This document shows positions 1-40,280 of a stretch of 40,280 nt of DNA, in pieces. Numbering within the stretch: position 1 is the first letter of the stretch; every line of letters begins with the position of its first letter. The position numbers and the translations under genes are program-made. Under the pieces are notes generated by a model that was given only the letters and a program-made list of their open reading frames with translations, did not search any database and was not told the DNA's origin. The DNA comes from a virus. The DNA lies in the IMG/VR virus record IMGVR_UViG_3300031772_000097, positions 1-40,280 of that record; one strand, 5' to 3'.

Positions 1-1030
1 CGAATGTCAACAGGCCCCAACCGCCATTGGTCATCACATAGGTACCCGTGCCGCCCGCGCCCGCGTTGGTGGGGAAGGTGGACGCCACATAGTTGCTGTA
101 GATCCCCTGCGCCGCCTGCGTCCAGTACGTCGCGGAAAGATAGTTGCTGAAGGTGGTCTGGTTCGCTGCCGTCCAGAACACGCCCCACACGGCGTTAGAT
201 AGCGAGGCATCCAGTTGCGCCCAGGCCAGCGCAAACGTATTGCTGATCGTCGCCTCGTTCCGGCCGCCGAGAGCAGCGGAGTTGTCCGCCGTCCCGTGCA
301 GCGGAAGATAGGTCGCTGCCGTCCAGTTACTAAAAGTCGTCTGCTGCGCCAGGGTCCAGAACGTACCCCACACCGCATTGCTCAAACTCGTGTCCTTCGC
401 GGTCCACGCCACATCAAACGCATTTGAAATGGTCACCTCGCTCCGACCGCCCAGCAGCGCCGCATTGTTCGCGTTCGTCGCATTCCCCGCCCAGGTCGCA
501 TAGTTCACGCTGTTGGTCCCGGCCGAAAGCAGAAACGGCCAGCCGCTGAAGTCCCCGATGAACGGGCCATAGTCCGCCCCATTGATCGCCACTGTCGCCC
601 GCAGCGCGTTCTGCGCCCCCACCTCCGGGCTCTTCTCCACGTCGATCCCACCGATCGCAAACGTCACCAGGTAGGTGTTGCTGCTGGCCGTCAGCGCCGC
701 ATACCCCCCCTTGATCGTCTCCCCGAGCACGTTCGTCGTCGCGTCAAAGGTCACCGTCGCCCCGCTCACCGTCCCCGTCACCGTGCACATCGCCGCCGAA
801 TCCAGGCTCTTGTAATACCGCAGCAGGCACGTCCACCCCGTCGCCGTCCAGGCATTCGTCCCATCATAGAGGTTAAACACCCACCGCGGCGTCGTCGCCC
901 GCTTCGCCTGGATCGCAAACTGCGGATCCCTCACCCGGTAATCCACCGTAAAGCTCTCGCTCGGCGGATCCGCCAGGGCCCCGCCCGCCACTCCCACCAC
1001 TGCCGCCATCAGGGCCGCCACTTTCTTCAT
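1..1030 (-). CDS. tail fibre / receptor-binding protein, N-terminal part (continues at 40280)
   Basis: The frame is open from ATG at 1030 (ribosome site GGAG 8 nt upstream) to position 1. Residues 1-20 form a Sec-like signal: two lysines, a hydrophobic core, and a small-residue end (ALA) before DPPSES. Residues about 30-170 contain a strand-rich domain (NLYDGTNAW, GWTCLLRYY) resembling the N-terminal domain of baseplate upper proteins (BppU-like). Then come two copies of a roughly 55-residue repeat built on GGR.E.TISN, LSNAVWG.FWT and QTTFSN. The last base at position 1 is the first base of a codon. Joined to 40280 and 40279 it gives GGC (Gly), and the frame continues into the repeats described at 39259-40280. 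The joined gene would be 2,052 nt, 683 residues. A signal peptide on a fibre is unusual. Function inferred from composition and position. Confidence 0.75.
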   Translation of the reverse strand, partial: MKKVAALMAAVVGVAGGALADPPSESFTVDYRVRDPQFAIQAKRATTPRWVFNLYDGTNAWTATGWTCLLRYYKSLDSAAMCTVTGTVSGATVTFDATTNVLGETIKGGYAALTASSNTYLVTFAIGGIDVEKSPEVGAQNALRATVAINGADYGPFIGDFSGWPFLLSAGTNSVNYATWAGNATNANNAALLGGRSEVTISNAFDVAWTAKDTSLSNAVWGTFWTLAQQTTFSNWTAATYLPLHGTADNSAALGGRNEATISNTFALAWAQLDASLSNAVWGVFWTAANQTTFSNYLSATYWTQAAQGIYSNYVASTFPTNAGAGGTGTYVMTNGGWGLLTF

Positions 1031-1040
1031 GGGGATCTCC

Positions 1041-1084
1041 ATCTGAAATCCGCAATCCGCAATCTGAAATCCGCAATCCGCAAT
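1041..1084. repeat. repeat family C, copy 1 (ATCCGCAATCCGCA type)
   Basis: Two direct copies of ATCTGAAATCCGCAATCCGC just upstream of the fibre start. A shorter relative lies at 11806-11836. It forms the 5' leader of the fibre message. Confidence 0.8.
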
Positions 1085-1096
1085 GCCGCCTCGCGG

Positions 1097-1399
1097 CTAC
1101 GCCATCGGCTGCCCGTACACCACCGCCGCGCCGCCCCGCTGGTGGAAACTCGCCGCCGCCGCCGTCTCCTTGCTCCAGAGTCCCTCATAGTTCACCGCCA
1201 GCCCGATCCCCACCGCCGTATCCGGCGCCGTCACCCCGTCCACGCTCACGCTCACGCTCTGCGTGGCCACTGTGATCCACACATACCGCGAGGTCTCCGG
1301 GAGGGCCGCAAAGCTCACCGGGCTGTGCGCCACGGTCAGCTCCTGCATCGTCCCTGCCGGCCGCAACTCCGCCAAACTGCTCCGATTCTTCACGTTCAT
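1097..1399 (-). CDS. small putative virion protein downstream of head/tail gene
   Basis: 100 residues. I chose the ATG at 1399 because AGGAGA lies 6 nt upstream. The frame is open further upstream to 1462, but that part is only repeat family D (TDGTD-like residues). The protein contains LPETSRYVWITVATQ followed by a beta-strand-rich segment and ends in AAVVYGQPMA. I do not recognise the family. Its place between the adaptor-like protein at 1463 and the fibre suggests a small head-tail or fibre-attachment protein. No catalytic motif is visible. Confidence 0.6.
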   Translation of the reverse strand: MNVKNRSSLAELRPAGTMQELTVAHSPVSFAALPETSRYVWITVATQSVSVSVDGVTAPDTAVGIGLAVNYEGLWSKETAAAASFHQRGGAAVVYGQPMA

Positions 1400-1411
1400 T
1401 CTTCTTCTCCT

Positions 1412-1441
1412 ATCCGTGCCATCCGTGGCATCCGTGGTTCC
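1412..1441. repeat. repeat family D, copy 1 (ATCCGTG(G/C)C period)
   Basis: Tandem 9-10 bp units ATCCGTGGC. Copies also at 2334-2361 and 37267-37298. Here it fills the gap between two head/tail genes. Confidence 0.85.
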
Positions 1442-1462
1442 CCTCTTCTCTTCATCCGTCAC

Positions 1463-2323
1463 TTATCCCAAATTCACCACGCCCGCCGTCTCCGTCACCC
1501 GCTGCTGCTTCAGCGCGATAGCTCCCGCGATCTCCAGCTTCTCATAGCCCCGGTCCTCCAGCTTCTCCGCCTCCCCCTCCCGGTCGTCCGAATAGAACGC
1601 ATCCGCCAGCGACAGTTCCACCAGCGCCGCCCGCAAAATCGCCGGGATCTCCAGCTTCTCCCAGTAATCCGTCGATGTCTCCGGATCCTCGCTCGCCGTC
1701 CCCCGGCGGCACCGGTAACAGTCGCCGGCCTCCTCGTGATACCTCACATCCCCCGCCACATACGCCACGCCGCTCTCCCACGCCTCTCCGGTCAGCTCCG
1801 GGCACTTCGTCCGGCAGAGCACCCACACGCTCGTCCCCACGCTCGTATCCGTCACCACCACGCCGGCATCCTTCGGCTGGAAGGGCCACTCCTCCGGGTA
1901 GTCGCTCGCCAGCGGGTTGTTCGTCGTCACCATCTTCACCGCCCCGATCGGCGTGCGCGTCACCTCGCTCCAGTAGGTGGTCGCCGTCGCCGGGTCCTGG
2001 TTCAACCCCGCCAGGAGCGCCTCATAGCGCTTCCCGTACCGCTGCCGCACGTCCCCCACCGCGTACGTGGTCAGCGCGCTCCACTCCGCCGTCTCAAAGT
2101 CGATCCGCGGCTCCCCGCTCGTCGCGTCGGTCAGCACCAGCCGCTCCTCGCACTTCATCAGGTCCGGCCACCAGGCCCAGCCCCACACTTCCGCCAGCCG
2201 CACCCCGAGATACCCGATCAGCTCCTTCCGCTGCTCCGGCTCGATCGCGTCCGTCGCGTCCGGATGCCGCCCCAGCCGCCGGCTCATCGCCTCCATCACA
2301 CTCTTGAGCGTCACGCTCTGCAT
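1463..2323 (-). CDS. putative head-tail adaptor with two carbohydrate-binding-like modules
   Basis: 286 residues, directly downstream of the portal gene. Residues 1-60 are helical (MEAMSRRLGRHPDATDAI, then LAEVWGWAWWPDL), as in podophage adaptor/tail tubular proteins. Two modules follow at about 80-120 and 183-225 with the pattern W....Y..GD-V...G..Y.....N/...P....YW, the spacing of CBM5/12-type carbohydrate-binding modules. The C-terminus is helical and charged. The adaptor role is inferred from position; the CBM-like modules are read from the sequence. It could be a virion protein that contacts surface glycans. Confidence 0.55.
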   Translation of the reverse strand: MQSVTLKSVMEAMSRRLGRHPDATDAIEPEQRKELIGYLGVRLAEVWGWAWWPDLMKCEERLVLTDATSGEPRIDFETAEWSALTTYAVGDVRQRYGKRYEALLAGLNQDPATATTYWSEVTRTPIGAVKMVTTNNPLASDYPEEWPFQPKDAGVVVTDTSVGTSVWVLCRTKCPELTGEAWESGVAYVAGDVRYHEEAGDCYRCRRGTASEDPETSTDYWEKLEIPAILRAALVELSLADAFYSDDREGEAEKLEDRGYEKLEIAGAIALKQQRVTETAGVVNLG

Positions 2324-2333
2324 GGTCTGCTCC

Positions 2334-2361
2334 TATCCGTGCCATCCGTGAAATCCGTGGT
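2334..2361. repeat. repeat family D, copy 2
   Basis: ATCCGTGCCATCCGTGAAATCCGTGG-type tandem unit between the portal stop and the next gene. Confidence 0.8.
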
Positions 2362-4562
2362 CACTCTTCTCCGGTCTTCTCGGCTGCTTCATCCAGCGCC
2401 GGCCGCGCCCCCACCTTCCCGATCAGCGCATTCTCCTGCTGCTGGATCTGGAACTCGAAATGCTCCATCCGCTTCTTCAGGATCTCCAGGCTCATCGGCG
2501 TCAGCTTCTGCACCGCCTCCGGGTTTCGCTGCCCGATCATTTCCAGGGTCTGCAGCCGCACGCCCCAGTTCTGGCCCTGCTCCTGCATCGGTGGTTCGAT
2601 CCCGGCCGCGATCTTGGCAAAGTTCGTCTCTTCCTCGTCCACCTCCGCCTGGTCCGCCTCTTCCACCGGCCGGATCGTCTCCTCCGCCAGGTTCGGATTG
2701 ATCGCCCCCATCACGATCGCCGTCAGCCGGTCCCGCATGATCGTTTGGCTCGTGTCCCAAACCAGGATGTACTTCGAGAGCGCCTCCGCCAGCTTGATCA
2801 CGTAATCCGGGTCCAGCGTCCGCACGTCGAAAGCCAGCGTCAGGTCAAACTTCCCCTGGATCTCCGCCAACCCCCGCCCCAGCGCCACGCCCTTCCCGCC
2901 CACGATCCGCGCAATCTGCCCGTCCGTCATGTACTGCTGGCACAGCTGGATCATCATCTGGAACGCATCCGCCAGCCCCCACAAGAAGCCGTCCACCGCC
3001 TGCTGGTTCAACAGGTCCGCGATCACCGGGCTCACCGCCTCGTGCGGGATCCCCCAATACTCGTGCACCCTTCGCCGGATCTCCTCCCGCTGCTTCTCGG
3101 TCGTCGCCGGGTAGTCCGGCAGTTTCATCCACTCGTAGTCTCCCGGCCGCCGCCGCTTGATCTGCGCCATCGGCCCTACCTCGAGCTTCGAGTCCGGCCG
3201 CCGCTCCGGCACGAAGATGCTCGGGAAGGTCATTTGCGCGTGGTCGCCAAACGTGTCGTCCAGGAGCTTCGTGAAGCTCTGGTCGGTCACCAGCAGTTCC
3301 GGCGCCCCGCGGCTGTCCATCAGCCGGCCCGAAACGATCTCCCGCGCAAATTCGATGTACGGATATTCCCCGTGGTCGTACTCCTGCAGCGTCTTGTCGT
3401 AGGCCGGCTCCTTCACGAATTTGCTGAACGCCATCCGGTAGATCCCCGGGATCCCGTCCTCCCGCACCGCCTGCCAGTACGCCGTCGCCACTTCATAGAG
3501 CCCCTTGTATTCCGTCTCCTGCAGCAGCTCCACCTTCTCCGTGGTCCCGTCCACTTTCCGCACCGTCATCGCCTGCGGAAAACCCGTCTTCCCCTCCGCC
3601 CCCGTCGCCTTCGCCCCATCGCCCACCAGCGCATCCACAAAGGCCTTGCTGTACCGGTAGGGCGGCAGCATCCGCCGCCGCGCCTCCACTTTGCCGATCC
3701 ATTCCCGATGGAAAATCACCCGCGCCTCCCGCAGCGCGCCCGTGTTGGTCGGAATGAAGATGTCATAGAGCAGGCGCAGCGCCTGCACCTTCGGTCGGTT
3801 CGTCCGGATGTACGGCTCCGGGAATTCCGCCGCCGCCCCCTCCCGCCACGCCCGCAGGATCGTCTTCGCCCTCGAGAGCTCCATTGTCGGCACCAGGCCC
3901 ACGAGAAACTCCGCCGTCTGGTCCTCCGCCGCCGGGTTCAAAACCATCTCCAGCACCTCGGCCGCCAGTTCCGGGGTCACCTGGTCGCCGTAGGCCTCCA
4001 CCAGCCAGTTCACCAGGTCCTCGGGCGCCACTTGCTTCGCCCGCAGCCCCGGGTTCTGGTCCCACCAGATCCCCAAAATCCCCACCGCCGGCGTATCCCC
4101 CACCGTGTACTGCGCCAGCTTGTTCAGCTCCCGCCACCAGTCCCGCCCCAGCTGATTGCTCGTGATCCACGAAAGCAGCGTCCGGATCTTCCCCGCCTTC
4201 GGCTCGTCCGTGATCTCCATGCCGATCACCTTGCGGTGCGCCCGGATCCCCGCCGCCACCAGAATGGCGCTCTTCACGTTCGTCACGAAGTCCGCCATCC
4301 GGATCCGGCCATCGCATCCCCCCTCAAACGGATGCGGCTTCTTCCCGGATAGGTTCTCCTGGTGCTTCCGGCCGTCCGGGTCCTGGCCGTCCCACCGGCA
4401 AAACCGCGTGTCGTCGTTCGTCTTCCGCCGCTCCCACAAGCCGCTCTCCGCGTCCGAATTGAGCTGGTCGATCTCGCTTTTGAACCACGTCAGCTCCTCG
4501 CTCGTCGCCGGCGCGCTCCCGCCGTCGCCCTTCGCCTCGTCAACCTGGCTTTCTCCCGGCAT
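2361..4562 (-). CDS. portal protein
   Basis: 733 residues from ATG at 4562; a longer frame to 4610 would overlap the upstream gene. Length and composition fit large podophage portals (P22/N4 type, 700-760 residues), the dodecameric ring for DNA packaging and head-tail joining. Visible features: helical N-terminus (SEELTWFKSEIDQLNSD), aromatic WDGQDPDGRKH segment, long central wing region (IFIPTNTGALREARV, then EYDHGEYPYIEFARE), a likely stem helix segment (VSPVIADLLNQQAVDGF), and a charged C-terminal tail. The gene lies downstream of the capsid gene rather than next to terminase, an unusual order. Function is by family resemblance and module position. Confidence 0.75.
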   Translation of the reverse strand: MPGESQVDEAKGDGGSAPATSEELTWFKSEIDQLNSDAESGLWERRKTNDDTRFCRWDGQDPDGRKHQENLSGKKPHPFEGGCDGRIRMADFVTNVKSAILVAAGIRAHRKVIGMEITDEPKAGKIRTLLSWITSNQLGRDWWRELNKLAQYTVGDTPAVGILGIWWDQNPGLRAKQVAPEDLVNWLVEAYGDQVTPELAAEVLEMVLNPAAEDQTAEFLVGLVPTMELSRAKTILRAWREGAAAEFPEPYIRTNRPKVQALRLLYDIFIPTNTGALREARVIFHREWIGKVEARRRMLPPYRYSKAFVDALVGDGAKATGAEGKTGFPQAMTVRKVDGTTEKVELLQETEYKGLYEVATAYWQAVREDGIPGIYRMAFSKFVKEPAYDKTLQEYDHGEYPYIEFAREIVSGRLMDSRGAPELLVTDQSFTKLLDDTFGDHAQMTFPSIFVPERRPDSKLEVGPMAQIKRRRPGDYEWMKLPDYPATTEKQREEIRRRVHEYWGIPHEAVSPVIADLLNQQAVDGFLWGLADAFQMMIQLCQQYMTDGQIARIVGGKGVALGRGLAEIQGKFDLTLAFDVRTLDPDYVIKLAEALSKYILVWDTSQTIMRDRLTAIVMGAINPNLAEETIRPVEEADQAEVDEEETNFAKIAAGIEPPMQEQGQNWGVRLQTLEMIGQRNPEAVQKLTPMSLEILKKRMEHFEFQIQQQENALIGKVGARPALDEAAEKTGEE

Positions 4563-4566
4563 CGCG

Positions 4567-4929
4567 TCACCCCGCTTGCTGATAGCTCTTGTGGAAAGTC
4601 GTCCGCCCAAATCGGGTCAATCTCCCATTTCCCTTCGCGTCCGCTTCGCGTGTTTCGCGGTTGTCTCCCACTCTCGCCCTCACGCTCCGCCCCACATTCC
4701 TCACCCGCAGCTCCGGATGTCTCCGCAGTTGATCGTTCAGAAATTCCGGCTCCGCCCAGCAATCCCGCACCCCGTACACGCGCCGGTTGCTCTGCACCGC
4801 GTTGTGGTAGAGCACCGGGTCGATCCGCGCCACCGCCTCACCCTCCCGCAGAAAGCGCCCCTCCCCCTTCGTCGCCTGGATGATCCCCTGCCGCCGCCGC
4901 GCCCGCTCGATCTCCGCCGCCGTATACAT
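4567..4929 (-). CDS. small protein between capsid and portal genes
   Basis: 120 residues. ATG at 4929 with GGAGG 5 nt upstream; its stop lies 4 nt before the portal start. The N-terminus (TAAEIERARRRQGII) is helical, and the middle (DPVLYHNAVQSNRRVYGVRDCW) resembles small phage head proteins. Residues near 97-105 (NRETREADAKG) are encoded by repeat family E, read in frame. Function unknown; a packaging or connector protein is plausible from position. Confidence 0.6.
   Translation of the reverse strand: MYTAAEIERARRRQGIIQATKGEGRFLREGEAVARIDPVLYHNAVQSNRRVYGVRDCWAEPEFLNDQLRRHPELRVRNVGRSVRARVGDNRETREADAKGNGRLTRFGRTTFHKSYQQAG
4634..4662. repeat. repeat family E, copy 1, inside a gene
   Basis: TTCGCGTGTTTCGCGGTT, translated in frame within the 4567-4929 protein. 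Other copies at 8102, 9346 and 35312. Confidence 0.85.
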
Positions 4930-4950
4930 CCCGGGCCTCCGATCCGCCCC

Positions 4951-5004
4951 GCCGGCTCGCCGCGTAGAAGCTCGGCGCCTTTACGCGGCGAGCGCCAGCG
5001 AAGC
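4951..5004. repeat. palindromic repeat family B, copy 1
   Basis: 54 bp. Begins GCCGGCTCGCCGCGTAGAAG and ends GCGGCGAGCGCCAGCGAAGC, with CTCGCCGCGTA pairing with TACGCGGCGAG. It lies just upstream of the 4929 gene. The only other copy, 8716-8769, differs by one base and also lies just upstream of a gene. Confidence 0.9.
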
Positions 5005-5013
5005 AAAGGCAAC

Positions 5014-5045
5014 GGGGGCGGCAGGTGTACACACCCGCCGCCCCC
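5014..5045 (-). terminator. strong hairpin after the capsid-associated gene
   Basis: GGGGGCGGC pairs with GCCGCCCCC and an inner GGTGT pairs with ACACC around a 2-nt loop. It lies 15 nt past the stop at 5060. The following U-tract is poor (TTGCCTTTGC), so it may be a stabiliser or partial terminator. Confidence 0.55.
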
Positions 5046-5059
5046 GCTCGTTTCCCCGC

Positions 5060-5665
5060 TTAGTCCCGGCTCCCGTCCCACACGCGGAAGTAGATCCACA
5101 CTTCTCCCGCTGTCAGGTCCACCAGGCCATGCACGCCGCCCGCCGGCGTAAACACGAAGTCAACCGTGTCCGCCGTGGTGTAGAGCTTCTTCCCGTAGCT
5201 CCCGTCCACCATCACGCTGTACGCATTGGTGCACGTCCCGGTCGTAACCGGAGCCGCATAGATCGTGGTCGCCACGCCCGCCTGGGTGCGCCCGTACTTC
5301 AGGAACACCTCGGTCCCGTAGCTGTCCAGCTCCATGCTCGTCAGGAACAGGTCCGCATCCGTCCCGTCCCCCACGGTCAGCGTCACGCTTGCCAGGGCCG
5401 CCTCGGTCGAGTCCACAAACGCCGTCTTCAAGACCGCCGCGATGCACTCCACGCCCTGCTTCGCCGCCACCGGAAACAGGGTGGTGATCGTCTGCGCCGT
5501 GTTGCTCACCGCCTCCGTCAGGTCCGCCTGCGTGATCTTCACCACGTGCGTCGCACCCTTCGGCCCTTGATCGTTCAGCGGCAGCACGTACAGGCCGCCG
5601 CCGGCGTACGCTCCAACCGCCACCAGTCCCATGAACACCGTCACCATCAACATCTGCTTCTTCAT
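5060..5665 (-). CDS. putative capsid decoration/head protein with signal peptide
   Basis: 201 residues from ATG at 5665, first gene after the capsid gene. Residues 1-23 look like a Sec signal: MKKQ, a hydrophobic stretch, then AYAGG. The remainder is beta-rich with repeated threonine/valine strands (THVVKITQADL, ASVTLTVGDGTDADLFLT, YAAPVTTGTCTNAYSVMVD, WIYFRVWDGSRD) and one Cys pair candidate. The position just after the major capsid gene is typical of decoration proteins, but an export signal on such a protein would be odd. It may be processed, exported, or the hydrophobic N-terminus may serve assembly. Family not recognised. Confidence 0.6.
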   Translation of the reverse strand: MKKQMLMVTVFMGLVAVGAYAGGGLYVLPLNDQGPKGATHVVKITQADLTEAVSNTAQTITTLFPVAAKQGVECIAAVLKTAFVDSTEAALASVTLTVGDGTDADLFLTSMELDSYGTEVFLKYGRTQAGVATTIYAAPVTTGTCTNAYSVMVDGSYGKKLYTTADTVDFVFTPAGGVHGLVDLTAGEVWIYFRVWDGSRD

Positions 5666-5928
5666 GTCCGTTTTCCCCTTGCGCTTGCTCGTCCGTCTTC
5701 CTTGGCCTGCGTAGCCTCCGTGGCGAAGCAGGCCGCCTTCCGCCTCTTCAGTCCCAATCCCTCCCCCGGTTGGGGGGGCCTGGTCGCCCCAGGTGCCCCC
5801 CCGTGGCCGGGTTGTGGGAGTGCCCGCCTTGCGCGGGCTCAGAAAGTTCTTTCTCTTGTTCTCCTTCTCTTCCGTTTCCCGGCGCCAATCCCCTCCTTGG
5901 AGGGGTGGCCGAAGGCCGGGGTGGGTGC
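5666..5928. other. 260-nt gap filled with repeat-like hairpins
   Basis: No convincing gene. It holds GGCCTGC...GCAGGCC (5704-5733, loop GTAGCCTCCGTGGCGAA, resembling the core of family A), a G/C-rich block around 5760-5815, and a segment at 5885-5928 containing CCCCTCCTTGGAGGGG and GGCCGAAGGCCGGGG. These may affect the relative output of capsid and downstream genes. Confidence 0.6.
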
Positions 5929-6930
5929 TTAGCTGTCGATCTCCGCCTTGAACTGCCCCAGCGGGTTCAGGCTCTTGAGGATCGCGATGCAGTCCGAGAA
6001 GCCCCGCGGCCCGCCGCCCAGGTCCGGCAGCTCCACCAGCCGCGGCTTCCGCATGAACGCCGCTTTCCACATCGAGAGATCCAGGCCGATCATCGAGCGG
6101 TGCGTCCCCGCGCTCGCGGCGCCTGCCAGGTCCAGCCGCATGAACGTGCTCGGGTGCATCCGCACGGTCCCGTAGCTGAGCGACAGCACCGTCACGCTCT
6201 TCACCATCGCCTTCTTCGTCCCGTCCTGCACGAAACTCCGGATCGGCATCAGGCTCGTCGTGCCCAGCGCATCCCGGCAGGTGAAGTTGTCGATCACCTG
6301 CTGCAGCAGCACCCCGGCAAAGGCGTCGATGTCCACCTTCCCCCGCTTCGCCTGGTAGGCCGCGATCACGAGGGCCTCAAAGGCCGCTTCCGTGAACGCC
6401 GCCAGGGTCGAGCTATACACGCACGCGCTCGCCGGCCGGAACGCATCCGGCACCGGGTAGAGGCTCTGTGCCGCCACATCCAGCCACTTGTACGCCCCGC
6501 GCGTCACGTTCTTCGCGGCCGCCGGCTGCTTCGCGCACTCGTGCGCGGAGAGGAAGCGCCCCTCGAGGGCAAACTTCAGCTTCTTCGCGCTCACCGCCTT
6601 CTGGCGCCCTTTCTCGCCCGAGGGCAGGCCCGCCACCTCCGTCACGTCCGCGAAGTCGCTCACGCTCCAGGGCTTGCGGAACTTCTGCGCCACGCCGGTC
6701 AGCTCCTCCCGGCCCTGGCTCGAAAACGCGGCCACGTCCTCGCCGTCCGGAACGCCGTCAACGTCCACGTCGTCGTAGGTTTCCGTCTGCCACGTGCTCA
6801 GCTTCTGCGCGGGCTTGGGGTCCTTCGGCACCAGGCTCGTGAAGGGCGTCTCATCCGCCCTGACGTTGAACACCTCGTCAGCGATTTCCTGCCGCTGACC
6901 CTTTTGGTCCACTTCATACGATCCAGGCAT
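5929..6930 (-). CDS. major capsid protein
   Basis: 333 residues. ATG at 6930 has a strong ribosome site (GGAGGATCAGT). The N-terminus (EIADEVFNVRADETPFTSLVPKD, then STWQTETYD) matches the ...TPF.S.ig K...T.W..D pattern of the SU10/DUF5309-type HK97-fold capsid family. Residues 70-110 hold a substrate-like loop (VAQKFRKPWSVSDFADVTE), and the C-terminus has A-domain strands (SVTVLSLSYGTVRMHPSTF, FMRKPRLVELPDLGG). It follows the scaffold gene directly. The family call is from memory of the motif pattern. Confidence 0.75.
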   Translation of the reverse strand: MPGSYEVDQKGQRQEIADEVFNVRADETPFTSLVPKDPKPAQKLSTWQTETYDDVDVDGVPDGEDVAAFSSQGREELTGVAQKFRKPWSVSDFADVTEVAGLPSGEKGRQKAVSAKKLKFALEGRFLSAHECAKQPAAAKNVTRGAYKWLDVAAQSLYPVPDAFRPASACVYSSTLAAFTEAAFEALVIAAYQAKRGKVDIDAFAGVLLQQVIDNFTCRDALGTTSLMPIRSFVQDGTKKAMVKSVTVLSLSYGTVRMHPSTFMRLDLAGAASAGTHRSMIGLDLSMWKAAFMRKPRLVELPDLGGGPRGFSDCIAILKSLNPLGQFKAEIDS

Positions 6931-6986
6931 ACTGATCCTCCGTCTGGCCCCGGTGGCTTCTCCCGCCGGCGCATCAGACCGTTGCG

Positions 6987-8039
6987 TCAATCCAACGCCT
7001 TGGCGAGCGCGTCATCGCTAAACCCGCCTTCGGCGAACGTTTCCATCGTTGACCTTCCCTTGGGTTTGCCTGGCTGCTGAACGCCGCTGCGGGGCGGCAC
7101 CGGTGCTCCGGGCACCGGCGGCGCCGGCCTGGCGGCCGGCTTCGGCTGGCCCTTGGCTTTCCCCTCGCGCGCCTTCCGGCCCGCCAGGAGATCCCCCAGC
7201 ACCAGCTTGTACTCCGGGAGCGCCTTCACGCCCGGGATCCGCGCCGCCCACCGGGCGGCTTCCACGGAGAGTTCGCTCCGCGGATCCGCCAGCTCGGGAT
7301 ACGCCTCGCGGGTCACCGCCTCGTAGGCGGTCCGCCGCTTCAGTGTCTCCCGGGCCCGCGGCAAATCCCGCTCCCGTTCCCTGCGGACTTCCAGGAGTCT
7401 CCGCCGGATCTCGGCGGCCGTGTAGGATTGCTCCCCCGGCTTCTCCGCCTCGTACCCGTCGATGTGCTCCTCGCAGAATTCTTCCACCTGCCACAGGTAG
7501 TCCTCCCGCTTGTTCAGTTCCGCGTCCGTCTCCGCCATGAGGAGCGGATTGATCGCCCCGCCGCCGGCCGGCGCCGCGCGTCCCTGCTCTTCCAGCTCGC
7601 TCACCCTCGCGGTGAGCTCCTTCGTCAGGGTCCGCTCGGCCTCCAGGAGTTCCTCGGTTTCCTTCCGCCGGTGAACTTCCTTGCCGATCCGCTTGTCGAT
7701 CTTCTCCTGCAACTCGGGCGGCAATCCGCCCTTGTCCGCGTCGCCGTCCTTCTCCTTGCCCTCGTCCGGCTCCTTCGGCGGCTCCTCCGCCCCCGCCTCG
7801 GGGGCGCCCTCCGTAGCTCCGTCGGCTTCGCCGACGGCCGCGGAGGAGGGCTCCGGCGGCTTCTCTTCCGCCGGGGGCGCCTCAGCAAACCCCTGCTCTT
7901 CCATCATCGCCCGCGCAAAATCCTTCTCATCCGGCGTGCGCTCGTCCGGCTTCCCCGCGGCTCCTGCTTCCTTGCCTGCCGCTCCGGCCTTCCCTGCTTC
8001 CGCGTTCCGACTTCCGGCTTCCGCCTTCGGTTGTGGCAT
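6987..8039 (-). CDS. scaffolding protein
   Basis: 350 residues. ATG at 8039 with GGAGG 8 nt upstream; a TTG further up is less likely. Composition is Ala/Glu/Lys/Pro-rich with a predicted coiled coil at about 115-165 (QEKIDKRIGKEVHRRKETEE, then TLTKELTARVSELEEQ). The C-terminal part is helical and basic. These are hallmarks of capsid scaffolds, which direct shell assembly and leave before DNA enters. It sits immediately before the capsid gene. Residues about 66-80 (SSAAVGEADGATEG) are encoded by palindromic repeat A1 inserted in the disordered acidic region. Confidence 0.7.
   Translation of the reverse strand: MPQPKAEAGSRNAEAGKAGAAGKEAGAAGKPDERTPDEKDFARAMMEEQGFAEAPPAEEKPPEPSSAAVGEADGATEGAPEAGAEEPPKEPDEGKEKDGDADKGGLPPELQEKIDKRIGKEVHRRKETEELLEAERTLTKELTARVSELEEQGRAAPAGGGAINPLLMAETDAELNKREDYLWQVEEFCEEHIDGYEAEKPGEQSYTAAEIRRRLLEVRRERERDLPRARETLKRRTAYEAVTREAYPELADPRSELSVEAARWAARIPGVKALPEYKLVLGDLLAGRKAREGKAKGQPKPAARPAPPVPGAPVPPRSGVQQPGKPKGRSTMETFAEGGFSDDALAKALD
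7806..7851. repeat. palindromic repeat family A, copy 1 (inside scaffold gene)
   Basis: 46 bp. GCCCTCCGTAGCTCC, then GTCGGC...GCCGAC, then GCGGAGGAGGGC. The whole forms a long imperfect hairpin. Translated in frame. Confidence 0.9.
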
Positions 8040-8101
8040 GGCTGCATCCTCCGCCAAGTCGAGGTTTCACCATTGGCGTGGTTGCGTCCGGTCGTTCCGG
8101 C

Positions 8102-8129
8102 TTCGCGTCCTTTCGCGTGATTCGCGGTT
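8102..8129. repeat. repeat family E, copy 2
   Basis: TTTCGCGTGATTCGCGGTTT in the leader region upstream of the scaffold gene. Confidence 0.85.
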
Positions 8130-8164
8130 TCGCCGCTCTTCTCGCGGGCCCCCGCCAAAGCAAA

Positions 8165-8196
8165 GGGCCGCTCGAGAGACTTCTCTCGAACGGCCC
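8165..8196 (-). terminator. long hairpin upstream of scaffold gene
   Basis: 15-bp stem GGGCCGTTCGAGAGA / TCTCTCGAGCGGCCC (one G-U pair), followed on the minus strand by TTTGCTTTGG. It separates the 8290 gene from the scaffold and capsid genes. Terminator or RNA stabiliser. Confidence 0.6.
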
Positions 8197-8240
8197 TATC
8201 ATCCACCCCAAACCCCTTATCGCGCCAATACCTGTTTCCG

Positions 8241-8284
8241 TAATGCGGGCAAATGCGGGCAAGTGCGGGCAAGTGCGGGCAAAT
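8241..8284. repeat. four 10-bp direct repeats
   Basis: Four tandem copies of (A/G)TGCGGGCAA with exact 10-bp spacing, one helical turn, between the 8290 stop and the hairpin at 8165. A protein-binding array or terminase recognition site is conceivable; nothing proves either. Confidence 0.8.
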
Positions 8285-8289
8285 GAACC

Positions 8290-8517
8290 CTACTCATCTT
8301 CGGCGGCTTTTCGCACCTGCGCCTCCAATTCCGCCTTGAAGTCGTCGCACGCCGCCACGGCGCCCACGCTTGCCCAGCACACCTTGTCCGGCAGCGTCAA
8401 GTCCTTCGCCGTCTGCACGCACTCCTCCCGAAACTCCGCCAAGAGCTCCAGCACCGCCTGATAGAGCTCGTCGTTTCCCGCTCCCGCAAACGCTTCCCGC
8501 ATCTCTTCCTTGTTCAT
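8290..8517 (-). CDS. small acidic phage protein
   Basis: 75 residues, helical (EEMREAFAGAGNDELYQAVL, then FREECVQTAKDLTLPDKVCW). Ribosome site GGAGG 8 nt before ATG 8517. Contains three Cys. No family recognised. It lies between terminase and scaffold, where small head-assembly accessories are common. Confidence 0.65.
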   Translation of the reverse strand: MNKEEMREAFAGAGNDELYQAVLELLAEFREECVQTAKDLTLPDKVCWASVGAVAACDDFKAELEAQVRKAAEDE

Positions 8518-8701
8518 TTTGTCTGCCTCCTGTGGTCATCTTCTCCACCAGCTTCTCCACCTCCGCCCGCCAATAGTGCGCCCTTGTTCCTCCGCAGGCA
8601 TACCGCGGCACCAGGGTGCCCGCCCCCGTCATCTTCGCGAGCACCTCATCGTTCACCCCGAGCAGTTCCAGCACCTCCGCCCGTCTCATCAAGAGGCCCA
8701 T
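8294..8701 (-). CDS. helix-turn-helix protein, 3' half overlaps 8290 gene
   Basis: ATG at 8701. The first 60 residues (LMRRAEVLELLGVNDEVLAK, then GTRAHYWRAEVEKLVEKM) look like an excisionase/AlpA-type winged HTH with a tyrosine-tryptophan strand. The frame stays open for another 75 codons entirely within the 8290-8517 gene; that part is Gly/Arg-rich and looks like out-of-frame reading. Either the stop was lost by a small indel or the tail is a by-product. The HTH half is believable, the tail is not. Confidence 0.5.
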   Translation of the reverse strand: MGLLMRRAEVLELLGVNDEVLAKMTGAGTLVPRYACGGTRAHYWRAEVEKLVEKMTTGGRQNEQGRDAGSVCGSGKRRALSGGAGALGGVSGGVRADGEGLDAAGQGVLGKRGRRGGVRRLQGGIGGAGAKSRRR

Positions 8702-8715
8702 CGTCTTCTCCTTCC

Positions 8716-8769
8716 GCCGGCTCGCCGCGTAGAAGCCCGGCGCCTTTACGCGGCGAGCGCCAGCGAAGC
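8716..8769. repeat. palindromic repeat family B, copy 2
   Basis: Identical to 4951-5004 except one base. Lies 15 nt upstream of the HTH gene start. Confidence 0.9.
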
Positions 8770-8815
8770 CAGGCTCTTCCGCCTTCAGCCTTCCCATCCG
8801 AGCCCTCGAGGGCTC

Positions 8816-8860
8816 GCCCTCCGTAGCTCAGCCGGCGAAGCCGGCTGCAGCGAAGGAGGG
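8816..8860. repeat. palindromic repeat family A, copy 2
   Basis: GCCCTCCGTAGCTC, then AGCCGGC/GCCGGCT arms, then GAAGGAGGG. Begins immediately after the terminase stop codon. Confidence 0.9.
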
Positions 8861-10969
8861 TCAATAATGCCCCCCTCCCTCCGTCTTCCAGAAATCGTCC
8901 GCCACATACCGGCACTCGCTCAAGAAGAAGTACCGCATCAAATCCACCGGATCCTTGCACGCCCCCTTCTGCCCGTCCGCCCCCGTCCACGTCTCCAGGC
9001 TATAGATCGCGTTCTTGCAGTCCTCGCACACGTAGAACTTCGGCTTGTTGAAGAACCCCAGCGGCTCCTCCGGGTCATAGTCCAGCGCGTCATTGATCAG
9101 GTTCACCCCCTCCTCGATCTCGTCCCCTGGCGTCAAGAGGAAGTCCAGCCCGATGTCCTCGAAATCCGTCTGCAGCGTCCGCGGCCGGTCCTTCTCCACC
9201 CGCGGCGTGCTCGCCGCCCGGCTGTCCAGGTACCGCTCGAAGATCCGCCAATCCGCCCCGTTCCGCTCGTCCCACCGCTCCACCTCCCGCTCCACCAGCG
9301 TCCGCTTGCTCCCCCCCAATCCAAACCGATCCCGCTGCTCTTCCTTCGCGTTTTCTTCGCGTGATTCGCGGTTGCTCTTCTCTTCCGCCTTCCGCCTTCC
9401 GCCTTCCGCCTTCTCCTTCGCCTTCCCCCGCTTCGCATCCTCCCACCCCTCGATCCGCGCGATCTCCTGCTTCATCCGCAGCAACCCAAACCCGAAACTC
9501 TTCTGCGCCGGCCCCGGCCGCCCGTCCAGCTTCTTCCCGTCCGGGATCGCCCACGGCCCCGGCACGCCCACGCCCGGAATGTCGTAGTTCCCCGGCCACT
9601 CCTGCACCAGAAAGCTCGCCTCCTTCGTCACCCGGTACCAGTGCATGCAGAAATTTCTCCCGCTCGCCGGATCGTTGAAGAAATAGTTCGTCCCCTCCTC
9701 CGGGATCGCGCTCGCCGGCACCGCGTGCACCTTCCTCGAGAACCTCGGAAACCGCGCGCTCATCGTCCGGCTCGCAAACCCGTAGAACCGCTCCTTCTTG
9801 AAATCCGCCGACTTCCCCGCCGTCAGGCTGATCACCGCCGGCGGGTTTCCAAACGGATTGTCCAGCGTCCAGAAGAAGAGAATCCCGAAGTTATCGTCCA
9901 CGCACCGCATCACCCGCGGCATCGTCTCGAACGCCCGCCCCTTCGGCACCGCCGGCTCGATCGCCACCAGCCGCTCCGCCTGGTCGCCCTTGGAGGGCGG
10001 CAATCCCTTGCCGCCGCCGGCGGGCCCGCGCAGTTCGAACCTTGTCGGCACGCTCCACCGCCCCTCCTTGTGCGCCGCCCGCATTTCCGATTCCGCCGCA
10101 TCGGCGGAATCGCCCTCCGTAGCTCCGGCGGCTCCGCCGCCGGCAGCGGAGGATGGGCCAAACCCCAGCGCCCGCGCCACATCCGGCTCCCCCCCGTCCT
10201 TCGGCAGGAGAAACGCCGTCTGACTCATCACCACCTCCGCCCCGTCCTGCAGCATCCGCACCGTCGGGCTATACCCGTGGATCGGCGTAAACGTGATCAG
10301 CCCGCTCCCGTTGCGGTCCGCGATCCGCACCAGCAGATCGTCGATCCAGTCCGGCGGCACCAGCTCGTCCGCCCACCAGTCGTCAATGCTGGCCGACTGC
10401 ACCGCGTTCTCCCGGTCCATCGCGTACTGCTTGAACGTTTCCTCGCTCCCGTTGGGCAGCACGAATTTGTGTTCCGAGAAACCTGTCTTCTGCTTGTACG
10501 CGATATACTCCTTCACCCCCTTCACGGTCCGCCGGAGTTCCGGCGGCATGAACTTCCAGAAGAGCTTATGGTGCACCGCGATCGAATCCTCCCCCGTCTG
10601 GTGGCACGCCCACGCGATCGCCTCGCGTTTGTCCTGGATCAGCATCATCTGCCGCTTCGCCGCATACTCCGTCTTGCTCGCCCGGTTCCCTCCCAGGATC
10701 GCCAGCACCGGCACCGCCCGCGAAAATCCCAGGGCCTTCCGGATCCGGGCGGCATACTCCGCGTCCACCCAGGGCTTCCCCCGCAGCGCATCCGCCAGCG
10801 CCCACACCGGCGGCTCCCACCCGAACCGCAGCGGATCCTTCTTCTCGTTCTCGATCAGCGCCTCCCGCCGGTCCAGTTCCTTGATCCACCGCTTCTCCCC
10901 CCACGCCGCCGCCTGGGCCGCCGTGGGGGTCCTCAACACCGGATGCGCTGTGGGCACAAATCCGCTCAT
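8861..10969 (-). CDS. terminase large subunit
   Basis: 702 residues; ATG at 10969 overlaps the upstream stop. It packages DNA through ATP hydrolysis and cuts concatemers. Walker A GGNRASKT at 93-100, Walker B WWADE with Asp201-Glu202, coupling motif ITFTP at about 225-229. Nuclease half: NDPASG...MHWYRV...VQEWP near 420-450, then a C-terminal FYVCEDCKNAIYSLETW...KDPVDLMRYFF segment typical of terminase ends. It is longer than most (450-600) because of low-complexity inserts. Residues about 272-292 come from repeat A3, about 316-328 from hairpin repeat G1, and the Lys/Glu/Arg block containing NRESREENAKEE from repeat E copy 3. All keep the frame. Confidence 0.9.
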   Translation of the reverse strand: MSGFVPTAHPVLRTPTAAQAAAWGEKRWIKELDRREALIENEKKDPLRFGWEPPVWALADALRGKPWVDAEYAARIRKALGFSRAVPVLAILGGNRASKTEYAAKRQMMLIQDKREAIAWACHQTGEDSIAVHHKLFWKFMPPELRRTVKGVKEYIAYKQKTGFSEHKFVLPNGSEETFKQYAMDRENAVQSASIDDWWADELVPPDWIDDLLVRIADRNGSGLITFTPIHGYSPTVRMLQDGAEVVMSQTAFLLPKDGGEPDVARALGFGPSSAAGGGAAGATEGDSADAAESEMRAAHKEGRWSVPTRFELRGPAGGGKGLPPSKGDQAERLVAIEPAVPKGRAFETMPRVMRCVDDNFGILFFWTLDNPFGNPPAVISLTAGKSADFKKERFYGFASRTMSARFPRFSRKVHAVPASAIPEEGTNYFFNDPASGRNFCMHWYRVTKEASFLVQEWPGNYDIPGVGVPGPWAIPDGKKLDGRPGPAQKSFGFGLLRMKQEIARIEGWEDAKRGKAKEKAEGGRRKAEEKSNRESREENAKEEQRDRFGLGGSKRTLVEREVERWDERNGADWRIFERYLDSRAASTPRVEKDRPRTLQTDFEDIGLDFLLTPGDEIEEGVNLINDALDYDPEEPLGFFNKPKFYVCEDCKNAIYSLETWTGADGQKGACKDPVDLMRYFFLSECRYVADDFWKTEGGGHY
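9346..9373. repeat. repeat family E, copy 3 (inside terminase gene)
   Basis: TTCTTCGCGTGATTCGCGGTT, next to three tandem CTTCCGCCTTCCGC units (about 9388-9420). Both are read through as a charged linker. Confidence 0.85.
9996..10015. repeat. hairpin repeat family G, copy 1 (inside terminase gene)
   Basis: GGCGGCAA-TCCC-TTGCCGCC, preceded by TGGAG. The same element occurs at 25776-25795 before a plus-strand gene. Confidence 0.8.
10112..10157. repeat. palindromic repeat family A, copy 3 (inside terminase gene)
   Basis: GCCCTCCGTAGCTCC, then GGCGGC/GCCGCC arms, then GCGGAGGATGGG. It encodes SSAAGGGAAGATEG between the ATPase and nuclease halves. Confidence 0.9.
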
Positions 10970-11184
10970 CTCGTCTTCTTCTCCTCTTCCTTCATCTTCT
11001 GCGTCGTCTCCTCGAACTCCCCAATCGTCTTGAGCGCCTCGATCGCCGCCCGGAACTCCTCCGCCACCGCCTCGTGTTCCGCGGCCGCCTTCGCGTCCCC
11101 GGTCATGCGGACCTGGCGCGCATTCCCCTCGTGCACCACGGCCCCCACAAACCCCAGCAGCGCGATCGCCCGGTCAAAGCTCAT
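10966..11184 (-). CDS. small protein before large terminase, possible small terminase
   Basis: 72 residues. The stop overlaps the terminase ATG by 4 nt. Mostly helical, with an Ala/Glu coiled-coil centre (AAAEHEAVAEEFRAAIEALK) and a Lys/Glu tail. Position favours a terminase small subunit, but it lacks a visible DNA-binding HTH and is short for one. The HTH protein at 20575 is a competing candidate. Confidence 0.5.
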   Translation of the reverse strand: MSFDRAIALLGFVGAVVHEGNARQVRMTGDAKAAAEHEAVAEEFRAAIEALKTIGEFEETTQKMKEEEKKTR

Positions 11185-11255
11185 CGCCGCTTGCCTCCTC
11201 TCGTGGGCTCAATCACCATCTTCCTCAGGTTCATACTCTTCCTTGCTCCCACTTT

Positions 11256-11792
11256 CTATCCGCGTTGCTCCGGCTCCACCCAGTCCACTCCGATCAGTTC
11301 AAACAGTTCCTTCTCTTCCCGCACCTCGATCGGCCTCCTTTCTGCAGTCGCGGGTCCTCCGCTTCTCTGGTTCCACAGCATCCCCTCGCAGCTTTCCCAT
11401 CCCTTCCGGCACCAGCCCATCGCCAGCACCGAATGGCTGAACGCCGCGCTCCCGGTCCGCACCGCGAAGATCAGCCCCCAGTTCTGCGGCCGCGCCATAA
11501 ACAGGTCCAGGGCGATCCCTTCCGGCAGCATCCGCTGCGTGTACCGTCCCCGCGGCCAGCCCTTCACTCGTCTCCACTCCTCCACCGTCTTCACAAAGCT
11601 CGGATGCCGTTCCTCTCGGCTCCCCTCGAACAAGTCCAGCGCTCTCACCTGCTTCGGAATGCACACGAGTTCCACGTCCCCCACCTCCGCCTTCCGCCGG
11701 CGGATGCTTCCCGCGATCTCGATCCGTTCGCACCACGGCGCCAGCTCCTGCATCGCCAGCTCCGCAATCTCTCGTGCCCGTTCCAGCCTCAT
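11256..11792 (-). CDS. PolX-like nucleotidyltransferase (DNA polymerase beta palm)
   Basis: 178 residues; ATG at 11792 overlaps the upstream stop by 4 nt. Residues 18-38 carry ERIEIAGSIRRRKAEVGDVE, the GS-x-RR...D.E/D metal-binding motif of the polymerase beta nucleotidyltransferase fold. A third acidic position is in IALDLFMA. RTGSAAFSHSVLAM follows, as in phage PolX-like proteins. It lacks the 8-kDa and finger domains of full PolX, so it may be a minimal nucleotidyltransferase for gap repair or end processing. Sits between the accessory island and the terminase. Confidence 0.65.
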   Translation of the reverse strand: MRLERAREIAELAMQELAPWCERIEIAGSIRRRKAEVGDVELVCIPKQVRALDLFEGSREERHPSFVKTVEEWRRVKGWPRGRYTQRMLPEGIALDLFMARPQNWGLIFAVRTGSAAFSHSVLAMGWCRKGWESCEGMLWNQRSGGPATAERRPIEVREEKELFELIGVDWVEPEQRG

Positions 11793-12130
11793 CGGCCGCC
11801 TTCCTTCCGCAATCCGCATTCCGCAATCCGCATTCCCAGCATCCGCCCCACCGCCCGCCCGAACTCCCACGCCCCGATCTCGTGGTCCCACGCCTGCCCC
11901 TGCTCCGTCACGCGCCATCGGTTCCGCCGCTTCTCGCTCTGCACCAGCACCAGGCAAATCTGCGGCTCACCCAGCGGCCGGACAACCACTTGCACAATCC
12001 GCGGCTCCCAATCCCTTCGCACCGGCTCGCCGGCAGCAGTCTGGTGCACGCGTTCCCATCGCGTCAGCGCCGCTTTCTGCGCCCGCTCGCTCCGCTTCTG
12101 CTTGCCCTCGTGCCACTTCCGCCAGTTCAA
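11789..12130 (-). CDS. conserved-looking hypothetical protein with basic N-terminus
   Basis: 113 residues from TTG at 12130, which overlaps the adenine methyltransferase stop by 4 nt. The TTG is also the CTTG end of site k, so this gene's start may have been set by cassette insertion. N-terminus WRKWHEGKQKRSERAQKAAL is basic and helical; the middle holds beta strands (EPRIVQVVVRPLGEPQICLV). The last 13 residues come from repeat family C. Function unknown. Confidence 0.55.
   Translation of the reverse strand: MNWRKWHEGKQKRSERAQKAALTRWERVHQTAAGEPVRRDWEPRIVQVVVRPLGEPQICLVLVQSEKRRNRWRVTEQGQAWDHEIGAWEFGRAVGRMLGMRIAECGLRKEGGR
11806..11836. repeat. repeat family C, copy 2
   Basis: TCCGCAATCCGCATTCCGCA-type tandem unit at the 3' end of the 11789 gene, read in frame as MRIAECGLRKE. 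Confidence 0.8.
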
Positions 12131-12555
12131 GCATCGCCGCCTTTCTCACAAGGTCGGGTGAATGCCTTGTTCGGCCTCAGAATCGCGCAAAGCGTAGACG
12201 ACGGGTTCGGCATCGGCTCGCCGGTGTCCGCGTCAATCCACGCGACGCGCCCAGCGGACCGCAACTCGGCCCCGGCCCGCAGCAGGAGGTTGACGTAGCT
12301 TTGCACCGGGATCAGCAGAACGGACGTGTTGCCCTTGGCTTGCTCGGCAATCGCCCGATGCACGAACGCCGTCGGCCCCCCGTGCGGCGAGTCCTTGCGG
12401 CGGAATGGCGGGTTCACGTAGTTCACCCGCCCCCACGGGACCGCCAGACCATTGTACCCGTCCGGCAGTGGGCATGGGCACGGGTCGAAGTCGAAGCGGA
12501 ACTCATCGTTCAGCCGGGCATACACATCCGGCGGGGTCAACCAGTATCGGCTCAC
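12127..12555 (-). CDS. phage N6-adenine DNA methyltransferase (Dam-like)
   Basis: 142 residues from GTG at 12555, ribosome site GAAGGGAG upstream. It transfers methyl from S-adenosylmethionine to adenine N6. Features: N-terminal TPPDVYARLNDEFRFDFDPC, typical of the phage DNA N-6-adenine-methyltransferase family, and the catalytic NPPF (motif IV, in YVNPPF) followed by a C-terminal VQSYVNLLLRAGAELRSAGRV. The family is usually 150-180 residues, so it is compact but complete-looking. It is the last cassette of the array: its start follows site j and its C-terminus (RPNKAFTRP) is encoded by site k. Role: protection from host restriction. Confidence 0.8.
   Translation of the reverse strand: MSRYWLTPPDVYARLNDEFRFDFDPCPCPLPDGYNGLAVPWGRVNYVNPPFRRKDSPHGGPTAFVHRAIAEQAKGNTSVLLIPVQSYVNLLLRAGAELRSAGRVAWIDADTGEPMPNPSSTLCAILRPNKAFTRPCEKGGDA
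12128..12177 (-). other. attC-like site k (array end, half-degenerate)
   Basis: Minus-strand R'' AGGCCGAAC is complementary over 9 nt to GTTCGGCCT at the start of the same cassette (site j). Stem GCAT/ATGC and CACCCG..CGG remain. The right end is CTTG followed by AACTGG instead of TT, as expected where the last cassette meets foreign DNA. Confidence 0.65.
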
Positions 12556-12583
12556 GTTGTCGCTCCCTTCTCGGAACCAGAAG

Positions 12584-12646
12584 GCCGAACAACCGCGTCC
12601 AACCCTACGCCGCTATCGCGTCGAGGCTGACGCGGGGCGTTGGGGC
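12584..12646 (-). other. attC-like site j
   Basis: R'' GCCCCAAC, R' GTTCGGCC. Arms CGCGT/ACGCG, then CAGCC/GGGTTG with T against TA, then a terminal hairpin around GATA. R'' is complementary to its own cassette start at site i (GTTGGGGC). Confidence 0.85.
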
Positions 12647-12825
12647 TACCAGTCATGTGTGTGCAATCCTGTGTCACCCTTGTCTTCTCCGCGCTGACCT
12701 CGTATCCGTATCGTCCTCGTCGCACGGTCGTAAACGAGTCTGGAGTTCCCTGGTCTCCGGCTGGCAATTCGGGCCATAGCAGCCCCAACCAAGCGCCGGA
12801 GGGTATTGCTCTTCGCTGCGCTCAT
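12646..12825 (-). CDS. 59-residue cassette protein
   Basis: ATG at 12825 lies in the loop of site i and overlaps the upstream stop (ATGA). The TAG stop is the first base triplet before site j, exactly cassette-sized. The sequence is basic (NTLRRLVGAAMARIASRR, then LVYDRATRTIRIRGQRG). A longer frame (12552-12788) from TTG reads across the same stretch but lacks coupling. Function unknown. Confidence 0.5.
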   Translation of the reverse strand: MSAAKSNTLRRLVGAAMARIASRRPGNSRLVYDRATRTIRIRGQRGEDKGDTGLHTHDW

Positions 12826-12854
12826 CGCAAACCCTCAGCTTTCACGTTCGGTGT
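12782..12854 (-). other. attC-like site i
   Basis: R'' ACACCGAAC, R' GTTGGGGC. Stem GAGGG/CCCTC then TTGC/GCAA with an extra TA on the right arm. Its loop holds GATGAGCGC, including the start codon of the next gene. R'' pairs with its cassette start at site h (GTTCGGTG). Confidence 0.85.
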
Positions 12855-13061
12855 ACGTTGAAATGAGCCGCACCAGTCATCGAACCACGTCTGAGGCCAT
12901 GCCGCTATCATGTCCCCGTTCTCGTTCTCCTTGTTACCTGGCGGTCCCCCATGACAGTCTCCCGTCTGCCCGTCTGACCAATCCCAGAACCGGCAACGGT
13001 CGCACCGAACAAGCGGCCGGAGCGTACCCTTGCCCGCGGCTTTGCGTTTCTTCGCAGTCAT
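12822..13061 (-). CDS. cysteine-rich cassette protein (zinc-ribbon-like)
   Basis: 79 residues from ATG at 13061 inside site h, ribosome site AAAGGAGA. Pattern RCDRCRFWD...GDCHG...WPQTWFDDWCGSF has four Cys in C-x2-C...C...C arrangement and probably binds zinc. It shares this architecture with the cassette protein at 15658 (RCQFCAFAD...WCGEF). Both are small, common phage proteins of unknown role. The first 17 residues are encoded by the attC arm of the upstream cassette. Confidence 0.65.
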   Translation of the reverse strand: MTAKKRKAAGKGTLRPLVRCDRCRFWDWSDGQTGDCHGGPPGNKENENGDMIAAWPQTWFDDWCGSFQRTPNVKAEGLR

Positions 13062-13106
13062 GCGTCTCCTTTCGCGGGCAAGGGCCGCTCACCCGCGGCG
13101 TTGTGC
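13002..13106 (-). other. attC-like site h
   Basis: R'' GCACAAC, R' GTTCGGTGC. Long stem CCCTTGCCCGC/GCGGGCAAGGG with GAGCG/CGCTC below and TA bulged. The loop contains AAAGGAGACGCATG. R'' pairs with its cassette start at site g (GTTGTGCAT). Confidence 0.9.
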
Positions 13107-13897
13107 ATACTCAGAATCCGCCATGCCATTGCCGCCACTCCTGGTACTTGTCCGTTGCCGACCGCTCGCAATCTGTCCACCCTTCGGGCCATCCCATCAG
13201 CGTTTCCCAAAAGGAGGGGTTCGCACGCGGCATTGTCCCACGCGCTGGTCGCACGTCCCGCTTCATCCTGCGCAGCCATGCCGCCGCCATCGAATCGGGC
13301 AGGTTGGCGCATCCGCCTTTCGCGCCTTCTGGCCTTCCATTTTCGCCACGCGCCATCTTCTCGGCCCTCGCCCAACAAATCGGTTGCCAGTCTTGGGCGC
13401 ATGGCGTTGGCAACAATCCAGATTCGCGCCCGTTTGTGATCCAGCCCGGTATCGCTCGCGTGAAGCACACCCCATTCCGCATCGAACCCCATCTCGGCCA
13501 GCTCTCCGAGAACACGTCCAAGCCCTCGATTAACGAGGTTTGAGGAGTTTTCCAGCAGCGCAACGGGCGGTCGTACTTGGCGAAGAATCCTTGCGACCTC
13601 TGCCCACAGTCCAGACCGTTCGCCGTCAAGCCCTGCTCCGTCTGGATTCGCGCATGAAACGTCTTGGCAAGGCCAGCCAGCAGACACGACATCCACCAAT
13701 CCAGCCCACGGTCGCCCGTCGAAGGTCGTGACATCATCCCACACGGGGAAGGGTTCGAGGCATCCGTCGTCTTGCCTGGCAAGCAGCACGTCGCGGGCAT
13801 AGGCGTTGATTTCAACGGCGCATACGGTTCGCCACCCGAGAAGCTGTCCCCCGAGAATGCCGCCACCAGCGCCCGAGAAAAGTGCCAACTCATTCAC
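13058..13897 (-). CDS. C5-cytosine DNA methyltransferase
   Basis: 279 residues from GTG at 13897, overlapping the upstream stop by 4 nt. It methylates cytosine C5. Motif I LFSGAGGGILGGQLLG, motif IV GWPCQDVS with the catalytic Cys, motif VI LLENSS (ENS in place of ENV), motif VIII HKRARIWIV, motif X RLRAVGNGQVPG. The target-recognition region is short (about 60 residues), usual for small phage enzymes. The last residues NAAGERPLPAKGDA are encoded by site h. The same DNA is open in another frame (13111-13893). Likely blocks host restriction. Confidence 0.85.
   Translation of the reverse strand: MNELALFSGAGGGILGGQLLGWRTVCAVEINAYARDVLLARQDDGCLEPFPVWDDVTTFDGRPWAGLVDVVSAGWPCQDVSCANPDGAGLDGERSGLWAEVARILRQVRPPVALLENSSNLVNRGLGRVLGELAEMGFDAEWGVLHASDTGLDHKRARIWIVANAMRPRLATDLLGEGREDGAWRKWKARRRERRMRQPARFDGGGMAAQDEAGRATSAWDNAACEPLLLGNADGMARRVDRLRAVGNGQVPGVAAMAWRILSMHNAAGERPLPAKGDA
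13111..13893 (-). CDS. overlapping-frame protein inside the cytosine methyltransferase gene
   Basis: 260 residues from ATG at 13893, four bases after the methyltransferase GTG and sharing its ribosome site (GAGGGGAAGG). The frame is open across almost the whole methyltransferase. It reads like real protein: SQGFFAKYDRPLRCWKTPQ, FSESWPRWGSMRNG, GLLPTPCAQDW, NPSFWETLMGWPEGWTDCE, ATDKYQEWRQWHG. From memory, this motif series recurs in phage proteins near or fused to cytosine methyltransferases. Conserved motifs in both frames over the same bases suggest dual coding. The alternative is that this is a shadow frame constrained by the methyltransferase. Function unknown. Confidence 0.5.
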   Translation of the reverse strand: MSWHFSRALVAAFSGDSFSGGEPYAPLKSTPMPATCCLPGKTTDASNPSPCGMMSRPSTGDRGLDWWMSCLLAGLAKTFHARIQTEQGLTANGLDCGQRSQGFFAKYDRPLRCWKTPQTSLIEGLDVFSESWPRWGSMRNGVCFTRAIPGWITNGRESGLLPTPCAQDWQPICWARAEKMARGENGRPEGAKGGCANLPDSMAAAWLRRMKRDVRPARGTMPRANPSFWETLMGWPEGWTDCERSATDKYQEWRQWHGGF

Positions 13898-14196
13898 GCC
13901 TTCCCCTCTGATTCAGAATGCACAACAAGAGGCTGCACGGTACGGGCTACCGCCCGCCCGTGAGCCTCGGCGTTGGCGTGACGGGTGTTCCACGCGCCCG
14001 CAGTTTCCTCTGGCGTCTTTGACCAGTCCGGCGCGGGTCCGAGACACGAGCAGAGTGTGCATCGCGCAAGGTATTCGCGGCGTGACCACCACAACAACTT
14101 CATGCTGTCGATCTTGGCCGGTCCCCCGCAGAACGGGCACGCCAACAACGAAATGCAGGGTACTTGCGCCCCGCTCGCGTTCTGCTCATTTGTCAT
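13894..14196 (-). CDS. Lar-like restriction alleviation protein
   Basis: 100 residues from ATG at 14196 (GGAGA upstream; the frame is open to 14217). Pattern LACPFCGGPAKI...WW...RCTLCSC...TPEETAGAWNTRHA matches the Lar family: a CPFCGG knuckle, a second CxxC and a terminal WNxR. Rac-encoded Lar modulates type I restriction and modification. The C-terminal 25 residues (HGRAVARTVQPLVV) are encoded by site g. Together with the methyltransferases and QueD/DpdA it makes an anti-restriction set. Confidence 0.7.
   Translation of the reverse strand: MTNEQNASGAQVPCISLLACPFCGGPAKIDSMKLLWWSRREYLARCTLCSCLGPAPDWSKTPEETAGAWNTRHANAEAHGRAVARTVQPLVVHSESEGKA
13920..13979 (-). other. attC-like site g
   Basis: The clearest fold: GAGGCT/AGCCTC, CACGG/CCGTG, CGGGC/GCCCG around loop GGTA, with G opposite TA and one extra C, bounded by GCCAAC and GTTGTGC. 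R'' rc GTTGGCGTG fits its cassette start (site f, GTTCGGCGG) only with a one-base gap. Confidence 0.9.
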
Positions 14197-14440
14197 CGGT
14201 CTTCTCCTGGGGCGCAAGCCCCTGATTTCGGGCGTTCGGCGGCGGCGGGTCCGCCATGATCTGCCGCAGTCTGATCCAGAATGCCGGTTGCGTAGTCATG
14301 GGCACCAGCAGGGCATCCAGTTCAGCCAGCGAGTCGCCAAAGATGAAGTGTGGCTTGTGGCACCGCTTGCACCAGACTGCCGCCGAACAAGCGGCTGGAG
14401 CGTACCCTTGCCCGCCGCCTTGCGTGATTGGTTCATTCAT
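14186..14440 (-). CDS. 84-residue cassette protein with CxxC
   Basis: ATG at 14440 lies in the loop of site f with GGAGA upstream. N-terminal GGGQGYAPAACSAA is the translated attC arm, in a different frame from the same arm in the 12822 gene, so the similarity is at DNA level. The body has VWCKRCHKPHFIFG, a single zinc-knuckle-like pair. It is followed by Lar in the same cassette. Function unknown. Confidence 0.6.
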   Translation of the reverse strand: MNEPITQGGGQGYAPAACSAAVWCKRCHKPHFIFGDSLAELDALLVPMTTQPAFWIRLRQIMADPPPPNARNQGLAPQEKTDDK

Positions 14441-14485
14441 GGCTTGTCTCCGGCGGGCAAGGGCCGCTCACCCGCAGCGTTCGGC
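14382..14485 (-). other. attC-like site f
   Basis: R'' GACGCCGAAC is complementary over all 10 nt to its cassette start at site e (GTTCGGCGTC). Stem GCGGGT/AGCCGC, GAGCG/CGCTC, CCCTTGCCCGC/GCGGGCAAGGG, TA bulge. The loop contains GGAGACAAGCCATG. Confidence 0.95.
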
Positions 14486-14658
14486 GTCAGCGCTCCGCGT
14501 TTGTCGTGGTGCTGCCACCATATCATTTCGAGTGCATCAAGTTGGGCCTTAGCCCATCCGAGGCGCAGGCATTCCGAAAGCCAGTGAGCGCACGCCTCTT
14601 GCGCCCGCCTCGTCAGGCCATCAGGACGCCGAACCAAGTCTTGCACGGTACGATTCAT
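14437..14658 (-). CDS. 73-residue cassette protein
   Basis: ATG at 14658 overlaps the DpdA stop by 4 nt and lies in the loop of site e. Helical (LTRRAQEACAHWLSECLRLG, then AQLDALEMIWWQHHD); the C-terminal NAAGERPLPAGDKP is the translated arm of site f. Small Trp/His-rich helical phage protein, family not recognised. Confidence 0.6.
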   Translation of the reverse strand: MNRTVQDLVRRPDGLTRRAQEACAHWLSECLRLGWAKAQLDALEMIWWQHHDKRGALTPNAAGERPLPAGDKP

Positions 14659-14701
14659 TCCGCTTCGCTCCCTTCTCGACCGTGAAGACGGTCGTTGGGG
14701 C
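14628..14701 (-). other. attC-like site e
   Basis: R'' TAGCCCCAAC, R' GTTCGGCGTC. GTCTT/AAGAC, CACGG/CCGTG, CGA/TCG with T versus TA and an extra C. The loop contains AAGGGAGCGAAGCGGAATG. R'' pairs with its cassette start at site d (GTTGGGGCT). Confidence 0.9.
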
Positions 14702-15311
14702 TACTCAGAATCGCGTCCATCGTCATCTGCGGCCTCCCTCCGTTGCTCGACTGCTCAAGGTAGCGGATAAGCCCAGGCAGTTCCTCTTGCACATCTCGCA
14801 TCCATCCAGTTCCGTCGCAAGACTCGGCTCCGGCTTCGTGTGCCATCCAAAGGTGACGCTCAGTGTTCACTCGGCCCACATGCACTCTAGGGAAGTCCGC
14901 GCACCATCCGCGCACGGACTTCCATTTCCATGCGGTTGTGCCGCCCACAAATACAGCATCCGCTTCTACAGGCACATCGGTTGTCGTCATACCATCCTGC
15001 ACGGCCATTGCAAGCGTCCACCCGTCCAGTCGCGGACGCCACTCGTTCCAGAGGCGCAAAGTCTCGTCGCGGTTTCCAACTGAATCGGGAACCACAACCC
15101 ACAACGGAGGACTGTGCTTTCTCGCCTTGGCAAGCATCCCGACAAACGCTTCGGCATCAAACCCGACAAACGCCCCGTTGTCGCAGGCGTAGGGCGCAAA
15201 CGAAACCGGAGATTTCCACCGGCCTGGGCTGACAAGAGAGCCAATGCGACCGGGGAACCGACCCGCAAGCCATCCCCACCATGCGCCCCTGTCATTTCCT
15301 GGCATGACCAT
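14655..15311 (-). CDS. dpdA: DpdA-like DNA 7-deazaguanine transglycosylase
   Basis: 218 residues. ATG at 15311 shares one base with the QueD stop (TGATG), ribosome site AAGG; upstream ATGs would invade QueD. Relative of tRNA-guanine transglycosylase that exchanges guanine in DNA for a 7-deazaguanine such as preQ0. Key features: ACDNGAF at about 41-47 (TGT DSGGF position, Asp), VVVPDSVGN...TLRLWNEW, FVGGTTAWKWK, and AESCDGTGW with the candidate nucleophile Asp. The TGT zinc site is absent, as in short phage DpdA proteins. It shares a cassette with QueD, the strongest context support. C-terminal SSPNDRLHGREG comes from site e. Confidence 0.75.
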   Translation of the reverse strand: MVMPGNDRGAWWGWLAGRFPGRIGSLVSPGRWKSPVSFAPYACDNGAFVGFDAEAFVGMLAKARKHSPPLWVVVPDSVGNRDETLRLWNEWRPRLDGWTLAMAVQDGMTTTDVPVEADAVFVGGTTAWKWKSVRGWCADFPRVHVGRVNTERHLWMAHEAGAESCDGTGWMRDVQEELPGLIRYLEQSSNGGRPQMTMDAILSSPNDRLHGREGSEAE

Positions 15312-15655
15312 CACCTTGCGTACTCCGCCCATGATGTTTCCGACTCCCACACGCGCACCGATTCAACCGACCAGTGCGCCGATGCCCAATCGAAGATGTG
15401 CCGCGCAATGTTCTCGGCGGTCGGCTGCTTCACCGTGTCGTTGACCGTCGCATGGTCAAACCGTTTCTCGATGTGGTTCTTGAGCGGCGCGAAGTCATGG
15501 AAGTCCATGACCATTCCGCACGGGTCAAGCATCTCTGATCGGACCACGATTTCGACGCGCCAGGTGTGACCGTGCAGCCGCGTGCATCGCCCCTCGTAGG
15601 GAGCAATCAGTTTGTGGGCCGCATCGAACTGGAACGCTTTGCATACTCGGTACAT
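15311..15655 (-). CDS. queD: QueD, 6-carboxy-tetrahydropterin synthase
   Basis: 114 residues; ATG at 15655 with TGGAGA upstream, just inside the cassette boundary of site d. It converts dihydroneopterin triphosphate to 6-carboxytetrahydropterin on the way to preQ0. The family signature is complete: FDAAHKL, Cys at about 23 (GRCTRLHGHTW) with zinc His residues AAH and HGH, GMVMDFHDFAPLK, FDHATVND, PTAENIARHIFDW and a final WESETSWAEY with the catalytic Glu. FolE, QueE and QueC are not in the window, so the host must supply the other steps. Translationally coupled to DpdA. Confidence 0.92.
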   Translation of the reverse strand: MYRVCKAFQFDAAHKLIAPYEGRCTRLHGHTWRVEIVVRSEMLDPCGMVMDFHDFAPLKNHIEKRFDHATVNDTVKQPTAENIARHIFDWASAHWSVESVRVWESETSWAEYAR

Positions 15656-15657
15656 GG

Positions 15658-15984
15658 TCAATCTCCAGAACCAGAAGCCCCAACAACACCCTGCACGGTA
15701 CGCGCAGGAGCGCGCCCGTGAGGGTGGGCGTTCGGTGTACGTGCTTTGAACTCTCCACACCAGTCGCCACCGCGCACCGTTGGTTGCGCGAAGCATCCAG
15801 GCCACTCGATAGCGTCGCGATCCATCTCTGCGTCGGCCAGTGGCTTCGGAGGAAACCTCTTGCAGACGTATCGCGAGTCTTCGTTGTGTTCCTTCTGGCG
15901 CCATTCGTCATCCGCAAACGCGCAGAACTGGCACCGAACAATCGGGTCGAGTCTAGCCTTGCCCCGCGTCGCTTTCTTGTTCAT
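15658..15984 (-). CDS. cysteine-rich cassette protein (zinc-ribbon-like)
   Basis: 108 residues from ATG at 15984 in the loop of site c. VRCQFCAFADDEW...YVCKRFPP...WPGCFAQPTVRGGDWCGEF: same C-x2-C...C...WCG-F layout as the 12822 protein, so the two cassettes carry divergent members of one family and both begin GTTCGGTGC. The C-terminal 26 residues (HPHGRAPARTVQGVV) come from site d. Role unknown; zinc binding likely. Confidence 0.65.
   Translation of the reverse strand: MNKKATRGKARLDPIVRCQFCAFADDEWRQKEHNEDSRYVCKRFPPKPLADAEMDRDAIEWPGCFAQPTVRGGDWCGEFKARTPNAHPHGRAPARTVQGVVGASGSGD
15677..15738 (-). other. attC-like site d
   Basis: R'' ACACCGAAC, R' GTTGGGGC. CACCCT/AGGGTG, CACGG/CCGTG, CGCGC/GCGCG around TCCT; G versus TA, extra C. 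R'' pairs with its cassette start at site c (GTTCGGTG). The QueD ribosome site follows 20 nt after R'. Confidence 0.95.
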
Positions 15985-16030
15985 GCTTTCCTTTCTCCGG
16001 GCAAGGCAGACTCACCCGGAACGTTGGCAC
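15931..16030 (-). other. attC-like site c
   Basis: R'' GTGCCAAC, R' GTTCGGTGC. CGGGT/ACCCG, GAGTC/GACTC, GCCTTGCCC/GGGCAAGGC with T versus TA. The loop carries GAGAAAGGAAAGCATG. R'' pairs with its cassette start at site b (GTTGGCA). Confidence 0.9.
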
Positions 16031-16232
16031 GCAGAGGCGTCTTGCCTTCCTTGCGTATCTGTGGCGCGATCCCGCCGAGAATCTGTATGACGCGGCAGAA
16101 CTTCCAGTCCTCAATCTCTGCCACTGCAAGCGTCTCGGGGCCACGTTCGATCCTGAACCGCGCCGACTTCTCCAGCATCTCGACGTGCAGCGAGATTCCA
16201 GCTTGCGTTGCCCATATCATTTCCTGTTTCAT
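15981..16232 (-). CDS. 83-residue cassette protein
   Basis: ATG at 16232 with a strong ribosome site (GGAGGACGT). Alpha/beta content: ISLHVEMLEKSARFRIERG, then AVAEIEDWKFCRVIQILGG. The C-terminal NVPGESALPGERKA is the translated left arm of site c. The stop overlaps the next ATG. No family recognised. Confidence 0.6.
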   Translation of the reverse strand: MKQEMIWATQAGISLHVEMLEKSARFRIERGPETLAVAEIEDWKFCRVIQILGGIAPQIRKEGKTPLRANVPGESALPGERKA

Positions 16233-16244
16233 ACGTCCTCCATG

Positions 16245-16604
16245 TCATTTCCCTTTCGATGATTCAGAATTGCCAACCAAGCCTCGCACCGTACCCGAAC
16301 CCGCGGCGGGTTCGGTCCGGTGAAGGCCGGTGTTCGCATCGTAGAGCCAAAACAGCTTGGCCCCGTGCATTCGGTTCTTCATCTCGATTCGCGTGCAGGT
16401 GTAGCCCGGTATTGGTCGCGGCCACACCCGATGATATGTCCTGTCCGACCATCGGCAGGCGTGAATGTAGAGGCTGGCCGGATCGCTGTTGTCAGTCCAC
16501 CACCAGTGCGCGGACAAGTCGGCAATCGGTGCCGAGCAACACGTCGAGTTGCGCGGGTTGAACACGTCTCGGCGAAGAATGGAATTGCGAACCAGTGCGT
16601 TCAC
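16245..16604 (-). CDS. 120-residue cassette protein
   Basis: GTG at 16604 overlaps the ASCH stop (GTGA) and lies on the right arm of site a. Trp/Cys/His-rich sequence (STCCSAPIADLSAHWWWTDN, then ASLYIHACRWSDRTYHRVWP, KLFWLYDANTGLHR). The tail (TEPAAGSGTVRGLVGN) is encoded by site b. Not recognised; possibly a small metal-binding or structural accessory. Confidence 0.5.
   Translation of the reverse strand: MNALVRNSILRRDVFNPRNSTCCSAPIADLSAHWWWTDNSDPASLYIHACRWSDRTYHRVWPRPIPGYTCTRIEMKNRMHGAKLFWLYDANTGLHRTEPAAGSGTVRGLVGNSESSKGK
16272..16338 (-). other. attC-like site b
   Basis: R'' GATGCGAAC, R' GTTGGCAAT. GCCT/AGGC, CACCG/CGGTG, CCGAACCCGC/GCGGGTTCGG; GA versus GTA. R'' pairs with its cassette start at site a (GTTCGCA). 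Confidence 0.9.
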
Positions 16605-16640
16605 GGTACGCCTCCGGCGCCCGTGACGCCTTTGTTCCCC
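16587..16640 (-). other. attC-like site a (upstream end of array)
   Basis: R'' GGGGAAC, R' GTTCGCAAT. GCGT/ACGC, CACGG/CCGTG, CGCC/GGCG around GGA; G versus TA. The partner start GTTCCCC for the ASCH unit was not found upstream, so this may be the array border. Confidence 0.8.
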
Positions 16641-17185
16641 GGCGCCGCGAGAGCGATGGCCTCCGAGCGCAGCAAGCCCCCCCTCTTGCACCCGATGCAC
16701 GGCCGCTGGCTGTCTGGCAGCTGCAGGTGCGGGCAATCCCGGCAGCGGTCCGGCACGGCGGGCTGCTCGGCCGGCACCTCAAAGAATCCCAGCGCTCCCT
16801 TGAACGCCCGGAACGGCAGCGGCTCGGCATCGCGCAGATGCAAGCCGTACTCTCCGGTGAACCATGGCGAAGGGGCCTGTGTAACGCAGTCATCAATCAC
16901 CGCTCGCCCGACGATCCCGCCGCGCAGTAAGGCCCGGGCCGGCGGCAGAAGGATGTCGGAGAACCCGGCAATGAAGAGTTCGCACGCCGCGTATTCGTCG
17001 CGAGTCATTCCGCTCGACGCGTGGACCAAAACCGGGCCCCGGAAGGCGCGCCCCGCCGCGAAGTTCCCCCAGTCCCGATTTTCAAAGTCCTTCAACACGT
17101 GGGCCGTGGCGCGCATGATCGGGTCCGTGATGTCCGGCCGAACGATCAGCCACGCCCACGGCTGTCTAATACTCAATGCTTTCAT
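16601..17185 (-). CDS. ASCH domain protein
   Basis: 194 residues, ATG at 17185 (AGAAGG upstream; overlaps the upstream stop). N-terminal KALSIRQPWAWLI, then DFENRDW...AFRGPVLVHASSG match the ASCH fold (PUA-like beta barrel), where RQPWA and RGP..IHAS line an RNA/nucleotide-binding cleft. Several ASCH proteins are nucleases or modified-nucleoside hydrolases. The C-terminal third adds CRDCPHLQLPDSQRPCIGCK, a Cys4 zinc knuckle. A role with modified bases would fit the neighbouring modification cassettes, but that is inference. Its 3' end carries repeat F1 and site a. Confidence 0.75.
   Translation of the reverse strand: MKALSIRQPWAWLIVRPDITDPIMRATAHVLKDFENRDWGNFAAGRAFRGPVLVHASSGMTRDEYAACELFIAGFSDILLPPARALLRGGIVGRAVIDDCVTQAPSPWFTGEYGLHLRDAEPLPFRAFKGALGFFEVPAEQPAVPDRCRDCPHLQLPDSQRPCIGCKRGGLLRSEAIALAAPGNKGVTGAGGVP
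16637..16677. repeat. repeat family F, copy 1
   Basis: CCCGGCGCCGCG...GGCCTCCGAGCGCAGCAAGC, in the 3' end of the ASCH gene, abutting site a. Copies at 19064 and 38484. Confidence 0.75.
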
Positions 17186-17547
17186 CCTTCTCCTTCCACG
17201 AGCGCTCGCTTATCGCTCGCGATGCCCTCGCTCAACTCATCGCCCCGGATCCCGGCCGTTAGGCTCGGCCTGGCCTCGGCCTTCGCCAATCCGGCCGGTC
17301 CGGGGTTGTTTGTTCCCGTCGCCGCCTGTTCTTTCTTTCGCCGCTTCCACTCCCGCCCCTTCTCCTGCGCCGCCGCCAGGTCCGGGCACAGCGCCACCAC
17401 CTGGTAGCCCACCTCCCCGCGGGCCACCAGGGTCGCGTTCAGCTTCTCCACGTCCCCCAGCGTGAACAGGCCGAACCCGCTCCCGCTCTTCCAGCACACG
17501 CACCAGGTCCGGCTCCACGCCGGCCGTAAATCGGGCATCCCGTTCAT
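17182..17547 (-). CDS. hypothetical protein downstream of helicase
   Basis: 121 residues; start and stop overlap both neighbours by 4 nt. N-terminal SRTWCVCWKSGSGFGLFTLG, then strands (GYQVVALCPDLAAAQEKG) and a basic, low-complexity tail. The middle of the tail includes a GC hairpin ending GTTGAGC (17230-17320) that vaguely resembles an attC. No family recognised. Confidence 0.55.
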   Translation of the reverse strand: MNGMPDLRPAWSRTWCVCWKSGSGFGLFTLGDVEKLNATLVARGEVGYQVVALCPDLAAAQEKGREWKRRKKEQAATGTNNPGPAGLAKAEARPSLTAGIRGDELSEGIASDKRALVEGEG

Positions 17548-19046
17548 GTGTCTTGCTCCTCTCCTGGGGGCCGGAGGTCCAGTTCCGGCTCCGGTTCAAT
17601 CGCCACCGCCTCCGGCGTGGCCTCCGGTTCGTCCGGCGGCTGCTCCGCCTCCGCAACCGGATCGCCCGCCCGGTCAAAGCTCATCCCTCCCGTGAATTCC
17701 TCGTTCGCCTCCTCGAACCTGAAATAGTGCGGATAAAGCCACATCGGGATCCGGCCCGTCTCCCCGTCCTTGTGCTTGAGCACGTCCGCCCACTGCGCCC
17801 GCTTGTGGCGCGTCGCGCCCGGGTGATTCTTCTCCGCCTCCATGCACCACTCGTGATCCTGGTAGAGCATGATCACCTTGTGCGCGTCCTGTTCCAGGGC
17901 GCCTGAGTCCCGCAAATCCTCCAGGCTCGGCCGCCGCTTCAGCACTTTGCCCTTTTCTTTGGGCGGCCGGCTCAGCTGGCTCAGCTCCAGCAACGGCAGC
18001 CGCAGCCCCAGCGCCAGCGCCTTCAGCTGCGCGCTCACATACGCCACCTTGCTGTTGTCGCTCGTCCCGCTCCAGAGCTCCCCCGCCTGCACCAGCTGCA
18101 CGTAGTCCAGCGTCAGCAGCCCGATGTCGTGCTGGATCTTCCACGCCCGCGCCTTCGCGCAGATCGCCCGGATATCCCGGCTCTCGTCGTCAAAGAAAAT
18201 CGGCAGCCCCTGGATCGTCGCCTGCGCGTCCCGCACCCGCGCCAGGTTCGTCTCGCCCGCATACCCGAATTTGAGCTTCGGCAGAGACACCCCCGCGCTC
18301 CGGGCGCACGTCCGCGCCAGCAGCTCGTCCGTGGTCGAGTCCAGCGTGATCCGCCCCACCGGGATCCCCAGGCTCGCCACGTGGTTCGCAATCTGGTCCT
18401 CCATCGTCGTCTTCCCCATGCTCGGCCGCGCCGCCAAGAGCGTCACCCCCACCTCCACCCCGCAGAGCATTTCCGTCAGCGCATCCCACGGCGTCTCCAG
18501 CCCGATCGCCGCGCCCTTCCCATCGTGCGCGTCCTGCCATTTCTGCATCAGCCGGGCCAGCCGCTCCGCGGTCGTGAGGCGCCGCACATCCTGCTGCCCC
18601 ACCAGCCCCGTGAATCGGCTCACCGCATCCTGGATCAAGCCATCCCCGCTCTCCGCGTGGTACCCCGCATCCGCGATCTCCAGCGCGTGCTGGATCGCCA
18701 TCCGCGCAATCCACTTCTGCCGCACGATGTCGATGTAATACTCCGCGTGCGCCGCGGTCGGCGTCCCGTCCACCAGCCGGTCCAGGAAGCCCTGCCCGCC
18801 CACCTCCTCCAGCCGGTTCTTGTTCCTCAGCGCCTCCGTCACCAGCAGGATATCCACGCTCCCGTTCCCCACCTGCGCCCGGGCCGTCACCGCCTCCCAC
18901 ACCGTCCGGTGCGCCGGCACGTAAAACGCGTCCGCGGTCAGCCCGGCCGAGAAGGCCGAGCTGGTCACCCGCGATCCGTCCAGGAGCGCCGCGCCCAGCA
19001 CGCCCCGCTCCGCTTCTTCGCTGTACGGTGGAATCCTCTCGCTCAT
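17544..19046 (-). CDS. DnaB-like replicative helicase
   Basis: 500 residues from ATG at 19046 (GGAGAGG upstream). N-terminal domain: PPYSEEAERGVLGAALLDG, VPAHRTVWEAVTA, DILLVTEALR, GTPTAAHAEYYIDIVRQKWI, classic DnaB N-domain motifs. Walker A ARPSMGKT at about 206-213, Walker B LLTLDYVQL with Asp314, then SQLSRPPKEKGKVLKRRPSLEDLRDSGALEQDA, the family's sensor and arginine-finger region. The acidic C-terminus (EPEATPEAVAIEPEPELD) is extra. It unwinds DNA at the phage fork and is probably loaded by the upstream initiator. Confidence 0.9.
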   Translation of the reverse strand: MSERIPPYSEEAERGVLGAALLDGSRVTSSAFSAGLTADAFYVPAHRTVWEAVTARAQVGNGSVDILLVTEALRNKNRLEEVGGQGFLDRLVDGTPTAAHAEYYIDIVRQKWIARMAIQHALEIADAGYHAESGDGLIQDAVSRFTGLVGQQDVRRLTTAERLARLMQKWQDAHDGKGAAIGLETPWDALTEMLCGVEVGVTLLAARPSMGKTTMEDQIANHVASLGIPVGRITLDSTTDELLARTCARSAGVSLPKLKFGYAGETNLARVRDAQATIQGLPIFFDDESRDIRAICAKARAWKIQHDIGLLTLDYVQLVQAGELWSGTSDNSKVAYVSAQLKALALGLRLPLLELSQLSRPPKEKGKVLKRRPSLEDLRDSGALEQDAHKVIMLYQDHEWCMEAEKNHPGATRHKRAQWADVLKHKDGETGRIPMWLYPHYFRFEEANEEFTGGMSFDRAGDPVAEAEQPPDEPEATPEAVAIEPEPELDLRPPGEEQDT

Positions 19047-19906
19047 ATCCCCTCTCCCCCTTTCCCCGGCGCCGCGGCGCGCGGGCCGCCAAGCGGAGCC
19101 AGCCCCTCCCCCTTTTTGCTCTTGAATCCAAAGCTCGGCGTCCACGCCGGCGGCGCCGGCGGTTCCCCTGTTTCGTTTTCCGGCAAATGCCGCGCCAGCT
19201 CGGCCTCCAACGCCGCGATCGGCTTCGCCGGCCTCCCCCCGCTCCACTTCCGCCCGAACTCCGCGATCACCTCGCCCACATCCAGCCCCGGATCCGCGTA
19301 GAGCGCCCCCTTGATCGTGTTCTCGAACGCCATCCGGTTCACGTCCACGCACCCCGGGCACGCCCTGAAGTCCCGGTACCACTTCTCCCATGCCCGATTG
19401 CTCCCGATGTTCTCTTTCTTCTCCGGAGCTGCCCCGGGTGCTTCCCCGCCCCCGCTCTGAGAGTCTTCCTTCTTCTCTTCTTCTCTATAAGGAAACGTGT
19501 CGGCTTCACTGGTGGGCTTCATGTCCGTTTCACTGTCCGTTTCACTGGCGGTTTCATAGCTCTTCGGATCGGTGTAACGGTCGTATTCGCAAACGGTTAC
19601 AATCATGCCGTGTGCCGTCTTCACTGTTCGGATCAGTCCTCGCTTCGTGAGCAGTTCAGTGGAAGCCTTCCATGCCTTCTTGGTCAACGGCACCGGACGG
19701 AAGCCCACCGTCTTCACAAGTTCGCCCTTTGCAAGGGGATAACTCGTTTCCAGCGTGCCCACCGGCCTCCCGTTGTTCCGCTTCCAGTGTGCCCGGGCGT
19801 AGAAGTAGAGGTAGACGAGCGCCGCGTCCCCGCTCAGCCGGAAGATCTCTTGCACGGTGAGATCCCGGGGCAGCATCAGGTACCCGTTGTCGCAGAAGTC
19901 GGGCAT
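19043..19906 (-). CDS. replication initiator / helicase-loader-like protein
   Basis: 287 residues from ATG at 19906. N-terminal 110 residues form a winged-helix region (YLMLPRDLTVQEIFRLSGD, KAWKASTELLTKRGLIRTVK) as in phage O/DnaD-type initiators. A Ser/Thr/Glu-rich linker follows (TASETDSETDMKPTSEAD). The C-terminal part (EKWYRDFRACPGCVDVNRMA, IAEFGRKWSGG) resembles helicase-loading domains. The stop overlaps the helicase ATG. An origin may lie in or near this gene; none was identified. Confidence 0.65.
   Translation of the reverse strand: MPDFCDNGYLMLPRDLTVQEIFRLSGDAALVYLYFYARAHWKRNNGRPVGTLETSYPLAKGELVKTVGFRPVPLTKKAWKASTELLTKRGLIRTVKTAHGMIVTVCEYDRYTDPKSYETASETDSETDMKPTSEADTFPYREEEKKEDSQSGGGEAPGAAPEKKENIGSNRAWEKWYRDFRACPGCVDVNRMAFENTIKGALYADPGLDVGEVIAEFGRKWSGGRPAKPIAALEAELARHLPENETGEPPAPPAWTPSFGFKSKKGEGLAPLGGPRAAAPGKGGEGI
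19064..19100. repeat. repeat family F, copy 2
   Basis: CCCGGCGCCGCGGCGCGCGG then CCAAGCGGAGCCAGC, in the 3' end of the initiator gene, 18 nt before the helicase start. Confidence 0.7.
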
Positions 19907-19913
19907 AGGCCGT

Positions 19914-20381
19914 TCACCATCTTCCGAACCACCGCGGCCCCCGCCGGGCAAGCTCGTACAGTTCCCCGCGCACGTAGCGCACCGGAACCAGCATCGTCGG
20001 CTTCGTCTCTGCCTCGGCCGCCTTCCAGAGCTGGAAGCGGCCGCTGTGCTGCACCCGGATCGTGATCCTCCGTCCGTCCTCGAGCTGGCCCACCAGGAGC
20101 CGCGGGTTGGGCCGCCCGATCACCCGCGCCATCAGCGGCGCGCCCTCCACGGGCCCGGGTGGCGGGATCGTCGGGGGCGGGGGTGGCGGTGGCCCGCCCT
20201 CTTTCGCCGTGCCGTTGGCCGCTGCCAGGAGGGCCTTCCACCCCGTCTCCGTGTACCGCGTGCGACCGTCTGTCTGCAGCTCGAAGTCCTCCTCGTGGAG
20301 GGTCGACCGCAGCTCGCGCAGTCTTTTGGCCGTGACCCCCAGGATCTCCGCCGCCTCTTTCGTGGTCAGTTCCGTGTCCAT
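19914..20381 (-). CDS. HTH regulator with polyproline linker
   Basis: 155 residues; ATG at 20381 with AAGGAGG. Residues 1-60: LTTKEAAEILGVTAKRLREL, a MerR/excisionase-like HTH, then GRTRYTETGWKALL. A PPPPPPPTIPPPGP linker at about 62-76 joins a C-terminal beta-rich domain (RLLVGQLEDGRRITIRVQHS, PVRYVRGELYELARRGPRWF). First gene of the replication block; probably a DNA-binding regulator. Confidence 0.6.
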   Translation of the reverse strand: MDTELTTKEAAEILGVTAKRLRELRSTLHEEDFELQTDGRTRYTETGWKALLAAANGTAKEGGPPPPPPPTIPPPGPVEGAPLMARVIGRPNPRLLVGQLEDGRRITIRVQHSGRFQLWKAAEAETKPTMLVPVRYVRGELYELARRGPRWFGRW

Positions 20382-20574
20382 CCGTTCGCCTCCTTTTGAA
20401 GTCGCCCTTTACCCATAAAATCCCATGCGCGGATGAGTATGCGCGCCCGGCCCCCGGGCGATCGCCCGCACCCCCCCCTCCTCCTACCTGTCGCGCCTCA
20501 CATGTCGCATCAGTAGGCCCATCACCTTCCTCGTTGGCCCGCAACCACTGCATCTTACAGTCCGAATCATCTGA
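20382..20574. other. 190-nt gap before replication block
   Basis: Minus strand holds a short frame from 20570 (MIRTVRCSGCGPTRK, 28 codons, TAG stop), too small to call. It is followed by a G-rich block and the palindrome GGGCGATCGCCC (20458-20469). AAAATCCC and TTTTATGG just upstream of 20381 are the only AT-rich spots. No clear promoter. Confidence 0.4.
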
Positions 20575-21264
20575 TTACACATCAGTCTTCGCCCCTTCCT
20601 GGTCGTTCACCGGGTCGCCGGCCGGGAGCTGCCGCTCCGGCCCGATCGCCGGCCGCGGATCCCCACCTGGCGCCGGCTCCGGGCCCAGGGGCCCCTCGCT
20701 GGCCCCGGGCGCCGCGCTCTTTTGGGCCGGCGTTTCCCCGCGACTACCGGTTACTTCCACGCCTTCCGATTCCAGCATCCGGTTGTAGTCGTCATGCCCT
20801 GGCGCCGGCCGGTGGAGCACCTCACCTCGCCACGTCGCCTCACCCGCCGTGAGCAATCCCTTGTCGATCGCGATGCCCACCGCGATCATGAGGTCGCGCC
20901 GCTCCTTCGGGCTGATCGGCTCGCCGGACTGCAGAGACTCCAGGACGGCCTCGGCACCCAGCATCCCGAGATGCAGGAGAGTGGAGGCGAGTCTTTGTTT
21001 AATCGTCGCTATGGCCTGCCCCTCGTGCTCCAGGACGGCGCTCACCGACCGGCAGCACAGCCCAGTTAGCCGGCTCACCTGGCGGATGCCCATGCCAGCC
21101 GCGAGCATCGCCGCGGTGGCTTTGTAGAGCCGGGGATTCTGACGAAAAAGAAGTTCCCCCGTGTACTCACCCATCGCCACGGATCGGGCGAGGTACTCGT
21201 CGCATTCCGGCAGATCCTCGGGGCGAAAAAGATCCCCTTGCGTTGTGGTGAGGAAGGCCGTCAT
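20575..21264 (-). CDS. HTH DNA-binding protein, possible small terminase or early regulator
   Basis: 229 residues; ATG at 21264 shares one base with the upstream stop. Residues 40-75 (YKATAAMLAAGMGIRQVSRL, then CCRSVSAVLEHEG) form a resolvase/TerS-like HTH. A helical middle (ATIKQRLASTLLHLGMLGAE, PKERRDLMIAVGIAIDKG) resembles small terminase oligomerisation helices. The Pro/Gly-rich tail is disordered. The layout HTH plus helices plus tail fits TerS, but it lies far from the large subunit. Confidence 0.5.
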   Translation of the reverse strand: MTAFLTTTQGDLFRPEDLPECDEYLARSVAMGEYTGELLFRQNPRLYKATAAMLAAGMGIRQVSRLTGLCCRSVSAVLEHEGQAIATIKQRLASTLLHLGMLGAEAVLESLQSGEPISPKERRDLMIAVGIAIDKGLLTAGEATWRGEVLHRPAPGHDDYNRMLESEGVEVTGSRGETPAQKSAAPGASEGPLGPEPAPGGDPRPAIGPERQLPAGDPVNDQEGAKTDV

Positions 21265-21455
21265 CAGACTGTCCGGGCCTCCAGGAATCGGTTTACCGCG
21301 CTTTCAGGCACTCGGACCACCTGGCGGCTGATCACTCTGACGGGGGAGATTCGCCCGGTACGGACGAGCCGCCGGACCGTGGAGACAGAGACGGAAAGAA
21401 GCTCACCCACCCGCTTGAAGTCGTAGTGCTCCTCAACGCGCCGGTTGGTCGTCAT
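21264..21455 (-). CDS. excisionase-family HTH protein
   Basis: 63 residues; internal ATG at 21455 preferred. YDFKRVGELLSVSVSTVRRL, VRTGRISPVRVISRQVVRVP, ESAVNRFLEA is the standard winged HTH of excisionase/AlpA proteins. It may act as recombination directionality factor for the integrase at 22677 or as a repressor. Coupled to the next gene (TGATG). Confidence 0.7.
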   Translation of the reverse strand: MTTNRRVEEHYDFKRVGELLSVSVSTVRRLVRTGRISPVRVISRQVVRVPESAVNRFLEARTV

Positions 21456-21658
21456 ATCGGAAGCTCCCGTTGTCCCGCGGCACACACAAAGAAACCGCTG
21501 CCCCAGTGGATCCGGACCGCCCATGCGGGGATTGTCCGGCCGTCTCTGGTCGCAAAGGATGCGCCGATCGGCCGCAGCACGTCACCCGGGCGAATGTCCA
21601 GCCATGCCAACCTGGCCACGATTGGCTCGCGCCTCTGCTGGTAGTCGATCCAGCTCAT
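21452..21658 (-). CDS. small early protein, beta-rich
   Basis: 68 residues from ATG at 21658 (AAAGGA upstream); the frame is open to 21727. WIDYQQRREPIVARLAWLDI, PGDVLRPIGASFATRDGRTI, PAWAVRIHWGSGFFVCAAG suggest a small SH3-like barrel. No family recognised. Overlaps both neighbours. Confidence 0.5.
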   Translation of the reverse strand: MSWIDYQQRREPIVARLAWLDIRPGDVLRPIGASFATRDGRTIPAWAVRIHWGSGFFVCAAGQRELPI

Positions 21659-21893
21659 AGTCCTTTCGATGGCCCCTAAACTCCTGAAGGGCCGCCCCGA
21701 GTCGTCGGGACTCCGCTCCGACTGCATCCGACCACGCGATTAACGCGATCTGTGATCGCGTCCGGCGATAGTCCGCCTCCAGCGCAGGGATTGAGAGCCC
21801 TTGGCTCCGCTCCTGCAGCGCCGTCTCAAATCCGATCCCGACCTCGCCCAGGCACACGGCCCGCTCCTCTGGTGTCAGTGTAGGGGTTTGCAT
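21582..21893 (-). CDS. small helical early protein
   Basis: 103 residues from ATG at 21893 with AGGAGA. LTPEERAVCLGEVGIGFETA, IPALEADYRRTRSQIALIAW, GAALQEFRGHRKDYELDRL: helical. The last 25 codons overlap the next gene. Unknown function. Confidence 0.5.
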   Translation of the reverse strand: MQTPTLTPEERAVCLGEVGIGFETALQERSQGLSIPALEADYRRTRSQIALIAWSDAVGAESRRLGAALQEFRGHRKDYELDRLPAEARANRGQVGMAGHSPG

Positions 21894-22099
21894 CGACGCT
21901 TCTCCTCTCGTTCTGCGTCCACGTTCCACCTGGCCACCAGGACAAAGATCCGCGCGATCGGCGCCCGGTACCAGCGCCGCCGACCGTGCTCCCGGAACGC
22001 CAACACGTCCCCAGGCTCCAGGGCCACCACCACGCGGCGCCGAACCGCGGGCACCTCGCCCACGGTCACCCGGGCCACCCGCTTACGCAGGTCTGTCAT
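21875..22099 (-). CDS. small basic early protein
   Basis: 74 residues; ATG at 22099 overlaps the upstream stop. Strand-rich (VARVTVGEVPAVRRRVVVAL, EPGDVLAFREHGRRRWYRAP, ARIFVLVARWNVD); PGDVL...R...RR.Y..P resembles the 21452 protein, so the two may be related small barrels. Unknown function. Confidence 0.5.
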   Translation of the reverse strand: MTDLRKRVARVTVGEVPAVRRRVVVALEPGDVLAFREHGRRRWYRAPIARIFVLVARWNVDAEREEKRRCKPLH

Positions 22100-22296
22100 G
22101 GCTGCTTGCCTCCCGTCACTGCCGCCTGGACCGCCGCGGCCGCGGCCGCCATGCCCGACACCAGAGCCGGGCCGGCCATCCGGATCGCCCGCCGGATCAG
22201 TTCGCTCTGACTCAGGCCGGTCGCCCGCGAATATCGCCTTACCAGCCTCCAGTCCTCCGCAGTCGGGCGGAACGTGACAAGTTGGGGGGCGCTCAT
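22096..22296 (-). CDS. ribbon-helix-helix-like regulator
   Basis: 66 residues. ATG at 22296 overlaps the upstream stop (ATGA). PQLVTFRPTAEDWRLVRRYS, RATGLSQSELIRRAIRMAG fits the RHH fold: one DNA-contacting strand (LVTFRP) and two helices with the GLSQSELIRRAI signature. An alanine-rich tail follows. Probably an early transcription regulator. Confidence 0.7.
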   Translation of the reverse strand: MSAPQLVTFRPTAEDWRLVRRYSRATGLSQSELIRRAIRMAGPALVSGMAAAAAAVQAAVTGGKQP

Positions 22297-22424
22297 CGGG
22301 GGGAGCCCCCAAAAACGCTTGGGATTGCGATCGTGACGCCCAGTACGGTCTTGATTGTGCTGATGAGTCCGACTTTTCTCAGTGCGGTCAGACTCAACTG
22401 GATTTCCCGTTTCCCTTGCCGCAT
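22293..22424 (-). CDS. 43-residue leader gene of the early operon
   Basis: ATG at 22424 with GGAGG 7 nt upstream; the TGA stop overlaps the next ATG. Sequence RQGKREIQLSLTALRKVGLI then STIKTVLGVTIAIPSVFGG: basic N-terminus and one hydrophobic segment. First gene after the minus promoter at 22473-22501. Possibly a small membrane peptide; function unknown. Confidence 0.6.
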   Translation of the reverse strand: MRQGKREIQLSLTALRKVGLISTIKTVLGVTIAIPSVFGGSPR

Positions 22425-22472
22425 CGCCAACCTCCAACCCGTGCCCAACCCCTTTTCAACTCTCTGCGCGTC

Positions 22473-22501
22473 AATATACAGACGGTGTCTCCCATTGTCA
22501 A
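22473..22501 (-). promoter_or_regulatory. sigma70-type early promoter (leftward)
   Basis: Minus strand TTGACA (22501-22496), 17-nt spacer, TATATT (22478-22473). Near-consensus. It drives the early and replication genes. TTGACA is preceded by GTA, as in the divergent promoter, giving a shared GTATTGACAA block that a repressor could recognise. Confidence 0.8.
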
Positions 22502-22555
22502 TACATATCTAGCTTCCTGCTGTACGGCGTGAGTGCTAGCAATCTGTGATATCTT

Positions 22556-22587
22556 GTATTGACAACGCAATACACGGGGTGTACTGT
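22556..22587 (+). promoter_or_regulatory. divergent promoter with overlapping operator
   Basis: TTGACA (22559-22564), 17-nt spacer, TACTGT (22582-22587). The inverted repeat GTATTG-ACAACG-CAATAC (22556-22573) covers the -35 box. Predicted start of transcription is at about 22594-22595, on the ATG of the next plus-strand frame. Confidence 0.65.
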
Positions 22588-22594
22588 GGGGAGG

Positions 22595-22714
22595 ATGAGA
22601 ACAACTCAAATCAACATTCGCGTCGATTCGGCCTTTAAGACGGCCTTTGAGGTTGATCCCTGGCAAGAAGAAATGATCATTCTCCCACCTCCAACGTCGG
22701 CGGTTGCGATGTGA
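22595..22714 (+). CDS. possible leaderless ribbon-helix-helix mini-repressor
   Basis: 39 residues from ATG at 22595. MRTTQINIRVDSAFKTAFE resembles the N-terminal strand and first helix of RHH regulators; the rest (VDPWQEEMIILPPPTSAVAM) is not recognisable and runs antisense over the end of the integrase gene. GGAGG touches the ATG, too close to act normally, so the message would be leaderless. May be a truncated regulator. Confidence 0.35.
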   Translation: MRTTQINIRVDSAFKTAFEVDPWQEEMIILPPPTSAVAM

Positions 22715-23951
22715 AGTCGGCGTAGAACCGTTTGGTTGTATTCGGATCCTGGTGGCGCAGCCACGTGCACGCCGCCTCCAGTCCCCTCTTGGTGTACCAT
22801 TCAGAGCCGCGAGCGGCCCGAAGCTCGTGTGCGCAGTGCTGATAGCGCAACCGATCCCAGCCCAACCCGCGCATCCACCCAGCCAGCTCCCGCTCGATCA
22901 CTCGCCCTCTGCCCGTGTGGTGTTTAGCCGGGATGATATGCACGTCGCCCGGCCGGCTCTCGGCAACCTTGTCCAGCCATTCCTTGACCTTGATTGGGAC
23001 GGGGACTTTCCCTTGCGTGGCCTTCGTTCGGTATCCCTCCTCCGGGCGGTTGATAATCTGCATCCACCAGCGGCCCGCGTCGTCCTGCACGATCCATGTC
23101 CACCGTGCCGCAGCCGCCTCACTGGCTCGCATGGCGAGCCAGTAGCACAAAAGATAGGCGGCCCAGATTGGAGGAGACTCGCGCGGCAGGGAGCGAGCCT
23201 GACGGTGGGTTAGCTCCAACAGTCGCTTCCGCTCCTCCGTCATGACGTACCGCGAGGGGTCCGCTTCCGTCACAAAACACGTGCAGAAGGGCGCCATATC
23301 CGGAAGGCAGAGCCCTTCGGCCCGGTATGCCTCCATCGCCCACTTCTTACCGAACAGCGCCCGCGCTTGTCGGACCACGCTCTTACAACTGCGCCGGATG
23401 CTGATGTTGGTATTCTCGTCCTGGTTGCCCTTCAACCGTCGCGACACGAACGATTGTACGGCTGCCCTCGTCGCAACGGTAACGGGAGTTGTCGAGAGTT
23501 CCCCGTCCACGCCGAGCACCGTGCGCATGGAGGAAATATAGTCATTCACGGTCCGGTCGCGCAGCCCATGCTTCACCGCCTCCCCGCGAAACACCGTCTC
23601 CAGATCTCCGAACGTCGCAAACCCCGGCTTGCTCGATGTCGCCGCCAGCACCTCCCACTTCCCCTTGCTCGCCTTGTCGATCAGCGCCCGCGCTCGGCGG
23701 CCCGCCGGCTCCCAGTCAGACTCCGGCAGGTCCAGGCCCTTAGAGATCCGGCGCCCGTCCACCGTGGCCACGCAATACCAGCGCCCGCCGCGCAGCCAGA
23801 GATTCCGCAGCCGCTCCCTCCATCGCTCCAGGATCTCGTTCGCCTCCACCTCGGCCGCCGGGCGAGTCCCCGCCTTGAGCGTTTGCGAAATGGTCTTGCC
23901 CTGAATGCTCTCGTGTAGTACAAACCCACCGTCAACAGGATCGATCTGCAT
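22677..23951 (-). CDS. int: phage tyrosine integrase
   Basis: 424 residues. It catalyses site-specific recombination between attP and a tRNA gene. N-terminal region includes an arm-binding-like segment (WYCVATVDGRRISKGLDLPE), a SAM-like core-binding domain at about 112-180, then the catalytic domain: Arg275 in AMRASEA, His375/Arg378 in HELRAARG, His400 in WLRHQDPNTT and Tyr410 in KRFYADF. I see no extra helix block typical of integron IntI between motifs, so it is a phage-type Int and not an obvious source of the cassette array. The tRNA half lies 195 nt upstream of its start. Confidence 0.9.
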   Translation of the reverse strand: MQIDPVDGGFVLHESIQGKTISQTLKAGTRPAAEVEANEILERWRERLRNLWLRGGRWYCVATVDGRRISKGLDLPESDWEPAGRRARALIDKASKGKWEVLAATSSKPGFATFGDLETVFRGEAVKHGLRDRTVNDYISSMRTVLGVDGELSTTPVTVATRAAVQSFVSRRLKGNQDENTNISIRRSCKSVVRQARALFGKKWAMEAYRAEGLCLPDMAPFCTCFVTEADPSRYVMTEERKRLLELTHRQARSLPRESPPIWAAYLLCYWLAMRASEAAAARWTWIVQDDAGRWWMQIINRPEEGYRTKATQGKVPVPIKVKEWLDKVAESRPGDVHIIPAKHHTGRGRVIERELAGWMRGLGWDRLRYQHCAHELRAARGSEWYTKRGLEAACTWLRHQDPNTTKRFYADFTSQPPTLEVGE

Positions 23952-24011
23952 CGCGTCCTCCCTGACTGTCGCCCGGCCACGGGCGTGGATTGAAACCGAA
24001 TCAGATGATCG

Positions 24012-24076
24012 ATGATGTAAGTATGATGTAAGCGAAACTGGTAGTCAATGACAATCTCTGACAGCCTCTGACAGCC
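24012..24076. promoter_or_regulatory. direct repeats near attP (possible integrase arm sites)
   Basis: ATGATGTAAG at 24012-24021 and 24023-24032; TCTGACAGCC at 24057-24066 and 24067-24076. Helically spaced pairs between the integrase start and the tRNA half, where arm-type Int or Xis sites are expected. Confidence 0.45.
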
Positions 24077-24145
24077 TGAAAACGTGAAGCATCTGACTGC
24101 AAACAAAGGGCGAAACGCACGGAATGCCCGGAAACATTGATCAAC

Positions 24146-24184
24146 GTACCTGTAGCTCAATTGGACAGAGCATCTGACTACGGA
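24146..24184 (+). other. tRNA-Arg(ACG) 5' half, probable attachment core
   Basis: GTACCTGTAGCTCAATTGG, then ACAGAGCATCTGACTACGGA matches a tRNA-Arg from acceptor strand through D-arm to the anticodon loop CTACGGA (anticodon ACG). After it the sequence leaves the tRNA: the anticodon stem fails (AAAGA instead of TCAGA) and no T-arm or 3' acceptor exists. Homology ends in the anticodon loop, a known crossover place for tyrosine integrases. Carrying the 5' half is less usual than the 3' half. Confidence 0.6.
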
Positions 24185-24325
24185 AAAGAAGTCATTTGCG
24201 GGCAGAGAATTGAGCCGCAATGTGTTATGACTAGTCCCGTGCGCGTGATGTGCCGGGTGATGTGAGGCAGCGGGCGAAATCCGACCGCTCAGGATGCCCC
24301 AGGACGCGCGATCTCTCGTCGCCGC

Positions 24326-24464
24326 TTATGATCGTACCCAGGATTTTCGGCTTCAGGGACCTCCGGCGGAATTCTCGTTCTCAATTTGGAGAGGGGATTT
24401 TCTCAGACTCGGGATTATGATCGTACATATCCTCATGGAGTCCGGGCTTAATGTACGATCATAA
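24326..24464. promoter_or_regulatory. 14-bp inverted repeat and extra copy upstream of plus-strand operon
   Basis: TTATGATCGTACAT (24415-24428) and its exact inverse ATGTACGATCATAA (24451-24464), 22 nt apart, plus TTATGATCGTAC at 24326-24337. Three copies of one site suggest an operator for the plus-strand genes. The rest of 23952-24572 shows no gene. Confidence 0.6.
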
Positions 24465-24572
24465 GGCCTTGGCATAGAGCCTGCTTGATTACAAGTGCCG
24501 GCGCTCTTCCGCGCCGGCCGGCGCCCGACCGACCCGGGCAACGAGCGGCGACGATCGCCGCAGGAGGTCACC

Positions 24573-25688
24573 ATGACCAAGCAGACCACAACCCCGCCCG
24601 CCGAAACTCTCACCGACGACGCCGCATTTTGGCGCGCCCACGGCACCACGATCGACCGCATCCTCGAGGTCCAGCCCGCCTCGGCCGCCCAGATCCGCAC
24701 CGCGTGGGATTACCGCGCCGAGGGGCTCACCATCGACCAGGCCCGCGAGACCATCGCCGCCCACGTCCGCAGGGGAGCTTATCGCCACGAGCGCGAGGTC
24801 CGGGCAGCCAACGTCGCCGCCGCTGATGCCGCCCGCGCGGCCATCGCCGAGGGGCACACCGACTGGCGCAACTCCGAGTCGTCCCTCCCCGACCTCAACC
24901 GCGACCGCACCGAGGGCCGCATCCTCGCCGCCCTGGCCCACCGCCGCGACCTCCGCGCGAAACGCGCGGAAATGCTCGCCGCGTGCGAGCCGCCGGCCGC
25001 CTGGCTGTCCGCCCGCCTCGCCTGGGATTACACGTGGCTCGGCCTCGTCCTGCCCGACGGTCGGATCCTCCGGACGGACCGCCACGAGGATGTGACCTGG
25101 GACAGTCGGGGCAAACACCACTGGCCCGACAGCCGGAGCACGTACTACCGCTCGCGCCTGCTGCCCTCCAACCCCGTCGCCCCGCTGGATAATTTCGCGC
25201 CGCAGGCCAATCACGACCAGCGCGGGGACTGGCGCTCCCGCGTGCTCGTCGCCCTGGGCCTCGTCCCCGAGTCCCAGATCCGCGACCGCGCGGACCTCGC
25301 CGCCCGCCTGCATCCCGCGTGCACCGTGAGCACCGGACATGCGCTGCCGGACGGGACCCGCATCCGCGAGCGGTCCCTGCTGGGGATCCGCGTGGACATG
25401 GTCGCCCAGTCGCCCGACGGCACGTGTTTCCACGCCCCCACGGCCGCCGAGGCCGTCACGGGCCTGGCCCGCAAACTCCGGCACGCCGCCGCCGCCGCGC
25501 GCGGGGAACTGCTCTCCGCCGATGTCGCCGAAACCCGCTGGGGATTCTGCCGGTCCGGCCTCTCGGAGTTTGCAGAGGCCGCCGGCATCGACCTCGACGG
25601 CGAGTACACCGTCGAGGAAATCAAGGCCGTCGTCACCCCCGAAATCCGCCAGCGTTTCGAGCGCGATCTCGCGCTCGCCGGCATCTGA
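24573..25688 (+). CDS. 371-residue plus-strand phage protein, function unknown
   Basis: ATG at 24573 with AGGAGG. Ala/Arg-rich. N-terminal half is helical with repeated Ala-Arg segments (DQARETIAAHVRRGAYRHER, LAALAHRRDLRAKRAEMLAA). The centre has WLGLVLPDGRILRTDRHED, the C-terminal third HAPTAAEAVTGLARKLRHAA and a final WGFCRSGLSEFAEAAGIDLD, TVEEIKAVVTPEIRQRFE. No catalytic signature recognised. Only long gene on the plus strand; ends 3 nt before the hammerhead ribozyme. Possibly lysogeny or establishment cargo. Confidence 0.7.
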   Translation: MTKQTTTPPAETLTDDAAFWRAHGTTIDRILEVQPASAAQIRTAWDYRAEGLTIDQARETIAAHVRRGAYRHEREVRAANVAAADAARAAIAEGHTDWRNSESSLPDLNRDRTEGRILAALAHRRDLRAKRAEMLAACEPPAAWLSARLAWDYTWLGLVLPDGRILRTDRHEDVTWDSRGKHHWPDSRSTYYRSRLLPSNPVAPLDNFAPQANHDQRGDWRSRVLVALGLVPESQIRDRADLAARLHPACTVSTGHALPDGTRIRERSLLGIRVDMVAQSPDGTCFHAPTAAEAVTGLARKLRHAAAAARGELLSADVAETRWGFCRSGLSEFAEAAGIDLDGEYTVEEIKAVVTPEIRQRFERDLALAGI

Positions 25689-25691
25689 TGA

Positions 25692-25751
25692 GGCCGAAAC
25701 GGCCGCCGCGTGGCGGCCGTCTCCCCGGTAGGGCCGGGGACTGACGAGGCC
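25692..25751 (+). ncRNA. type II hammerhead ribozyme
   Basis: All core elements are present in permuted (type II) order: stem II 3' strand GGCC (25692-25695), GAAA (25696-25699), 8-bp stem III CGGCCGCC/GGCGGCCG with loop GCGT (25700-25719), U25720 and cleavage base C25721, 7-bp stem I TCCCCGG/CCGGGGA with loop TAGGG (25722-25740), CTGACGA core (25741-25747), stem II 5' strand GGCC (25748-25751). It would cut the message between 25721 and 25722, separating the 24573 gene from 25804 and 26136. The stem III hairpin would cap the new 3' end. Confidence 0.9.
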
Positions 25752-25775
25752 AGTTGCCCGGAATCCGCCATGGAG

Positions 25776-25795
25776 GGCGGCAATCCGTTGCCGCC
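25776..25795. repeat. hairpin repeat family G, copy 2
   Basis: GGCGGCAA-TCCG-TTGCCGCC, preceded by TGGAG as at 9996. Lies 8 nt upstream of the 25804 start and would form a leader hairpin next to a weak ribosome site. Confidence 0.8.
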
Positions 25796-25803
25796 AAAAA
25801 GAC

Positions 25804-26139
25804 ATGTCCAACATCAACCCCACCCTGACCATGGGTCAGGCCCTCGCCTGGCTCGATAAACAACCCGAAGACCGTCGGCCCCGCGAGCACGACCGGCGGT
25901 ACACCACGCTCCGCATCTACCAGCCCACCGGATCCGGCTACTGGTTCGTCCAGCAGCACTCCGCAAACCGCTGGTATCTCAAGGATACCCCCGACGCCGA
26001 CCATTTCTGCGTCGCCGACGTGGACGACATCGCCGCCGCGATCGCCGGCGGCGCCCGCGTCCAGCTCACCGGAGTCCGGGGCGAATCGTTCGGGATCTGG
26101 AACTCCTGGGTCGAATTCGAGAAAGGGGTGTCCGAGTGA
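25804..26139 (+). CDS. hypothetical protein after ribozyme
   Basis: 111 residues, ATG at 25804 after AAAAAGAC. LTMGQALAWLDKQPEDRRPR, YTTLRIYQPTGSGYWFVQQH, YLKDTPDADHFCVADVDDIA: alpha/beta, no known motif. The stop overlaps the next start (GTGA). The mRNA would start at the ribozyme cleavage point if it cuts. Confidence 0.6.
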   Translation: MSNINPTLTMGQALAWLDKQPEDRRPREHDRRYTTLRIYQPTGSGYWFVQQHSANRWYLKDTPDADHFCVADVDDIAAAIAGGARVQLTGVRGESFGIWNSWVEFEKGVSE

Positions 26140-26336
26140 ATCGCAGCAAATCCAAATCTGGGGCGCACAACCCGCGCGCGGTCCTCACCCGGGCGGACGT
26201 GTACAACATCCGTCTCCGCGCCCGGATTGCCGAGCGCGAGGGGCGGCAGTGGGGATTGCAGAGCCGGCTCGCCCGCCGGTTCGGGGTGACCCGGCAGACG
26301 ATCTGCGATGTCCTGGCCGGGCGGTCGTGGGCGTGA
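26136..26336 (+). CDS. small HTH protein
   Basis: 66 residues from GTG at 26136. Basic N-terminus, then TRADVYNIRLRARIAEREGR and QSRLARRFGVTRQTICDVLA, a clear HTH (LARRFGVTRQTICDVLAG). Resembles small phage DNA-binding proteins of the resolvase-HTH kind. Last gene of the plus operon; converges on the giant gene. Confidence 0.65.
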   Translation: MNRSKSKSGAHNPRAVLTRADVYNIRLRARIAEREGRQWGLQSRLARRFGVTRQTICDVLAGRSWA

Positions 26337-26343
26337 AGGCGGG

Positions 26344-29300
26344 TCAGCGGCGGGTCCGGGCCTCGATCGCCTCGCGGCGGGCCCGATCAGTGGCGAGCTC
26401 GTAGAGGTGCTTCAGGTGCCGCATGTGGGTCTGCTTGGGATCTACCGGGTCCCAGCGGTAACGGCCAGCGGCCGCCAGGAATAACTCGCCACGCCGGATC
26501 TGGAAGCGCTCAAATTCGTCGTCCGTCATGTACCGCTTGCGGTCCGTCCCGGGATAGCCCGGCAGGGTCATTTCGTTACGCGCCGCCCCGGGCCACCATT
26601 GATCGGTCCAGCCGTTCTTCTCGGCCTTCTGGTTGTAGTTCCAGACGAAACGGTCCAGGGCCGTTGTCAATGCCTCCGGGTCGGGGACTTCCTGGATCTT
26701 CATGCCGCTCAGTATGCGCCAAACCACGTCCGTCGCCGGGCCCAGGCGTTCCGTTTTCTGAATTGGTTGGCCCAGCCAGTCGCGCTTCGGACTGGGAGCC
26801 CAGCCGGGCACCGGCGCCGCTTGCTGTCCGGCCTGCTTGGCGATTCGGACTGCCGCACTGGCCAGCGTCTCGTCATCCTGTCGGCGGAGTCGCAGGTCGC
26901 GGAACTCGGGGTCCCACGCCCGCATAGAGACTCGCGCGATGTTTGGCACCCAGGATGCGGCAAAGTTCGTCAGCCAGCGCGTTGTCCCGCCGGACATGGT
27001 ATCCTCGTCCCAGGCCCGGATCACGTCGCCCAGTCCACTCAAGAACGTCTTGTCCCTCACGGTTGCCTTGAGGGTTGCGTACAGGCGATTCCACCGTTCG
27101 CCTATGTCTTCGTCGCTTGGCCCCTCCTTGAACGCCTGCGCGAGGTCCACCATCGCCGCAAGAGAGGTGGCCATGGGCTCAATGCGGGCGTAGCTCCACC
27201 AGCGTCCGCCTATCCGTATGGACTGCGAGGGATAGAGCGCTTCCTGGATTCCTCGTTCGCCCGCAGGCGTCCGCCGGGGCGGACGGTTCCCTGTAATTCT
27301 CGGTTTGCCCTCCTCGTCGTCCATGTAGGCGCCGACCGCCGCGAACGTTCCCCAGGCGATCAACTGCTCAGCAATGTCCCGGGTCAACTGCCCGCCCTCT
27401 CCGCGGTATTGTCCCGTCGCCAGCTTGACGCCGAGTGACAGCGAACCCAGGGGGGTCTTGCGCAACCCCATCTTAATGATGTTCAGGGGCGTCACCACAA
27501 ACGGCAGCACGTACCGCGATCCCGGGATCGTCTTCCGAATCAAGAGCACCAGCCCGCCGACTTTGCCCAGTCGCTCCTGGTAGGTCAAACGCTTCGCCTC
27601 GGCCAGGGCCTCAGCCTGCATCTTCTCGGTCGGACGCGTTCGCAGGTCCTGCCGCCGCTCCTGGAACGCCTCGCCCTTGAGTCCCTCGGCCCGCGCGGTC
27701 CTGTGGGCCAGGGCCGCGATCGTCGAATCATAGATCACCGTCTTCGCAAACTCATCCGCCGCCAGCAGCATCCGTTGCGGGGCCCGGATTACCCGGCCCT
27801 TGGTCCCCGCAATGGCCAGGCCGCTTTCCTCGACCTTGTGCCCCTCCAACACCGGCTGCTCCGTGGAAAACGCCAGCAGGGCGTGCCGGCCCGCCTTGCG
27901 CATACTACGGAATGTCTCGACCCACATCGGCAGCAACTCGCCCAGCGTGGTCACATCCTTCCGCCGGACAAACACATTCAAGAGCGCCTCGGCCGACTTC
28001 TGCGCCAGCCGGTCTTCCAGCATCGCCGCCGTGTTGCCTATGATGTTGGCCGTCTGCGTGCCGGGCGCCGACAACAGACCGTTCCGCCAGAACTCGAACG
28101 CCTTATCACTTGGCACCGCGCTCAGAGTGTCGATGATCCGTATGATCTCAGAGACCGTGGCGGAATCCCGGAGCGTCTGCTTACTCAACCGCGCCGGATT
28201 CAGCCCCGTGCGCCGCATGACTTCGCGTGCGGTATAGACAATCCGCTCCGCCTTGTCCTTGGCCTTCTGCGCCGTCTCCTCCGGCGTCGTCTCCTTGATC
28301 CGTATGATCTCAGAGACCGTGGCGGAATCCCGGAGCGTCTGCTTACTCAACCGCGCCGGATTCAGCCCCGTGCGCCGCATGACTTCGCGTGCGGTATAGA
28401 CAATCCGCTCCGCCTTGTCCTTGGCCTTCTGCGCCGTCTCCTCCGGCGTCGTCTCCTTGGGCCGGATCGCTTTCCACTTCTCGATCACGGTTTTCGGCTC
28501 CTGCATCAGCGCGTCCGTGATTGTCCCGCGGTTCTGCTCCTCCACCGGCATCCCGGCCCGGTCCCGCCGCTCGCGGAAGGCGGCGCCCATGCGGCTGCCC
28601 GCCTCCTCGTATCGCCCATACGCCTCGACCGCCTCCGCCAGCCCGGACGCATCGCCGGCCTGGATCGCCGCGGACACCTTCTCGTCCAGGAGCCGCTTGG
28701 CCGCCTGCATCTTCGCCGCGTCATCCACCATATTCAACTCGCCCCGCCGCAACGCCGACCATGTTCCCGGCTTATCGGCCAGGATTGCGTCCGCCTTCGC
28801 CCGGATCTCCGCATCCGTCGTGTGCGGCGGCAACCCCGCCGCTTCCCGGGCCGTCCGCTGGGTAGCAGCCCACTTCCACGCCTCGCCCTCGACCATCGGA
28901 TTCGCGAAGCGCGGCTTCGCCGCGCCAGCTTCTTCCTCTCCCGCCTTCTTCTCCACCGCATAGCGGATCGGCTCGTTCGCGGCATTCTCCCGCGCCGCTT
29001 CCCGGATGATCGCGGGGTCATACTCGGGGAAGATTTCATCAACCGGCAGGCGGGATCGCTGAAACCAAGTCCGGGAGAGTTGCCCGCGCAGAAACTCGAT
29101 CTGCTTCAGCCGCTGCTCGCGTTCGTAGTAGGCGGCCGCCTTCTCCGCGGAGAAGAAGCGGGGCGTCTCGTTTCCCTCCGCGTCCCCGGCAAAGTATTCC
29201 CGCTGCCCGTCCGGGTTCAGTACGGATTCAATGAAGTAGGTCCGGCGGATATCCTTGGCGGAGCGCGGCTCGCGTTGGTGGAGAGAGAGAGGCGGGGCAG

Positions 29301-32300
29301 CTTCGGTTATCGGTTGTCCCGGGCGCGGTTCTTCTGCCGGCAGAGACATAGCCGCCGCGGCTTCTCGCACGGTCGCCGGGGGTGGCGTCAGGCCTTTGTG
29401 GAGTGGAGCGCCCAGGGGTTCGCGGGGGAGAGGCTTTCCGCCTTGTCCGGGTACTTGCGCCGGTACAGGGCGGCCAGGTCCGGCCGTTCCCTCTGGCACT
29501 GTTCCAGCCAGGCCCGGCCTTCCGCGAGTTGTTGCCGCACCCGGGCGATCTTCTGGCGGATTTCCTGTTCGGTCAGCATATTGCTCTCCTGTTCTGAGAC
29601 TGAGAATATCGGATTCCGTTTTCCCTGTCAAGGCCTGATTGGCCGCCCATCGTGCTTCGCGCCAGAACTGCGCCAGCTGGGGCACACGCTCCATCGCCTC
29701 CGTAATGCGCGTGGCTTCTGCGCGGTCCCCTCGTGCCAGCGCCGCCTCCGCCTCTGCGATCAGCGGATCGCCCCGTGCCAGGCTGGCCTGGTACCGTCGC
29801 TCCATCTCGGCCAGGTGCTCCGGCGCTTGGTGTTCGATTCCGAATCTCATCGCGTCATCGCTGGGGTTGGCTCCGCCAAAGTCCTTCGGCCAGTCTGCAA
29901 GGACAGCCCCGGCTTTGGTGATCGGTGCCTTGTGGGCCTCCGCCCCCTCAGGGGTAGGTGCCGCCGTCTTACGGGCGGCTGCCGGGGCTTGAGCCTCGCC
30001 CGAAGGCTGAGGCATAAAGGGTTTCTGCGTTTCAATCTTCGTCTTCAGCGCCTTCCCCAGCAGCTCCTCCCGCGTCGCCGCCTGGGTCCCGAACATATCC
30101 CCGGTCGTCACGTCGATCTTCGCCGCCAGCGCCGTGTACCGGTCCAGCCATTCCCGAGTCCCCGCGCTCGTCCCATCCGCCATGATGCCGCGGTACAGTC
30201 GCGCCGGCGGCTTGACGTTGAACCCTCGCGGCTGCTCCTCTCCCGCCTTCTTCTCCACGGCGTAGCGGATATCCTTCTCCAGACTTTTCGGGGCAAACCA
30301 GAATTCCTTCGGACCGTCGGCCGGATAGATATCGTCCAGGGTGGCGACGAGTTTAGTGATCTTCCCCTTCCCTCCCAGGTTGGCGGCAATATGCTGCTCG
30401 GCGTAGGCCCGCTCATTGGTCACGTAATCCCCCGGCCGGATCGGCTCCCCCGTAGGTGTGGCGCGGTAGAGCGTCAGTTTGCCATCAGGCGGTGGCGGTT
30501 TCCCAAGCCACTCGGCCAGCTCTCTTCCTCCATAGTTGGCCAGGGACCCCTGCGGCTCCTCCTGGCGCATCCGGATCGCCGATTGCAGATCCCGCTTACG
30601 GTAGCCGCCTGGAGTCATCCCTGCTTCTTGCCGTGTCTGCTCCGTCTTGTCAACCGGATAGCGGGGCTCCCCGGGCTTGACCTGTTCTCCCGTTTCTGGG
30701 ATACTCTCTTGGGCATGAGGAAGCTCTCTCCGAAACGTTTCGGACGTAGGAGGAGAGCCTTCACCGGCACTCAACATCGCGGACGGGCGCTTCCTCATGC
30801 TCTTGAACATCAGTTCCCCGCGGCCCGTTCTGACCTCCTCGACTACAATCACGTTCCCATTGATGCGCTTCTCGTAGCGGATCACGGGCAACCCGCCTCC
30901 CGTGTGGCCCACCAGTTTCGGGTTCGCGTCCGCCGCAATCACTTCCGGCACGCGGGCCAGGTCGTCCCAGGTGATCGGATTAGGATCCCCCGACTCCGGC
31001 CCGTGGTTCTTCATCGCGTTCCGCATCCCGTAAAGGTCCATTGCGTGCTCGACGTCCTTCAGCACCGTCTCCCCGCCGGACCGCCCTGCCTTGAACCACT
31101 CCCCGTCCATGTACACCAGGTCCCCAGGGTTCAGCTCCTCCGCGTTCACCGGCACCGGCTCCGCCTGGCGGATGTCCCGCATCTTCGTCACCAGCGCCAC
31201 GCCCATCTGCCCCGCCTCGTCTTCCCTGGCCATCCGCGCCTTAGCGCTCTGTCTCATCTTCTCCCGCGTCTCGAGGGACGGGCCCGGCTTCTCCGTGAGT
31301 CCTTCCGCCTGCATATAGGCGTCCCGATGGTCCAGCAGTCCGCGCCGCAGCGCCCCACTCGTCCGGCTGGCCAGGGTATCCAGCACCGACCGACCGGACG
31401 GCCACTTGTTCGCCTTGGCCGCCGCCACCAGGTCCGTCCCGCCCATTAACCGGATCGCCGCCGGCGTCGCCCGGTAGGGTGTGACAAAGGGGGCCGGGGT
31501 CGATAAAGGCGCCTCGCCGGCGCCGGGCCCCGGCTTGCCCTCCATAGTTCGGCCGGCTTCGCCGGCCGCAGCGACGGGGGGCTGATTTCCGACTTCCGGC
31601 CTCTGTCCCTTGCCTTCGGCCTCGCCAAGTGCCCCAGGACCGCCGATCGAGGGGGGGGGCCTTTGTGCTGACACGGCAGTAATCGGCTTCTCGGCCTGGC
31701 TAGCGCCCTGGCCCTGTGCCGGGGCATTCCGTGGCTCCACCGCCGCCCGCACAGGCAGGTTCTCCGTCCCTGCGATCGTCCGCCCAAACTGGTCCACCAG
31801 CCCCGTCACCCGCTTCGGCGGTCCTTCTAGCAGCGGGATCCCGCCCGGCCCGCCCCCTGGCTCCACCGCCCGCGCATCGAACGCCCTCGCCGCCGCCTCC
31901 GCGGCCGCGGCCGTCTCCGCCGACTCCTCCGCGCTCAGCGCCTTCGGCTCCGCCGCCTCCCCCGCCAGCTTCGCCTCCTCCTGCATCCCCCGCATCAGCC
32001 GCCGCGCAGTCTGGAACGGGCTCTCCTGCTTCTCCGTCCGGAACAAATTCACGATCCCCAGCGCCGCATCCTTCACCCGCCGAGTGATCGGATGATCGAT
32101 CCCCTTCTCCAGCGCCTCCGCCAGCGCCTCCTCCCTGAGCGATTCACCCGACACCGGGTCCACCAGCAGATCCCCTTCCTTCCTCGCCCCGGACAACCTC
32201 GCCAAGTCATGCAGCAACTCATGGCGCGTCTGCCCCACGGTCGCCCGGCCCGCCACCAACTGAATCAACCCATCCACGTCCACCAGCGCACCGGTCGCCG

Positions 32301-33708
32301 GATCACGGATCGTCACATTCGCCCGCGTCGCCGCCGGCGGACTCATCCGGTCCGCCAGCCACACCTTCGCCGACGGCTCGTCGCCCTTCGCCTGCTTCAG
32401 CGCCTCCTCCCACAGCTTCGGATACTTCTCCCGGCCGCTCTTCGCCAGCTCCTCCACGTCCCGCGGACCCAGTTCCGCCTCGCTCTTCACAAACTCCACG
32501 ATCGTACGCTGCTCCCCATTCGCCACCTCAAAGCCCGACTCCCCGTGCGGCTTCACGTTCTCCGCCCCGAACGCCTTCTCCAGGTTCGCCCGGACCGTCT
32601 TCACGTTCGCCTCACGGAACGCCCGCGCCGCGCTCCCGGGCGCGTGCTGCGCCGAGAACAGCAGCCCCATGATCGCCGCATCCATCAACCCATCGAACGC
32701 CTTCGCATTCCCGTCGTAGCCCATGCGGACCGCGTTATCGTACACCTGCTGCGCCTCGTTCACCGCCACGTTCGCCCCGGCCGCCTTCGCGTACTGCACC
32801 CCCCAGCCCGCCACCTTGTTGAACCCAAACCGCGCCACCGCATCCCGGACCGCCGTATCCTTCAGGAAGATGTTCTCCAGGTTCACCCGTCCGCCGGCGT
32901 ACGCCCCGGCCCCGTGCAAGATACCCGCCCCCAGCGCCTCCGTATCGTCCAGCCCCGCCGCCTTCGCCCTGTGAAACCCCTCGCCGCCCACCACCGCCGC
33001 ATACAGGCTCGCGCCCAGGGTCGGGTTTCGCGTCGCGATCAGGCCCGTCACGATCGGCGCCGCCTGCCACACGATCCCTGCCACTTTCGAGTAAGGCCCC
33101 TCCGGCCGCGGCGCCAGCTCCGGGCCCGCCTGGATCGTCTCCATCTTCTCCGCCCACTTCTGCCCCGCCTCCCCGACCGCCTTGTATCCCCGCGTCACCT
33201 CCGTCCCGCCCTGGCGCAGCGTATCCCCTTCCGCCCCCGGCTCCGGCTCCTTCATCCCGAACGCCGAGAGAACGGGGTTCCACTTCCCGCCCGGATAGAA
33301 CCACCGCATTTGCAGTTCCCTCGCCACATTCGACTCGAACCGCGAACCCGCCCTGCCCGCGGCCTCGAGAAGGCCGCCCAGCCCCGCACTCACGCTCGCC
33401 CCGCCTCGCGCGAAACCCCGGCCCGCCTCTCCTGGCGCCGCCGACACGTCCGCGCCCAGGCTGTAGGGCTTCTCCGGCTGCACCGGATCGGCGAACTCAG
33501 CATAGGGATCAGGTTGCCCCCGGGGCGTCGCGCTCGGAGTCACAGGGTCCGCGAACGCGGCATAGGGATCCGCCTCGGTCGCGCCCGCCGGCGCCGCCGG
33601 GGCCACCGGGTCCGCGAACTCGGCATACGGATCCGGCGGATCTGCAACCGCTGTCGCGCTCGGCCCTACCGGATCGGCAAACTCAGCATAGACGTCCTGT
33701 TCTGGCAC
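26344..33708 (-). CDS. giant polyvalent virion (ejection) protein
   Basis: 2,454 residues from GTG at 33708 (GGGGAG upstream). N-terminus has four copies of PYAEFADPV-like repeats, then hydrophobic segments (about 215-260). Zincin-like HELLH at 496-500 in GQTRHELLHDLARLSG. At about 895-975, NHGPESGD...ITWDDLARVPEVI...VIRYEKRINGNVIVVEE resembles the phage Barnase-EndoU-RelE-like nuclease of polyvalent proteins. At about 1075-1150, LTLYRATP...GDYVTNERAYAEQH...EFWFAP resembles polyvalent ADP-ribosyltransferases. The C-terminal 650 residues resemble internal virion proteins. Such proteins enter the host with DNA. Contains an exact 54-residue duplication and repeat A4. Confidence 0.75.
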   Translation of the reverse strand: MPEQDVYAEFADPVGPSATAVADPPDPYAEFADPVAPAAPAGATEADPYAAFADPVTPSATPRGQPDPYAEFADPVQPEKPYSLGADVSAAPGEAGRGFARGGASVSAGLGGLLEAAGRAGSRFESNVARELQMRWFYPGGKWNPVLSAFGMKEPEPGAEGDTLRQGGTEVTRGYKAVGEAGQKWAEKMETIQAGPELAPRPEGPYSKVAGIVWQAAPIVTGLIATRNPTLGASLYAAVVGGEGFHRAKAAGLDDTEALGAGILHGAGAYAGGRVNLENIFLKDTAVRDAVARFGFNKVAGWGVQYAKAAGANVAVNEAQQVYDNAVRMGYDGNAKAFDGLMDAAIMGLLFSAQHAPGSAARAFREANVKTVRANLEKAFGAENVKPHGESGFEVANGEQRTIVEFVKSEAELGPRDVEELAKSGREKYPKLWEEALKQAKGDEPSAKVWLADRMSPPAATRANVTIRDPATGALVDVDGLIQLVAGRATVGQTRHELLHDLARLSGARKEGDLLVDPVSGESLREEALAEALEKGIDHPITRRVKDAALGIVNLFRTEKQESPFQTARRLMRGMQEEAKLAGEAAEPKALSAEESAETAAAAEAAARAFDARAVEPGGGPGGIPLLEGPPKRVTGLVDQFGRTIAGTENLPVRAAVEPRNAPAQGQGASQAEKPITAVSAQRPPPSIGGPGALGEAEGKGQRPEVGNQPPVAAAGEAGRTMEGKPGPGAGEAPLSTPAPFVTPYRATPAAIRLMGGTDLVAAAKANKWPSGRSVLDTLASRTSGALRRGLLDHRDAYMQAEGLTEKPGPSLETREKMRQSAKARMAREDEAGQMGVALVTKMRDIRQAEPVPVNAEELNPGDLVYMDGEWFKAGRSGGETVLKDVEHAMDLYGMRNAMKNHGPESGDPNPITWDDLARVPEVIAADANPKLVGHTGGGLPVIRYEKRINGNVIVVEEVRTGRGELMFKSMRKRPSAMLSAGEGSPPTSETFRRELPHAQESIPETGEQVKPGEPRYPVDKTEQTRQEAGMTPGGYRKRDLQSAIRMRQEEPQGSLANYGGRELAEWLGKPPPPDGKLTLYRATPTGEPIRPGDYVTNERAYAEQHIAANLGGKGKITKLVATLDDIYPADGPKEFWFAPKSLEKDIRYAVEKKAGEEQPRGFNVKPPARLYRGIMADGTSAGTREWLDRYTALAAKIDVTTGDMFGTQAATREELLGKALKTKIETQKPFMPQPSGEAQAPAAARKTAAPTPEGAEAHKAPITKAGAVLADWPKDFGGANPSDDAMRFGIEHQAPEHLAEMERRYQASLARGDPLIAEAEAALARGDRAEATRITEAMERVPQLAQFWREARWAANQALTGKTESDILSLRTGEQYADRTGNPPEDRPGAATTRGRPGLAGTVPEGTAGPGRPVPAQVPGQGGKPLPREPLGAPLHKGLTPPPATVREAAAAMSLPAEEPRPGQPITEAAPPLSLHQREPRSAKDIRRTYFIESVLNPDGQREYFAGDAEGNETPRFFSAEKAAAYYEREQRLKQIEFLRGQLSRTWFQRSRLPVDEIFPEYDPAIIREAARENAANEPIRYAVEKKAGEEEAGAAKPRFANPMVEGEAWKWAATQRTAREAAGLPPHTTDAEIRAKADAILADKPGTWSALRRGELNMVDDAAKMQAAKRLLDEKVSAAIQAGDASGLAEAVEAYGRYEEAGSRMGAAFRERRDRAGMPVEEQNRGTITDALMQEPKTVIEKWKAIRPKETTPEETAQKAKDKAERIVYTAREVMRRTGLNPARLSKQTLRDSATVSEIIRIKETTPEETAQKAKDKAERIVYTAREVMRRTGLNPARLSKQTLRDSATVSEIIRIIDTLSAVPSDKAFEFWRNGLLSAPGTQTANIIGNTAAMLEDRLAQKSAEALLNVFVRRKDVTTLGELLPMWVETFRSMRKAGRHALLAFSTEQPVLEGHKVEESGLAIAGTKGRVIRAPQRMLLAADEFAKTVIYDSTIAALAHRTARAEGLKGEAFQERRQDLRTRPTEKMQAEALAEAKRLTYQERLGKVGGLVLLIRKTIPGSRYVLPFVVTPLNIIKMGLRKTPLGSLSLGVKLATGQYRGEGGQLTRDIAEQLIAWGTFAAVGAYMDDEEGKPRITGNRPPRRTPAGERGIQEALYPSQSIRIGGRWWSYARIEPMATSLAAMVDLAQAFKEGPSDEDIGERWNRLYATLKATVRDKTFLSGLGDVIRAWDEDTMSGGTTRWLTNFAASWVPNIARVSMRAWDPEFRDLRLRRQDDETLASAAVRIAKQAGQQAAPVPGWAPSPKRDWLGQPIQKTERLGPATDVVWRILSGMKIQEVPDPEALTTALDRFVWNYNQKAEKNGWTDQWWPGAARNEMTLPGYPGTDRKRYMTDDEFERFQIRRGELFLAAAGRYRWDPVDPKQTHMRHLKHLYELATDRARREAIEARTRR
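28135..28458. repeat. exact 162-bp tandem duplication
   Basis: 28135-28296 and 28297-28458 appear identical base for base. 162 = 54 codons, so the giant protein keeps its frame and repeats PEETAQKAKDKAERIVYT...SEIIR twice. Identity implies a very recent event or an assembly artefact. Confidence 0.9.
29388..29579 (-). CDS. nested 63-residue gene in another frame of the giant gene
   Basis: ATG at 29579 preceded by AGGAG with 7-nt spacing. LTEQEIRQKIARVRQQLAEG, RAWLEQCQRERPDLAALYRR, KYPDKAESLSPANP: a normal amphipathic helical protein. The giant frame over the same bases is Pro/Gly/Thr-rich (TTRGRPGLAGTVPEGTAGPG) and looks like linker or out-of-frame sequence. Likely a true overlapping gene; role unknown. 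Confidence 0.6.
   Translation of the reverse strand: MLTEQEIRQKIARVRQQLAEGRAWLEQCQRERPDLAALYRRKYPDKAESLSPANPWALHSTKA
31537..31582. repeat. palindromic repeat family A, copy 4 (inside giant gene)
   Basis: GCCCTCCATAGTTC, GGCCGGC/GCCGGCC arms, then GCGACGGGGGGC. Read as PPVAAAGEAGRTMEG. Confidence 0.85.
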
Positions 33709-33720
33709 TCGTAGCTCCCC

Positions 33721-34614
33721 TCAGCGAACCACCATTTCACGCCCGTCCGGCGTTCGGAATCGGCTTCCCTTCGGCAGTTTCCGCGCATCTGCCGGCACCA
33801 TGATCGGCGGAAGCGGTTGCGCCGCCGTGCCCGGCGTAGCCCCTTGGGCGACGCCTGGCGCGGCTCCGGGCTCCGGCGTCTCCGGCACCGGCATTCCCTT
33901 CACCCGGTCTTGCTTCTCCGCCTGCCATTTCTCGTGCTCCCGCAACTCGTTTGCGTGCCGGATCTCCATCTGCTGCAGCGTCTCATTCTCCTTCAGCCAG
34001 CGATTCTTCTTCTCGTACTCGTTCCCCTCCGCCGCCCGCCCTTCCTGCGCCTGCCGGAGTTCCGCCTCCTGGATCTGGCCCGCCAGCCCCACCTGTTTCC
34101 CTGCAATCTCCAGGTTCCCCTTCATCATCTCCTGCGGACGCAACTCCCGCTTCCACCCGAACTCATCCGCCTCCATCGCCAGCCGCGCCCGCCGGTCCCC
34201 TTGCTCCCCTTCACGCCCCATCAATTCCGAACTCCGCTTCTCCAGGAGTTGCAGCTTGCCGAAGTTCTTCCGCACCTGACGCTGGTACTCGTCCGGCCGG
34301 ATTGCGGCCGACAACCCGCTGATACTCTCATCCGCCATCGCCTTCGCCCGACCCATCAGCGCCTCGGGGTCGTACCGGTAGCCCCGGGGTTCGGCCGGAG
34401 ACTCCGCGTCTCCGCCCATGAACTCCCGGCTCGTGGCGGGCGCCGGTTCCGGCGCGGGCATCGCTTGGGCGGCCCGATAATCCCGCTTGGGGTAGTCCAC
34501 ATAGATCGGCTCCTTCGGACCGCTTTCCTTCTGCATGAACCCCGCATACCTCCGCAACGGTTTCGGCTGCGTGATCGGTCCTCTCATCATCTCCGTCACA
34601 TTGATGTAACCCAT
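33721..34614 (-). CDS. putative internal virion protein, coiled coil
   Basis: 297 residues, ATG at 34614 with AGGAGA. Pro-rich N-terminus, long helical region at about 105-250 (DEYQRQVRKNFGKLQLLEKR, ELMGREGEQGDRRARLAMEA, NEYEKKNRWLKENETLQQME). The C-terminus ends KLPKGSRFRTPDGREMVVR. Placed just upstream of the giant ejection protein, a usual site for smaller ejection/internal proteins. Family inferred. Confidence 0.6.
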   Translation of the reverse strand: MGYINVTEMMRGPITQPKPLRRYAGFMQKESGPKEPIYVDYPKRDYRAAQAMPAPEPAPATSREFMGGDAESPAEPRGYRYDPEALMGRAKAMADESISGLSAAIRPDEYQRQVRKNFGKLQLLEKRSSELMGREGEQGDRRARLAMEADEFGWKRELRPQEMMKGNLEIAGKQVGLAGQIQEAELRQAQEGRAAEGNEYEKKNRWLKENETLQQMEIRHANELREHEKWQAEKQDRVKGMPVPETPEPGAAPGVAQGATPGTAAQPLPPIMVPADARKLPKGSRFRTPDGREMVVR

Positions 34615-34623
34615 GTTCGTCTC

Positions 34624-35298
34624 CTAGTAGAACTGTTGCCCAATCGTCGCGTCTATGTTCCCGAGATTGTATCGGGTGATGCCCGAAATCACTGCATCGG
34701 TGAATTCCAGCTTCGCCAGGGTCTTGATCACGCCGATTTCTACGGCGTCCAGGATGTTACCGTTAGGCGCCTGGTAGGCGGCGGCAGAATCCAGGCTGCC
34801 GTCGGAGTTCAGGAAAATGTACGGCTCGGCCTCGCTACCCAGACTGGCGTCTGCCCCAACCGAAACATTCGTGGTTTGAAAGCCGGCGAAAGCACAATAG
34901 TAGTCGAACAGCAGGGTCGCCAGGTTGATATTCCCCGCGCTCACCTGCACCGTCGTCTCGCTATCCGCCTCCACATACAGGCTCATCTCCGCCAAATCCC
35001 CGCCGCCACCCACCATCACCTTGCTCTCCGGGATCTCCACCTTCCGCCAATTCGGCTCATCGGTCACGCGCCGCCGGATCAATCCCGCCTCCAGGCCCCG
35101 GAGTTGCCCCGCGAACGCCTGCGCCTGCTGGATCGCCTCCAGGCGCGCCACCTTCAGCGCGTTCTCCAGCCCCGCCAGCCGGCTCGCCAGCGCGTCGATC
35201 GTGCGGGCCGTGGCCGCCTCATCGTTGCCCGCCGCCGTCCGCAGCATCTCCTTCACCACCGCCGAATCCTGCGGCCTCACATATCGCTTCTCATCCAT
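34624..35298 (-). CDS. putative tail/fibre-associated virion protein
   Basis: 224 residues. N-terminal coiled coil at 15-75 (TARTIDALASRLAGLENALK, ARLEAIQQAQAFAGQLRGLE) then a beta-rich part (AEMSLYVEADSETTVQVSAG, FQTTNVSVGADASLG). Coiled coil plus beta domain suggests a trimeric appendage or stopper. Family not recognised. Confidence 0.55.
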   Translation of the reverse strand: MDEKRYVRPQDSAVVKEMLRTAAGNDEAATARTIDALASRLAGLENALKVARLEAIQQAQAFAGQLRGLEAGLIRRRVTDEPNWRKVEIPESKVMVGGGGDLAEMSLYVEADSETTVQVSAGNINLATLLFDYYCAFAGFQTTNVSVGADASLGSEAEPYIFLNSDGSLDSAAAYQAPNGNILDAVEIGVIKTLAKLEFTDAVISGITRYNLGNIDATIGQQFY

Positions 35299-35311
35299 CG
35301 TTCTTCTCTTA

Positions 35312-35340
35312 TTCGCGTCTTCTTCGCGTGATTCGCGGTT
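35312..35340. repeat. repeat family E, copy 4
   Basis: TTCGCGTCTTCTTCGCGTGA then TTCGCGGTT, filling the 51-nt gap between two virion genes. Confidence 0.85.
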
Positions 35341-35349
35341 ACTCTTCGC

Positions 35350-37233
35350 TTAGGGCTCCCCCACTCCCTCGTCCTCAATCCACACCGCCTTCCACTCGTA
35401 CGCCCAATCCTTCACCCGCCGCCAATCCGTCCCCCGGCACAGCAGTTTCCCGGCCGTCCCGCTGAACGGGCTCGAATACGCCCGCCCGCTCGTCGCCACG
35501 CACGCATTGATCTGGTTGATCGCGCTCCCCTCGCTCCCGGCCCGCCCTTCCGCCACCCCGTACTGCACATAGTAGATCGGCAGGCCATCGGCATCCCGAA
35601 TCAGCTCCGTCAGGATGTATGCCCCAGCCGTCCCATCGCCCCACAGCTCATCATCGCTTGACCCCTTGGTGGGCTCCGTCCCCGCGTTCGGGCTCTCCAG
35701 CGTCCCGATCACGTTCGCCGCCTTGTAGCCCATCCAGTGGATCTGCACCCCAGCCACCACCCAGGGCGCCGCATAGCCCGTATAGGTCGCCAGCGACTTC
35801 GCCGCCGCTAGCACCGTCGCCACGCTGGCGCTCGGCACTCCGAACCACGCCCACGTATCCCGCGCCGGCTGCCGCCCCACGGCCGGCTCCCACCCGATCT
35901 GAACCGGCCCGTTCCCTGTCACATTCCACCCCGCCGCCCACGTCATCGCCTGCCGCTTCCTTAGAATCGCGCTCCCATACGCCCCTTCCGCCCAGCTCCC
36001 CGCCTCCACCGCATAGCCCGAATCCGGCGTGATCGCCAGCAGCTTCGCCTGTGCGCTCGCCACGGGGATCCCGGGCGCAATGTGCTCCGTGCCCTCCTCA
36101 TGCCCGCCCGGATTCATCCACCCGTTTTGATACCAGCTCGGCGTCGTGTTCGTGGGCGTCGTCTTGACATAGAGATAATACTTGTTCCACAGCCCCAGCC
36201 CGTTCAACTCCTCCCGCATATCCTCGAGGGCATAGTCCGCCGGCGTCGCCGTGTACGCGCTCGAGACGAGTTTGAGGTTCTCGTTGATCACCAACACCCG
36301 ATCCAGCGTCACCGGATGCAGCCCGCAGATCCCCACCTTCTCCTGCCGCAGCGCCTGCACGGCGCCGGCCGCCGTGCTCCCATAGACCTCGTGAATGCTC
36401 GTCCGCGTGATATTGAGCGCCCCGTCCCCGCGCTCCGTGATCTTCACGCGCATCACGTTGTACTTCGCGGCCGCGGTGTAGAGGTTCGCCAGCGCGTCCG
36501 TGTTATTGATCCCGAAATAACTCTCATCGATCTCCTGGTGTTCGGTCCCGTAATTCTGATATTCGGTGAGGTCCGGCTTCGAGTAATCGAACGCGCTCCA
36601 CGCCACTTTCCGGAAAACCACAACCCCCTGCGCCACGTTGCTCCCCTGGTGCGTAAAGGCCCGGTCCACGTACGTCCAGCCCGCCCCGGGCAGGTCCTTC
36701 ACCAGGGCCGCGGCCGTCAGCGCCCGAAACGCCGTCTCGTTCGACGGGTTCAGGTCCTCCCACACAAACCCCACTTCATCCCCCTCGCCGGCGCCCAGGG
36801 AGAACGGCGCCAGGATCTCGTGCTTCCGCGTCCGCCGGTACGGCAGCGCCGCCAGCTCCGCCACGCTCGCCGGTGTATACACCCGGCGGAGGCCTTGCAC
36901 CAGGTACACCTTGCCGCCGCGGCGCATCTTCCGCGCCGCCACTTGTCGCCACACCCCGTCCAGCTTCTCCCCCGCGATCCGGGGATCCGTCACAAATTGT
37001 GACGCCTTCGCGTTCGCCGCGCTCGTGTAGGTCGTCAGGAAATCCAGGTAGAGGCTCGCGTCGTCGGTTGTGGGCAGCTCCCACATCCGCCACTCCTCTG
37101 CAAACCCATTCGCCCACGAATGCACCGCATCCACGTCGAACCGCTCCAGGTTCACGGCCTTCGCCTTGTTCTCCGCCAGCACTGCCCGGCACCGCGCCAG
37201 CGGCTGCTCCGTCGCTAATTGATCAATCGCCAT
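35350..37233 (-). CDS. large tail/virion protein
   Basis: 627 residues, ATG at 37233 overlapping the upstream gene by 11 nt. Beta-rich with many aromatics (GKVYLVQGLRRVYTPASVAE, GWTYVDRAFTHQGSNVAQG, LGLWNKYYLYVKTTPTNTTP, GPVQIGWEPAVG). Position between the lysis-type genes and ejection proteins, and size, suggest a tail tube, nozzle or hub protein. No enzymatic motif found. Confidence 0.6.
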   Translation of the reverse strand: MAIDQLATEQPLARCRAVLAENKAKAVNLERFDVDAVHSWANGFAEEWRMWELPTTDDASLYLDFLTTYTSAANAKASQFVTDPRIAGEKLDGVWRQVAARKMRRGGKVYLVQGLRRVYTPASVAELAALPYRRTRKHEILAPFSLGAGEGDEVGFVWEDLNPSNETAFRALTAAALVKDLPGAGWTYVDRAFTHQGSNVAQGVVVFRKVAWSAFDYSKPDLTEYQNYGTEHQEIDESYFGINNTDALANLYTAAAKYNVMRVKITERGDGALNITRTSIHEVYGSTAAGAVQALRQEKVGICGLHPVTLDRVLVINENLKLVSSAYTATPADYALEDMREELNGLGLWNKYYLYVKTTPTNTTPSWYQNGWMNPGGHEEGTEHIAPGIPVASAQAKLLAITPDSGYAVEAGSWAEGAYGSAILRKRQAMTWAAGWNVTGNGPVQIGWEPAVGRQPARDTWAWFGVPSASVATVLAAAKSLATYTGYAAPWVVAGVQIHWMGYKAANVIGTLESPNAGTEPTKGSSDDELWGDGTAGAYILTELIRDADGLPIYYVQYGVAEGRAGSEGSAINQINACVATSGRAYSSPFSGTAGKLLCRGTDWRRVKDWAYEWKAVWIEDEGVGEP

Positions 37234-37957
37234 TTTGCCTGCTCTTCATTCTTCCGCGCTTCGCGGCATCCGTGCCATCCGTGCCATCCGTGGTTTCCCT
37301 GGCTTTCATCGCTTCCACGTGCTTCCTCAGCATCTGGTACACCCCGGGCCCCCGATCGCCCCACGGGCAATACTCGTCAAACAGGTAATCCCCCAGCCGG
37401 AACGCATCCACCAGCAGCCGCGCCGGCATCACCCGCAGAAACAGCTCGCAGCACGTCCAGGCCAGCGGCGTCCGCTGATCCAGCCGGATCCCTCGCTTGA
37501 AGAGAAAGCCCAGTGCGTTCTGAAAAATCTGACCCTTTGCGTACTTGATATTTTGCTTCGCCCACTCGCACCGGCTGTGTGCCAGCGACATCTCCATCTC
37601 CGTCACTCCTGGAATCTCCACCAGCTCCACCTTGTGATGCTCCGGATCCTCATCCCGCCACGCCAGCAGATCCGCGAGCGGCTTCGGTCCGCGCACGCCT
37701 GTCTTATGCGTTTGGGAATCCACGCTCCAAATGCTCTCATAGTAGAACGCGCCGCCCGCCCTCCGTAGCTCCAGCGGCTCCGCCGATGGCAGCGAAGGAG
37801 GGGCCCCCCATCCCCAAAACACCGGGCCGCAATGGCTGAATCCCGCCAGCCGGCCGGTCCGCACCCGCCACCAATCCACCAGGCCGCCGGTCCCTAGGAT
37901 GATCGCATTGCTCCCCAGGGTGCTCAAATCCGCGCTGAAGAATGCGTAAAGTTTCAT
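37223..37957 (-). CDS. permuted NlpC/P60-like peptidase, candidate endolysin
   Basis: 244 residues, ATG at 37957. His42 in GFSHCGPVFW comes first and Cys169/170-Glu171 in WTCCELFLRV last, the order of circularly permuted papain-like enzymes (YiiX type: H...C-S-E). Between them are ESIWSVDSQTHKTGVRGPKP and HHKVELVEIPGV. Such enzymes cleave peptidoglycan peptides or lipid-linked amides. It follows a holin-like gene. No signal peptide. Residues 52-69 (PPSLPSAEPLELRRAG) come from repeat A5; the tail includes TDGTDGTD from repeat D. Confidence 0.6.
   Translation of the reverse strand: MKLYAFFSADLSTLGSNAIILGTGGLVDWWRVRTGRLAGFSHCGPVFWGWGAPPSLPSAEPLELRRAGGAFYYESIWSVDSQTHKTGVRGPKPLADLLAWRDEDPEHHKVELVEIPGVTEMEMSLAHSRCEWAKQNIKYAKGQIFQNALGFLFKRGIRLDQRTPLAWTCCELFLRVMPARLLVDAFRLGDYLFDEYCPWGDRGPGVYQMLRKHVEAMKARETTDGTDGTDAAKRGRMKSRQNGD
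37267..37298. repeat. repeat family D, copy 3 (inside peptidase gene)
   Basis: Three ATCCGTGCC units, read as TDGTDGTD in the peptidase C-terminus. Confidence 0.85.
37759..37803. repeat. palindromic repeat family A, copy 5 (inside peptidase gene)
   Basis: GCCCTCCGTAGCTCC, AGCGGCTCCGCCGATGG core, GCAGCGAAGGAGGG. In frame. Confidence 0.9.
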
Positions 37958-37959
37958 GC

Positions 37960-38253
37960 TCACTTCCCGAATAACGCCTTCAGCCCCTCGACGATCGCCG
38001 TGATCGCCCCCGCCCCCAGCACGATCCCGCCCCCGGCCATCGCCAGCTTCTTGCGCTTCCCATTCGTCAAGGCGTTCAGCTTCTTCCACACTTCCGGCAG
38101 CACGCCCTTCTCCAGGATCTCCAGCCGCGCCCGGTCGTTTTCGCCCTTCATGCACCCATCCCGCCGCAGCGTCTGCAGGTCCGTCCGCGTATCCTGGCCG
38201 GTCGTTTCGATCCGCGCCAGCCGGTCGATCACTTCCTTCTCAAACCCCGTCAT
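37960..38253 (-). CDS. holin-like protein (XhlA-like)
   Basis: 97 residues; ATG overlaps the upstream stop. N-terminal helix (FEKEVIDRLARIETTGQDTR), amphipathic segment, then one membrane span near 72-92 (KLAMAGGGIVLGAGAITAIV) and a basic end. This is the XhlA/haemolysin layout. It lies directly before the candidate endolysin. Confidence 0.65.
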   Translation of the reverse strand: MTGFEKEVIDRLARIETTGQDTRTDLQTLRRDGCMKGENDRARLEILEKGVLPEVWKKLNALTNGKRKKLAMAGGGIVLGAGAITAIVEGLKALFGK

Positions 38254-38471
38254 GCGGTCTTCTCCCCGTCCGTGTCCGTCTGTGTGGGTCCGTGGCCATC
38301 ACTCTTCTCTTGCCGCTTGCTCAGCTCCGCGCAGATACACGCCCGCTCATGCTCCAGCGCCCGCCGGATCCCCCATTGCGGCATCTTCCTCAGCTCCATC
38401 TGGATCTCCAGGATCCTGCCCCTCAGCGCATCCGTCTGGATCCGCTCCTCGGCTCGTTCCGCCGTGGTCAT
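38250..38471 (-). CDS. small helical protein in lysis block
   Basis: 73 residues; AERAEERIQTDALRGRILEI, QMELRKMPQWGIRRALEHER: a charged coiled coil with two Cys. Start follows GGGAGACGG. Possibly a spanin or holin partner; unrecognised. Confidence 0.5.
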   Translation of the reverse strand: MTTAERAEERIQTDALRGRILEIQMELRKMPQWGIRRALEHERACICAELSKRQEKSDGHGPTQTDTDGEKTA

Positions 38472-38483
38472 ATCCCGTCTCCC

Positions 38484-38520
38484 TGGCGCCGCGGAGCGCG
38501 GGCCTCCGAGCGCAGCAAGC
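38484..38520. repeat. repeat family F, copy 3
   Basis: TGGCGCCGCGGAGCGCGGG, then CCTCCGAGCGCAGCAAGC, between the 38523 stop and the 38471 start. Confidence 0.75.
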
Positions 38521-38522
38521 GT

Positions 38523-38759
38523 TCATTTCGCGGGGCCTCCCGGCATCGGACACAGGTCGAACGCTCCTTTGCTCGGGCCAATGGTTTCGCCGTGGATTGT
38601 TCCGAGGTCCTCTCGGGAGCGCGGGCATTTCCACGAGTTGTCCCAGTAGATCCGTTTGCCTCCCACCTGCACCGCGCCGTTGCGGACGAGCACACCCGCC
38701 ACGGCGTAGACCCCGGCGAGGCAGGCGAGCAGGACGGCGATGAGGCGGGGGCGGGTCAT
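38523..38759 (-). CDS. small membrane-anchored protein in lysis block
   Basis: 78 residues; ATG overlaps the upstream stop. One N-terminal membrane span or signal anchor (LIAVLLACLAGVYAVAGVLV) followed by a short extracytoplasmic region with two Cys (KRIYWDNSWKCPRS...FDLCPMPGG). Candidate inner-membrane spanin or lysis accessory. Confidence 0.5.
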   Translation of the reverse strand: MTRPRLIAVLLACLAGVYAVAGVLVRNGAVQVGGKRIYWDNSWKCPRSREDLGTIHGETIGPSKGAFDLCPMPGGPAK

Positions 38760-39262
38760 CGGGCGATCCTCCAGAAAAATCCTTCCGTCTCTTGCATCAG
38801 CCGTTTGACAGACATCGTTTGCGGCTCGTGTCGGCGGGGGTCGAAGTAGGTCACTCGCTCATTGTCCCGCGTGCTGAGAACTACGATGGCGTGTCGCTCG
38901 CTCGACAACGTGCAAATCAGCGGCCCCTCTCCGATGGTGTCCAGCGCGACGAGGTGCAGGTAGGAGTCGCCGGGCACCCAACCGGCTTCTTCCGCTTCCG
39001 CGAACGCCTGATCCAGGGTGATGCCGCGAATCGTTCGATACCGGATTTTCTCCCACACGCGCAACCGCGCCTCGTTCGGGATGCGTTGGCCGTACTGCAA
39101 TTCGGCAGCATCGGCCACAGCCCACAACGCGCAGCCGGGCGTACAAAACGGAAGCACGGGCCGGTGACTCCACTGGGTTGTCCCGCAGCCGCAGCAGAGA
39201 ATCGCAATGCCGATGGCCAGCATCGCGGCGGCGAGGAGGAGTTGTAGGTGGCGGAAGGTCAT
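38756..39262 (-). CDS. lipoprotein-like papain-fold (C39-like) protein
   Basis: 168 residues. ATG at 39262 overlaps the fibre stop (ATGA). Residues 8-26 are hydrophobic and end in CCGCG, a weak lipobox. Then LPFCTPGCALWAVADAAELQ with Cys44 in papain-like context, ERHAIVVLS with His124, and VTYFDPRRHE with Asp141: Cys-His-Asp spacing of C39/papain-like peptidases. It could be a cell-wall or protein peptidase at the envelope, or a superinfection lipoprotein. No experimental analogue known to me. Confidence 0.55.
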   Translation of the reverse strand: MTFRHLQLLLAAAMLAIGIAILCCGCGTTQWSHRPVLPFCTPGCALWAVADAAELQYGQRIPNEARLRVWEKIRYRTIRGITLDQAFAEAEEAGWVPGDSYLHLVALDTIGEGPLICTLSSERHAIVVLSTRDNERVTYFDPRRHEPQTMSVKRLMQETEGFFWRIAR

Positions 39263-40280
39263 TTCAGATTGCTCATTTGGATGTCGGTTCCCCGCTCGCA
39301 CCATGAGTAGCCGGTGGCGGTCGTCTGCGCGTTGTCGCCGTTGGCCGTCACCCAGAGTTTGCAGTCGAGCGGGTAGGCGTTGGGATTTGTCCAGGTGAGT
39401 TCAGCCGCGCTCCATACATTTGTCGCGGCGGCGTTGGTCACAGCGGCCAAGAGGGTGCCGCCGCACAGCGGATCGTCTGCGGCGTCAGTCAGTTGCGCGG
39501 TCATGGCCAGGCCGGTTGTCTCCGAGCGGAGCCATGTGTTCCAGCGAACCGTCTGGTACGGCCTCACGTTGCATCGCTCGTAATAGCGAACGGGATATGC
39601 TTCGATCACGCCGTGTTTCCACGCGGTCGGCGCGGTCGTGTAGGCGAGAACCGTCACGGCGTTGGACGCGATGCCGCCCGCCTCATACCAGACTTGGGTC
39701 GTGGGGGAGTTGTAGACGACAATTGCCGAGGTCGGTTGCTGACAGAGGTACGAGTAATTCAGGACATCCACGCCAGTCCCATAGCGAGTCATTTTGCTGG
39801 AGGTGGTCTGCGCGCAGTATTCAAACGCTGCTTTTCCGGCAGTCAGGTTGGAGTACGAGCACGAGTAAAAGTCTCCACTCCCGGCGTAAGCCAGCCCACC
39901 GCTGCCGCTGCAATTGTTTGCGCTGCAGGATGTGAACGTGAAGCCGGTCCCGTAGCAAGCCAGCCCACCGCTGCTGCTGCAATTGTTTGCGCTGCAGGAT
40001 GTGAAGACGAAGCCGCTCCCGGTGCAAGCCAGCCCCCCGCTGCCGCTGCAATTGTTCGCGCTGCAGGATGTGAAGACGAAGCCGCTCCCGCCGTAAGCCA
40101 GCCCACCGCTGCCGCAATTGTTTGCGCTGCAGGATGTGAACGTGAAGCTGACCCCGTAGCAAGCCAGCCCACCGCTGCTGCAATTGTTTGCGCTGCAGGA
40201 GGTGAACGTGAAGCCGCTCCCGTAGTAAGCCAGCCCACCGCTGCTGCAATTGTTTGCGCTGCAGGAGGTGAACGTGAAGC
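39259..40280 (-). CDS. tail fibre, C-terminal part with cysteine-rich beta-helix-like repeats
   Basis: The frame enters from the right edge and stops at 39259. From 40280 to about 39880 it encodes at least six copies of a 20-23 residue unit of the type GSGFTFTSCSANNCSSGGLA. A 195-residue non-repetitive C-terminal domain follows (YSCSYSNLTAGKAAF onward, ending MSNLK). The strict period, the NN and GG turns, and stacked Cys at fixed positions are what a right-handed beta-helix shows, with one coil per unit. Chlamydial Pmp repeats are a loose analogy. Its frame and phase match the gene leaving at position 1, so both are probably one fibre gene. The stop overlaps the next gene's ATG by 4 nt. Receptor binding is inferred; the exact repeat number cannot be known if the contig was cut inside the array. 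Confidence 0.75.
   Translation of the reverse strand, partial: FTFTSCSANNCSSGGLAYYGSGFTFTSCSANNCSSGGLACYGVSFTFTSCSANNCGSGGLAYGGSGFVFTSCSANNCSGSGGLACTGSGFVFTSCSANNCSSSGGLACYGTGFTFTSCSANNCSGSGGLAYAGSGDFYSCSYSNLTAGKAAFEYCAQTTSSKMTRYGTGVDVLNYSYLCQQPTSAIVVYNSPTTQVWYEAGGIASNAVTVLAYTTAPTAWKHGVIEAYPVRYYERCNVRPYQTVRWNTWLRSETTGLAMTAQLTDAADDPLCGGTLLAAVTNAAATNVWSAAELTWTNPNAYPLDCKLWVTANGDNAQTTATGYSWCERGTDIQMSNLK
39880..40280 (-). repeat. minisatellite in fibre gene, about 60-69 bp units
   Basis: Six near-identical units, each containing GCTGCAGGA(T/G)GTGAA on the plus strand, plus one degenerate unit at the left end. Unit length varies by whole codons (60, 63, 66 or 69 bp), so the frame is kept. The array reaches the right window edge. 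Confidence 0.95.

Follow-up and report, generated by a model that had tools for sequence, protein, structure and literature searches.

A type II hammerhead ribozyme between co-directional phage genes and its probable part in processing their message

The 40,280-nucleotide stretch of phage DNA analysed here (the window; IMG/VR record IMGVR_UViG_3300031772_000097, positions 1 to 40,280) carries a complete type II hammerhead ribozyme on its plus strand, in the gap between two genes, after the stop codon of the first and before the start codon of the second. We consider it likely that this element is genuine, very probably active, and processes a polycistronic phage message. The structure of the ribozyme, its place among related elements and its exchange together with the upstream gene are laid out below, followed by the readings that compete with this one.

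Results

Identity and structure

The ribozyme and its principal parts are as follows.

25692-25751 (+): type II hammerhead ribozyme, from the sequence, Rfam RF02276 (38.4 bits), a sub-class model (57.7 bits) and a descriptor with 0 matches in 40 simulated windows
25691 (+): A at position -1 of stem II, near-invariant in relatives (115/116 viral ribozymes among the matches listed; 34/34 in bacterial and archaeal contigs)
25699-25720 (+): stem III hairpin, from the sequence, covariation in relatives and the product fold; would become the 3' end of the upstream message once cut
25722-25740 (+): stem I hairpin with the GU-AGG-GC loop signature and G-C and U.G closing, from the sequence and relatives; would become the 5' end of the downstream message once cut

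Inspection of the sequence finds every part of the type II form. The 4-bp stem II (GGCC 25692-25695 with GGCC 25748-25751) is followed by the GAAA core strand (25696-25699), whose A25699 pairs with U25720 as A15.1-U16.1, by stem III with its eight G-C pairs (25700-25707 with 25712-25719, loop GCGU), by C17 (C25721), by the 7-bp stem I (25722-25728 with 25734-25740, loop UAGGG) and by the CUGACGA core strand (25741-25747), with no core mismatch. Stems I and III are closed by loops and stem II is open, and the conserved core of RF02276 (CUGANGA, GAAA, A15.1-U16.1, H17) is entirely present. Self-cleavage is predicted at a GUC triplet, directly after C17, between C25721 and U25722. The core, the coordinates, the stem lengths and the position of this cut are all as the initial annotation had described them.

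A search with the type II covariance model, which that annotation had proposed as a check, likewise bore it out: RF02276 (Hammerhead_II) matches 25692-25759 with 38.4 bits, a modest margin above the gathering score of 37 (E 1.8e-4 against all Rfam; 4.4e-8 for the family alone within the record), and the same search gives zero RF02276 matches in 14 control genomes. A covariance model built from 37 relatives, with the window left out, scores the element at 57.7 bits (E 6.8e-15), its sole match at E <= 1 in the window and two loci of a related phage. With a strict descriptor of stems and core, applied to both strands, this is the one match in the window, and 40 Markov-simulated windows yield none. 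Judged by Rfam and by the independent model, the element is a genuine type II hammerhead. Rfam finds a single hammerhead in the 40-kb record. The CTGATGA at 25685-25691 might suggest another catalytic strand or the footprint of a duplication, but this was set aside because the motif shares letters with the gene 1 stop codon and is seen in 1/117 ribozymes, the window's own. The 16-mer of stem III has 51 window-like matches elsewhere in IMG/VR, with no hammerhead among them.

A sub-class of phage hammerheads

A GGCC-type II hammerhead pattern matched at least 119 IMG/VR stretches, together with 59 stretches in bacterial and archaeal contigs. The alignment behind the sub-class model, made of 37 diverse examples, has standard pairs in 98.2% of its pairing cells and compensatory changes in 14/17 pairs, against a mean of 9.2 after shuffling, and its covariation score is 0.657, against 0.153 for shuffled alignments. 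Stem I of the relatives conserves its U.G and G-C pairs while the remainder covaries, as does stem III, and loop I takes the form GU-NNN-GC in 96 of 120 relatives among the matches listed. RF02276 reaches its gathering score in only 6 of 48 IMG/VR records chosen for matches to the GGCC pattern, so that the sub-class with a 4-bp stem II and a GU-NNN-GC loop I is under-reported by Rfam.

The window element is thus an additional member of the known phage type II hammerheads, in a sub-class marked by a 4-bp stem II, a GU-NNN-GC loop I and no detectable pseudoknot. It resembles RF02276 (PMC3088659) in topology, catalytic core, the A before stem II, phage setting and GUC site, but its 4-bp GGCC stem II contrasts with the 2 bp common in the family, and a three-base loop I (GU-NNN-GC) stands where the family commonly, though not universally, has a pseudoknot between loop I and the 3' tail. 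In the window a pairing of GGGC (25731-25734) with GCCC (25756-25759) is conceivable, although the C of GGGC is part of stem I; across the sub-class, 13 potential pairings of at least 4 bp were observed where 11.6 were expected, no excess over swapped tails. Because the speed-giving pseudoknot lacks support in the sub-class, the speed of cleavage at low Mg2+ is uncertain. In one record (IMGVR_UViG_3300038412_000035, L011) at least nine closely similar hammerheads occur in about 5 kb, each between different genes, and there the ribozyme has multiplied as a small intercistronic repeat.

Gene neighbourhood

The phage setting given by the initial annotation agrees with the gene content of the record, which includes an integrase, a DnaB-like helicase, the major head protein and injection-type virion proteins. 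The ribozyme lies on the coding strand between co-directional genes, in a plus-strand cassette flanked by two minus-strand genes, the integrase gene and a very large injection-type virion gene.

24573-25688 (+): gene 1, 371 aa, no family match; ATG at 24573, AGGAGG at 24562-24567
25776-25795 (+): stable hairpin GGCGGCAA-UCCG-UUGCCGCC, between the ribozyme and the start of gene 2
25804-26139 (+): gene 2, 111 aa, no family match; 97% identical protein in a ribozyme-free relative
26136-26336 (+): gene 3, 66 aa, HTH-like with weak matches only; 4-nt overlap with gene 2

The ribozyme starts 3 nt past the stop codon of gene 1 (TGA 25686-25688) and ends 52 nt ahead of the start of gene 2, and within this leader the region that holds the second hairpin (25767-25803) folds with -14.7 kcal/mol. 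The initial annotation mentions neither the closeness to the stop codon nor this hairpin. Since the ribozyme sits between that stop and that start, cleavage would split the plus-strand message; this coding-strand position agrees with the earlier proposal that a cut after C25721 would separate the message of gene 1 from that of genes 2-3. No sigma-70-like promoter was found upstream on the plus strand, where phage or host may use other signals, and co-transcription of genes 1-3 is therefore an assumption; an intrinsic terminator was likewise sought on the plus strand near the ribozyme and not found. PHROGs, Pfam and PADLOC gave no functional call for genes 1-3, and the gene 1 protein has no relatives in IMG/VR or in cultured phages. 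An antisense ORF (24489-25832, 447 aa), whose codon-position G+C is unlike that of the other genes, was taken as spurious because gene 1 has a ribosome-binding site, a start kept in the relative and matching codon-position G+C.

Placement at gene junctions

That hammerheads occur in phages was known (Perreault et al. 2011), as the initial annotation noted; its further remark, that their role in each genome is unclear, can be narrowed by where the relatives are found. With ORFs of at least 60 codons, a stop falls within -5 to +1 nt of the ribozyme start for 91 of 116 distinct viral ribozymes among the matches listed and for 19 of 34 bacterial or archaeal cases, compared with 2.5% of random positions in the same DNA, and at loci with several ribozymes all copies share one strand in 35 of 36. 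Phages, as a rule, place type II hammerheads at stop/start junctions, apparently so that a common message is divided into separate ones.

Eight cultured Streptomyces phages (Janus, Paedore, Celia, Thestral, Puginator, BartholomewSD, GirlDinner and Paolo) have 10-12 RF02276 matches each, three of them rechecked with Rfam at its cut-off, in arrays that occupy one strand of the small-gene region in the right arm. The arrays at L287, L288, L290-L293 and L295-L299 (Janus, Paedore, BartholomewSD, Thestral, Celia, GirlDinner, Puginator) take up almost all true intergenic gaps of that region and are unannotated in the phage records. Analysed gene by gene, five annotated phages of this kind have 0 of 54 ribozymes inside a CDS and a ribozyme in 47 of the 56 CDS junctions with a gap of at least 60 nt, most ribozymes ending 14-20 nt ahead of the next start. 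At orthologous junctions both phages have a ribozyme in 15 cases and neither has one in 36, with 5 mixed. The ribozyme-free junctions mostly join overlapping or abutting genes, so the ribozymes separate groups of tightly packed genes. We found no description of the placement rule, the Streptomyces arrays or the covarying tail discussed below in the literature searched, which is not proof of absence.

Exchange of the ribozyme with gene 1

Searches with gene 2 and with the C-terminal region of the large virion protein led to a single close relative, IMGVR_UViG_3300032053_000180. It is 99% identical to the window over 24145-24589 and 98% over 25810-26781, and differs in the segment between.

24590-25809 (+): exchanged segment, gene 1 past its first codons with the ribozyme and leader; unrelated gene in the relative

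The replacement consists of an unrelated 365-codon gene and a spacer without a ribozyme; Rfam at cut-off finds no ribozyme in the relative, and the sub-class model has no match at E <= 1 in its loci (L002, L003). As the relative lacks both gene 1 and the ribozyme, these two move together, and genes 2-3 manage without the ribozyme; having been retained there, they do not need it for expression. From this comparison the ribozyme appears to belong to the 3' end of an exchangeable gene 1 cassette, both being exchanged together, and the nearly identical regions of window and relative form a natural pair with and without the ribozyme.

The 3' tail and competing folds

The tail was analysed from the first pattern scan, in which it had been left unspecified. 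Among the matches listed, a RUCAG stands shortly 3' of stem II, at several distances, in 42 of 120 ribozymes; all 29 GTCAG tails accompany CTGAC, and all 13 ATCAG tails accompany CTGAT. The tail thus covaries with core residue N7 (Fisher 4e-11, a value that overstates the evidence because the sequences are partly related), and over all relatives core-plus-tail folds are more stable than folds with swapped tails (z about -6.9). The covarying tail predicts a hairpin that would cover the spent or unspent catalytic core, a concrete regulatory feature. Loci with a RUCAG tail include L009, L021, L036, L007, L013, L069 and L098.

25740-25754 (+): possible competing hairpin, ACUG 25740-25743 with CAGU 25751-25754, which would occlude the core; from folds and RUCAG/CUGAY covariation

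The window has only this 4-bp ACUG/CAGU pairing, and its class of tails gives a weak signal, whereas that of the RUCAG class is strong. A competing hairpin that also uses a strand of stem I has no signal in the relatives. In short contexts the nested minimum-energy fold beats the ribozyme fold by 1-4 kcal/mol, and with 90 nt of upstream coding RNA, modelled free of ribosomes, it does so by 9-14 kcal/mol; co-transcriptional folding and ribosomes could change this balance. Among the folds of the products, the downstream one prefers a hairpin other than stem I.

Discussion

Self-processing between cistrons, with insulation as its likely benefit, is the reading that we favour, given the placement of the ribozyme, the hairpins expected at the newly cut RNA ends and the analogy with RiboJ. 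Plus-strand transcription would run through gene 1 into genes 2-3, and the ribozyme would fold once stem II closes at 25751 and cut after C25721. The gene 1 message would be left with a terminal stem III hairpin bearing a 2',3'-cyclic phosphate, and the message of genes 2-3 with a 5'-OH, the stem I hairpin at its front and the second hairpin between that and the start codon; the type II permutation places a hairpin right at each of the two termini created. Bacterial RNA decay that depends on a 5'-monophosphate should be slower for RNA with a 5'-OH end. The two messages may in this way gain independent stability and translation, much as RiboJ fixes a 5' end.

Type II hammerheads are common in bacteria and often flank prophage genes (Perreault et al. 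2011, PMC3088659). Tandem arrays from phages were shown to cut themselves in vitro, and a triple array from Agrobacterium did so in E. coli as well; processing of long phage transcripts was suggested, while spliced or circular products went undetected (PMC3088659). The tandem prophage hammerheads of Agrobacterium, Azorhizobium and Clostridium scindens, proposed to cut such transcripts into gene-length mRNAs (PMC3088659), are intergenic and on one strand, as in the window, but the genes concerned differ, and the window, with one copy in its record, is not filed as an array. The Streptomyces phage hammerheads also follow a stop codon and precede the next start, but in 10-12 copies per phage and in the form typical of Rfam. 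According to a 2017 review, the ORFs flanked by hammerheads are small, lack conservation and have no known function (PMC6155905). RiboJ, a hammerhead with a 23-nt hairpin, normalises 5' UTRs in engineered circuits, in work that modelled uncleaved mRNA as decaying faster (PMC7536230). The same order of hammerhead and hairpin upstream of a coding sequence is present in the window, but RiboJ is a synthetic part (PMC7536230), and natural insulation here would be by analogy.

The same observations can be read in other ways. That the sequence is a chance look-alike is statistically refuted and its probability negligible: the E values (1.8e-4 over all Rfam, 6.8e-15 for the sub-class model) and the empty simulated windows (none in 40) speak against it, and we found no point in its support. 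An inactive relic, carried along with gene 1 after cleavage was lost, would fit the single copy, its being missing from a relative with the same genes 2-3 and the competing folds; we hold it to be improbable, as a relic should show changes in the core, whereas here the core is unaltered, none of the 20 pairs is broken and the element scores highly against a model built without it. More deserving of attention, if still doubtful, is a regulated ribozyme, in which a ribosome terminating at the stop codon, a hairpin between tail and CUGANGA, or both, would decide cleavage and tie it to gene 1 translation. Stem II adjoins the stop codon or shares letters with it, the matches listed pair GTCAG with CTGAC (29/29) and ATCAG with CTGAT (13/13), and core and tail form more stable folds together than with swapped tails. 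Abutment of the stop could nevertheless reflect genome compactness, the window's own tail offers just the 4-bp ACUG/CAGU of a class with weak signal, and, being transcribed after the ribozyme is complete, the tail may act only post-cleavage.

A further possibility, which we rate as a minority view, is that ribozyme and leader serve mainly as a conserved boundary for the recombinational exchange of cassettes, cleavage being secondary or making any inserted gene work in any operon. Gene 1 and the ribozyme were indeed exchanged between near-identical phages, although the break-points of the window's relative lie in the flanking genes, outside the ribozyme. Elsewhere homology between L005 and L008 resumes 2 nt ahead of a ribozyme, the ribozyme itself is a conserved island between L007 and L034, and between L007 and L069, L098 or L106 the island is the ribozyme with about 35 nt of leader. 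Among pairs that share a homologous gene on one side, both neighbours are kept in 1 of 43 with a ribozyme and in 73 of 260 at ribozyme-free junctions; in a larger set, counted per junction, the figures are 35/121 and 219/403. At the nucleotide level, in contrast, there is no difference (12/55 and 52/235), the gene calls in unannotated contigs are crude, and the ribozyme-free junctions of annotated phages, with their mostly overlapping genes, are a poor control. With support at the protein level and none at the nucleotide level, preferential break-points are kept as a rival only.

Intercistronic self-processing can also be extended, tentatively, beyond the window. Phage type II hammerheads, the window's included, might form a natural insulator system of stop-fused borders between exchangeable cassettes, giving one message each, in which the RUCAG tail of many phages would fold over the spent core and make the cut irreversible or tunable. 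If so, evolution in phages arrived at the same device that synthetic biology built in RiboJ. What bacterial and phage hammerheads do has been a question since 2011. The with/without pair, and the cultured Streptomyces phages with their 10-12 copies apiece, allow it to be put directly to infected cells, by asking whether every ribozyme cuts and whether gene dose is set by that cut.

Other features of the window

Upstream of gene 1 there is a perfect 14-bp inverted repeat, TTATGATCGTACAT...ATGTACGATCATAA (24415-24428 and 24451-24464), with a third half-site at 24326-24337; these look like repressor operators that might control the cassette. Beside the integrase gene, a tRNA-like fragment (GTAGCTCAATTGGACAGAGCATCTGACTACGG, at about 24148-24190) is likely the attP core, and near-identity with the relative begins there, at 24145; an attP at this place would put the cassette of gene 1, ribozyme and genes 2-3 at one end of the prophage. 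Also beside the integrase gene (23968-23996, +) stands a solitary element resembling a CRISPR repeat, GTCGCCCGGCCACGGGCGTGGATTGAAAC, with no second copy in the window. It matches Rfam CRISPR-DR9 at 26.3 bits, below the cut-off of 45, its form is close to a type I-C repeat, and it may be a solitary repeat unit or an RNA anti-CRISPR (compare PMC10651486). On the minus strand, 15311-15904 encodes a QueD-like 6-pyruvoyl-tetrahydropterin synthase (PHROG 2389), possibly a DNA-modification gene of the phage.
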